Origin: Kiritimatiellia bacterium
GTDB taxonomy: Bacteria > Verrucomicrobiota > Kiritimatiellia > RFP12 > UBA1067
Direction of reading: 5' to 3'
NCBI GenBank assembly: GCA_017525225.1
Contig: JAFXTB010000077.1
Coordinates: 1-42,103 of the forward strand
DNA length: 42,103 nt
A program made the position numbers and the translations under genes. Of this stretch, positions 1-42,103 are shown in pieces. Each line of letters begins with the position of its first letter. Within the stretch, counting starts at the first letter, position 1. The notes under the pieces are model-generated. The model saw only the letters and a list, made by a program, of their open reading frames with translations, was not told the origin of the DNA and did not search any database.

Positions 1-245
1 ATGGATTATAGAATGCAGGCGGACGACAATGCCGACACTGCGCATAGGAGAAAGACATGCATCAAGCAACCCGGGCGGGAAATGTGGAAATCGCCAAAGC
101 GATTTTGCCTATTGACATCTGTTCTCATAGGAGATGCGCCCCGATGAAAGTATCGGCCGTCAAGGAGATCCGGCCTTGCGTGCGTGTTGTAAAACGAACC
201 AGAGTCTGATATAATGACGGAACAACGGCAGCAGGAGCAAAGAGA
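1..245. other. Upstream non-coding stretch
   Basis: No convincing gene. A frame open from base 1 for 48 codons has no ribosome binding site or recognisable content. A small hairpin (7-bp arms at 88-94 and 99-105, followed by a short T run) could end an upstream transcript. The promoter of the next gene lies at 187-215. Confidence 0.5.
187..215 (+). promoter_or_regulatory. Promoter of GH109-like gene
   Basis: TTGTAA at 187-192, a 17-bp spacer, and TATAAT at 210-215 preceded by TGA (extended -10). The start codon follows 30 bp downstream, with AGGAG at 231-235 as ribosome binding site. Confidence 0.7.
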
Positions 246-1670
246 ATGAATACTAGACGTGAGTTCATAAGGAACGCGGCATGGATGGGCGCGGCATGCG
301 GTCTTGGAGGCTGCTGTACGCGTGGCGGCATCTTCGGCGGCACGCAGGGGGCGCCCATGCATGGCTACGCAGCCCCCGCCATCAGGCACATCCGCCTGGG
401 CGTGATCGGGATGGGCGGGCGCGGCTGCGGGGTTGTGGGGCGGGTCTGCAACCTGCCGGGGATCTCGGTGGTGGCGATCTGCGACAACGTGGAGTCCAAG
501 CTGGCCAGGGCCCAGAAGATACTTGCGGACAGAAAACGTCCAAAGGCCAAGGAGTATCTTGGCGACGATGCGTGGAAGAGGCTCTGCGACGCATCGGACG
601 TGGATGTCATCTACAACACGACCCCGTGGGACCTGCACGTGCCGGTTGCGCTCGCCGCGATGCGCGGCGGCAAGCATGTCTTCACCGAGGTACCCAGCGC
701 CTTCACGGAGGCACAGTGCTGGGAGCTCGTGGAAACCAGCGAAAAGACGGAGCGCCACTGCATGCAGCTCGAGAACTGCTGTTACGGCGAGATAGAGATG
801 CTCACCTTTAACCTCGCGAAGCTCGGCATGCTGGGCGAGCTGGTCCATGGCGAGGGCGCCTACATCCACGATCTCAGGACCATGTGCAAGACCGAATGGC
901 CGGACGCCGAATGCTGGCGCTTCGCCGAGAACCGCGACCATGGCGGCAACCGCTATCCGACGCATGGACTCGTGCCGCTGTGCCTCACGATGGACATAAA
1001 CCGCGGGGACCGGCTGGACTACCTTGTTTCGCTCAATTCAAACCAGGCGAACTTCAAGGCCTACATGGAGGCGGTGCTTAAGCCTGACAACCCGCGTAGA
1101 AAGTCCAACGTGAAGATGGCCGACATGAACTCCACTCTCATCAAGACCGCGAAAGGACGCTCACTGCTCATCCAGCACGACGTGTCCTCGCCGCGTCCGT
1201 ATTCGCGCATACAGTTCCTTTCGGGCACCAAGGGCGCGATATGCGACTACCCGTACCGCGTGGTGTTCGAGGACAGTCCCGGCTCCGGCGCGCACAAATG
1301 GTTCGACGATGAACGAGCCAAGGACATCCGGCTCAAGTACCGCCATCCCCTCTGGAAGACAGTAGGTGAACTGGCGAAGCGCGTCGGCGGGCATGGCGGC
1401 ATGGATTTCATCATGGACGCCCGCTGGATCTACTGCCTGCAGATGGGCCTGCCGCTGGACATGGACGTGTACGACCTTGCCGCTACGAGCTGTCTGTGCG
1501 AACTTACGGAGAAATCCGCCGACAACCGTTCCTGCGCCTGCACGATACCTGATTTCACGCGCGGCGCATGGCGTACAAACCCGCCGCTGGGGATTGTTGA
1601 TATCGACCTCGCCAGGATGGGGATTGAAGACCGGAACGTGAAGAAGTCCGCCGGACAGATGAGTATCTGA
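246..1670 (+). CDS. Exported Gfo/Idh/MocA-fold glycosidase, GH109 type
   Basis: Predicted NAD(H)-dependent glycoside hydrolase of the GH109 (alpha-N-acetylgalactosaminidase-like) branch of the Gfo/Idh/MocA oxidoreductases. The N-terminus has a twin-arginine motif (RREFIR, residues 4-9) and a hydrophobic stretch ending in LGGC (20-23), so Tat export, possibly as a lipoprotein. The Rossmann dinucleotide loop GVIGMGGRG is at 52-60. Family-typical blocks follow: EVPSAFT near 148-154, LENCCY at 175-180, GEGAYIHDLR at 202-211 and YPTHG at 237-241. The last two are characteristic of GH109 proteins and carry candidate catalytic Tyr and His residues. Length (474 aa) is normal. It is convergent with the metallophosphoesterase gene, leaving a 20-bp gap. 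Substrate is inferred from the family; many GH109 members are not biochemically characterised. The fold assignment is secure, the exact sugar is not. Confidence 0.88.
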   Translation: MNTRREFIRNAAWMGAACGLGGCCTRGGIFGGTQGAPMHGYAAPAIRHIRLGVIGMGGRGCGVVGRVCNLPGISVVAICDNVESKLARAQKILADRKRPKAKEYLGDDAWKRLCDASDVDVIYNTTPWDLHVPVALAAMRGGKHVFTEVPSAFTEAQCWELVETSEKTERHCMQLENCCYGEIEMLTFNLAKLGMLGELVHGEGAYIHDLRTMCKTEWPDAECWRFAENRDHGGNRYPTHGLVPLCLTMDINRGDRLDYLVSLNSNQANFKAYMEAVLKPDNPRRKSNVKMADMNSTLIKTAKGRSLLIQHDVSSPRPYSRIQFLSGTKGAICDYPYRVVFEDSPGSGAHKWFDDERAKDIRLKYRHPLWKTVGELAKRVGGHGGMDFIMDARWIYCLQMGLPLDMDVYDLAATSCLCELTEKSADNRSCACTIPDFTRGAWRTNPPLGIVDIDLARMGIEDRNVKKSAGQMSI

Positions 1671-1690
1671 CCTCCGTGCGGTCCGGCTTG

Positions 1691-2770
1691 TCAGGTGTAG
1701 CGCATCTGCAGGTCGAAGGACTGTATGTCCGGCGTGGTGAGGCGCCCGTTGGCGTCGGCGACCGGGCATTTGGCCATTTCGGGCGTGATGCCGAGATGGA
1801 AGCGGCTCTTCTCCCCTTCGACCCGTATGCGGCCGTCCTGCGAAATGGTGATGATGGCTGAGATGGGATCGTCCCACATCACGGTATGACTGGCCTGCCG
1901 CCAGCGCGTGGTGTAGTCTGCCGGGTAGGCGGAATGCGCCTTGGGCATCCATTCGTAGCTGGCGGAATTGAGGTCAAGATAGACGATGTTGTCGAGTATC
2001 CGCACGTTGTCGTGGTGGTGGTGGCCGTTTATGACGAGCCGTACGCGGCCGGGATGCCTGGCATTTGCCTCGTTGAAGATCGCGCGCACGGCATCGCCGT
2101 CGGGGCTGCCCCATTTTGCGCGCTCGTAGCTGGCGTGGCTGGTTACGATGCAGGGGTATGGCGAGCTTTCTATGGTGGCCTTCATCCATTCCAGCTGTGC
2201 TGGCGAGACACGCGAGATGTTCGAACTGTTGGCGCGGCCGACGGCAAAGTAGTTGCCCTTTGAGTAGTGTACCCACTTTCCGTCGATGAGGCAGTGGTTG
2301 GTGTCGGTCACCACGAACCTGAAGCCGTTGCGGTCGAAATGGTAGTAGCTGCGTTCGAGCCGGTAGGCGTCGAGCGTCTGCTCGTGCACGTTCCCGTCGT
2401 CGTCGTGGTTGCCGATGGTGTGGTAGCAGGGCAGCTTGAAGTCGTTGTAGAAGTCCACATAGTCCCTGCAGACGTGGGGCGTATGGGTGAAGTCTCCCAT
2501 GTGAATCACCATGTCGCACTTCGTCTTCATGGCGCGCTGGAGGATGCGCTCAAGCCATTCGCGCGTATCGTGCGGGAAGGACTTGGGGGCGTAGTGTATG
2601 TCCGCGAACGCGCAGAAGCGTAGCGTGCCTGGGGTGGTTGGACCCGGCGCGGGCATTGCGGCGGCCGACATCATGGTCGATGCGCCCAGCAGGGCCGCGC
2701 CGGAGATGAATGAACGGCGGCCAAGGACGTCGTTCCTTGCCGCCGCGGGGTTTCTGGCTTCTCTTTCCAT
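1691..2770 (-). CDS. Tat-exported calcineurin-like metallophosphoesterase
   Basis: Metal-dependent phosphoesterase of the calcineurin-like superfamily, predicted to be exported. I chose the ATG at 2768-2770 because an AAGGAAGGGAC purine block precedes it and the next residues form a Tat signal (GRRSFISG, residues 17-24, followed by an alanine-rich hydrophobic segment). Metal-binding motifs are intact and in order: DIH (57-59), GD (92-93), GNHD (120-123) and a late GHHHH block. Residues after the signal are rich in Pro and Thr, as in exported linkers. The gene is transcribed toward the GH109-like gene. Proteins of this type in glycan loci may remove phosphate from sugars or lipids, but no substrate can be read from sequence. 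Confidence 0.85.
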   Translation of the reverse strand: MEREARNPAAARNDVLGRRSFISGAALLGASTMMSAAAMPAPGPTTPGTLRFCAFADIHYAPKSFPHDTREWLERILQRAMKTKCDMVIHMGDFTHTPHVCRDYVDFYNDFKLPCYHTIGNHDDDGNVHEQTLDAYRLERSYYHFDRNGFRFVVTDTNHCLIDGKWVHYSKGNYFAVGRANSSNISRVSPAQLEWMKATIESSPYPCIVTSHASYERAKWGSPDGDAVRAIFNEANARHPGRVRLVINGHHHHDNVRILDNIVYLDLNSASYEWMPKAHSAYPADYTTRWRQASHTVMWDDPISAIITISQDGRIRVEGEKSRFHLGITPEMAKCPVADANGRLTTPDIQSFDLQMRYT

Positions 2771-2901
2771 TTTCACAAGCTGTCCCTTCCTTGATGAAGG
2801 CGGGAACATTCTATCAAAAACCGTCTTTCGTGTGAAGCCCCCTGTCGGGTACCCCACGTTGCAGATTTCTTCGCGAAAGGGTCTGCATGTCGTTCAGAAT
2901 A

Positions 2902-2910
2902 TGGTATAAT
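2902..2910 (+). promoter_or_regulatory. Extended -10 promoter of rnfCDG
   Basis: TGG followed by TATAAT (2905-2910); no good -35 is visible. It leaves a leader of about 40 nt before rnfC. No clear Shine-Dalgarno sequence precedes rnfC. Confidence 0.6.
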
Positions 2911-2957
2911 ACGCCCATGGAAGCATCAGCGCCACAGCCTTCAGAGCCATCTTCATC

Positions 2958-4325
2958 ATGAAAACGGTAAAATCTTCATTCAAGTTCCACGGGGGAGTGC
3001 ATCCCGACTATAACAAGGAGCTTGCCGCAGGCCAGCCCATCGAGGAGCTGCCGGTTCCAAAGACGCTCGCCATTTCCATGAGCCAGCATCTCGGCGCACC
3101 TGCGAAGTGCATCGTGAAGGCGGGCGACCGCGTGCTGCGCGGCCAGCTCATAGGCGAGCGCAACGGTTTTATCTCAGTGCCGGTGCACGCCTCCGCCAGC
3201 GGCACGGTCAAGGGTATCGAGAAGCGCCTTGGCCCCGCGGGCGGCATGGCCGACTGCGTGATCCTCGAGACCGACGAGGTGCAGGAGGATGCGCCGGCCC
3301 TTCCCGCGCTCGACTGGAAGACGGCGTCCATCGACGATCTTCGCGCGCGACTGAACGACGCAGGCATCTGCGGCATGGGCGGCGCGGGCTTCCCCACCGT
3401 GGTGAAGCTGACGCCCCCGCCCGACAAGCGCTGCGAATACCTCATCCTCAACGGCGCAGAATGCGAACCATACCTCACGGCGGACTGCCGCATGATGATG
3501 GAGCATCCCGACCGCATCCGCGCAGGCGTGGAGATAATGCGCCGCATCCTCGGCCAGCCTGCAGTACGCATAGCGATCGAGTCCAACAAGCCTGAGGCGA
3601 TAGCCGCGATGGAGAAGGCTTTTGCCGACATCGACGGCAACGTCGAGATCGTCGTTCTGCCCGTCCTTTACCCGCAAGGTTCCGAGAAGCACCAGATATA
3701 TGCCACCGTGGGCCGCATCGTCCCCGAGGGTGGGCTTCCGATTCAAGTAGGATGCGTCGTGGAGAACGTGGGCACCGCCGCCGCCATCGCCGATGCCGTG
3801 ACGAAGGGCCTGCCCCTCATCAGGCGCGTGACCACCGTCTCGGGCGATGCCGTCGCCAACCCCAAGAACATTCTTGCGCCGACCGGCACGCGCTATGCGG
3901 ACCTGATCACGTTCGCGGGCGGCGAGAAGATGCCTCCGGCGAAGATCATCTCCGGCGGCACGATGATGGGCTTCAACGTGCCGACTACCGAGATCGGAAC
4001 CACGAAGACGACCTCAGGGCTTCTGCTGCTCTCGAAGGATCGCGTGTTCCAGTACTCGTCGCAGCCCTGCATAAACTGCGGACGCTGCGTACGGGCCTGC
4101 CCGATGCAGCTCAACCCGGCCGCGATATCGCGTTCGGTGGAGGCGGACGACATCGCCGCCGCAAAGTCGTTCGGCGTGATGAACTGCATCGAATGCGGAG
4201 CGTGCGCCTTTGGCTGCCCTGCATATCGGTCCATCACCCAGCACTGCCGTCGTGCAAAGGCAATAATACGCGCGCAGATCGCCGCCGAGAAGGCCAAGGC
4301 CGCCGCGGCGAAGAATGCGAAATGA
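2958..4325 (+). CDS. rnfC: Rnf electron transport complex subunit C
   Basis: Peripheral NADH-binding, FMN- and Fe-S-containing subunit of the Rnf complex, which couples ferredoxin:NAD+ oxidoreduction to Na+ or H+ transport across the cytoplasmic membrane. The N-terminal RnfC barrel-sandwich domain begins with FHGGVHP and PVHASASG (about residues 9-85). The nucleotide/FMN-binding core has GMGGAGFPT (about 138-146). Two four-cysteine clusters, CINCGRCVRACP (about 370-381) and CIECGACAFGCP (about 410-421), bind two [4Fe-4S] clusters. At 455 aa it is a compact RnfC without the long Ala/Lys tail of enterobacterial forms. rnfD follows after 55 bp of heptad-repeat spacer. The rnfA and rnfB genes lie about 8 kb away on the other strand. 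Confidence 0.96.
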   Translation: MKTVKSSFKFHGGVHPDYNKELAAGQPIEELPVPKTLAISMSQHLGAPAKCIVKAGDRVLRGQLIGERNGFISVPVHASASGTVKGIEKRLGPAGGMADCVILETDEVQEDAPALPALDWKTASIDDLRARLNDAGICGMGGAGFPTVVKLTPPPDKRCEYLILNGAECEPYLTADCRMMMEHPDRIRAGVEIMRRILGQPAVRIAIESNKPEAIAAMEKAFADIDGNVEIVVLPVLYPQGSEKHQIYATVGRIVPEGGLPIQVGCVVENVGTAAAIADAVTKGLPLIRRVTTVSGDAVANPKNILAPTGTRYADLITFAGGEKMPPAKIISGGTMMGFNVPTTEIGTTKTTSGLLLLSKDRVFQYSSQPCINCGRCVRACPMQLNPAAISRSVEADDIAAAKSFGVMNCIECGACAFGCPAYRSITQHCRRAKAIIRAQIAAEKAKAAAAKNAK

Positions 4326-4380
4326 AGAATGTAGGATGTAGAATCGACACTACCAACCAGCGACTAACGACTGTTCAGCC
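4326..4380 (+). repeat. Degenerate heptad spacer between rnfC and rnfD
   Basis: The spacer can be written as consecutive 7-mers, including AGAATGT, AGGATGT and AGAATCG at its start and CGACTAA, CGACTGT near its end. There is no Shine-Dalgarno sequence before rnfD. Confidence 0.55.
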
Positions 4381-5358
4381 ATGAAACCCAAACAGACAAC
4401 CGGACACTACGTCCTTTCCAGCTCCCCGCACACGCACGCGAAGATCGGCGTGAGCGCGCTCATGCTGGATGTCATCATAGCGCTCATGCCGGCCACGGCC
4501 TGTTCGATCTACTTCTTCGGACTGAAGGCCGCCTACCTCGTAGGCACGTGCGTGGCGACATGCATCGTCGTAGAGGCGCTTTGCCGCCTGGCGATGAAGC
4601 GCGAGAATTCCATCGGCGACCTTTCGGCGGTGCTTACCGGACTTTTGCTCGCCCTGAACCTGCCGCCAGACCTTCCGCTGTGGATGGCGGTCGCCGGTTC
4701 GGCGTTCGCCATCGCCGTGGCGAAGCAGGTCTTCGGCGGCCTTGGCTACAACCCGTTCAACCCCGCGCTGGCCGGCCGGGCCTTCATGCTGATCTCCTTC
4801 ACGGGCGCAATGACCACATGGAGCCAGTCCGGCTGGCAGGTGTCCGCAGGTGGGATGGAGGCCGTCACCACGGCCACCCCGCTCGCCTTCATCAAAAAGG
4901 GCGCGGAAGGTTTTGACTGGTCGCAGGCCGCGCTCCTCAAGGACCTCTTCTTCGGCAATGTCAACGGATGCATCGGCGAGGTATCCGCCCTGGCGCTTCT
5001 CATAGGCGCAGGATACCTGCTGTGGCGCAAGGTTATCACCTGGCACATCCCCGTGGCATTCATCGGCACAGTGTTCATCTTCGCACTGTGCAAGGGTGGC
5101 GTGCCGCCGCTCGTGCATGTGCTCTCCGGCGGCGTGGTGATCGGTGCATGCTTCATGGCCACGGACTACGTGACATCGCCCACCACCGCCAAGGGCAAGC
5201 TCGTCTTCGGCTGTGGTTGCGGACTTCTCACGATGCTCATCCGTACAGCACCTACGGGAGCCTACCCTGAAGGCGTATCCTTCTCGATCCTCATCATGAA
5301 CGCCTTCACGCCGCTCATCAATAGGTTTACGCAGCCCAAGCCGTTCGGAAAGGCGTGA
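4381..5358 (+). CDS. rnfD: Rnf electron transport complex subunit D
   Basis: Integral membrane flavoprotein subunit of the Rnf pump. The protein is highly hydrophobic, with roughly ten membrane segments over 325 aa. It starts with the typical SPH(T)H block (residues 15-19). Family signatures include GLGYNPFNPALAGRAF (about 119-134) and the flavinylation region TTATPL (about 162-167), where a threonine carries covalent FMN in characterised RnfD proteins. Near the C-terminus, ATDYVTSP and the GAYPEGVSFSILIMN block (about 297-311) are standard. The gene lies between rnfC and rnfG on the same strand and is separated from both by 7-bp-unit spacers without clear ribosome binding sites. Confidence 0.96.
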   Translation: MKPKQTTGHYVLSSSPHTHAKIGVSALMLDVIIALMPATACSIYFFGLKAAYLVGTCVATCIVVEALCRLAMKRENSIGDLSAVLTGLLLALNLPPDLPLWMAVAGSAFAIAVAKQVFGGLGYNPFNPALAGRAFMLISFTGAMTTWSQSGWQVSAGGMEAVTTATPLAFIKKGAEGFDWSQAALLKDLFFGNVNGCIGEVSALALLIGAGYLLWRKVITWHIPVAFIGTVFIFALCKGGVPPLVHVLSGGVVIGACFMATDYVTSPTTAKGKLVFGCGCGLLTMLIRTAPTGAYPEGVSFSILIMNAFTPLINRFTQPKPFGKA

Positions 5359-5377
5359 GAACTGTCGCCCTTTGGCC

Positions 5378-5419
5378 CGCAACCCGCAACCCGAAACTAG
5401 AAACCGGAAACTGGAAACC
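5378..5419 (+). repeat. Six-unit heptad array before rnfG
   Basis: Six consecutive 7-mers: CGCAACC twice, CGAAACT, AGAAACC, GGAAACT, GGAAACC, directly followed by C and the rnfG ATG. The array occupies the place of the ribosome binding site; the GGAAA units may serve as a weak one. Confidence 0.8.
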
Positions 5420-5420
5420 C

Positions 5421-5963
5421 ATGAAAAAGATAGTGCAGCTTGTTCTTTCGCTGACAGTCATCGCGGCCGTATGCGCCGCGGTGCTTGCGACCGTGGACTC
5501 CGTCACGAAGGTGCAGATAGCCACCATAAAGGCACGCGCTACCCAGAACGCCGCCAGGCTAGTCATGCCGGCGTCGGTCAAGGAGGTGGAGCAGAAGTCC
5601 GACGGCGGCGGCGACTACTTCGTCGGCAAGGGGGCGAACGGGCAGCCCATCGCCTACGCGCTCAAGGGAACCAGCCGCCAGGGGTACGGCGGCAGCATAG
5701 TGCTGATGGTCGGCTTCCTGCCGGATCGCACGATCGTCACCTACCAGAAGCTTGAGGCCGCCGAGACGCCCGGGCTTGGTTCCAACCTGACATCGGAGAA
5801 TTTCATGAAGCAGTTCAAGGGCATGCCTGCGGCGAAGGACATATCCGTCAAGAAGGATGGTGGAAATGTGGAGGCGATCACTTCGGCAACGATCACCTCG
5901 CGCGCGGTCTGCGGCGCCATAAACGCCGCCCGGGCTAGGCTGGACGGCATTCTGGCGCGCTAG
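5421..5963 (+). CDS. rnfG: Rnf electron transport complex subunit G
   Basis: Membrane-anchored periplasmic flavoprotein subunit of Rnf. I chose the ATG at 5421 because it opens the expected single N-terminal membrane anchor (MKKIVQLVLSLTVIAAV...); the frame upstream is the heptad array. Later features are typical: an FMN-binding domain with YGGSIVLMVGF and the ETPGLGS block, and SATITSRAV near the C-terminus, where the second Thr of the S(T)GATx(S/T) motif is the covalent FMN site in characterised proteins. The length of 180 aa is normal. It is the last gene of the rnfCDG group; rnfE, which often follows, is absent, and the convergent cysE ends 17 bp away. Confidence 0.95.
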   Translation: MKKIVQLVLSLTVIAAVCAAVLATVDSVTKVQIATIKARATQNAARLVMPASVKEVEQKSDGGGDYFVGKGANGQPIAYALKGTSRQGYGGSIVLMVGFLPDRTIVTYQKLEAAETPGLGSNLTSENFMKQFKGMPAAKDISVKKDGGNVEAITSATITSRAVCGAINAARARLDGILAR

Positions 5964-5980
5964 TCCGCTGGGCACGGGCG

Positions 5981-6904
5981 CTATTGCTTGGCCTTGATGC
6001 GCGGAGCGGGAGTCTGGTTGTACACGCGCGAATAGGGCGGTATCGAATCCATCAGCCACACGTTGCCGCCTATCTCGGAATCGTGTCCGATGGTGGTGTC
6101 GCCGCCAAGGATGGTGGCGCCCGCGTAGATTACAACGTTGTCCTCCACGTTCGGGTGGCGCTTGTGCCCCTTCATGAGCATTCCGGTGTTCTCGTCCTTC
6201 GGGAATGAAAGCGCTCCAAGGGTCACGCCCTGGTACAGCTTGACGTTCCGTCCGATGACGGTCGTCTCGCCGATGACCACGCCGGTACCATGGTCGATGA
6301 AGAAGTGTTCACCGATGGTTGCCCCGGGATGGATGTCTATGCCTGTGCGCGAATGGGCTATCTCGCTCATGACGCGCGGAAGTATCGGTACCTTGAGCTG
6401 GTAGAGGGCGTGCGCCAGGCGATGCACGGTTATGGCCTGCAGCCCTGGATACGCCATCACCACCTCCATCTTGCTAATCGCGGCGGGGTCGCCCTCGTAA
6501 GCGGCGGCCACATCCTCCTGCAGCACGCCGCGCAGCCGCGGCAGCTGGCCCATGAACGACTCCACGATCCGTGCCGCCTCGTATGCGCAGTCCGCTTCGC
6601 CGCGCATTTCCGCGCCGGAGGCTGCGGCGGCGCGCCTGGCTTCCTCGTCCCTGTAGGCCAGCACTTCGCGTACCTGTTCCTCGAGTTCGGCGGCAATCTG
6701 CGCGAAAAGGCGCTCTATGTGCATGTGGCATCGTTCATGCGGCACCGAATTCAACCCATGGCAGCCAGGGTACAGCAGCGAGAAGAGATGCTTGAGTGTG
6801 GTCGACACCTGTTCCGTGCCCGGCAGGTTCACCTCCTTCGAGGTGGTTGCGAGCGCGCATTCGCCGCATGGCAGGAATGATCTGGCCAGTTCTTGTATGT
6901 CCAT
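5981..6904 (-). CDS. cysE: Serine O-acetyltransferase
   Basis: Transfers acetyl from acetyl-CoA to L-serine, the first step of cysteine synthesis, in the cytoplasm. The N-terminal helical domain is followed by the left-handed beta-helix with hexapeptide repeats (IDIHPGATIG, FIDHGTGVVIGETTVIG, LYQGVTLGAL). The catalytic His/Asp block is within HPGATIGEHFFIDHGTG (residues about 190-206), and a late loop carries KRHPNVEDNVVIYAGATILGG. At 307 aa it is somewhat longer than enterobacterial CysE, as in the SAT branch with an extended N-terminus that includes CGEC at residues 13-16. Its promoter sits 6 bp before the ATG, so the mRNA is probably leaderless. It is convergent with rnfG and stands alone. 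Confidence 0.93.
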   Translation of the reverse strand: MDIQELARSFLPCGECALATTSKEVNLPGTEQVSTTLKHLFSLLYPGCHGLNSVPHERCHMHIERLFAQIAAELEEQVREVLAYRDEEARRAAAASGAEMRGEADCAYEAARIVESFMGQLPRLRGVLQEDVAAAYEGDPAAISKMEVVMAYPGLQAITVHRLAHALYQLKVPILPRVMSEIAHSRTGIDIHPGATIGEHFFIDHGTGVVIGETTVIGRNVKLYQGVTLGALSFPKDENTGMLMKGHKRHPNVEDNVVIYAGATILGGDTTIGHDSEIGGNVWLMDSIPPYSRVYNQTPAPRIKAKQ

Positions 6905-6910
6905 GGCGAT

Positions 6911-6919
6911 ATTATAGCA
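6911..6919 (-). promoter_or_regulatory. Extended -10 of cysE, leaderless spacing
   Basis: On the minus strand TGC-TATAAT ends 6 bp before the cysE ATG (6904). Transcription would then start at or next to the start codon. No good -35 element is visible. Confidence 0.65.
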
Positions 6920-6970
6920 AATCTCAGGCGGATTACGGACGAGTGAACGGCGTTTTCTTGATTGCGGATG

Positions 6971-7501
6971 TCATCCGATGCGTGCCTTCACATGGCTGTA
7001 CAGGACCGCTCCCGCGCAGGCGTCGAAGAGCGCATCGTGCCATGTGCGGTCCGGGCAGAGCTCCAGCACCTGCCTCTCGAGGCCGAAGGTGCGTATCAGG
7101 TCGCCAAGCGCATACGACTTCAAAATGGGCCAGCAGGTGCGAACCATCTTGAGGGTGTCCAGCCACGGACCGAACGGCGTCAACGGCGCGCGGCGTTCCA
7201 GGATGGTGCGCTCCGTGGCGGCGTTGTGCGCGACGAGCGGCACGCCCACGATCAGCGTGGACAGCTCCGGCCACATCTCCATGAAATCCGGCGCGGCGGC
7301 GAGCGTTTCGCGCAGCTGCGCCCACCGTCCCGGCGCACGCACGGAGAATGGGCGATTCGCGTCGACGCGGAAGAAGGTCTCCCACTTTGTCTCGGGGATG
7401 ACGCGTCCATCCTCTATCGCCACCAGGCCGAGCTGCCAGGGCTCGTTCGGAAGGCCATCGACGGAACCCGTCGTCTCGAAATCCAGAGCGACTAGCCGCA
7501 T
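6971..7501 (-). CDS. DEDDh 3'-5' exonuclease (DnaQ/epsilon-like)
   Basis: Stand-alone exonuclease domain of the RNase T/DNA polymerase III epsilon superfamily. The four acidic residues and the His of the DEDDh active site are visible: D and E in ALDFETTG (residues 6-13), D in the middle region (VAHNAATER block near 94-102), and HDALFDA near the C-terminus with the catalytic His and last Asp. Length (176 aa) fits a single exonuclease domain with no polymerase or clamp-binding extension. It is the last gene of obg-panB-exonuclease, starting 3 bp after the panB stop, so probably translated by re-initiation. Proofreading, RNA trimming or a housekeeping nuclease role are all possible. Confidence 0.85.
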   Translation of the reverse strand: MRLVALDFETTGSVDGLPNEPWQLGLVAIEDGRVIPETKWETFFRVDANRPFSVRAPGRWAQLRETLAAAPDFMEMWPELSTLIVGVPLVAHNAATERTILERRAPLTPFGPWLDTLKMVRTCWPILKSYALGDLIRTFGLERQVLELCPDRTWHDALFDACAGAVLYSHVKARIG

Positions 7502-7504
7502 GGT

Positions 7505-8290
7505 TCAGGAACGTGGCGGCGGGAACGTGCCGGCGGCGACTTCCGCCACATAGGAGGCGAACGCCCGCTTCGCCTCGGCGGCGAGATCGGCGTACTTCTT
7601 CACGAAGGACGGCACATGCCCTTCGTTCAGGCCAAGCAGGTCGTGCATCACGAGCCATTGCGCATCGCACACGGGGCCCGCGCCTATGCCGACCGTCGGT
7701 ATGCGCAGCGCGGCGGTGATCTGGGCGGCGAGCTCGCTGGGCACGCATTCGAGCGTCACTGCGAATGCGCCGGCGGCCTCCACCGCCTTTGCGTCCCCTA
7801 TCACCCGGTCGGCATCCTCGCGCGTCTTGCCCTGCGTCTTGAAGCCGCCGTACGCATTCACGCTCTGGGGCGTCATCCCTACATGCCCCAGCACGGGGAT
7901 TCCTGCCTCGGTCATGCGTCGTATGAGGCCGCACACCCTGGTACCGCCTTCCAGCTTCACGGCATCGGCCCCAGCCTGCAGGCAGGCCACGGCGTTCGCC
8001 ATCGCGCGGTCGTCGCCGCACTGGTAGGAGCCGAAGGGCATGTCCGCCACCACGAGCGCGTCCTTGACGGCGCGTGCCACGGCGGCGGTGGCGCTCAATG
8101 TCTCCTCCATCCTGACCGGCAGGGTGGTGGAATAGCCCAGCATCGTCATGCCCATCGAATCGCCGATGAGTATGCATGGCACGCCCGCCTCATCCGCCAG
8201 GCGCGCGAAGCATGCGTCGTAGGCGGTGCAGCAGCCGAGGCGCATCTGCCCCTTTGCCGCCTGGAAGGTCGCTACAGTCCATTTTTTCAT
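7505..8290 (-). CDS. panB: 3-methyl-2-oxobutanoate hydroxymethyltransferase
   Basis: Transfers a hydroxymethyl group from methylene-tetrahydrofolate to 2-oxoisovalerate, giving ketopantoate for pantothenate and coenzyme A synthesis. Diagnostic blocks are present: AYDACFARLADEAGV, ILIGDSMGMTMLGY with the metal-binding Asp, ADMPFGSY, VKLEGG, VLGHVGMTPQSVNAYGG and the GIGAGPVCDAQWLVMHDLLGL segment. At 261 aa the protein is full length. An AAAGGG ribosome binding site precedes the ATG. It lies 13 bp behind obg and 3 bp ahead of the exonuclease. panC is not in the window. Confidence 0.95.
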   Translation of the reverse strand: MKKWTVATFQAAKGQMRLGCCTAYDACFARLADEAGVPCILIGDSMGMTMLGYSTTLPVRMEETLSATAAVARAVKDALVVADMPFGSYQCGDDRAMANAVACLQAGADAVKLEGGTRVCGLIRRMTEAGIPVLGHVGMTPQSVNAYGGFKTQGKTREDADRVIGDAKAVEAAGAFAVTLECVPSELAAQITAALRIPTVGIGAGPVCDAQWLVMHDLLGLNEGHVPSFVKKYADLAAEAKRAFASYVAEVAAGTFPPPRS

Positions 8291-8303
8291 AGATGCCCTT
8301 TCA

Positions 8304-9512
8304 TCAGTGTATGTTGCCCCGCGAGGGGTGCGACTTCTTCTTTGGCGCGTCGAGCTTCAGAAACGTCGCGAACCTCAATGCCTCGGCCGGTATCTCTTCG
8401 CCCGTGGTGTCGGGCATCTCGCTCAACGGCGGCGGGGCCTCCTCGAGATGCAGATGCGCGCGGGGTTTCGGCGGCGCGATGCGGCGCAGCTCTGCCTTGA
8501 AGGCGTCGAGCCCCACCAGGCCGTCATAGTCCTTGAGATCGGCGTATTCGCGCAGGTCCTTGAGCGAAGGCTCGCAGGAAAGGGCGATGGGCGTCACGCC
8601 CGTCTCCCTGACGAACCGCGCGAGGTTGCGGCGCGCGGCGGCACGGTCCATCTTGTTTGCCACGACGATGGAAGGACGCGATGCGAGCTCCTCGCTGTAG
8701 GCGGCGATCTCCTTTGAGAGCACCGCATAGTCGTCCCAGGGCCGCCGGTTGTCCGTGCCGGCCATGTCGATCACATACACGAGCGCGCGGCTGCGTTCCA
8801 GGTGCTTCAGGAACGCGAGCCCCAGCCCCACACCGCGCGAAGCCCCCTCGATGATGCCGGGCACGTCTGCCATGCGGATCTGGGCATAGTCCTCGTATTC
8901 CACCGTGCCCACGATAGGATTGAGCGTGGTGAACGGATAGGCGGCCACCTTGGGCGCCGCGCTGGAAAGCCTGGCCAGGAGCGAACTCTTGCCCGCATTG
9001 GGGAATCCAAGCAACCCTGCGTCTGCGATCGTCTTCAGCTCCAGCCTCAGGCGGCGCTCTTCGGACGCACCGCCCGGCGTGTGCTCGGTGGGGGCCTGGT
9101 TCACCGAACTCTTGAAGTGAACGTTGCCGAAGCCGCCGGCGCCGCCCTTTGCCACTATGACCCGCTGGCCGGGAGACGTGATGTCCGCCACCACGAGGCC
9201 GGTCGTGGCGTCGGTGACGAGCGTGCCGCACGGCACATCGACCACGAGATCCTTTCCGCGGCGGCCGAAGCAGCATCCGCCAGATCCCTGAATGCCGTTC
9301 TCGGCGAAGAGATGCGGGTCGAAATAGAGCGAGATGAGGGAATTTACATGCGTCGAGCCGCGCAGCACAACGTCGCCGCCGCGCCCCCCGTCGCCGCCAT
9401 CCGGTCCACCGAACGCCACCAGCGCCTCGCGGCGGAACGACGACGACCCGTCGCCGCCCTTGCCGGAGCGCACCTCCACCTCGACCTGGTCTATGAATGT
9501 TCGCGTTTTCAT
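8304..9512 (-). CDS. obgE: Obg-family GTPase
   Basis: Essential ribosome-associated GTPase acting in large-subunit assembly and stress signalling. The glycine-rich Obg fold covers about residues 1-160 (KGGDGSSSFRREA, GGDGGRGGDVVLR). The G domain follows with G1 GFPNAGKSS (about 168-176), switch II DVPGIIEGAS, G4 NKMD, and a late SCEP G5-like loop. A C-terminal tail of about 70 residues rich in Pro, Glu and Lys replaces the OCT domain of some family members. It is the first gene of the operon; the promoter TGG-TATACT ends 13 bp before its ATG. Confidence 0.95.
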   Translation of the reverse strand: MKTRTFIDQVEVEVRSGKGGDGSSSFRREALVAFGGPDGGDGGRGGDVVLRGSTHVNSLISLYFDPHLFAENGIQGSGGCCFGRRGKDLVVDVPCGTLVTDATTGLVVADITSPGQRVIVAKGGAGGFGNVHFKSSVNQAPTEHTPGGASEERRLRLELKTIADAGLLGFPNAGKSSLLARLSSAAPKVAAYPFTTLNPIVGTVEYEDYAQIRMADVPGIIEGASRGVGLGLAFLKHLERSRALVYVIDMAGTDNRRPWDDYAVLSKEIAAYSEELASRPSIVVANKMDRAAARRNLARFVRETGVTPIALSCEPSLKDLREYADLKDYDGLVGLDAFKAELRRIAPPKPRAHLHLEEAPPPLSEMPDTTGEEIPAEALRFATFLKLDAPKKKSHPSRGNIH

Positions 9513-9525
9513 GCCTTGCGCGAAT

Positions 9526-9534
9526 AGTATACCA
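9526..9534 (-). promoter_or_regulatory. Extended -10 of obgE operon
   Basis: Minus-strand TGG-TATACT, 13 bp before the obgE ATG; it gives a very short leader. Confidence 0.6.
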
Positions 9535-9580
9535 TAAATCCGCCCACCATCGCAAAATCTATCAGTTGCTTCCGCGGATC

Positions 9581-9681
9581 AAATGGTAGGGCCCGCTCGC
9601 CGAGCGGGCCATCATCAACGTTGAATCACATTGCCAGTCATTCGCGTTTGCGGTCGCCTCGGCGAGGCGACCCTACCATTT
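9581..9681. repeat. Double-hairpin REP/BIME-like element
   Basis: An 11-bp terminal inverted repeat (AAATGGTAGGG at 9581-9591, its complement at 9671-9681) encloses two perfect hairpins: GGCCCGCTC/GAGCGGGCC (9590-9598, 9602-9610) and GGTCGCCTC/GAGGCGACC (9652-9660, 9664-9672). The GGTAGGG-plus-hairpin layout recurs at 15811 and, reversed, at 19270-19296, next to a REP-associated transposase. It lies between divergent genes and may act as a bidirectional terminator or roadblock. Confidence 0.8.
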
Positions 9682-9732
9682 TAGCATCTGTTTCGTAGCC
9701 CTTGCACGGGGATGGACTGGAAGGGGATGTTC

Positions 9733-9741
9733 TGATATAAT
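9733..9741 (+). promoter_or_regulatory. Extended -10 of GH28-like gene
   Basis: TGA-TATAAT ending 25 bp before the start codon at 9767. An AGGAGA sequence near 9755-9760 serves as ribosome binding site. Confidence 0.65.
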
Positions 9742-9766
9742 TGGCGGCATCGACAGGAGACGTGAT

Positions 9767-11845
9767 ATGGATCATCTGGAGTTGGTAGCGCCCGTTTCGC
9801 GAAGGAGGCAGCTCGCCTGCCTTGCCATGCTTGCTCTTTCCTGTTTCGCCGCGACCGCCGCCGGGGAATGGGATGTCTCCGCCTTTGGGGCGATTGCCGA
9901 TGGGACGTCCGATGCGACAGACGCGATCCAGCGTGCCATCGACACCTGCGCATCCAGCGGCGGCGGCGTGGTTCGGCTTGATGGGCGCGGTATCTACCTG
10001 AGCCGCAGGCTTTCCCTGAAAAACGGCGTGGAACTCACGATCGGGGAAGAAGTCACTCTTAGATGCAGCGACGACATCGAACGTTTCCCCCGCTATGAAC
10101 CTACCGAAATCTGGCGCTGGGACCGTCCTGTGCGCTGGAACAGCTACGCGTTCATCTACACATGCGGACAGACCAACGTGGCGATCACGGGGAAGGGGAC
10201 GCTGGACGGCAATTCCACCTCGGAACGGTTCCATGTCCGTGTCGACGGGCGCTACATGCGTACCAGCGACACGAACATCGTTGCCCGCGGGCTTTTCTTT
10301 GCCGGATGCCGTGGCGTGCGGATCGAAGGTATCCGCTACGTCAACCCGTGCGGCTGGGCCACGTGGTTTCTCGACTGTGACGATGTGAACGTGCGCAACG
10401 TCGCCATCCGATGCGACCGTGAACGGCCGAATGGCGACGGTCTGCATTTTGGCGGATGCCGGGACGTGCATGTGTCCGGGTGCGACATCGATGCGAACGA
10501 CGATGCCATCATCGTCCGTTCGCACCAGGAGCAGATGCGCTCGCCGCGTCCATGCGAACGGGTACTTGTGGAGAACTGTCGTCTCCGCTCGAACCAATAC
10601 GCGGTGCGGTTCGGATGGACGGGCGATGCGCCGGTCAAGGACTGCGTGTTCCGCGATGTCGACTGTCCGTACTCGTACCGCGGGCTCGGCTTCTCCCTGC
10701 CGCAGATGTTCGACCCGTCCTACACGCGCGATCCCCCGCGCGGCAACGGGATACCGGCGCCGGACTTCCCGACCATGCCGTTCGCGCTGGAGAACATCCG
10801 CTTCGTGAATCTCCGCCTCACGAGCTTCACCATCCCTTTCGGCGTCATGGTAGGTCCGTGCGAGCGTGTGGCGTACATGCGCAACGTCTGCTTCTCCAAC
10901 TGCCAGTTCCGCTCGCAGATGCCGCCTGTGTTCAAGTTCCGCCAGCAGGACCACGTCTCGGACTGGCGTTTCGTGGATGTGGATTTCAACATAGAGAAGC
11001 CGAAGGGATACCTTTCCCCGAACACGGGCGCTTGGTTCGACAACGCGGCGGACATCGTCATGGAGCGCGTCAGATGGCGGTGCGTGCCGCGCGACGATCC
11101 CGAATGGCGCATCGTGATACGGCAGATCGCCAACGGCAGATGGGAATGCTACAGGGATCCGAAGACCAGATATGTAAACCTGCGCCCCTGCACGAAGCCC
11201 AGGCAACCGCTTCCGTTCGTTGTCCAGGGTGCGAGGCTGCGTCCGCGGATTGATACGGCGCCGGACGGTTCAAGGCGGTTTATCTACGACGGGCTGGGCA
11301 ATGGCGTATCCGTGTGGAAGGTGCGCGTGGTCCTGGAGGAGCGCATGGATGCATCAGGACGATGCTGGAAGGTCCGCATAGAGAATCGCGACCCGGATCT
11401 GGAGGTTCTGGGTTTCGAGGGACCATGGGAGCCGTTTGGCGACTTCCGGGCGCTTGCTTCCCGCATGGCGGTCTGCGGCGATGATGTGGATGGCTTTCCC
11501 GAATCTGGTGCCGGGCTTGACGCCATCACGGCGGATGCCGTCGGCTGGCGCGCCGCCCCGGATCGCGAACTGCGCCGCAACAAGGAATCCGATACGCGGG
11601 TTCCTTCCGATCGCGTCCGCGCGGTCTATGTGTCGAAATGGTGTCGGGCGCCGTCCTTGGATCTCGCTTCAGAAGGTGCGGCGATGACGGCCCGCGCCGA
11701 AGCGCAGGGCGATGACGTCCGTGCGCTTGCCAGATACGACCATGAATGCGGCCTGGTGGATTGCGCCTTCGAGCGCCGGTTTCTCGCCCGCCATGGCGAG
11801 ACCGCGTGCTTCACGGCCACGTATTCCAAGTCCCCGGCCCGCTGA
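9767..11845 (+). CDS. Secreted GH28-like right-handed beta-helix protein
   Basis: Probable extracytoplasmic polysaccharide hydrolase or lyase of the pectate-lyase/GH28 superfamily. Residues 1-32 look like a signal peptide (RRRQ, then a Leu/Ala core ending ATAAG). The characteristic start of GH28-like domains, VSAFGAIADGTSDATDAIQRAI (written here in two parts: VSAFGAIADGTSD, ATDAIQRAI), follows at about 36-58. Helix rungs include GKGTLDGNS, the NGDGLHFGG block (about 224-232) and NDDAI (about 245-249), where GH28 enzymes carry the catalytic Asp residues. The canonical GHG is not obvious, so activity differs or is lost. The last about 200 residues form a separate beta-rich domain. It stands alone, convergent with rnfB with an 8-bp gap. 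Confidence 0.75.
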   Translation: MDHLELVAPVSRRRQLACLAMLALSCFAATAAGEWDVSAFGAIADGTSDATDAIQRAIDTCASSGGGVVRLDGRGIYLSRRLSLKNGVELTIGEEVTLRCSDDIERFPRYEPTEIWRWDRPVRWNSYAFIYTCGQTNVAITGKGTLDGNSTSERFHVRVDGRYMRTSDTNIVARGLFFAGCRGVRIEGIRYVNPCGWATWFLDCDDVNVRNVAIRCDRERPNGDGLHFGGCRDVHVSGCDIDANDDAIIVRSHQEQMRSPRPCERVLVENCRLRSNQYAVRFGWTGDAPVKDCVFRDVDCPYSYRGLGFSLPQMFDPSYTRDPPRGNGIPAPDFPTMPFALENIRFVNLRLTSFTIPFGVMVGPCERVAYMRNVCFSNCQFRSQMPPVFKFRQQDHVSDWRFVDVDFNIEKPKGYLSPNTGAWFDNAADIVMERVRWRCVPRDDPEWRIVIRQIANGRWECYRDPKTRYVNLRPCTKPRQPLPFVVQGARLRPRIDTAPDGSRRFIYDGLGNGVSVWKVRVVLEERMDASGRCWKVRIENRDPDLEVLGFEGPWEPFGDFRALASRMAVCGDDVDGFPESGAGLDAITADAVGWRAAPDRELRRNKESDTRVPSDRVRAVYVSKWCRAPSLDLASEGAAMTARAEAQGDDVRALARYDHECGLVDCAFERRFLARHGETACFTATYSKSPAR

Positions 11846-11853
11846 TTCCCGTC

Positions 11854-12672
11854 TCAGCTTCCAGCCTCGAAGTGCGCGTCCTCGGCGATGCACTTGCGCG
11901 GGCATTTGCCGACAATCGTGGCGTCGGTCGGCGGGTTCTCGTAGTTGACCTTTGCGAGGAAGCCGTTGAAGGTGAAGTGCCCGGCTTCCTTGCCGCCCGA
12001 GTTCTTTTCGCAGAGGTGGCAGCCGATGCACCCCACGCCGCAGACCTTGGTGACATCGGGACCCTTCAGCGGGTTGTTGCACAGGACGTGGATCGTGGCG
12101 GAGGCGGGTACGAGCTCGATCAGCTTCTTGGGGCAGATCGCGACGCACTTGCCGCAGCCGATGCACAGGCGCTTGTCCACCTTCGCGAGACCGTCCTCGA
12201 TGCGGATCGCGTGCTTGGGACAGATGTTCGCGCATGCGCCGTAGCCGAGGCAGCCGAAACTGCAGCCCTTGTCGCCGCCGGCCGTGGCGGCGGCGGACGC
12301 GCAGTCGCAGATGCCGTTATAGTCGCCGATGCGGATCGCCTCCGAACGCGTGCCGCAGCACTTGACCACAGCGACCCTTCGCTCGGTGGCGGTGGCGGCG
12401 ATGCCGAGAATCTTCGCGACTTCGGCGGCGCATGCGTCGCCGCCTGCCGCGCATGCACCGTTGGGCGCCGTTCCGGCCACGAGCGCACGCGCGTATCCGT
12501 CGCATCCGGCGAAGCCGCAGCCGCCGCAGTTCGCGCCGGGAAGGGCCGCCGTCACAAGGCCGATGCGTGGATCCTCCTGCACGGCGAGATACCTGTCGGC
12601 GATGGCGAGCGCAAGGGCCGCTACTGCGCCCACGGCTGCGATTACGAGAGTGGCGATGAGAATTGCGTTCAT
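11854..12672 (-). CDS. rnfB: Rnf electron transport complex subunit B
   Basis: Ferredoxin-facing, Fe-S-rich subunit of the Rnf pump. It has an N-terminal membrane anchor (residues about 4-25), then the CGGCGFAGC cluster-binding block near residues 53-61 that defines RnfB. Two bacterial ferredoxin motifs follow (CLGYGACANICP and CIGCGKCVAICP), and a further cysteine set near the C-terminus (CIGCHLCEKN and CPRKC). At 272 aa it resembles the B subunits of anaerobes. It follows rnfA with an 85-bp repeat-rich spacer. It is convergent with the GH28-like gene. Confidence 0.96.
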   Translation of the reverse strand: MNAILIATLVIAAVGAVAALALAIADRYLAVQEDPRIGLVTAALPGANCGGCGFAGCDGYARALVAGTAPNGACAAGGDACAAEVAKILGIAATATERRVAVVKCCGTRSEAIRIGDYNGICDCASAAATAGGDKGCSFGCLGYGACANICPKHAIRIEDGLAKVDKRLCIGCGKCVAICPKKLIELVPASATIHVLCNNPLKGPDVTKVCGVGCIGCHLCEKNSGGKEAGHFTFNGFLAKVNYENPPTDATIVGKCPRKCIAEDAHFEAGS

Positions 12673-12757
12673 GTCGGGGTCTCTGGTTTCTGCCTACTAG
12701 GTGCTAGATACTGACTTCAGGTTGTGAGGGTTGTGAAGGTTGGGAAGGTTGTGAGGG
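12673..12757 (-). repeat. Heptad and 9-bp repeats between rnfA and rnfB
   Basis: Plus-strand 12678-12712 reads as five 7-mers (GGTCTCT, GGTTTCT, GCCTACT, AGGTGCT, AGATACT). It is followed at 12719-12754 by four 9-bp units of the type AGGTTGTGA (AGGTTGTGA, GGGTTGTGA, AGGTTGGGA, AGGTTGTGA). No coding sequence and no obvious terminator are present. Confidence 0.75.
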
Positions 12758-13402
12758 TCATTTTGCGACCTCGGTCGCGGCCACCGTAGGCGCACTTTCC
12801 ATCTTGAATGTCTTGAGCGCGTCCTCTTCCTTCACGAGTCCCGAGAAGCCCATGAACGCCAGCGCCAGCAGACCGGCCGTGACGAGCGCGAGGGCTACGC
12901 CCCGGAAGCAGCGGGGCGGGTTCGCATGCGCCAGCTTCTCGCGTATGCCGGAGAATATGACGAGCGCGAGGCCGAAGCCGATCGCCGCCGCGAACGAATA
13001 GAGGACGGATCCAAAGAAGTTGAGGTCGCTCTTCGCGTTCATCTCCGCCACGCCCAGCACCGCGCAGTTGGTGGTAATGAGTGGCAGGAATATGCCGAGC
13101 GCCGCATGCAACGGCGGCATGAAGCGCTTCATCGCGATGTCGATGAACTGCACGAGCGATGCAATCACGAGGATGAATGCGAGCGTGTGTATGTAGCCAA
13201 GGCCGTTCGGTCTCAGGAGGAACTGGTCCAGGCACCATGTCACCGCCGAGGCGATCGTCATCACGAACACGACCGCGCCCGACATGCCCAGGGCAGTCTC
13301 GGTCTTCTTCGATACGCCCAGGAATGGGCAGCATCCCAAAAAGCGGTTCAGGACGAAATTGTTCACCAGAACCGCACCCACGACTATTATTAGATAGCGC
13401 AT
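12758..13402 (-). CDS. rnfA: Rnf electron transport complex subunit A
   Basis: Integral membrane subunit of the Rnf pump; with RnfE it forms the inverted pair that holds an intramembrane [2Fe-2S] cluster. I chose the ATG at 13400-13402, since the longer frame runs through the promoter. The N-terminal [21 protein letters not shown] (in two parts: [21 protein letters not shown]) identifies RnfA rather than RnfE, and the second half has [14 protein letters not shown], with the cluster cysteine. Six membrane segments are expected in 214 aa; a polar tail of about 20 residues after the last one is a small extension. The promoter is leaderless-type. It is co-transcribed with rnfB. Confidence 0.95.
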
Positions 13403-13408
13403 GGGGAA

Positions 13409-13417
13409 ATTATACCA
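13409..13417 (-). promoter_or_regulatory. Extended -10 of rnfAB, leaderless spacing
   Basis: Minus-strand TGG-TATAAT ends 6 bp before the rnfA ATG. No -35 element is evident. Confidence 0.65.
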
Positions 13418-13462
13418 TAATTTGACGGTGGCATGATGGTTAAAATGAAACAAATGCGGGCG

Positions 13463-13900
13463 TCACTTGCCGGCGGCGGGCACGGGCGCCTCGGGTTTGA
13501 GTATGATGCACTTCGTGCGGACTTCGTGGCGGTTGAAGATAAACAGGCTCCATGCCTTGCTGTCGTCCTCGAACGTCTCAAGCCCGACGATGCGGCGGGA
13601 ACCGACAAGGCCAAGCGCGTGGTTCAGGGACTTGAGGTTGTTGTCTATCGTGGCCTCGTCGCGGAACAGGCTGACGTTGTATTCATCCACCGTTTCCTCG
13701 GTACCCTCCGTCCACGGAAGGCCGGTGCAGATCGGTATTACCCACAGAAGCTGGTAGGAGAAGTTCTGCGTGAGGAACGTAGCCACGGGGACTTCTCCGT
13801 CTTCGATTGGGGTGTTGGAATTCCAGCGGGCGATCTCGCTGTAGGAGCTGCAGCCTGCAAACACGAGAGCCAATATCGCAATTGCCAGATGGTTTTTCAT
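13463..13900 (-). CDS. Small lipoprotein, paralogue A
   Basis: I do not recognise a named family. The ATG at 13898-13900 gives a lipoprotein signal with lipobox VFAGC about 14-18 residues in. The mature part (about 127 aa) is a mixed alpha/beta domain with the block LLWVIPICTGLPW, which matches VLWTIPLFSGDLRW in the next gene upstream. The two also share a SLFRD/SFFSD-plus-helix segment that looks like NxLxxLNxAL. They are therefore tandem paralogues, 16 bp apart and co-transcribed. The protein is probably anchored in the outer or inner membrane facing the periplasm. Function unknown. Confidence 0.8.
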   Translation of the reverse strand: MKNHLAIAILALVFAGCSSYSEIARWNSNTPIEDGEVPVATFLTQNFSYQLLWVIPICTGLPWTEGTEETVDEYNVSLFRDEATIDNNLKSLNHALGLVGSRRIVGLETFEDDSKAWSLFIFNRHEVRTKCIILKPEAPVPAAGK

Positions 13901-13916
13901 TTTCCGGTCCTCCATG

Positions 13917-14372
13917 CTATTCTGCTTTGTTACGCGGTACAAGCAAGGCGGACACGCTCATTTGCGACGACCCGAAAAGGGCGCCTATGATGCCGGCCTC
14001 GCTCGCTCCGGCGAATGACGCATCCGAATCCGTATAGTGAACGTCGGCCAGGTCGCAGTTGCGGCTCTTCGCGACATTCAGCAGCGCCGTCTGGAGTTCG
14101 TTGACCCCGACCTGGTCGCTGAAGAACGAGAATCCGCCGTTGATGGACTGCTTTTCCGGATTCCATCTGAGATCGCCCGAGAACAGAGGGATGGTCCATA
14201 GCACATAGTATCCGGATGTGCTGATCACGACCTGCCGAAGCGTCTGTTTGCCCTCGATGCCCTTTACCGAGATGCCGTCCAGCTTCCCTGGCGAAGAATA
14301 GCTTATCGTTGCGCAGCCTGCCGCTATCGCAGCGAGCGCGGCCGCCAACGCTCCAGTTTTCAGCGCTTTCAC
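13917..14372 (-). CDS. Small lipoprotein, paralogue B
   Basis: Starts with GTG, preceded by AAAGGAC. The signal peptide has a lipobox AIAAGC with Cys at about residue 20. The mature domain (about 130 aa) aligns by eye with the downstream lipoprotein at the (V/L)LWxIPxxxG(L/D)xW block and the following helix. It ends in a charged tail. As first gene of the pair it would start the transcript, but I see no strong promoter in the 40 bp upstream. No known family recognised; the pairing suggests two subunits of one envelope assembly, which is inference only. Confidence 0.8.
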   Translation of the reverse strand: MKALKTGALAAALAAIAAGCATISYSSPGKLDGISVKGIEGKQTLRQVVISTSGYYVLWTIPLFSGDLRWNPEKQSINGGFSFFSDQVGVNELQTALLNVAKSRNCDLADVHYTDSDASFAGASEAGIIGALFGSSQMSVSALLVPRNKAE

Positions 14373-14580
14373 CTTGATCTGTCCTTTCTAGCCACAATCA
14401 TTATTCCCCGCCATCCTTCAGCCAATGCGACACCCGTTGCACGGCATGATCCGACGGACACCTCCAAGCGTTTCAAACGACTTGAGAGTGGACGCAGTAT
14501 GACATATCCCTACGTGACTTGCAAGATGATCGGGCACACATTGACTTTTTAGGCCGAAAATGCGGACCAGACAACAACAC

Positions 14581-14629
14581 AGTGAAGCGTACATAGACGG
14601 GCCGGAAGGTCTGCCGCCTGTCGCCGCAA
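14581..14629 (+). repeat. 49-bp direct repeat, copy 1
   Basis: Starts AGTGAAGCGTACATAG and ends CTGTCGCCGCAA. It matches 15761-15809 with a single mismatch (14597 versus 15777). Copy 1 abuts the broken end of the TOTE-like pseudogene; copy 2 lies just before a REP-like hairpin. Confidence 0.85.
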
Positions 14630-14953
14630 CGGCAGCTTTCTGCTCCGGTCTTAGTTCGCCGTGGAACTCTACGTGCAACGGGACACCCCCCATAACGCTT
14701 GTCAACAATATCCTCCCTGAACCCGTCATCTTTCAATATCTGAACCGCAGAATCAAGGTATCCTCTCGGTAATCGGCGATGGGCAGTCTCCTGGGATCAA
14801 AGTGGACCATAGCGGAAGAAAAAACGTCCACGGCTTCTCTTCGTCTCGCGTAATATCATACCTCCTGGCGAACACGTCACCCCGTCCGCCGAACAGCGAA
14901 CGGAAGAACATCACCTTCTCTGCGTTGGATGAATGCTTGTCAATAATGGCCAT
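14605..14953 (-). pseudogene. Decayed TOTE-type primase/helicase remnant
   Basis: Read on the minus strand from an ATG at 14953, the first 32 residues (KVMFFRSLFGGRGDVFARRY in their centre) resemble the start of the archaeo-eukaryotic primase domain of TOTE conflict-system proteins. That frame breaks by 14753. A second piece (KDDGFREDIVDKRYGG, about 14735-14688) and, after a frame change at a G6 run, VPLHVEFHGELRPEQKAAVAA (to about 14610) resemble the N-terminus of their helicase domain. The middle several hundred residues are gone. So the locus is a truncated, frameshifted relic. An intact -10 (14971-14979) still precedes it. The family match is from memory; the decayed state is directly visible. 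Confidence 0.55.
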
Positions 14954-14970
14954 AATGTGAAATGAGGGGA

Positions 14971-14979
14971 ATTATACCA
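14971..14979 (-). promoter_or_regulatory. Extended -10 before the TOTE-like remnant
   Basis: Minus-strand TGG-TATAAT, 17 bp before the ATG of the broken gene. Confidence 0.5.
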
Positions 14980-15009
14980 TTTTTTCGGTGTCATGGTGAA
15001 ACCGAAATG

Positions 15010-15018
15010 TGCTATAAT
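15010..15018 (+). promoter_or_regulatory. Promoter of toxin-antitoxin pair
   Basis: TGC-TATAAT (TATAAT at 15013-15018), 28 bp before the antitoxin ATG, with AAAGGA at about 15035-15040 as ribosome binding site. Confidence 0.65.
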
Positions 15019-15046
15019 AGACAGCGTTTGAGCAAAGGAACAAAAC

Positions 15047-15292
15047 ATGCCAGCGGTACTAGAACAAGTTAATCAGATGAGTACGGCCGAAAAACTGTAC
15101 CTAATGGAGTATCTTCTTAATTCGATTTCTCGTACGGTCGAACAATATGACCACGCCGCTGGTGTACAGTCGCCAATAAAGCGCAAGAAGCCATGCATCA
15201 GGGATTTCATCGGATACGGCAGAAGATTTCATCCAGAGTATCGCTCGACGGAAGACGTGATGCGTGAACTTCGCGAGGGAGAAGAAGAATGA
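15047..15292 (+). CDS. Putative antitoxin partner of PIN toxin
   Basis: A small acidic-tailed protein of 81 aa encoded directly before a PIN-domain gene and overlapping it by ATGA. The N-terminal half (MSTAEKLYLMEYLLNSIS, residues 11-28) is helical, as in addiction-module antitoxins that begin with a short helix-rich domain (compare ...LSxxEKLxLLExLWxSI...). The C-terminal half is extended and charged, ending in ELREGEEE, the kind of tail that wraps a PIN toxin. It has no visible AbrB, ribbon-helix-helix or Phd signature. The role rests on gene order and these generic features. Confidence 0.7.
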   Translation: MPAVLEQVNQMSTAEKLYLMEYLLNSISRTVEQYDHAAGVQSPIKRKKPCIRDFIGYGRRFHPEYRSTEDVMRELREGEEE

Positions 15293-15714
15293 TTTGGGTC
15301 GTGGACACATGTGTCTTGATCGACGTGTTTCGTGGGGACAAGACATTTTCAGAGATGTCATCCATGGCGCTACAGTCAAAACTCGATGATGTACTGACAG
15401 TGGCACCTATCACATACGTAGAATTGTCTCCAGAGTTCAATGGCGATGTCGCTGCGCAGGATGCATTTCTGGACGCAATGTGGATTCAACGCGATTTCAA
15501 GGGTAGCAAGGAGGCCGTTCTTCTCGCCCACAAGGCGTGGTACGAGCATATCATGCGCAAGCGTGCCGGAAATGCCCCAAAGCGTCCGATAGCAGATGTT
15601 CTCATCGGGGCTTATGCCCTGCAGAAAGGCGGCCTTATTACCCGCAACGAGGCGGACTTCAAGGCCCTTTATCCCAACCTGACGATCTTCAATCCTGTTC
15701 CGTCTGCATCATGA
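15289..15714 (+). CDS. PIN-domain ribonuclease toxin (VapC-like)
   Basis: Predicted Mg2+-dependent endoribonuclease that would block growth when freed from its antitoxin. The PIN acidic residues are all in place: D6 in WVVDTCVLIDVF, E45 in YVELS, D103 in IADVLIGAYAL, and D123 with N120 in TRNEADFKALYP. Length (141 aa) is typical. The start overlaps the antitoxin stop (ATGA), giving translational coupling and the usual antitoxin-first order. VapC toxins commonly cut tRNA or the sarcin-ricin loop; the target here is unknown. Confidence 0.88.
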   Translation: MIWVVDTCVLIDVFRGDKTFSEMSSMALQSKLDDVLTVAPITYVELSPEFNGDVAAQDAFLDAMWIQRDFKGSKEAVLLAHKAWYEHIMRKRAGNAPKRPIADVLIGAYALQKGGLITRNEADFKALYPNLTIFNPVPSAS

Positions 15715-15723
15715 ATCTCAAAT

Positions 15724-15744
15724 CACAAACTGGAAACGAAAGGA
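15724..15744 (+). repeat. Short heptad run
   Basis: Three 7-mers, CACAAAC, TGGAAAC, GAAAGGA, in the style of the rnf spacers, just after the PIN toxin stop. Confidence 0.4.
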
Positions 15745-15760
15745 AGAAGGAAGAAACAAC

Positions 15761-15809
15761 AGTGAAGCGTACATAGGCGGGCCGGAAGGTCTGCCGCCTG
15801 TCGCCGCAA
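15761..15809 (+). repeat. 49-bp direct repeat, copy 2
   Basis: Second copy of the element at 14581-14629. It runs directly into the REP-like hairpin at 15811. Confidence 0.85.
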
Positions 15810-15810
15810 A

Positions 15811-15837
15811 GGTAGGGCGCGATGACCCCATCGCGCC
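15811..15837 (+). repeat. REP-like hairpin with GGTAGGG prefix
   Basis: GGTAGGG at 15811-15817 followed by a perfect 9-bp stem GGCGCGATG/CATCGCGCC (15816-15824, 15829-15837) with a 4-nt loop. Same layout as 9581-9610. Confidence 0.75.
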
Positions 15838-15924
15838 ACCGCCGAAGCGGAGTGACATTCATCCGCCGGAGCCTCGCAAGAGGCGAAGGAGGAAGATGAT
15901 TTAAGCAATGCTGCAAGGCAGTCG

Positions 15925-16034
15925 CCGTCTGAAACTTAGGAACTTTCAACGAATGACGACACTATGCAGAGGAAACGCGCAAGCGTTTTGCCTCTCTTTG
16001 TGTTTCATTCATGGTTTCCTAAGACCTCAGACGG
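15925..16034 (+). ncRNA. Candidate structured RNA, long rod with GCAA loop
   Basis: A 110-nt imperfect hairpin. Stems in order: CCGTCTGA/TCAGACGG (15925-15932, 16027-16034), CTTAGG/CCTAAG (15935-15940, 16018-16023), GAATGA/TCATTC (15951-15956, 16005-16010), ACAC/GTGT, and AGAGG plus AAACGC closing on a GCAA tetraloop (15979-15982). A T-rich run follows at 16049-16059. No ORF uses this stretch. The rod with internal loops recalls 6S-like RNAs, but a miniature transposable element would look similar. Strand is assumed from the GNRA loop and T run. Confidence 0.5.
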
Positions 16035-16089
16035 AACACGAAGAGAGGTTTTCTTTTTTCGTTCCGATTGCCGAGTAGCAGAGATAAAA

Positions 16090-16195
16090 GTACGCCACTT
16101 TCTTATCGTGCCTTGAGTGGAATGACGTACGAACCAAGGCGCGAGAAAAAAGAAAAGATTCCCATGTCAGATATTCCTTCCGATTGGAAGTATCT
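16090..16195 (+). other. Possible pseudoknot and hairpin upstream of secreted protein
   Basis: GTACGCCACT (16090-16099) pairs with AGTGG plus CGTAC (16116-16120, 16126-16130). GCCTTG in the loop (16110-16115) can pair with CAAGGC outside it (16135-16140), an H-type pseudoknot. A further hairpin (AGATA..CTTCC/GGAAG..TATCT) lies at 16169-16195. Together with 15925-16034 this fills the 560-bp gap before the next gene. It may be a long 5' leader or an independent RNA. Confidence 0.35.
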
Positions 16196-16277
16196 GTGTA
16201 GGAAGATTAGATACTTCGCTTGGCAACTGCGCCACAAGTGGAGTGTTCGCCTAAAGGCGCGGAGAACGGAACAAGAA

Positions 16278-17732
16278 ATGAAAAGGTTCGTGATTGTAGC
16301 AGTTTCACTGCTCATGATGGTTGGTTTCTGTGATGATAGGGGAATCGTAAAAGTTCGTGGCAGAGGTACTGGTACGGACAAGACGGAAGCGTTGAAAGAC
16401 GCATACCGCGATGCTATAGAAAAGGCCATAGGCCTGTATGTCGATGCGGAACAGATGGTCAAGAATGAGGAACTGGTGAAAGACCAGATTCTCACACAGT
16501 CCAACGCCTACATCGAGAAATACAATATCGTCATTGAGGGGAAGTCGCCAAGCGGTCTTGTTACGATCACAATTCTTGCTGAAGTACGTAAGCGTGACCT
16601 TGCTAGGAAGATAAAAGACATCATGCCGTCGCAACAGGTCAACCTCTCAGATGTCAGTAAGAACCTTCATGCGCAGATAGTCACGGATTTCAAGGCAAAC
16701 GAAGACGCGCTTTCGATCATCAAGAACGAGCTCAAGGTGCTTTCGCCTGTAAAGCAACTCATGAAAGCCTCTTTGGGCGCTACTAAGCCAGTCGTTGAGG
16801 CAGTCAAGGAAGATCCGTCGCTTGTGAGGCTATGGTATCCTGTCAAGATCGAGGTTGATCCGGACAAATACTACAAGGAGTTCGTTCCAAGGTGGAATCG
16901 AATACTCGACCAGATAAAAACCGCGCCGGCCAAACGGTTTGATTTGAAAAACGAGTTAAAATATGTTAATGAATATAAGGCTTATATCGTAAAGAAACAT
17001 GGAACTTCCCGTATGCAAAAATCTGGAGTTATGACATGTTGCAATGAAGTACGAAACATGTCATCACTTGAATCTTCTGATCCCCTATCAACCTATGGTA
17101 TAGCTTTAAATGAAGAATATAAGACGACAACTTTTTTGTCCGTTCAGATTAACGGTAGAAATTATGTCTTACATGGACATGGCATAATGGGCAATGCTTA
17201 TTACTACAACGGCTGGGGAATTCGTTTCTCTGATCGCCTAGGTGAGAGGATGAGTGGAGCACGGTTTGTAAGACGGAGGTTCTCTGGTAATATTCCAGAG
17301 AGTTGTACATTTGATGTTGGTATTGTAAAAACTGCTCGAGGATATACATTGTCAGGATGTCTTTATAGACTTTCTTACAAATGTTGGGAGGAAATCGTGC
17401 GCTGGCAGAATTATTTTCTTTCACCAGAGACAAGCAACAAGTATCCTGATTATGCACCAAATGCAACTGTCACTACCTATGCGCTGTCATTCAAGAATAC
17501 GAATGGCGATGAAGTGGCAGGGACGAGTATAGTTGTTAGGAACATTGACATTTTAAATTTCGCTACGACAATATTAGAACACGGAGATGATTATGTAGGT
17601 CAAAAGCGACTCTGGTTCATTTCGCCGCTTGTCGGCGGTTTCGCCAAGAGTTATGTCAAGTGGGTGAGTATCGATATCCCAATGGACGATGTGGCGAAGA
17701 TCGTCACGGCTTCAATTTCGGTCGAGGAGTGA
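16278..17732 (+). CDS. Secreted FlgT-N-like envelope protein
   Basis: I chose the ATG at 16278, since MKRFVIVAVSLLMMVGFC makes a clean signal peptide and the frame upstream covers the RNA-like leader. Residues about 25-115 (RGRGTGTDKTEALKDAYRDA, then AIGLYVDAEQMV) resemble the N-terminal domain of FlgT and related surface lipoproteins: a G-x-G strand, a helix with AL.dA....A.G.yV, and then a VT(I/V).AEV strand. Residues 150-484 match nothing I recognise and end with VSIDIPMDDVAKIVTASISVEE-like text. The gene is strongly AT-rich in 16920-17600, unlike its neighbours, which suggests transfer. It is followed 47 bp later by another secreted protein and is probably co-transcribed with it. Confidence 0.65.
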   Translation: MKRFVIVAVSLLMMVGFCDDRGIVKVRGRGTGTDKTEALKDAYRDAIEKAIGLYVDAEQMVKNEELVKDQILTQSNAYIEKYNIVIEGKSPSGLVTITILAEVRKRDLARKIKDIMPSQQVNLSDVSKNLHAQIVTDFKANEDALSIIKNELKVLSPVKQLMKASLGATKPVVEAVKEDPSLVRLWYPVKIEVDPDKYYKEFVPRWNRILDQIKTAPAKRFDLKNELKYVNEYKAYIVKKHGTSRMQKSGVMTCCNEVRNMSSLESSDPLSTYGIALNEEYKTTTFLSVQINGRNYVLHGHGIMGNAYYYNGWGIRFSDRLGERMSGARFVRRRFSGNIPESCTFDVGIVKTARGYTLSGCLYRLSYKCWEEIVRWQNYFLSPETSNKYPDYAPNATVTTYALSFKNTNGDEVAGTSIVVRNIDILNFATTILEHGDDYVGQKRLWFISPLVGGFAKSYVKWVSIDIPMDDVAKIVTASISVEE

Positions 17733-17741
17733 TCCTCGGTT

Positions 17742-17769
17742 ACAAAACAAGAAACCACAAACAAAAAGG
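17742..17769 (+). repeat. Heptad run containing ribosome binding site
   Basis: ACAAAAC, AAGAAAC, CACAAAC, AAAAAGG: four 7-mers, the last forming the Shine-Dalgarno sequence for the gene at 17780. Confidence 0.5.
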
Positions 17770-17779
17770 AGCAATCCAA

Positions 17780-18493
17780 ATGAAGAAAATAATGACACTC
17801 GCGGCTTACGCACTTGTTGCGTCCGTCGCATTTGCCCAGGAACAGGATAGGGTCAAGGAGAATGCCTCCAATCCGGCAGTTGAGGAAATCCTTACTCAGC
17901 CAGATGGCGTGAGCCTGATCAGGAACGAAAACGATGGCTCGTTGCAGGTGTTCGCCCGTGGTACGGCATCGTATGACTTCGGCGATGTGCGGGATATCCG
18001 CAGCAAGACAAAGGTTGCCGAACTTCGCGCAAAGGCTGCATTGTCCAAGTTCTTCAACGAGGTCGTCGAAGTAGAGGAATCTGCCACAAGCGGGGAAGGG
18101 CGCATGTCGAAAGCCGTTTTGACGCAGACTGGTGAAGGTGAAGTCGTGAAGAAGTCCATCACCAGAGAGAACATGGAAGCCATAAAGGAGACGCTTACCG
18201 TACGCTCGGCGGCAATTCTATCCGGCATTCTAACGTTGAAGACCATTAAGATTCCGACAACAGGGAGCAAGACGTCTGGCGAGATCCAAGTGACATTGGG
18301 TATCAGTACCAAGACGCTTGCCGCTGCTGCCGAGGCGCACAACATGATAACGGACAGCATGAACGCAAGGCGGGCGATTGGCGAGAAAGCGAGAGAATCC
18401 AAGAGGCCAGAGACGGGTAGGCAGAATTGCGGTTCGGATTGCGGCGCTAATCAAAACAAGCCAGAAGTCCGCACCAACAACACTCTGTTCTGA
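17780..18493 (+). CDS. Secreted LPP20-like protein with probable 3' frameshift
   Basis: Start at 17780 after AAAAAGGA; residues 1-19 form a signal peptide ending AFA. The mature part carries the block VFARGTASYDF...KVAELRAKAALSKFF, a strand-helix arrangement like LPP20/FlgT-type domains, then a long helix and GEIQVTLGIS (a late strand). After residue about 205 the frame becomes polar and low in pattern (RPETGRQNCGSDCGANQN) and stops at 18493. In a different frame, 18498-18597 encodes SAITLERTTDGKAKAMV and ends NGTPPTFFLRVRVK before a stop, which looks like the true C-terminus. So the gene is probably frameshifted, or the assembly has an indel. Function unknown; likely envelope. Confidence 0.65.
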   Translation: MKKIMTLAAYALVASVAFAQEQDRVKENASNPAVEEILTQPDGVSLIRNENDGSLQVFARGTASYDFGDVRDIRSKTKVAELRAKAALSKFFNEVVEVEESATSGEGRMSKAVLTQTGEGEVVKKSITRENMEAIKETLTVRSAAILSGILTLKTIKIPTTGSKTSGEIQVTLGISTKTLAAAAEAHNMITDSMNARRAIGEKARESKRPETGRQNCGSDCGANQNKPEVRTNNTLF

Positions 18494-18609
18494 CAAGCGC
18501 CATTACGCTGGAACGCACCACCGATGGCAAGGCCAAGGCGATGGTCACGCCTAACGGAACACCGCCTACTTTCTTCCTGCGTGTGAGGGTGAAGTAGCAG
18601 CGGTACTAT

Positions 18610-18658
18610 AAATCCCCCTCATCGGGCAATGTCGTTTTGTCTGAGGAGGGGGATTTTT
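18610..18658 (+). terminator. Rho-independent terminator
   Basis: Perfect 11-bp stem AAATCCCCCTC (18610-18620) and GAGGGGGATTT (18646-18656), then TT. It ends transcription of the secreted-protein pair. Its right arm also forms part of the first 22-bp repeat unit. Confidence 0.75.
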
Positions 18659-18730
18659 GAGCCACACGAAGGGGGATTATGAGCCATTATAAGGGGATTT
18701 TTGAGCCACACGAAGGGGAATTTTGAGCTA
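18649..18730 (-). repeat. 22-bp iteron-like tandem repeats
   Basis: Four units starting GGGGAT or GGGGAA at 18649, 18671/18672, 18693 and 18715, an exact 22-bp period. Consensus of units 1 and 3: GGGGATTTTTGAGCCACACG. Unit 2 diverges after GAGCCA and unit 4 is cut short. The 3' end of the winged-helix gene runs into the array, so units 3 and 4 are coding. Two related units lie at 20423-20458 beside the shrunken copy. Confidence 0.8.
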
Positions 18731-19016
18731 GCACAGGTCTTTTCAGCTTATAGAGAATGGTATATATTCTATTGGTCGGACGCTTCTTGATGTACTGAAG
18801 CTCTATGTATCCGCAGTTCCTGAGGCCCGTGATTTCTCGCTTGATCGATGAACGGCTGACGTTTAACCTTTTCGCAAGATTTCCAAGGTCGGGTATGACG
18901 AGCTGGGTGGTTTTGTCCATCCTGCTTTCAAGATCGCGCAATATCTGTTCGGGAAGATCGGACGGCAATGATGGCGGTCTTCCTCTTGGTCTTCCTGTGG
19001 CTCTATGACTTTTCAT
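18687..19016 (-). CDS. AT-hook plus winged-helix DNA-binding protein
   Basis: I start it at the ATG 19014-19016, since a -10 lies 7 bp upstream of it. Residues 8-14 (GRPRGRP) are an AT-hook, which binds the minor groove of A/T tracts. Residues about 30-90 form a winged helix: LVIPDLGNLAKRL then VSRSSIKREITGL (recognition helix) and a wing GYIELQYIKK. The 109-aa protein ends in sequence made by the 22-bp repeats. The setting (small DNA-binding protein, adjacent iteron-like array, T/A-rich promoter) resembles a replication-initiator or self-regulating mobile module. The first 19 codons and promoter are duplicated at 20467-20575. No named family recognised. Confidence 0.75.
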   Translation of the reverse strand: MKSHRATGRPRGRPPSLPSDLPEQILRDLESRMDKTTQLVIPDLGNLAKRLNVSRSSIKREITGLRNCGYIELQYIKKRPTNRIYTILYKLKRPVLAQNSPSCGSKIPL

Positions 19017-19070
19017 GGCGTATATTCTATCATATTTCCTCGCCGGACAATTGTGATGTTTTGTATTTTG
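18962..19070. repeat. 109-bp direct repeat, copy 1
   Basis: Identical by eye to 20467-20575 (offset 1505). It contains the promoter and first 19 codons of the AT-hook/winged-helix gene. The identity stops sharply at both ends. Confidence 0.9.
19024..19032 (-). promoter_or_regulatory. Extended -10 of AT-hook gene, leaderless spacing
   Basis: Minus-strand TGA-TAGAAT ending 7 bp before the ATG. Confidence 0.55.
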
Positions 19071-19099
19071 TTTTAACCTAAGCGTCACAGTTGACGGCA

Positions 19100-19195
19100 A
19101 TGATGCCTTTGAAGTTGTTAAAGCTCAAGGAAATGGGCATAGTATCGGATGGTGAGTACGAAGAGAAACGGCGAAAGATACTTGCAGAGATATAA
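19100..19195 (+). pseudogene. SHOCT-domain gene fragment
   Basis: Thirty-one codons whose end, LKLLKLKEMGIVSDGEYEEK followed by a basic helix, matches the SHOCT (short C-terminal) domain: a helix, a G-I-(I/V)-(S/T)xxE(F/Y) turn, and a basic helix. The body of the gene is missing; the frame upstream hits a stop at 19078-19080, at the edge of the duplicated block. It is probably a 3' remnant left by insertion or deletion. Confidence 0.5.
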
Positions 19196-19269
19196 ACTTC
19201 GCGCTCTGCTTTCGCTACCAAAAGGTTTGTTTAATGGAAGTTCATGTAAGTCCAAGGCGACCATAACGC

Positions 19270-19296
19270 GGCGGGCAGGGGGCTGCCCGCCCTACC
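19270..19296 (-). repeat. REP-like hairpin beside transposase
   Basis: GGCGGGCAG/CTGCCCGCC (19270-19278, 19283-19291) followed by CTACC, i.e. the GGTAGGG-type REP in reverse. It is 58 bp from the 3' end of the transposase gene. Confidence 0.7.
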
Positions 19297-19303
19297 AGTC
19301 GGG

Positions 19304-19340
19304 CGGTTCGTTCTTTATGCACGTGAAGGTGAGGCCGTAA
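19304..19340 (+). pseudogene. 3' fragment of a secreted-protein gene
   Basis: The frame ends SGGSFFMHVKVRP before a stop, very like the orphan tail PPTFFLRVRVK at 18560-18597. I read it as the end of a related gene cut off by the REP hairpin. It is too short to be sure. Confidence 0.3.
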
Positions 19341-19353
19341 CGTGCCATGTTGC

Positions 19354-20361
19354 CTATGAAAGCGTTGCTATGACGAGGTCGATCATTTCATGGCAGCGCT
19401 CATAGAGCATCTTGCGCGTTGGCTTGCGGGTGGAGGCTTCGTAGAGCGATAGGAAGAGCATGCGGCCTTGGGCGCAGAAGCGTTCCTTCTCGCGCGGCGG
19501 ATGCCATCGCGGGGAGAATCCTTCTGGCGAAAGCACGATCCATTTACCGCCCGCCTTGGCGATGGCATTGCCGCAAGCCTTTTCAAGCGGGCTCATGAAA
19601 GTGGAAACGCCTGCGCCACCTGGCCCGATCCGGGATGCCGTCGCCAGAAGGGCATTCCATTCCGGCGAGCCGGGCGGCGTGGTGCGATGGCCCTTGATTG
19701 GCACAAGCCCCGGCAATCGCAGTATTTCAGTGTTGCCATAGGCGAACCATTCGCACCCTAAAAAGGAAACCCGCCTTGCGCTGCCGAAGAAATGCGCATT
19801 CTTGCGGCGCATGGCGGCACGCATTGGATTCTCCCTGATGTAGCGGCGAAATGTGGCGAGCTGCCCGTCGCGCTTCACAATCCAATCGTGCCATTCCTTT
19901 TCGAAGATATCGCGTGGCGCGCTGCGACCCGCCGCAGACGCGGCGGGCGCAACACCCGGCGCATTACCCTGCACAGCCCTATCGGTGTGCGCAATACCAG
20001 GCGCAATGCCAAGGGTGTTGCGAGTTGCCGCGTCTGCGGCAACAACACGCCAATATTCACCGCGCAGCGCTTTCGCCAGCTGGCTCACGATCACCCCAAG
20101 CGCAACACGATCTGGCGTAGCTCTTATCTTGATCATCAGGTGGATATGATCCGGCATCACCACGAATGGCGATATCTCTTCAATGCACCGCCATCTCCTA
20201 TGGAATGTGCTGATGGTCCTGTCAAATGCATCTGTGATGGCATTTCGAACAAGCCGCCCATCTTCGCCGATGACGGAGAAATCCGAAATACCCGGTAACC
20301 GCTTGAGCGTTACCATGTAGAAAAACGGTGACTTGTAGTCAAAGTTGAATAGTCGTGCCAT
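19354..20361 (-). mobile_element. REP-associated tyrosine transposase (Y1, HUH)
   Basis: Single-strand DNA transposase of the IS200-like REP-associated (RAYT) family, which is thought to move REP palindromes. The HUH motif is H72-I-H74 in MPDHIHLMI (69-77). The catalytic tyrosine is Y174 in FRRYIRENPMRA. The N-terminus (FYMVTL..) is typical. Residues about 108-149 are an Ala/Gly/Pro/Thr-rich insert that family members lack; on DNA this insert is flanked by two perfect hairpins (19928-19947 and 20024-20043). The C-terminal 130 residues (after about 200) include SPEGFSPRWHPPREKERFCAQGR, an additional domain seen in a subset of such proteins. A REP-like hairpin lies just past its 3' end. It looks intact, with a leaderless-type promoter. 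Confidence 0.85.
19928..20043. repeat. Paired palindromes inside the transposase gene
   Basis: CCCGCCGC-AGAC-GCGGCGGG (19928-19947) and GTTGCCGC-GTCT-GCGGCAAC (20024-20043), each with a perfect 8-bp stem. Their loops are complementary and CGCAACACCC/GGGTGTTGCG form a further inner inverted repeat. The whole block is in frame. Confidence 0.8.
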
Positions 20362-20368
20362 GTCTGTG

Positions 20369-20377
20369 ATTATATCA
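20369..20377 (-). promoter_or_regulatory. Extended -10 of transposase, leaderless spacing
   Basis: Minus-strand TGA-TATAAT ends 7 bp before the transposase ATG at 20361. Confidence 0.6.
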
Positions 20378-20422
20378 TAACATCATGCTGAATGGGCGAG
20401 AACGCATGGACGAACAAGAGTG

Positions 20423-20575
20423 GGGGACTGAGCCACAGAAGGGGATTTATGAACCAGTACAATCGAACGGCAATGATGGCGGTCTTCCTCTTGGTCTTCC
20501 TGTGGCTCTATGACTTTTCATGGCGTATATTCTATCATATTTCCTCGCCGGACAATTGTGATGTTTTGTATTTTG
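20423..20575 (-). mobile_element. Internally deleted copy of the AT-hook module
   Basis: It keeps the promoter and first 19 codons (109 bp identical to 18962-19070) at its right end and two iteron-like units (GGGGGACTGAGCCACAGAAG and GGGGATTTATGAACCAG) at its left end, but lacks the winged-helix part. The remaining frame (20447-20521) would encode a 24-residue AT-hook peptide ending FDCTGS. The pattern of two retained ends and a lost middle is that of a non-autonomous MITE-like derivative. Confidence 0.6.
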
Positions 20576-20616
20576 GTGTAAAGTTCGCAATTCTATTAGG
20601 GGCATTGCCGTGGTTG

Positions 20617-20625
20617 TGGTATAAT
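20617..20625 (+). promoter_or_regulatory. Promoter of fucosidase fusion gene
   Basis: TGG-TATAAT (20620-20625), 39 bp before the start; AGGAGGAGAC at 20649-20658 is a strong ribosome binding site that decides the start at 20665. Confidence 0.7.
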
Positions 20626-20664
20626 GTATCAAAGTTTACGCGGAAAACAGGAGGAGACAACGTC

Positions 20665-23268
20665 ATGACGAGAAGATCTGTTGCGATGATGGCGGAGGCG
20701 GGCGCGATACTCGTCGCGGCGCTTTTAGCCGGCAGGGCGGCAGCGGAGAATGCCGCGCCGGCGGACGAGCTGTCCAGATCCGGCAAGGACGCCTCGGCAG
20801 CCGTTCCTGTCGCGCCTGAGGAATATCGTCGGCCGCGCGGCTGGAAGCCGGTCCTCTACCCGAAGACCCTTCGGCAGATAGCCCGAGACCATTCGCAGGA
20901 GACGATGGAGCGCGCGAAGGCGCAGATGGCCAGGGTCGATGCCGTGAATGCTGCCGGAAGGTACAAGGCCACGGGCGTCTCCATGGACTCCCATCCCTGT
21001 CCCGAATGGTTCATCGACGCGAAGTTCGGCATCTTCATCGACTGGGGGCTCTGGTCACTGGCGTCGTGGTGCCCGTACGTCAAAGGTGCGCGGCTGTATC
21101 CAGACTGGTATGAATTCCGCTGCGACGTGAAATATCCCGAGGGCCACGCATTCCACGGTATGAAGGAATACCACGAGAAGAACTGGGGAGCCGACTTCAA
21201 GCGCGATCATTTCATAGACCTCTTCCGTGGCACGAAGTTCGATGCACCCGCCCTTGCGAGCCTCTTCGTGAAATGCGGCGCCAGATATGTGGTGCCTTTC
21301 CTCAAGCACCATTCGGGTTTCTGCCTGTGGGACTGTTCCTATACCTTCCGCGACTCGGTGGACCAGGGTGCGCACCGCGATTTCGCGCGGGAGATGTCCG
21401 ATGCATGCCGCGCGCACGGACTCAAGTTCGGCGTCTACACCTCGCAGGCCGGGGAATGGGAATATCCGATCCTCCAGGACGATGGCTCGGTGAGGATATG
21501 GAAGGAGGCATCCACGATGGTCGATTGTACCCCCGACATGGAATGGAAGGCTTCTGGCAAGATCGCGGTGAAGGACTTCGTCCGCGACTACATCGTGCCC
21601 CAGACCACCGAGTTCATCGACAAGTACGACCCCGACATCCTCTGGTACGACTACGACTGGGCCACCTTCGCCCACGAGAACGGCAGCTACGACATAACCG
21701 CCTACTTCTACAACAGGGCCGAGGGACGCAAGGAGGTCGCCTGCAACGACCGCTATGGCAAGGGCAGGCCCGAGGAGGTGAAGGGGCGCGGCAAGCTGAA
21801 GGTACTGAGGACGGTGCGGGGCGACTTCTTCACCGACGAATGGGGCGACACGGAGGAGTTCCTGGACCCTGCGAAGTGGCATCCGTGGGAATCCTGCTCC
21901 GGCATCTCCAAGGCGTACGGTAACCATTGGCAGGAGACCGCCGACATGGTCATGTCCGAACGCGAGTTCGTGATACACTTCGCCGACATCGTGGCGCGGG
22001 GCGGCAACCTGCTCCTGCTCGTCAATCTCGACCCGCAGGGCGCTATCCCGGCCGTCCAGCGCGAGCGCCTTATGCAGATCGGCAAGTGGCTTTCCAGGTA
22101 TGGCGAGGCGATCTACGCCACACGCATCCTTGCCCCGTTCTCCACTCCGGACATTGACTACACGCAGTCCAAGGACGGCTCCACCGCCTATGCCATCGTC
22201 AAGAACCCTTCCGCCGAGATCACGCTAAAGTGCAAGCTCCCCGCAGCCGTTACCGTCACGCTCGTCGGCGATAGCGCTCCACTTCGCACGGAAAGGACCC
22301 CCACCGGGCTCAAGGTGGCGTTGCCGCCATCATACGCCTCTGCCACCGTCCCGTTCGCGCTGAAAATGCGGGCTTCTGGACGCGGCAAGCGGGACGCGAT
22401 AGACTTCAAGGGACTCTTCCCGCCAGATGTCAAGACCATCGGCATCGTTTCCGTGTCCTCCCTGATCCCGACAAACGTCTTCACCCGAGGCACGAACCTC
22501 CTTGTCGCGGCTGGATATCGCGTGAAGGTCATGCCTAACGTCCTGAAGAAGGAGCCTCCGGAGGTCAAGGCCAGGCTCTTCGAGCAGGCGTGGCTGGATC
22601 CAGAGATTGACTTCCTCCTGTTTTCGCGGGGAGGGCAGGGCGCGGCGAACGTCATTACCCGCATCGACTGGGAGCGTCTTCGCGGACGCAACATGCGTGT
22701 GCTGGGATTCAGCGACGTGACGGTGGTGCTTGGCGCGATGCTTTCCAAGGGTGTGGGCGTTCCGATCTCCGGTCCGTCGCTCTCGACCCTTTCGACCTAC
22801 AACACGAGGGAATCGCGCGAGCGCCTTGCCATGATGCTACACGGCACGCCGCCGCCGATCCAGCTCACGCCCGTCAAGCCTTGTGCCGCGCCGGTCGGCG
22901 GCAAGTCCTTCGTCGGCGTGCTGGAGCGATTCATCGTGCTGTCGAAACTAGGGTATCTTCCGTCGTTCGACGGGCGGGTCATCTTCATCGAGGGGATTTC
23001 GAAGTATGCAGCCGACTCGGAATCGGCGCTTGAGAGGCTGAGGGCCGCGGGCGTGTTCGACAAGGCGGCGGCGGTGGTGTTCTGCGATTTCAACAGGAAG
23101 TGGGAAAGGACCAGGGTCGAGGCGCTTTTCACCCGCTTTGCCGAGAAGGTGCCGTGTCCGGTGTTCTCCGGCTATCCCTACGGACACGTTCCAAGGAGTT
23201 TCGCGATCGATTGTTCGCGTCCCCTCCGCATCTCGCCGACGGGCCTGCTTGAATGGCAGGCGCGCTAG
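20665..23268 (+). CDS. GH29-like alpha-L-fucosidase fused to S66 LD-carboxypeptidase
   Basis: A two-domain exported protein of 867 aa. Residues 1-28 form a signal peptide (TRRS then a hydrophobic run ending GRAAA). The GH29-like TIM barrel spans about 95-580: EWFIDAKFGIFIDWGLWSL, HHSGFCLWDCSYT (about 213-225) and ILWYDYDW, whose first Asp, D329, is the expected nucleophile (the family usually has WFDG). Residues about 583-867 form a full S66 domain, which in relatives cuts the L-Lys/D-Ala or Dap/D-Ala bond of murein tetrapeptides: IGIVSVSS start, SRGGQGA, nucleophile S683 in GFSDVT, E776 in FIEGISKY and H841 in GYPYGHVP, in normal spacing. There is no stop or frameshift between them. A strong Shine-Dalgarno sequence sets the start; the longer upstream frame runs through duplicated non-coding DNA. 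Confidence 0.85.
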   Translation: MTRRSVAMMAEAGAILVAALLAGRAAAENAAPADELSRSGKDASAAVPVAPEEYRRPRGWKPVLYPKTLRQIARDHSQETMERAKAQMARVDAVNAAGRYKATGVSMDSHPCPEWFIDAKFGIFIDWGLWSLASWCPYVKGARLYPDWYEFRCDVKYPEGHAFHGMKEYHEKNWGADFKRDHFIDLFRGTKFDAPALASLFVKCGARYVVPFLKHHSGFCLWDCSYTFRDSVDQGAHRDFAREMSDACRAHGLKFGVYTSQAGEWEYPILQDDGSVRIWKEASTMVDCTPDMEWKASGKIAVKDFVRDYIVPQTTEFIDKYDPDILWYDYDWATFAHENGSYDITAYFYNRAEGRKEVACNDRYGKGRPEEVKGRGKLKVLRTVRGDFFTDEWGDTEEFLDPAKWHPWESCSGISKAYGNHWQETADMVMSEREFVIHFADIVARGGNLLLLVNLDPQGAIPAVQRERLMQIGKWLSRYGEAIYATRILAPFSTPDIDYTQSKDGSTAYAIVKNPSAEITLKCKLPAAVTVTLVGDSAPLRTERTPTGLKVALPPSYASATVPFALKMRASGRGKRDAIDFKGLFPPDVKTIGIVSVSSLIPTNVFTRGTNLLVAAGYRVKVMPNVLKKEPPEVKARLFEQAWLDPEIDFLLFSRGGQGAANVITRIDWERLRGRNMRVLGFSDVTVVLGAMLSKGVGVPISGPSLSTLSTYNTRESRERLAMMLHGTPPPIQLTPVKPCAAPVGGKSFVGVLERFIVLSKLGYLPSFDGRVIFIEGISKYAADSESALERLRAAGVFDKAAAVVFCDFNRKWERTRVEALFTRFAEKVPCPVFSGYPYGHVPRSFAIDCSRPLRISPTGLLEWQAR

Positions 23269-23310
23269 GATGTCGGACACCCGCGCGGCTCAACTTTTTA
23301 ACTTTTCGCT

Positions 23311-23341
23311 TTGACATACCTACCTGAAGGTATGTTATAAT
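23311..23341 (+). promoter_or_regulatory. Promoter with embedded palindromic operator
   Basis: TTGACA (23311-23316), a 19-bp spacer, and TGT-TATAAT (23336-23341). A perfect 8-bp inverted repeat ACATACCT/AGGTATGT (23314-23321, 23328-23335, 6-bp centre) fills the spacer. This is the placement expected for a dimeric repressor such as TetR or MarR type; no regulator gene is adjacent. Confidence 0.75.
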
Positions 23342-23390
23342 ATCGGGCTGTGATGGAGAAGGTAGGAACTTCTTGAATGGAAGGGAACAG

Positions 23391-24896
23391 ATGAAATTCC
23401 AGAAGATGCTTTTATGGCTGGCGGCGCTGTGCGCCGCAGGCTGCATGAGGCCGTCGTGGCTTACGGTGGGGCCGGACTACGAGGAGCCGGAGGTGGTAGC
23501 CCATGATGCGCCGCCGCCTGATGCGGGCTATCCCACCACGAACAAGACCGCCACGGGCGAATTCGCCCCGGCCACGACGAACGACGATCCGCGCATGGCG
23601 CTTTCGCCCGAGGCGATCGTATGCTGGTGGTGCCGCTTCGATGACCCGATTCTCACGAACCTGGTGTCGTTGGCGGCCTCGAACAACCTGTCGTTCGCTA
23701 TGGCGAAGGCGCGGCTCATGCAGTCGCGGTGGCTGCTGCTGGGCAAGGCATCGAGCCTGGTGCCGCATCTCGACATGTCCGGTTCGGCGCGCCATTCGGA
23801 GGCGCACCGCAACAACTCTTCGCTCTATTCGTCCCACAAGAGCTCCGGCACGCGCGCGTCGCATACGGATCTCTTCAAGGGCGGGTTCGACGCCACGTGG
23901 GAGATCGACATCTTCGGCGGCGTGAGCCGCGAGGTGGAGTCGGCCTATGCGTCGGTGGAATCGGCGGAGTACTCGCTGGCGGATGCGTGGGTGTCGCTCA
24001 CGTCCGAGATCGGCAGCAGCTACATCCAGCTGCGCACGATACAGGAGCGCTTGAAGGTGGCGCGCACCAACCTGAAGCTCCAGAGCGAGACGTACGACAT
24101 CCTGAAGTCGCGTCTCGATTCCGGCATCGGTGATGAGCTTGCCGTGAATCAGGCGAAGTACAACGTGGAGCAGACGCGCGCCTCGATCCCGAACCTGCTC
24201 TCGCAGGAGGAGAGCTTCAAGAACTCCCTGGCGGTGCTCTGCGGCATGATGCCCGGTGCCCTGCACGACGAGCTGCAGACGCCCGACGACCGCGACTGGC
24301 TGATCGCGCCGCAGCGGCTCGATTCGATCCCCCTCGACCTGATGCGGAACCGTCCGGACGTCAGGTCCGTGGAGCGGGCGCTGGCCGCGCAGGTGGCGTC
24401 CGTGGGCGTGGCGACCTCCTACCTCTACCCGAAGTTGTACCTCAACGGTTCGCTCGGGCTGGAGTCGGTGAAGATCCAGAAGTTCACGAACCGCGGATCG
24501 CTCTACAGCTGGATCGGCCCCAGCTTCTCGTGGCCGATCTTCCAGGGCGGCAACCTCATCGCCAACTTGAAGGCCGAGGAGAGCAAGATGGACGAAGCGG
24601 TGCTGAAGTACGAGCTTGCGATGCAGAACGCGTTCGCCGAGACGCGCAACGCCTATTCGGCGTACACGCAGGAGTACCACCGCTACCAGTCGCTGCAGGG
24701 CGCCGTGAAGGCGGCGCAGGACGCGGTGAACATCTCTCAGGACCTCTACAAGAACGGTCTTGCGGACTTCAACAACGTGCTCGACGCGCAGCGTTCGCTG
24801 CTCACGCTGGAGGAGGCGCTCACGATCAGCCGCGGCAAGATAACGGAGGATCTCATCGCCCTGTTCAAGGCGCTCGGCGGCGGTCTTGCGATGTGA
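23391..24896 (+). CDS. NodT/OprM-type outer membrane efflux lipoprotein
   Basis: TolC-fold outer-membrane channel of a tripartite RND efflux or secretion system. I start it at the ATG 23391, which opens the lipoprotein signal MKFQKMLLWLAALCAAGC with lipid-attachment Cys at residue 18. The mature protein has the family start VGPDYEEPEV, then duplicated OEP repeats: the GGFDATWEIDIFGG block near 165-178 (usually FDAxWExDxFGG), YIQLRTIQERL, and in the second half SFSWPIFQGGNLIANLK and LYKNGLADFNNVLDAQRSLL. At 501 aa it is full length. No adaptor or inner-membrane pump gene lies nearby, so it must pair with partners elsewhere. Expression is likely repressor-controlled through the operator at 23314-23335. 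Confidence 0.93.
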   Translation: MKFQKMLLWLAALCAAGCMRPSWLTVGPDYEEPEVVAHDAPPPDAGYPTTNKTATGEFAPATTNDDPRMALSPEAIVCWWCRFDDPILTNLVSLAASNNLSFAMAKARLMQSRWLLLGKASSLVPHLDMSGSARHSEAHRNNSSLYSSHKSSGTRASHTDLFKGGFDATWEIDIFGGVSREVESAYASVESAEYSLADAWVSLTSEIGSSYIQLRTIQERLKVARTNLKLQSETYDILKSRLDSGIGDELAVNQAKYNVEQTRASIPNLLSQEESFKNSLAVLCGMMPGALHDELQTPDDRDWLIAPQRLDSIPLDLMRNRPDVRSVERALAAQVASVGVATSYLYPKLYLNGSLGLESVKIQKFTNRGSLYSWIGPSFSWPIFQGGNLIANLKAEESKMDEAVLKYELAMQNAFAETRNAYSAYTQEYHRYQSLQGAVKAAQDAVNISQDLYKNGLADFNNVLDAQRSLLTLEEALTISRGKITEDLIALFKALGGGLAM

Positions 24897-24916
24897 TTGC
24901 ATCCTCCCGTCAATTA

Positions 24917-24925
24917 TGGTACAAT
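24917..24925 (+). promoter_or_regulatory. Extended -10 of hisI
   Basis: TGG-TACAAT (24920-24925), 10 bp before the ATG at 24936; leader predicted to be only a few nucleotides. Confidence 0.55.
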
Positions 24926-24935
24926 ATCCCGCCAC

Positions 24936-25382
24936 ATGGGAGAACTAGAAGAGACAAGCGAGCTTAGGCTGGATTTCACCAAGCTTGAGAAGGTCGGCCG
25001 GCAGGTGGCCGATACGCGCGCGGCCGGTACGGCGGCGTGCGATCCGGGCGTCATACCTGTGGCCGTGCAGAACGCCGATACGCGCGAGGTCATACTGGTG
25101 GCGTACACGAACGAGCATGCGATGCGTGAATCGTTCGCGAAGCGCAAGCTCGTGCTGTGGTCCACGAGCCGCAACAGGCTCTGGTTCAAGGGGGAGACGA
25201 GCGGCGAGACGTTCGATCTTCTCGAGGCGTACGTCAACTGCGAGCAGAACTCCCTGCTGTACATCGTAAGGCCCTGCCGCGGCGGCATCTGCCATACGAA
25301 GAACGCGGCGGGCGCGCCGCGCAACTGTTACTACCGCAAGATAGATTTCGACACGTTGAAGCTGACGTTCGTCGATCCGTAG
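24936..25382 (+). CDS. hisI: HisI-like phosphoribosyl-AMP cyclohydrolase, variant metal site
   Basis: Predicted to open the adenine ring of phosphoribosyl-AMP in histidine synthesis. The fold signature is clear: VILVAYTNEHAMRES, LWSTSRNRLWFKGETSGE (74-91), CH at 119-120 and C131. In classical HisI the DCDxD segment supplies Mg2+ ligands; here it reads N101-C102-E103-Q-N105, keeping the Zn2+ cysteine but replacing all three Asp. The cysteines C102, C119 and C131 needed for Zn2+ are present. So either this is a lineage variant with altered Mg2+ binding, or a related cyclohydrolase. The gene stands alone, between the efflux gene and secG. The ATG at 24936 is preceded by a promoter 10 bp away. 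Confidence 0.8.
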   Translation: MGELEETSELRLDFTKLEKVGRQVADTRAAGTAACDPGVIPVAVQNADTREVILVAYTNEHAMRESFAKRKLVLWSTSRNRLWFKGETSGETFDLLEAYVNCEQNSLLYIVRPCRGGICHTKNAAGAPRNCYYRKIDFDTLKLTFVDP

Positions 25383-25449
25383 GAGATGATAAGGGGCGGC
25401 CTTGTGTGCCGTGCCGACTGGTTTCAAACGAAGAAAAGGAAAAAGCGAA

Positions 25450-25944
25450 ATGAACATCCTGATTGGTTTTCTCTATGTGGTCGAGGTGCTGGTGTGCCTT
25501 CTGCTGGCGCTCGTGGTGATGCTGCAGAAGCCGAAGGAGGGCGGTCTCGGCGGCGTGATCGGCGGCGGCATGGCCGAGGCGGCGTTCGGTGCCGACGCGG
25601 GCAACATCCTCATCAAGGTGACTATCTGGCTGGGTGCGATATTCCTTGTCAATACGCTCGTGCTTGCCAGGCTCACCTCCACCATCCACACGAAGACGCT
25701 CATGAGCGATGCGGCCGCGCCCGCACCCGCGCAGCAGAAGCTGCCCGATCTGCCGGCGCCCAACATCCCCGCTCCGGCGGCTCCTGCGGCGGCGCCTGCC
25801 GTGCCGATGCCCGCGCCCGCTCCGGCGGCGGCGCCTGCCGTGCCGATGCCCGCGCCCGCTCCGGCGGCGAAGCCTGCGGCACCTGCCGCGCCTGCGCCTG
25901 CCGCTCCGGCGCAACCTGCTCCGGCTGCGCCGGCGAAGAAGTAG
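25450..25944 (+). CDS. secG: Preprotein translocase subunit SecG with Ala/Pro tail
   Basis: Small membrane subunit of the SecYEG translocon. Start at 25450 follows AAGGAAAAAGCGAA. The first 83 residues contain the two membrane segments (about 3-24 and 56-74) and the SecG hallmark LVVMLQKPKEGGLGG. The remaining 80 residues are an Ala/Pro-rich cytoplasmic tail with a 13-aa unit (AAAPAVPMPAPAP) in two tandem copies encoded by 39-bp repeats. Tails of this sort are seen in some PVC and delta-proteobacterial SecG proteins. It lies 15 bp before ispE and is probably co-transcribed with it. Confidence 0.9.
   Translation: MNILIGFLYVVEVLVCLLLALVVMLQKPKEGGLGGVIGGGMAEAAFGADAGNILIKVTIWLGAIFLVNTLVLARLTSTIHTKTLMSDAAAPAPAQQKLPDLPAPNIPAPAAPAAAPAVPMPAPAPAAAPAVPMPAPAPAAKPAAPAAPAPAAPAQPAPAAPAKK
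25786..25863 (+). repeat. 39-bp tandem repeat in secG tail
   Basis: Two units (25786-25824, 25825-25863) that start GCGGCGGCGCCTGCCGTGCC and encode AAAPAVPMPAPAP. Unit number may vary between strains by slippage. Confidence 0.75.
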
Positions 25945-25959
25945 GCTAGTTCCTCTTCG

Positions 25960-26832
25960 ATGTACGCTCGGGCGAAAATAAATCTTACGCTCGAGGTTCT
26001 GGGCGTACGTACGGACGGCTTCCATGACATCCGTTCGCTTGTGGTGCCCATATCCCTTGCTGACGAGATCGAACTGCGTCCAGCCGACGGCATAAGCTTG
26101 GATGTTGCGGTCGCGCCCGACGCCGCGTCCCCTGGAAGCCTTGACCGGCTTTGTCCTGCCGGGGAGAATCTTGCCGTGAAGGCGGCGGAGCTTCTGCGGC
26201 GCGAGGCCGGCCATGCCGGCGGGGTGGCGATATCCCTTCTGAAGCGCATACCGTCTGGCGCCGGACTTGGCGGCGGTTCGGCTGACGCGGCGGCGGTGCT
26301 TGCGGGGTTGAACGGACTATGGGGGCTTGGCCTTTCGCGGGAGAGGCTTTCAGAGCTGGGGGCGGGGCTTGGCAGCGACGTGCCGGCGCTCGTGCTTGGC
26401 GGGCCTGTGCTGATGGAGGGACGCGGCGAGAGGGTCCGGCGCGAGGCATCCGGCGCCGTGGTCAATCTTGTGCTTGTCTTTCCCGGGGTGTTCGCGTCGA
26501 CCTCCGCGGTATATGCAAAATGCGTTCCCCAGTTGACAGACGGGCGTCAAATATTGGATAATATGCGGCATGCGCTTTCCGGAGGCGGGGCGGAGGCGGT
26601 GGCGGCGGCGTTGCACAACGGCCTGTCGCCGGCGGCCGAGGCCCTGCATCCCGAGATAGCGCAAGCGCGTGCGGCGCTTCTGGCCGCAGGGGCGTGCGGC
26701 GCGTCCATGACGGGCAGCGGCTCCTGCGTCTTCGGCGTCATGCGCGACGCGGACCATGCGCGCATGGTCGCGGCGGATCTCGCGCAGGCCGGGTACGAGG
26801 CCCGTCCGGCGCACACCTGTCCGGTGATGTAA
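25960..26832 (+). CDS. ispE: 4-diphosphocytidyl-2-C-methyl-D-erythritol kinase
   Basis: GHMP kinase that phosphorylates CDP-methylerythritol in the MEP pathway to isoprenoids. The start (YARAKINLTLEVLGVRTDGFH) is diagnostic, with the KINL(T/S) strand and the RxDGYH-like loop. The glycine-rich ATP motif RIPSGAGLGGGSADAA sits at about residues 92-107 and the third motif near the C-terminus is MTGSGSCVFG. Length is 290 aa. The last 15 bp, including the stop codon, are shared with the tRNA-Gln that follows. ispE next to tRNA-Gln is a conserved order in many bacteria, but here they overlap. Confidence 0.95.
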   Translation: MYARAKINLTLEVLGVRTDGFHDIRSLVVPISLADEIELRPADGISLDVAVAPDAASPGSLDRLCPAGENLAVKAAELLRREAGHAGGVAISLLKRIPSGAGLGGGSADAAAVLAGLNGLWGLGLSRERLSELGAGLGSDVPALVLGGPVLMEGRGERVRREASGAVVNLVLVFPGVFASTSAVYAKCVPQLTDGRQILDNMRHALSGGGAEAVAAALHNGLSPAAEALHPEIAQARAALLAAGACGASMTGSGSCVFGVMRDADHARMVAADLAQAGYEARPAHTCPVM

Positions 26833-26891
26833 TGGCAGCATAGGAGGTTTTGATCCTCTTCGAACTGGTTCGAATCCAGTCCGGACAACCA
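26818..26891 (+). tRNA. tRNA-Gln (anticodon UUG)
   Basis: Cloverleaf read by eye: acceptor TGTCCGG (26818-26824) with CCGGACA (26881-26887), a 3-bp D stem ATG/CAT, anticodon arm GGAGG-TTTTGAT-CCTCT with TTG at positions 34-36, and a T arm ACTGG-TTCGAAT-CCAGT. Discriminator A, then CCA encoded at 26889-26891. The first 15 nt lie inside ispE, whose stop codon falls in the D arm. tRNA release from the shared transcript would cut into the ispE message. Confidence 0.93.
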
Positions 26892-26922
26892 ATGTACGGC
26901 ATTGTAAAGGAAGAAGAACGAC

Positions 26923-29733
26923 ATGAAGAGCTATCTTGAGCGTCTTGCGTGGGGCACGGATGCGGGGTTCTACCGCTTCGTGCCGGAAGAGGTGCTGATG
27001 CCCGCCGACGAGGCGGATGTCCAGGCGGTTGTCGCCCGGGCCAGGCGCGAGGGGAAGAGCATAACCTTTCGCGCGGCGGGGACGTCGCTTTCCGGGCAGG
27101 CCACGGGCAATTCGCTGCTTGTAGTATGCGGCAAGAAGTGGGAAGGCGCCGAGGTGCTCGACGGCGGAGCGCGGATCCGGATGCAGCCCGGCATCGTGGG
27201 CGGCAGGGTGAACGAGCTTCTGAAGCCGTACGGCCGCAGGTTCACGCCAGACCCGGCATCGGTGAACAGCGCGATGGTCGGCGGCATTGTCGCCAACAAC
27301 GCGTCCGGGATGTGCTGCGGCACGCATGCCAACAGCTACCGGATGCTCGAGAGCGTACGGCTGGTGCTGGCGGACGGCACGGTGCTTGACACGGGCGATG
27401 CCGCCTCGCGGGCTTCGTTCGCCGAGACGCACCCCGCGTTCCTTGCGCGGATATGCGAGCTGCGCGACCGCACGCGCTCCGACGCGGAGCTGTCGGAGCT
27501 GATCCGCCGCAAGTATTCGATCAAGAACGTGACGGGTCTGACGATCCTGCCGTTCGTGGAGTTCGAGGATCCCTTCGACATCATCGCGCACCTCATCCCC
27601 GGCAGCGAGGGTACGCTCGCGTTCCTGGCTTCGGTGACGATGCGCACGGGCGAGATACCCGCCTGCAGCGAATCGGCGCTGCTGCTCTTCTCCACCACCA
27701 GGTCGGCATGCGAGGCTGTCTCCGCCATGAAGCCGACGGGCGCGCTCTCGGCGGCGGAGTTCTTCGACCGCAAGGCCATGCGTACGGTGGAGGGCGACTT
27801 CCCGGAGCTTGCCGGCCTGCCGGACGACGCAGGGGCGGTGCTTGTGCGCATAGACGGGGCAGACGCCGCGGAGATCGCCGCGAAGCGCGCGACGCTCACG
27901 GACGTGCTCGCGGGCTTCGAGCTTGCCGCGCCGGCGGACTTCACCGACGATCCGGCGCGCACGGGCAAGTGGTGGGCGATGCGCAGCGGGATATTCCCGG
28001 CCGTCGGTGGTACGCGCGAGATAGGCACCACCTGCCTCATCGAGGACATAGCGGTGCCGGTGGACAGGCTCGCGGAGCTGACGCTGGAGCTGCAGGCGCT
28101 CTTCAGGGAGCACGGCTACCCTGGCACGGTGATCTACGGCCATGCGCTCGAGGGCAACTGGCACTTCATCCTCAATCAGCGCTTCGACACGTCCGAGTCG
28201 GTGGCGCAGTACGACGGGATGATGCGCGCGGTGGTCGACCTCGTGACGCGCAAGTACAAGGGGTCGCTCAAGGCCGAGCATGGCACGGGACGCAACATGG
28301 CGCCCTTCGTGCGGCAGGAGTGGGGCGATGCCGCGTACGGGCTGATGAAGGACGTGAAGGCGCTCTTCGACCCCGACGGCATCTTCAACCCGGGCGTCAT
28401 CTTCAACGAGGACCCCAAGGCGTACATCAGCAACCTTAAGCCTCTGCCGCGGGTGCACGAGATCGTGGACAGGTGCATCGAGTGCGGCTTCTGCGAGGTG
28501 AACTGCGTGGCGTGCGGATTCTCGATGTCGTCGCGCCAGCGCATCGTGGTGCAGCGCGAGATAGCACGGCTCGAGGGGCTGGACGATCCGCGCTCGCGCG
28601 CTCTCGCGAAGGAGCTGAAGCGCGACTTCCGCAAGCTGGGCAAGAACCTGTGCGCGGGCGACGGGCTGTGTTCCACCAGCTGTCCGGTGAAGATCAACAC
28701 GGGCGACTTCATACACGTGCTGCGCGAGCGCGAAATGCCGCTTCTCGGGCGGAGCTTCGGTCGGTTCGCGGCGGACCATCTGGCGTTCGTGGCGTGGGGC
28801 GTAGGCTGCCTGCTCGACCTCGCGGCCCTCGGGCAGGCGGTGCTCGGCAACAAGCTCATGTTCGCCGTGTGCAAGGCGTTGCACCGTGGATCCTTCGGGC
28901 TGATACCGCTCTGGACGCCCGCCATGCCGCACCGTGTGCGCGGGTTCCGTCCTGGCGCCGGGCGCGCGGAGGCGCCCGCCGGCAAGGTGGTGTACTTCCC
29001 AAGCTGCATCAACCAGCGCATGGGGCCGGCCAAGGGCGACGTGTCCGGCAAGCCGCTCGTGAACGAGATGACGGAACTGATGGAGAAGGCCGGGTACGAG
29101 GTGGTGTTCCCGGCCAACATGCGCAATCTCTGCTGCGGCACGACGTGGGAGTCGAAGGGGATGCCCGAGGTGGCGGACCGCAAGGCGGCCGAGCTGGGGG
29201 CCGCGCTGCGCGAGGCTTCGGAGAACGGCCGTTGGCCGGTCGTGTGCGACCAGAGCCCGTGCCTCTACAGGATGCGCCATACTATCAAGGACATGCACCT
29301 CTACGAGCCGTTCGAGTTCATCGAGAAGTTCGTGCTGGACCGCGTGGACATCGAGCCGGTGGACGCGTGCGTGGCGATACATCCCACGTGCTCGATGCGC
29401 AAGATGGGGCTGATCCCCTCGATGCTCAAGGTCGCGAAGGCGTGCGCGCGCAAGGTGGCTCTGCCGGAGGACGTGGGCTGCTGCGCGTTCGCGGGCGACA
29501 AGGGCTTCACCGACCCGAAGATGAACGCATGGGCGCTCAGGAAACTGCGCGGCAGGATCGTAGAGGCGGGCGCCACCGAGGGCTACTCCAACTCCCGCAC
29601 GTGCGAGATCGGCCTCACGCTCCATTCCGGCATACCCTACAGCGGCATAGCGGTGCTGGTGAACCGCGTGGCGAAGGCGAAGGGCGGCGCAGGGGCCGCG
29701 GCGCCAGACCGGGCGGAGGAACGGTCGGCGTGA
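26923..29733 (+). CDS. FAD and Fe-S D-lactate-dehydrogenase-like oxidoreductase
   Basis: Large flavin/iron-sulfur dehydrogenase in which a GlcD-like FAD domain is joined to a GlpC/LutA-like domain, as in quinone-linked D-lactate or 2-hydroxyglutarate dehydrogenases. Domains: FAD-binding PCMH at about 25-220 (FRAAGTSLSGQATG, VGGIVANNASGMCCG), the FAD-oxidase C-terminal domain to about 510 (GHALEGNWHFI), two ferredoxin-type clusters (CIECGFCEVNCVACGF near 517-532 and CAGDGLCSTSCPVK near 578), and two CCG domains (CCGTTW near 737, CCAFAG near 853). An AAGGAAG sequence precedes the ATG. The stop overlaps the GTG of the helicase gene. The substrate is inferred; many homologues use D-lactate or glycolate. 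Confidence 0.88.
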   Translation: MKSYLERLAWGTDAGFYRFVPEEVLMPADEADVQAVVARARREGKSITFRAAGTSLSGQATGNSLLVVCGKKWEGAEVLDGGARIRMQPGIVGGRVNELLKPYGRRFTPDPASVNSAMVGGIVANNASGMCCGTHANSYRMLESVRLVLADGTVLDTGDAASRASFAETHPAFLARICELRDRTRSDAELSELIRRKYSIKNVTGLTILPFVEFEDPFDIIAHLIPGSEGTLAFLASVTMRTGEIPACSESALLLFSTTRSACEAVSAMKPTGALSAAEFFDRKAMRTVEGDFPELAGLPDDAGAVLVRIDGADAAEIAAKRATLTDVLAGFELAAPADFTDDPARTGKWWAMRSGIFPAVGGTREIGTTCLIEDIAVPVDRLAELTLELQALFREHGYPGTVIYGHALEGNWHFILNQRFDTSESVAQYDGMMRAVVDLVTRKYKGSLKAEHGTGRNMAPFVRQEWGDAAYGLMKDVKALFDPDGIFNPGVIFNEDPKAYISNLKPLPRVHEIVDRCIECGFCEVNCVACGFSMSSRQRIVVQREIARLEGLDDPRSRALAKELKRDFRKLGKNLCAGDGLCSTSCPVKINTGDFIHVLREREMPLLGRSFGRFAADHLAFVAWGVGCLLDLAALGQAVLGNKLMFAVCKALHRGSFGLIPLWTPAMPHRVRGFRPGAGRAEAPAGKVVYFPSCINQRMGPAKGDVSGKPLVNEMTELMEKAGYEVVFPANMRNLCCGTTWESKGMPEVADRKAAELGAALREASENGRWPVVCDQSPCLYRMRHTIKDMHLYEPFEFIEKFVLDRVDIEPVDACVAIHPTCSMRKMGLIPSMLKVAKACARKVALPEDVGCCAFAGDKGFTDPKMNAWALRKLRGRIVEAGATEGYSNSRTCEIGLTLHSGIPYSGIAVLVNRVAKAKGGAGAAAPDRAEERSA

Positions 29734-32273
29734 CGCCTGCCGACTTCACCACCGAGATCCTGGTAAACTGGGGCGGCGAGGAGTGCTTCCGGCAGGCGAT
29801 GTCCATCGCGCAGCGCGGTGGCGTCGTGGAAGCGCACTGGGACGACTTCGACCATGTGATCTTCGGCAAGATCTCCATGGCGGACGGCTGGGAGATGCCG
29901 ACGCGGCTGGAGGTCCTCGATGATGGCACCATCATCTCGCACTGCCCATGCCGCACCAACAAGGAATACGGGATGGTGTGTCCGCACGTGGTGGCGCTTG
30001 GCCTCTACATGATGGTGGAATACATGCCCGAGAAGCCGCCGGGCGAACCTGCGCCGCAGGCGGAGGACGCGGCGCAGGGCGGGGAGGATGCCTCCGTAGC
30101 CTCGGTGCTGAGCAGATTCGAGCCGATGGTACCGCGGGTGCATGCGAAACTCTCCGGCAGCCGCGCGTCGCTCTCCATCAGCCTCGATGCGCAGTATGGC
30201 GCCAGGTATTGGGAATGCGGCGAACCTGGGCCCATCAACGAGGTGGTGGAGGAGGATCCGTACGATCCGTACCTCTACCGCACGCGCTGCCTTGCCGCCG
30301 AGAACGATGCCATAGAGCTGGTGAAGAAGTACCATTTCGAGGACATCCCGCCTGAGACGATACCCAAGCGCTACTACATCACCGAACCGCGCGACGTGCT
30401 GAACTTCCTCGGCTCGGGCCTGCCTTCTCTGCGCAGGCGGGGCTGGGTGGTGGAACTCTCCGACAGGCTCATGGCTACAGCGGACTCCATGCCGATGGTG
30501 GTGCCGGTGGTCACGGTGACGGACGCGCCGCGCGGCGCCTTCGACGTGGGCTACGACTTCGACGCCGGCGGGCATTCCGTGTCGCCCGTGGAGATACAGC
30601 AGGCGATAAACCGGGGCGACTCGTACATCCTCACCACCGGCCAGACGCTCCTCATCGACACCGAGGCGATCGCGGCCATGCGCGATGTCTTCTCGGATTG
30701 CGCGGCGCGGCAGGACGGCGCGGCGGCCGGGAGGTTCCGGGTCGGCGGCATATACGCGCCATACGTGCGCGCGTCGCTGCGGGCCCTCGACGCGGTGGAT
30801 CTCGACGACTCCGGCGCACCCAAATGGCGCGAGACGGCTGCCGCCCGCAACCGCGACGAGGGCGCAAGGTTCGAGCCGGTGCCGCTGGGCGACCTGGAGG
30901 ACGTGCTGCGCCCGTACCAGAAGCAGGGCGTGTACTGGATGCGCTTCCTCGAGAAGAGCGGACTGTCCGGGCTGCTGGCTGACGAGATGGGGCTTGGCAA
31001 GACGCTCCAGACCCTCGCCTGGATATCGCTCGGCCGCAGCGACCCTGAGGCGCAGGGCAGGCCCGCGCTCATAGTGTGCCCAACGTCGCTCGTGCGGAAC
31101 TGGGAGGCCGAGGCCGCCAAGTTCACGCCGGGGCTGAAGAGGCTGGTGGTATCGGGTTCTGACCGCGCGGCGCTCTTCGGCGAGATCGAGAGCGCAGACC
31201 TGGTGATAACATCCTATGCGCTGCTGCAGCGCGACCTGGAGGATGCGTACCTCGGCCGCAGGTTCAGCGTGGTGGTGCTGGACGAGGCCCAGCACATCAA
31301 GAACCGGCAGACGCGCAACGCCCGCTCGGCGAAGCGGCTCGACGCCGTGCAGAAGCTCGTGCTGACCGGCACGCCCGTGGAGAACTCGGTGGCGGACGTG
31401 TGGAGCATCTTCGACTTCCTGCTGCCCGGATACCTCGGCGACTATGCCGGCTTCCGCGACTCCACCGAGCTTCCCATCGCCGCCGGCGGCAACGACGGCG
31501 CCCTGGCGCAGGAGAAGCTGCACCACAAGCTGCATCCGTTCATCCTGCGTCGCCTCAAGAGCGACGTGGCGAAGGACCTGCCCGACAAGATCGTGAAGGT
31601 GGCGTACTGCCCGATGACGCCCGACCAGCAGGCGGCGGCGAACGGCATACGCGCGAAGGCGAGGGGCGCGAAGACGAAGTTCGAGATGCTGGCCGTGCTG
31701 ATGCGGCTCAGGCAGGCGGCGAACCACCTCGAGCTTCTGAAGGAGCGCAGCGACGACCCTTCCGGCAAGCTTGAGACCTTCTTCGAGCTGCTCGACGAGG
31801 CCATGGACGGCGGCCATCGCGTGCTGGTGTTCTCGCAGTTCGTGGCGATGCTTGCCATACTCAAGCGCGAGCTGGATGCGCGCGGCATCAGATACTGCTA
31901 CCTCGACGGCCAGACGAAGGACCGTCTCGGCGAATGCCGCAGGTTCAACACCGACGGGTCCATCCCGCTCTTCCTCATATCCCTGCATGCTGGCGGCACA
32001 GGCCTCAACCTCACCGGTGCCGACATGGTGGTGCACTTCGACCCGTGGTGGAACCCGGCGGTGGAGGCGCAGGCGACCGACCGCGCCCACCGCATCGGCC
32101 AGAAGAAGACGGTGTACGTGGTGAAGATGATAGCGGAAGGATCGGTGGAGGAACGCGTGCTGGCGCTGCAGCAGAAGAAGCAGCTCGTCATCGACGCCAC
32201 GGTGGGTGCGTCCGACGAGGCGATCATGTCGAAGATGTCGTTCGAGGATCTCCGCGCCGTGGCCGGGATATGA
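29730..32273 (+). CDS. SWIM-domain SNF2 helicase
   Basis: SNF2-family ATPase of the bacterial RapA/HepA-related group. I start it at GTG 29730, which overlaps the previous stop (GTGA) and has GGAGGA at 29714-29719. The zinc-binding SWIM motif CPC-x9-CPH is at residues 72-86. A middle region follows up to about 390. The helicase core starts LRPYQKQGVYWM, with Walker A DEMGLGKT (418-425), DEAQH (518-522), and the late motifs VFSQF, LISLHAGGTGLNL and ATDRAHRIGQKK. The protein is complete at 847 aa. It may remodel stalled transcription complexes. Translational coupling to a dehydrogenase gene has no obvious functional sense and may simply reflect gene packing. Confidence 0.93.
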   Translation: MTPADFTTEILVNWGGEECFRQAMSIAQRGGVVEAHWDDFDHVIFGKISMADGWEMPTRLEVLDDGTIISHCPCRTNKEYGMVCPHVVALGLYMMVEYMPEKPPGEPAPQAEDAAQGGEDASVASVLSRFEPMVPRVHAKLSGSRASLSISLDAQYGARYWECGEPGPINEVVEEDPYDPYLYRTRCLAAENDAIELVKKYHFEDIPPETIPKRYYITEPRDVLNFLGSGLPSLRRRGWVVELSDRLMATADSMPMVVPVVTVTDAPRGAFDVGYDFDAGGHSVSPVEIQQAINRGDSYILTTGQTLLIDTEAIAAMRDVFSDCAARQDGAAAGRFRVGGIYAPYVRASLRALDAVDLDDSGAPKWRETAAARNRDEGARFEPVPLGDLEDVLRPYQKQGVYWMRFLEKSGLSGLLADEMGLGKTLQTLAWISLGRSDPEAQGRPALIVCPTSLVRNWEAEAAKFTPGLKRLVVSGSDRAALFGEIESADLVITSYALLQRDLEDAYLGRRFSVVVLDEAQHIKNRQTRNARSAKRLDAVQKLVLTGTPVENSVADVWSIFDFLLPGYLGDYAGFRDSTELPIAAGGNDGALAQEKLHHKLHPFILRRLKSDVAKDLPDKIVKVAYCPMTPDQQAAANGIRAKARGAKTKFEMLAVLMRLRQAANHLELLKERSDDPSGKLETFFELLDEAMDGGHRVLVFSQFVAMLAILKRELDARGIRYCYLDGQTKDRLGECRRFNTDGSIPLFLISLHAGGTGLNLTGADMVVHFDPWWNPAVEAQATDRAHRIGQKKTVYVVKMIAEGSVEERVLALQQKKQLVIDATVGASDEAIMSKMSFEDLRAVAGI

Positions 32274-32326
32274 GAAAGTGTAGATGAAACTTATTGCATT
32301 TTCTGTACGCATCCGTGGTTGGGTTT

Positions 32327-32335
32327 TGATAGAAT
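32327..32335 (+). promoter_or_regulatory. Promoter of the six-gene operon, leaderless spacing
   Basis: TGA-TAGAAT ends 6 bp before the ATG at 32342; no ribosome binding site fits in between. The five genes behind it have short gaps or overlaps. Confidence 0.6.
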
Positions 32336-32341
32336 AATGGC

Positions 32342-33934
32342 ATGAAAATTCCACGAGTACAAATGGCGGCATGCTTCGCGCTGGCGGCATCCCTGGCCAT
32401 CGCGGCGGACGACGCGGGGATGGCGCAGAGGCTGTCGAGGGTGAAGGCCGTCGCGGACGGCGTGTGCCGGATCGATGGCACCTTGCTGGTCACCCGCGCC
32501 GAGCCAGAGGGCGTCGACCCGCTTGCGCAGTGGGCGGCGATGCAGAAGGACGATGCCAGGATCGAGGGTGCATTCGTGCGCGTGGACTACTCGCTCGCGC
32601 CCGAGGCCGGCAGCGACATCCGCTGCCGTGCCGAGCTTCCGCTTCCCGGCAGATGGAACGGCCGGTTCTGGGGCCGGGGTAACAGCGGCCATGCGGGACT
32701 GCTGCCGGGCATCACGGCGTTCGTTGCCGAAGGTGGTGCCGTGGTGACGACGGACCTTGGCACGCGCGGCATCACGGACTGCGGGACGACCAACTCGAGG
32801 ATATGGCCGAAGAACATCCAGCGCGACTTCAACTGGCGTGCGACACACCTGATGACCGTGTACGGTAAGCGGATCGTCGCCGCGTTCTACGGGCGGCCGT
32901 GCGACAAGGCGTATTTCTACGGCGGCTCCACCGGCGGCAGGCAGGGGATGAGCGAGGCGATACGCTTTCCGGAGGACTACGACGGCATAGTCTCGGCGCT
33001 TCCCGACAACAACGCGGCGGTGAACGAGATCGCGGTGTGGCACCTGTGGCGGCAGACGCACGACGCGGAGGGAAGGGCGATGTTCACCACCAACGAGATG
33101 CGCATCGTCTCCGACGCCGCCGTGGCGTTCCGCGCCGGGAGCGACCCCGCGCCGTACGCCGGGCACTTCTTGGCGGACGCGCGCTTCTCCGAGGCCGAGA
33201 TCGACGGCTTCCTCGCTCTGGCCGCGAAGAGATGCCCGTCCCTCGCCGCTGGCGACAGGCTCGCGCGGTTGAAGGCGATCTACATGCCGCTCGTCCACGA
33301 CGGCAGATGCTATTTCAACGGCTTCGCGCCGGGGTCGTACCTCGGCAAGAACATGAACTGGATGGGCATAGTGAACCTCCGCAGCCATCTCCAGGAACAT
33401 GGCTTTACGCGGGATGCCTGGAAGGACGTCGGTTGGAAGGAGATCGACGGATTCCTCGAAGCCTACGCGCCCGAGTTCAACGCCTGTTCGGCGGATCTTT
33501 CCGCGTTTGCAGCGCGCGGCGGCAAGCTGATAATGACGACCGGCTGGGAGGACCAGACCATCCCGCCCGCTCCCATCGTGGACTACTACGAGCGCGTCTG
33601 CCGGAATGACGGCGGTATGGAGAAGACGAAGTCGTACTTCCGCCTGTTCTGCGTGCCGGGCTGTGCGCACGGTGGCGGCAAGGGGCGGGTGATGACGGCC
33701 GCGCCAGGCGGCAGGATGATGAGGGAGGTGCTGGTCGGCTGGCGCGAGAGGGGCGAGGTGCCGGAGTCTCTCGTCCTGCCGGGCTGCCCCGGCGTCGGCA
33801 CGATGCCGGTGGCGGCGTACCCCGGCCTGATGGTCAAGGATTCTTCCGGACGGTGGATCGTACGGCAGACAGCAAGAGGGGTGGCATCCATCGACGGGCG
33901 CTGCCTGGATACAAAGAAAGAGGTGGAGAAATGA
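32342..33934 (+). CDS. Exported tannase/feruloyl esterase-family hydrolase
   Basis: Alpha/beta hydrolase of the tannase and feruloyl esterase family (also includes MHETase and others), which cleaves ester bonds on aromatic or sugar-linked acids. It has a signal peptide (residues 1-21). The nucleophile is S196 in GGSTGGRQG. A catalytic Asp is expected in GWEDQTIPP and the His in PGCAHGGG near the C-terminus. Family-specific text includes GRFWGRGNSGHAG, TTDLGTRG and FPEDYDGIVSALPDNN. Length of 530 aa is normal. It is the first gene of the operon, and the stop overlaps the next start (ATGA). The ester substrate cannot be read; the context suggests side-chain removal from a plant or mucosal glycan. 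Confidence 0.85.
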   Translation: MKIPRVQMAACFALAASLAIAADDAGMAQRLSRVKAVADGVCRIDGTLLVTRAEPEGVDPLAQWAAMQKDDARIEGAFVRVDYSLAPEAGSDIRCRAELPLPGRWNGRFWGRGNSGHAGLLPGITAFVAEGGAVVTTDLGTRGITDCGTTNSRIWPKNIQRDFNWRATHLMTVYGKRIVAAFYGRPCDKAYFYGGSTGGRQGMSEAIRFPEDYDGIVSALPDNNAAVNEIAVWHLWRQTHDAEGRAMFTTNEMRIVSDAAVAFRAGSDPAPYAGHFLADARFSEAEIDGFLALAAKRCPSLAAGDRLARLKAIYMPLVHDGRCYFNGFAPGSYLGKNMNWMGIVNLRSHLQEHGFTRDAWKDVGWKEIDGFLEAYAPEFNACSADLSAFAARGGKLIMTTGWEDQTIPPAPIVDYYERVCRNDGGMEKTKSYFRLFCVPGCAHGGGKGRVMTAAPGGRMMREVLVGWRERGEVPESLVLPGCPGVGTMPVAAYPGLMVKDSSGRWIVRQTARGVASIDGRCLDTKKEVEK

Positions 33935-35226
33935 ACAGACGTGAATTCATGATGGCGACGGCCGCGGCGGCAGTCGGAACGGGCATCAACGGGGCTCGGG
34001 CGGAGGGGATGCCGCCGCCACCGGCCAGCCGCGGACTTCCTGGGTTCAAACGCGACGTGCCGCCGAGGAACCGGCATCCGTACAAGGGGATCGACTGGTC
34101 CTCCGCGTACCAGATAAGGACCACTTCGCACGTCCACTGCCTGACGCAGGCGGACCTCGACGTGCTCCTTGGCCGGCTGGAGATGATCACATTGTCCAAC
34201 TACTATCCGAGCGCGCCGTGGTGGCCGCTCTCGAAGATGACGGAGAACTACTTCAGCGTGCACCACGATTTCCCGGTGACGGTGAAGGGCAAGCGCGTGG
34301 AAGGTCCGTTCGACTGGAACAAGATCATTGGAGAGTGGATCAAGGAACTGCCGCCGGAAGTCCAGAAGGACTTTCCCTTAAAGGAGGGCGGCAAGATCTT
34401 CAAACCGCTGCCGGAAGGTGTGCTGGAGGCGCCGAACGCCGAACACCACCACTTCAAGGGCGATGACGGCAAGTTCGTGAGGGGACTGCACATCAACGCG
34501 CCAGGCTCGACCTTCTCGTCGGGCACGTTCGACAAGTGGGGCCGGAAGTTCCAGACCCCTCGACGCGGCGGGTACGACCCCGGCTCCGGGGAACACTGGG
34601 CCACGGCCATCGACCACATGATCGAGGGGCTGCTATATCCCGACGGTGGTGGCGTGACGATCAACCACCCCGTGTGGTCGTCGTACTACAGGCCGCTGCT
34701 GCTGGACATCCTGGACCACGACCAGCGCGTGCTCGGCATGGAGGTGATCGAGGGTGGCAGGGTCAACGGCGAGGCGTACTGGGACTGGGTGCTCGCCACG
34801 GGGCGGCAGTGCTTCGGCTTCTGCGTGCCAGACCACAGCATCCGCATCAAGGACGGCTCGTTCGGCGTGAACGTGCTTGTCACGCCGGAACAGAGCGTCC
34901 ATGCCTGCCTGAAGGCGTACCGCGATGGCAACTTCTACGGGGCGAGGCGCGGACTGAACGAACTGAGGTTCAAGCGCATCGTGTTCGACGGCACGACCGT
35001 GGAGGCCGAGACCGACAAGCCCGCGCGCTTCGAGGTGAAGACGGGCGTCGGCATCGTGAAGGAGGTCAAGGAGGCGACATCCGTCAAATGGACGATGGAG
35101 GCCGAATACAGCTCCAGCAGTCCGCGCGCCGAGGCGCACATCTTCGCGCGCATCAAGGCGTATGCGCTGGATGGTTCGGGCGAGGAGCTTTTCTCGCAGC
35201 CATACATGCTCGTTCCAGGGCGGTAG
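33931..35226 (+). CDS. Tat-exported PHP-like metal-dependent hydrolase
   Basis: Starts at ATG 33931, overlapping the upstream stop; AAAGAGGTGGAG precedes it. Residues 1-24 are a Tat signal (NRREFMMA). The mature region has TTSHVHC (about 66-72), like the HxH entry motif of PHP-type phosphoesterases, then histidine-rich patches (EHHHFKGDDG, INHPVW, LDHDQRVLGMEV and PDHSIRIKDGS), suiting a polynuclear metal centre. The last 80 residues (VEAETDKPARFEVKTGVGIV) look like a beta-sandwich. The 431-aa protein is thus a probable secreted metal-dependent hydrolase. Related PHP-like proteins sit in many glycan loci without known substrates. Confidence 0.7.
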   Translation: MNRREFMMATAAAAVGTGINGARAEGMPPPPASRGLPGFKRDVPPRNRHPYKGIDWSSAYQIRTTSHVHCLTQADLDVLLGRLEMITLSNYYPSAPWWPLSKMTENYFSVHHDFPVTVKGKRVEGPFDWNKIIGEWIKELPPEVQKDFPLKEGGKIFKPLPEGVLEAPNAEHHHFKGDDGKFVRGLHINAPGSTFSSGTFDKWGRKFQTPRRGGYDPGSGEHWATAIDHMIEGLLYPDGGGVTINHPVWSSYYRPLLLDILDHDQRVLGMEVIEGGRVNGEAYWDWVLATGRQCFGFCVPDHSIRIKDGSFGVNVLVTPEQSVHACLKAYRDGNFYGARRGLNELRFKRIVFDGTTVEAETDKPARFEVKTGVGIVKEVKEATSVKWTMEAEYSSSSPRAEAHIFARIKAYALDGSGEELFSQPYMLVPGR

Positions 35227-35259
35227 CCGCCGCTGGGGCGTTGGAAAGGAATCCATGCC

Positions 35260-36393
35260 ATGGGGAAGAGACTTGAATCGCTCGACGTGCTGCGCGGCTT
35301 CGACATGTTCTTCATCATGTGCATGGATCCCGTACCGTGCATCTTCTACGCGCTGGGCAAGGCCCTCGGCCACGAGCACCACTGGCTGACGCAGCAGTTC
35401 GAGCATGTGCCCTGGATCGGATTCCACTTCTACGACCTGATATTCCCTCTCTTCCTCTTCATAGCGGGCGTTACGTGGCCGTTCTCGCTCGCAGGGAAGA
35501 GGGAACGTGGCGACTCCACCGGGCGGATCGTCTGGGGATGCGTGCGGCGTGGCCTCACGCTGTTCGTCCTCGGCTGCTTCATCGAGGCGCTGGGACCGGG
35601 CGGCGACCGCAACATCCTCCAGTTCGACTGGCCGAACTTCCGTCTCTGGAGCGTCATCGGCCGCATCGGCCTCACATGGGCCGCGGCGGCCATCATCTAC
35701 CTGTTCTGTTCGCGCAGGGCGCGCATCTGGACATCTCTCGGCATACTGCTATTCTGGTGGGCGTTCACGCGCTTCGGCGTGGCGCCTGGCGCGCCGGAGG
35801 GATGGAACCCGCTCCTCACGGGCAAGTTCACCCTCGCAGGCTGGATCGACGCCAACTACCTGACGCCCGCCCATCGCGGCGAAGGGGCTGTGGCGATGAT
35901 CCCGATGGTGTCCACGGCGCTCTTCGGCATGTTCGCGGGCGAATGGCTCAGGCGGACGGACGTCTCCGGTCCGCGCAAGGCCGGGCTGCTTTCGGCATGG
36001 GGGCTTTGCGGCATCGCCGCCGCGCTCGTGGTCGCCTTCGCGTTCGGCGGCTATTCGTGCCCGATAGCCAAGAACTGCTGGTCTAGTTCGTTCACGCTTC
36101 TGGCGGGTGGGTTTTCCGCAATGCTCCTTGCCCTCTTCTACTGGATCGTGGACGTCAAGGGCTGGCGGCGCTGGGGGTTCTTCTTCAAGGTGATCGGCGT
36201 CAACTCCATCCTCTGCTACTTCATGGCGCGGACGATTCTGCCGTACGACCACATCGAACGGCTGTTCTTCGGCGGGATGCTGCCGCATCTGCCGCCGCTC
36301 TGGGGCGCGTTCATCGCCGAGATCGGCGTGATGGCGTTCTACTGGCTGATCCTGCTGTTCTTCCACAGGAAGGGAATCCACATAAGGGCATAG
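35260..36393 (+). CDS. Membrane acyltransferase (DUF5009/HGSNAT-like)
   Basis: Polytopic membrane protein with about ten hydrophobic segments in 377 aa. The N-terminal KRLESLDVLRGFDMFFI is typical of the DUF5009/DUF1624 and acyltransferase 3-like group, which includes heparan-alpha-glucosaminide N-acetyltransferase. FIAGVTWPFSLAGK and GWIDANYLTP are seen later; the HGSNAT family moves acetyl across a membrane onto glucosamine. GGAAAGGA-like sequence (GGAAAGGA at 35243-35250) is its ribosome binding site. It sits second to third in the glycan operon, where it could acetylate an exported or imported sugar. Confidence 0.8.
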   Translation: MGKRLESLDVLRGFDMFFIMCMDPVPCIFYALGKALGHEHHWLTQQFEHVPWIGFHFYDLIFPLFLFIAGVTWPFSLAGKRERGDSTGRIVWGCVRRGLTLFVLGCFIEALGPGGDRNILQFDWPNFRLWSVIGRIGLTWAAAAIIYLFCSRRARIWTSLGILLFWWAFTRFGVAPGAPEGWNPLLTGKFTLAGWIDANYLTPAHRGEGAVAMIPMVSTALFGMFAGEWLRRTDVSGPRKAGLLSAWGLCGIAAALVVAFAFGGYSCPIAKNCWSSSFTLLAGGFSAMLLALFYWIVDVKGWRRWGFFFKVIGVNSILCYFMARTILPYDHIERLFFGGMLPHLPPLWGAFIAEIGVMAFYWLILLFFHRKGIHIRA

Positions 36394-36419
36394 CCGCCGT
36401 GAAGGAAAGGATGAATAGG

Positions 36420-37829
36420 ATGAAAAGAAGGATCGTCGCCGCGCTTGTGGTGCTCTCCGCCGCCGCCGCGTTCGCGGCCGGGCCAGGGAAGATCAAGGCC
36501 AAGTGGTTCGAGGCGGACATCTCGCCGGATGTCGGCGCGCTCATCGCGGGCTATGGCGCAAACGACGTGTCGGTTGCGAAGTACGACGACCTGGTCGCCT
36601 CCGGCCTCTGCCTCAACGACGGCACGAACCGCGTGGTTCTCGTGTCGCTCGACCTGATCGGGCTGGACTACGCGGCGATCAAGCGGCTGCGCCGCATCCT
36701 TTCGTCGGTCACGGGCGCGCCCGAGGATGCCGTGCTCGTCTCCTGCACACATACGCACGAAGGCCCGTACACCTCGATGTACAGGAAGGAGACGGCGCTT
36801 GAGGAGAGGCTGTTCGACGAGACGCCTGGCAGCGCCGACATGCGCTATATGGAGCGGCTCTATTCCCGCATCGAATCGGCGGCGCGCAGGATGATGGAAG
36901 GGGAGTGGGGCGAGTACGTGGTGGGTTACCATTCCGCCCCGTGCCATGAGAACCGCAACCGCCGCTACACGACCGAGGACAACCACGCCACGTTCAACGC
37001 GCACAGGCCGATCCTGCACAGGCTCACGACTGGCGTCACCGATCCGGAGGTTGGCACCGTGATCCTGATGGGTTCCAAGGGGCCGGCCTACGTGGTAGGC
37101 AACTGGGCGGCGCACGCGCTCACGGCGCACGCTCCGGGACTGGGCGGCCTGCGCATATCGTCCGACTTCCCTGGCTTCTACCGTCGCTACATCGCGAGCG
37201 AGACGGGGGCAAAGGCGATGTTCATCCAGGGCGCGGCCGGCGACCTCGTGACCAAGGACGACGAGTATGGCAACGCCGCCGCGAAGCGCGTGGGCGAGGC
37301 CGTCGCCATGCAGTCCATCTTCGGGATCCTCTCGATGGGCCGCTGCTACGAGCGCTTCGCGATCCAGAACCCGCGCGTGGGCGCGGTGGTGCGTCCGTTC
37401 ACGTCGCGGTTGCGCAGGAAATGGCGCGACATCTACGGACGCGACGCCGAGACATTCGACGTGCAGGCCGTCGCCATCGGCGACGTGTGCTTCGTGGGTC
37501 TGCCGGGCGAGGTGGTGTGCGAGCTGGGGCTGGAGATCAAGTGGAACAGCCCGTTCGCCCGCACGTTCATCGCTTATCTCGCTACGGGCTACTGCGGGTA
37601 CGTGACCCCCATGAACCTGATGGCGGCGGGTGGATACGAGGCACAGAGCCACCGTTTCGCCTCTGCCGACACTATCACGATGGTAAAGACCGCGCAGGAC
37701 GCCATGCTGGAGCTGCGCCGCCGCATATTCCCGGATGCGGATACCGATGAAGATCCCTATCCGGACAACCAGCATCCTCCGATCGTCAACATGCCCGGAA
37801 TGTACAAAGCCTCCAAGTGGAGCCACTGA
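36420..37829 (+). CDS. Exported neutral-ceramidase-like protein
   Basis: I start it at ATG 36420 (GGAAAGG at 36404-36410 is 9 bp upstream); ATG 36411 is also possible. Residues 1-22 form a signal peptide (MKRRIVAALVVLSAAAAFAA). The mature part begins KAKWFEADISPDVGALIAGYG and has CTHTHEGPYTS (about 109-119), the signature of the neutral/alkaline non-lysosomal ceramidase N-terminal fold, plus a later GNWAAHALTAHA block with Zn2+ ligands. It lacks the C-terminal ceramidase domain, as do many bacterial homologues of 440-480 aa that accompany glycan-degrading genes. Amidase or esterase action on a glycolipid or sugar amide is plausible but unproven. Confidence 0.8.
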   Translation: MKRRIVAALVVLSAAAAFAAGPGKIKAKWFEADISPDVGALIAGYGANDVSVAKYDDLVASGLCLNDGTNRVVLVSLDLIGLDYAAIKRLRRILSSVTGAPEDAVLVSCTHTHEGPYTSMYRKETALEERLFDETPGSADMRYMERLYSRIESAARRMMEGEWGEYVVGYHSAPCHENRNRRYTTEDNHATFNAHRPILHRLTTGVTDPEVGTVILMGSKGPAYVVGNWAAHALTAHAPGLGGLRISSDFPGFYRRYIASETGAKAMFIQGAAGDLVTKDDEYGNAAAKRVGEAVAMQSIFGILSMGRCYERFAIQNPRVGAVVRPFTSRLRRKWRDIYGRDAETFDVQAVAIGDVCFVGLPGEVVCELGLEIKWNSPFARTFIAYLATGYCGYVTPMNLMAAGGYEAQSHRFASADTITMVKTAQDAMLELRRRIFPDADTDEDPYPDNQHPPIVNMPGMYKASKWSH

Positions 37830-37852
37830 GCCGAGGTGAAAGGAGGGCGAGA

Positions 37853-38878
37853 ATGAAGAAGCAGGAATACAGGTGCCTGTACATGCAGCTCGGTCAGCAC
37901 ATGTGGCGCGGGCCGATGGATACGTTCAATGGCAAGGTACGTGGCGACGAGCGTGCGCCATACGATGACGGAGCGCGCTGGGTGGTCGAACATTGGAACC
38001 GGCTGAAATTCGACGAGGGTTCATGGCGGCGCATCACGGACTATGCCGCCAAGCGCGGTTTCAACATGATTCTGCTCGATCTTGCGGAAGGCGTGCGCTA
38101 TCCAAGCCATCCGGAGCTTGCGATTGACGATTCCTGGTCGCCGGACAGGGTCCGAGACGAGGTGCGGCGGTTGGCGAAGATGGGTATCGAGTTGATACCG
38201 TCTCTCAATTTCTCCGCCACGCATGACATCTGGCTTGGTGAGTATTCGCGCATGGTTTCCACGCCGGAATACTACCGGGTCTGTTCTGACATCATCGCGG
38301 ACGTCTGCGAGATATTCGGCACGCCGAAGCTCTTCTGCATCGGCTATGACGAGGAATCGCCACGCCTTCAGCGGAACCAGAACTACTGCGTGTGCCGTCA
38401 GGGCGGGCTTTGGTGGCATGACCTTCTGTGGTTCGTCTCGGAAGTCGAGAAGCGTGGGGTACGTGCGCAGATGTCGGCGGACTACGCATGGGCGCACAGG
38501 GATGAATATCTGAAGAAGGCGCCGCGGTCTGTCGTGCAGACGAACTGGTACTATGGCGCGGAGTTCGATCCTGCGAAGATGAAGCATCCCGAGTACCTGC
38601 TCACCTACGATGACCTGGAGAAGGCGGGGTTCGACCAGTTCCCCGGCTGTAGCAACCATTCCAATGCCACCAATATCGGCGACACTGTCCGCTACTGCCG
38701 CAAGCATATCAGTCCCGACCGTCTCAAGGGCTTTCAGGTCTCGATCTGGCGTTATACCACGCCCGAATACGACCAGCGTCACTTCGACGCCATTGATCAA
38801 TTTGCGGCCGCATACGCGAACACTGCGCATTTTCGCGGGCACATGACGGAATGCGAAAGCCCGCGGAGGAGGGCTTGA
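37853..38878 (+). CDS. GH20-like TIM-barrel glycosidase
   Basis: Start at 37853 after AAAGGAGG. No signal peptide: the N-terminus is KKQEYRCLYMQLGQHMWRG. The 341-aa protein looks like a single TIM barrel: GFNMILLDLAEGVRYPSHPE (about 65-84), IPSLNFSATHDIW, and FCIGYDEES (about 160-168), whose D-E pair corresponds to the catalytic (G)xDE of GH20 beta-N-acetylhexosaminidases. Later WHDLLWFVSEVEKRG and VQTNWYYG are like GH20-type barrels. It lacks the beta-sandwich domain that precedes GH20 barrels. Being cytoplasmic, it would act on an imported sugar. The stop overlaps the next start by 1 bp. Confidence 0.65.
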   Translation: MKKQEYRCLYMQLGQHMWRGPMDTFNGKVRGDERAPYDDGARWVVEHWNRLKFDEGSWRRITDYAAKRGFNMILLDLAEGVRYPSHPELAIDDSWSPDRVRDEVRRLAKMGIELIPSLNFSATHDIWLGEYSRMVSTPEYYRVCSDIIADVCEIFGTPKLFCIGYDEESPRLQRNQNYCVCRQGGLWWHDLLWFVSEVEKRGVRAQMSADYAWAHRDEYLKKAPRSVVQTNWYYGAEFDPAKMKHPEYLLTYDDLEKAGFDQFPGCSNHSNATNIGDTVRYCRKHISPDRLKGFQVSIWRYTTPEYDQRHFDAIDQFAAAYANTAHFRGHMTECESPRRRA

Positions 38879-41451
38879 TGCTGTGGTATAAAGCCAGAGA
38901 ACTGTTCCGCTGTACCGTTGCGGCGGCTGTGTCTGCCATGGTCGCAGGTTCCTCGCTTGCGGCGGGGCATGACGTTGCCGCGCAAGTCCAACCCGGCGAG
39001 AACCTGCTTGCGAACGGCAGATTTGAGGCGGAACAGTCGGCTGTCCCGTCATTCTGGCAGGGGAAGCCGGAAACGGCCTTCCGCTGCTCGCCGTCCGGCG
39101 GCCCGAACGGAGCACCCTATGTCCGCATCGATTTCGGCGCGGGCAAGGATGTGTCCATGCGTCAATATGGCTTCCACCTGGCCACCGGCGGCTGCTACCG
39201 CATCTCCGCCTTTGTGCGCACGAAGGGGCTTGCGGCGGGAAGGCGCGGCATCTGCGTGCCCAACAAGGACTGGCTGTTGTCGGCGCTGGACATCGGCCCG
39301 CTGCCGCAGGATACGCATGGAGAGTGGAAGCGGCTTGAAAGCGAACGCGTGCTGACGATTCCATCGGCAGACGGCTCCTACTTCGTGGTCGTCTACGGAG
39401 CTGGCGCCAAGGGCGTTCTGGAGATCGCGGACATGCGCCTCGAGGCTGTCGACGAGACAGCCTGCCGCAAGACTGTCCTGGACGGGGTTCTGAGATCACA
39501 GAACCTGCCGAGGCTTGTCCCGATGGCGCCGCTTCTCTGGAGGATTCCGACGGATGACCCTTCGGTTGAGTTCAGGTTCTTCGGTAAGGCTGCGGAAGAC
39601 GACTTGCGGGTGTCGTTGAAGGTGCGCGGGATCGCGGACGCGAGCTGCGTGAAGCTGGAACGCCACCGTCCGTTTCGCGTGCCGCTGCCGTCTGGCGCGA
39701 CGAACGGCGTGTTCACGGCGGAGATCCGTTCTGCCGGTGGAGAGGTACTTTTCTCGCGGGACTATGCCTTTGCGACCGTTCCACGCTCAAAGACCATTGC
39801 TTCCAGGGGCGTCAGGCTGAATAACTTCGTGACGGAACTGGTGAAGGAACCGGTTGACGGATCTGGGGAGTTTCTGTTTCAGCTGGGTGAACCGTCGTGG
39901 GTCTTCTTTGGCGTAAAGGCCGCGACTCTCGGCAGGGACTTTGCCGTACGGCTGGATGGAGAGCCTCTCATGGACGGCACGACGCTGTTCCACGAGGCAT
40001 TCCGCCATCTGCAGGCTGGTGACTATCGCCTTGCCGTGGCGGCGGCGAAGGGTGGAACGGTGGTCGTCCGTGCCGTGACGGAGACGTTCTCCTACCAGCC
40101 GGGCGTTCGTAGCCCTGTGCCAGAGAATCCTGTCTACGACTGGAACTACGAGAAGAAACATGGCCTTTCATCCGTAATCACAGAGAACAACGGCATCATA
40201 CCGCCGAATGAGATCGGCGCGTTCCTCAGGCGCGGGCATCGCTGGGTCAGGAACATGGGAGTCCATGGCCTTGACGAGAAGACGCTGCCCGAGAAGCTGA
40301 AGCAGAACATCTGGCTCTCGGACAAGCGGGTAGGTGGTCTGTCCTGCGACGAGGTGGAGTTCCCGCGGCCCGCGCATATCGACGACTACACGCGTGGCCT
40401 GCGTGCGTTCGACATGGAAGTTTCGCCGACAAAGCCTGTATACACGTGGATCATCGGCAATCCTGGAACGCCCGGCGTCGATCACGACTTCATCTCGACC
40501 TGCATCAACGCATCGCGCGGAACTGCGCGACTGATGAGCGAGATCTATCTGAAGACTGCCCCGACCGAGAAGGAGGCGATGGACAGGATACGTCTGGCGC
40601 TCGTCGGAAAGATCAACGCCTACCGCAAGGCGTTTCCGCTGTCCATCGGTTCGCTTGGGATAGCGTTCGGCAATTTCGTGCAGGCACCGGTGCTTTCGTT
40701 GGCGCACCACCCTGAAGTCGACTACAAGTACTATCTCGACCTGCAGTTCAATGTCGCGGCGAACGATCCGTCCTGTCGCGGTCTTGGCGTGATCGGGATC
40801 TGGGGGCAGGTCTACGCGGATGACGAGATGCGTCGCTGGTCGTATGCGCTGCTGCGCCACTATGCGATAGAGGGCGAGAAGACCATGCTGTCGGAGCGGC
40901 ATGGTTTCGTCTATCGTCCCGGCCTCCTGGAGAACGGAGATTTCACCAACGGTCTCGATGGTTGGCACGCCACTGGGCCCGTGAAGGTGGATACCCATGC
41001 GCGTCTTGGCGAGAAGCAGGAAGGGCGCTGGTTCTGCGATGCGGGCACCGGTGATTCGTATGCATGCCTCGAGCGCAGCGGCGATGAAGTCTCCATGTTG
41101 CGCCGCGCCATCGTTGGACTGCGCCCCGGGCGCTGCTATCGGCTCGAGTTCTTCACGTTCGACGTCGACAACCTGAAGTCAGGCCGCATCGCCCCGAGAA
41201 GGATCGAGATCGAAGGCCGCCTTGGCGATGGCGCAGAGGTCGATCCCGGTAGGAGCTGGGTCCATGTCGGCAAGGGTGGACGCAAGGGTGGCGGCCAGGT
41301 CAACGTCCACCATGTCGTGTTCACGGCAAGGACGGAGAGCGTCGAGATCACGTTCATCAACAGGTCGGCTCCCGTCGGTTCCAGGCTCGGAATCAACGGT
41401 ATCGGCGTGCTGCCGTATTTCGGCGAGGGTGGCAGGCAACTCACGGAATGA
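38878..41451 (+). CDS. Large exported protein with terminal carbohydrate-binding-like domains
   Basis: Starts at ATG 38878 (overlap TGATG with the preceding gene; GGAGGAGGG upstream). Residues 1-35 form a signal peptide. Residues about 40-200 (ENLLANGRFEAEQSAVPSFW, then GCYRISAFVRT) look like a CBM4/9/22-type jelly roll. A second such domain sits at about 680-845 (LLENGDFTNGLDGWHATG, GRCYRLEFFTFDVD). The middle 450 residues include SSVITENNGIIPPNEIG, SCDEVEFP (about 482-489) and IGIWGQVYADDEMRRW and resemble a TIM barrel with candidate acid pairs, without a family I can name. Length 857 aa. As last gene of the operon it is probably the main secreted glycan-binding enzyme. A database search of residues 400-680 would be decisive. 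Confidence 0.75.
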   Translation: MLWYKARELFRCTVAAAVSAMVAGSSLAAGHDVAAQVQPGENLLANGRFEAEQSAVPSFWQGKPETAFRCSPSGGPNGAPYVRIDFGAGKDVSMRQYGFHLATGGCYRISAFVRTKGLAAGRRGICVPNKDWLLSALDIGPLPQDTHGEWKRLESERVLTIPSADGSYFVVVYGAGAKGVLEIADMRLEAVDETACRKTVLDGVLRSQNLPRLVPMAPLLWRIPTDDPSVEFRFFGKAAEDDLRVSLKVRGIADASCVKLERHRPFRVPLPSGATNGVFTAEIRSAGGEVLFSRDYAFATVPRSKTIASRGVRLNNFVTELVKEPVDGSGEFLFQLGEPSWVFFGVKAATLGRDFAVRLDGEPLMDGTTLFHEAFRHLQAGDYRLAVAAAKGGTVVVRAVTETFSYQPGVRSPVPENPVYDWNYEKKHGLSSVITENNGIIPPNEIGAFLRRGHRWVRNMGVHGLDEKTLPEKLKQNIWLSDKRVGGLSCDEVEFPRPAHIDDYTRGLRAFDMEVSPTKPVYTWIIGNPGTPGVDHDFISTCINASRGTARLMSEIYLKTAPTEKEAMDRIRLALVGKINAYRKAFPLSIGSLGIAFGNFVQAPVLSLAHHPEVDYKYYLDLQFNVAANDPSCRGLGVIGIWGQVYADDEMRRWSYALLRHYAIEGEKTMLSERHGFVYRPGLLENGDFTNGLDGWHATGPVKVDTHARLGEKQEGRWFCDAGTGDSYACLERSGDEVSMLRRAIVGLRPGRCYRLEFFTFDVDNLKSGRIAPRRIEIEGRLGDGAEVDPGRSWVHVGKGGRKGGGQVNVHHVVFTARTESVEITFINRSAPVGSRLGINGIGVLPYFGEGGRQLTE

Positions 41452-41520
41452 AACAGGGTTATTTTATCATCGGTTGTTTTCAATTCTCAAGGTGCTTAAG
41501 TGAAGAATGCAGATGAGATG

Positions 41521-42103
41521 ATGAAATCGCTTGAGGCGGCGCTTGTGGCACTGCTCGCGCTCGCCTTCCTGCCGCCCGCCGCCTTCGCGGAGCGGCTGGA
41601 GGTGCCGCCCCTGCCCGTCTCCCCCTTCGCCGACACGGAGGTCTCTACCAACGTCCCGTTCGCCGTGGACGGCCGCCACGCGCGCGACATCGAGATGAGC
41701 TTCCTGCTGGACGGGTGCCGGTCCAACTGCGTCCAGGTGGCGTTCGGGCGCGACGCCGACGGCGACGGCACGCTCTCCTTCGCCGAGACGGAGACGTTGT
41801 ACGGCTGGCGCAACGGGCGGCGGTTCCTGGAGAGCGTCCCGGACGGCGTCCGCATCTGCGAGGCCGCGGCGGAGCCTGGGGACGCCGGCTGTTTCGTCGT
41901 GGACATCCGCCTCGCGAAGGGTCACGTGCCCGCGGGATTCTCCGCGACCAACCTGCTCGGCTCCGCCGTGTTCGCGGACCTGCCGCAGTCCGCGCGCGCG
42001 TGGCTCTTCCGTCCGCACTGGGACACGGTCCGCGTCACGCGGCGCGGCCCAGGCGCGCCCGCCGGGTGGTTCGTCTGCGAGGACCGCGCCCGCTACCTCC
42101 ACA
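41521..42103 (+). CDS. Secreted protein with EF-hand-like loop (3' end outside window)
   Basis: The frame runs off the right end of the window. The ATG at 41521 opens a signal peptide (KSLEAALVALLALAFLPPAAFA); ATG 41518 and GTG 41500 are in frame upstream. The mature part has RDADGDGTLSFAETETLYGW, a dockerin/EF-hand-like Ca2+ loop, within a beta-rich domain. Families of this shape recur in Kiritimatiellota genomes as exported hypotheticals, from memory only. No ribosome binding site is strong. Function unknown. Confidence 0.65.
   Translation, partial: MKSLEAALVALLALAFLPPAAFAERLEVPPLPVSPFADTEVSTNVPFAVDGRHARDIEMSFLLDGCRSNCVQVAFGRDADGDGTLSFAETETLYGWRNGRRFLESVPDGVRICEAAAEPGDAGCFVVDIRLAKGHVPAGFSATNLLGSAVFADLPQSARAWLFRPHWDTVRVTRRGPGAPAGWFVCEDRARYLH

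Follow-up and report, generated by a model that had tools for sequence, protein, structure and literature searches.

An in-frame fusion of a GH29 glycoside hydrolase with an S66 peptidase, seen in one genome of an uncultured relative of the rumen Kiritimatiellae

Why should a glycoside hydrolase and a peptidase share one reading frame? The window, by which we mean the whole 42,103-nt stretch of DNA that was analysed, comes from the draft genome (180 contigs) of an uncultured bacterium related to the rumen Kiritimatiellae. It carries a gene that a preliminary description had read as an exported fucosidase joined to an LD-carboxypeptidase, with, as one suggestion, a substrate bearing both fucose and a peptide. 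The features of this gene are as follows.

20650..20656, + strand: RBS-like GGAGGAG ahead of the ATG at 20665 (read from the sequence)
20665..23268, + strand: GH29-S66 fusion gene, 867 aa (single open frame; Pfam)
20665..20745, + strand: signal-peptide-like N-terminus, residues ~1-27 (basic start, hydrophobic core, AAA before EN; by inspection)
20932..22107, + strand: GH29 catalytic domain, residues 90-481 (PF01120, Alpha_L_fucos, 2.3e-75; fold match to ClAgl29A/B)
21040..21042, + strand: Asp126, at the place of T. maritima His34 (alignment)
21649..21651, + strand: Asp329, GH29 nucleophile position (aligned to T. maritima D224)
21838..21840, + strand: Glu392, likely GH29 acid/base (aligned to T. 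maritima E266; conserved in the clade)
22141..22374, + strand: GH29 C-terminal beta domain, residues ~493-570 (weak PF16757, 493-557; strands in the model)
22368..22386, + strand: junction, from the end of GH29 homology to the start of S66 homology (DNA homology to relatives)
22438..22752, + strand: S66 N-terminal domain, residues 592-696 (PF02016, Peptidase_S66, 2.8e-18)
22711..22713, + strand: Ser683, S66 nucleophile position (alignment to LdcA-type enzymes; invariant in 30 kin)
22900..23208, + strand: S66 C-terminal domain, residues 746-848 (PF17676, Peptidase_S66C, 6.2e-13)
22990..22992, + strand: Glu776, S66 triad (same alignment; invariant in 30 kin)
23185..23187, + strand: His841, S66 triad (same alignment; invariant in 30 kin)

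Translation gave a single frame of 867 codons without a stop, in which Pfam recognised GH29 and both S66 domains, confirming that one in-frame protein joins GH29 to a complete S66 unit. The same frame stays open upstream as far as 20392 (958 codons). Starts at 20449 and 20392 are in frame and would give about two hydrophobic segments; they were not favoured. The likelier start is 20665, since GGAGGAG precedes it and a signal-peptide-like stretch directly follows the ATG. The protein is probably exported, as had been proposed, judging from inspection of this N-terminus.

Is the first half a fucosidase? Its family is clear: the Alpha_L_fucos model scored 254.6 bits (curated cut-off, 25.2), and Asp329 and Glu392 supply the Asp nucleophile and Glu acid/base of GH29, both positions being kept from the T. 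maritima alpha-L-fucosidase (1hl8, 1hl9) of the same family. The two enzymes differ in the pocket. The T. maritima protein has His34, a residue of its fucose-binding site, whereas the fusion has Asp126 instead of this fucose-site His of alpha-L-fucosidases (EC 3.2.1.51). Asp occupies the position in 18/18 members of the GH29 clade compared, as it does in ClAgl29A and ClAgl29B from Cecembia lonarensis (7xsf, 7xsg, 7xsh), and His is kept in two rows of the wider family (L030 and L041). T. maritima Phe290 is aligned with Tyr418 of the fusion, a part of the pocket from which no C6 specificity was inferred. The GH29 half was mostly well predicted in a full-length model, and ClAgl29A/B, stand-alone proteins without S66, were its top matches in both sequence (1.9e-97, ~34% identity) and fold. 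By these relatives and the common Asp, the GH29 half is nearest to the ClAgl29-type alpha-L-glucosidases. In a review, ClAgl29A/B are listed as alpha-glucosidases with reference to a paper entitled 'Discovery of alpha-L-glucosidase' (PMC10154630). With ClAgl29A/B nearest and Asp in the place of His34, the name fucosidase becomes doubtful even as the GH29 assignment stands: this half is unlikely to be a classical fucosidase and may not cut fucose at all. The clade is a conserved, uncharacterised group of GH29 proteins in rumen Kiritimatiellae with a pocket residue in common with alpha-L-glucosidases, which bears on the existence of alpha-L-glucosides in nature. Some of the stand-alone kin have genes for GH43, GDSL/sialate-type esterases and acetyl xylan esterase as neighbours, which suggests plant cell wall glycans as their target.

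The C-terminal half, when checked against Pfam, matched both S66 domains above their cut-offs (66.7 vs 25 bits and 49.8 vs 23.7 bits). Ser683, Glu776 and His841 match the triads of solved LdcA-type enzymes and are unchanged across 30 related S66 domains; these residues, like Asp329, lie where the preliminary description had placed them. In the full-length model this half was poorly predicted; the likely cause is that MAFFT misaligned the S66-only rows. A model of the S66 half on its own, aligned with 28 kin, reached a pLDDT of 93.2 and a pTM of 0.90, and its PDB matches (TM ~0.8) were headed by P. aeruginosa LdcA (PA5198; 1zl0, 1zrs), with an Oxalobacter muramoyltetrapeptide carboxypeptidase and MccF-type enzymes also present. 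By domain, triad and fold it is a member of peptidase family S66. The narrower label of LD-carboxypeptidase fared less well: against the NCBIfam LdcA equivalog the S66 half scored 55.7 bits vs a cut-off of 378, and for this reason murein tetrapeptides are only a guess as its substrate. P. aeruginosa LdcA itself is only ~20% identical to the S66 half and has no glycosidase domain. Much closer are the stand-alone S66 genes of two relatives, G058 and G055 (L018 and L019), with 67-79% identity and the identical triad; they differ in being separate genes that carry their own signal peptides. A precedent for an exported S66 carboxypeptidase is the LdcA of N. gonorrhoeae (PMC5646250), which differs in being unfused.

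Both halves fell in one match only in the host genome, among the 115 genomes of its family and the 346 of its class, a class search in which the top two candidates per genome were scored and a weak second case could escape; at 1/346 class genomes, this is not a recurrent family. No GH29-S66 fusion was found in 295 genomes of a Prevotellaceae-centred class, no plasmid match spanned over 80% of the query, and a pattern scan of genome contigs gave no second case. A literature search for S66 joined to glycoside hydrolases likewise found nothing. The fusion is a new combination of two known enzyme families, as had been suspected when it was called unfamiliar, and not a new kind. An unfused counterpart of the GH29 half occurs in ~16 relatives (65-81% identity); other relatives have one of the S66 half, with G058 (76%) and G055 (67%) closest. 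Further candidate GH29-S66 fusions had been suggested by long open frames that surround S66 in several genomes. Most of these frames arose by chance in GC-rich DNA, and where a fusion was real the partner was a different one.

This distribution weighs on the idea that the protein is a selected bifunctional enzyme whose active sites cooperate on a composite substrate (a glycopeptide or glycosylated murein, for instance). Both catalytic sets are intact and one export signal serves both, and the only PF01120 match and the only PF02016 match of the host genome both lie within the fusion gene, all of which would fit such an enzyme. The fusion is, however, confined to one genome; in all the relatives seen the GH29 and S66 genes stand apart, and no conserved linkage of the two was found in the neighbourhoods examined; and the GH29 half is probably no classical fucosidase. 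Moreover, both S66 and GH29 domains are fused to other partners in this phylum, and where domain joining is common the inference from a GH29 and S66 pair to a single substrate is weakened. We consider cooperation on a composite substrate distinctly unlikely, and the substrate with both fucose and peptide was not borne out: the halves are always separate in the relatives seen, which tells against that function and leaves the fused ORF itself standing. Very unlikely, in our estimate, is a bifunctional exo-enzyme that would strip a rare alpha-L-hexose (L-glucose- or L-galactose-like) and trim a D-amino-acid peptide off the same material, so joining plant-glycan and murein scavenging.

The anatomy of the junction bears on whether the join is real. 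DNA homology to GH29 genes runs up to 22367 and that to S66 genes begins at 22387. Stand-alone GH29 proteins normally stop at residue ~569-574; the exception, from the same clade as the fusion (L012:781-4590), extends in frame into an added beta-helix domain. On the S66 side, the nearest unfused proteins each open with a signal peptide, and in G058 the last part of this peptide, GYGGSKQDVID, aligns against the fusion linker SGRGKRDAID. Nothing remains at the join of the GH29 stop, of a spacer or of the S66 signal peptide; an unassigned linker of ~20 nt stands there. Readthrough, a missed stop, a frameshift or a single-base error can thus be ruled out as the source of the fusion, and with sequencing error excluded such a join must come from either a rearrangement or a chimeric assembly. 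A chimera of a GH29 contig with an S66 contig, formed during metagenome assembly, would suit a singleton in a draft of 180 contigs, the more so as the nearest kin of each half belong to different genera. It would nevertheless have had to join them in frame, exactly at the GH29 end and the end of the S66 signal peptide; the junction sequence occurs once in the genome, no exact repeat of at least 14 nt common to the two halves was found, and their GC3 values are alike (0.82 and 0.80). A chimera is accordingly rather improbable, and the join, which comes from one draft assembly, is probably real. If so, the state that preceded this natural gene fusion can still be seen, both parent genes persisting unfused in relatives.

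We favour, with a probability of roughly 0.6, an accidental, lineage-specific in-frame fusion that gave one export signal to two separately exported, independent exo-enzymes. This reading draws on the intact ORF, the two domains, the invariant triad and S66 fold, the junction at the GH29 stop and S66 signal-peptide end, and the unfused parents in relatives. A rearrangement would have brought the gene of an exported S66 protein to the 3' side of a GH29 gene, with loss of the GH29 stop, of any intervening spacer and of the S66 signal peptide. The mature S66 would thereby be attached through a short linker to the GH29 C-terminal beta domain, and a single signal peptide would export both. The GH29 half would then take a terminal alpha-L-sugar off plant glycans by a retaining Asp/Glu mechanism, an L-glucose- or L-galactose-like sugar being at least as likely as L-fucose. 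The S66 half would independently trim a C-terminal residue, perhaps of murein-type peptides, by Ser-Glu-His. The benefit, if any, would lie in common export and equal dosage, not in a common substrate.

When might this have happened? Trees place the GH29 half among members from other genera (~80% identity) and the S66 half beside G058, with G055 next. G021, the only other genome of the host genus, carries a GH29 that is more distant (66%), and its S66 genes belong to other, distant groups (~39%). The efflux gene 3' of the fusion (23373-24893) is present in G021 at 77% identity, and no match to the S66 end was found in the 1.1 kb upstream of it there, which suggests that the fusion gene is probably a recent arrival at its present place. 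A recent fusion could also carry its S66 half as an unneeded passenger heading for loss. The S66 end branch is longer in the fusion than in its sister (0.21 vs 0.067), the distribution is that of a singleton, and a 120-nt repeat just upstream has recently been duplicated. Against such decay, the S66 half has neither stop nor frameshift, keeps its triad and has a confident fold, with pairwise dN/dS from 0.18 (0.18-0.19 for S66 and 0.10-0.14 for GH29, window versus kin), values that mostly predate the fusion and so are no evidence of selection on the fused protein. We regard loss of a passenger as unlikely, and an accidental fusion of two probably working enzymes remains the preferred reading.

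Several minor observations concern the surroundings. Just upstream of the fusion lies a GC-poor island (~14300-20600; GC 0.45-0.57 vs 0.60-0.68 around), with ORFs lacking a Pfam match at 16068-17729, 17660-18490 and 19357-20361, as well as one PIN-domain and one HTH protein. The copies of the 120-nt direct repeat (98% identity) are at 18957-19076 and 20462-20581, with a third copy (94%) elsewhere in the host genome (G000:C68); the second ends ~80 nt before the fusion gene and encodes a hydrophobic stretch in the fusion frame. A 36-nt unit (GGGGATTTTTGAGCCACACGAA...) occurs in three copies at 22-nt spacing at 18649-18728, with a similar motif near 20430, and a 57-nt direct repeat (95% identity) is found at 14579-14635 and 15759-15815, 1180 nt apart.

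Further arrangements of the two families were seen in relatives. In one (L023) a different GH29 gene (3-1337) adjoins an exported S66 gene (1372-2373) in divergent orientation, and the GH29 homologue of G104 is split over two frames (L017 and L039), either as a frameshifted copy or through assembly error. Exported S66 proteins of three genomes carry an N-terminal domain of ~300 aa that has no Pfam match and looks propeller-like by eye (L065:3947-5764, L066:435-2252 and L073:2771-4717). In other genomes of the phylum, S66 recurs with a C-terminal alpha/beta hydrolase (L088:2046-3752, L089:1942-3654 and L090:1142-2800). Finally, at L062:2327-7999 S66 leads into an extensive run of repeats that includes a passenger-associated transport repeat (PATR), probably an autotransporter-like S66 protein.
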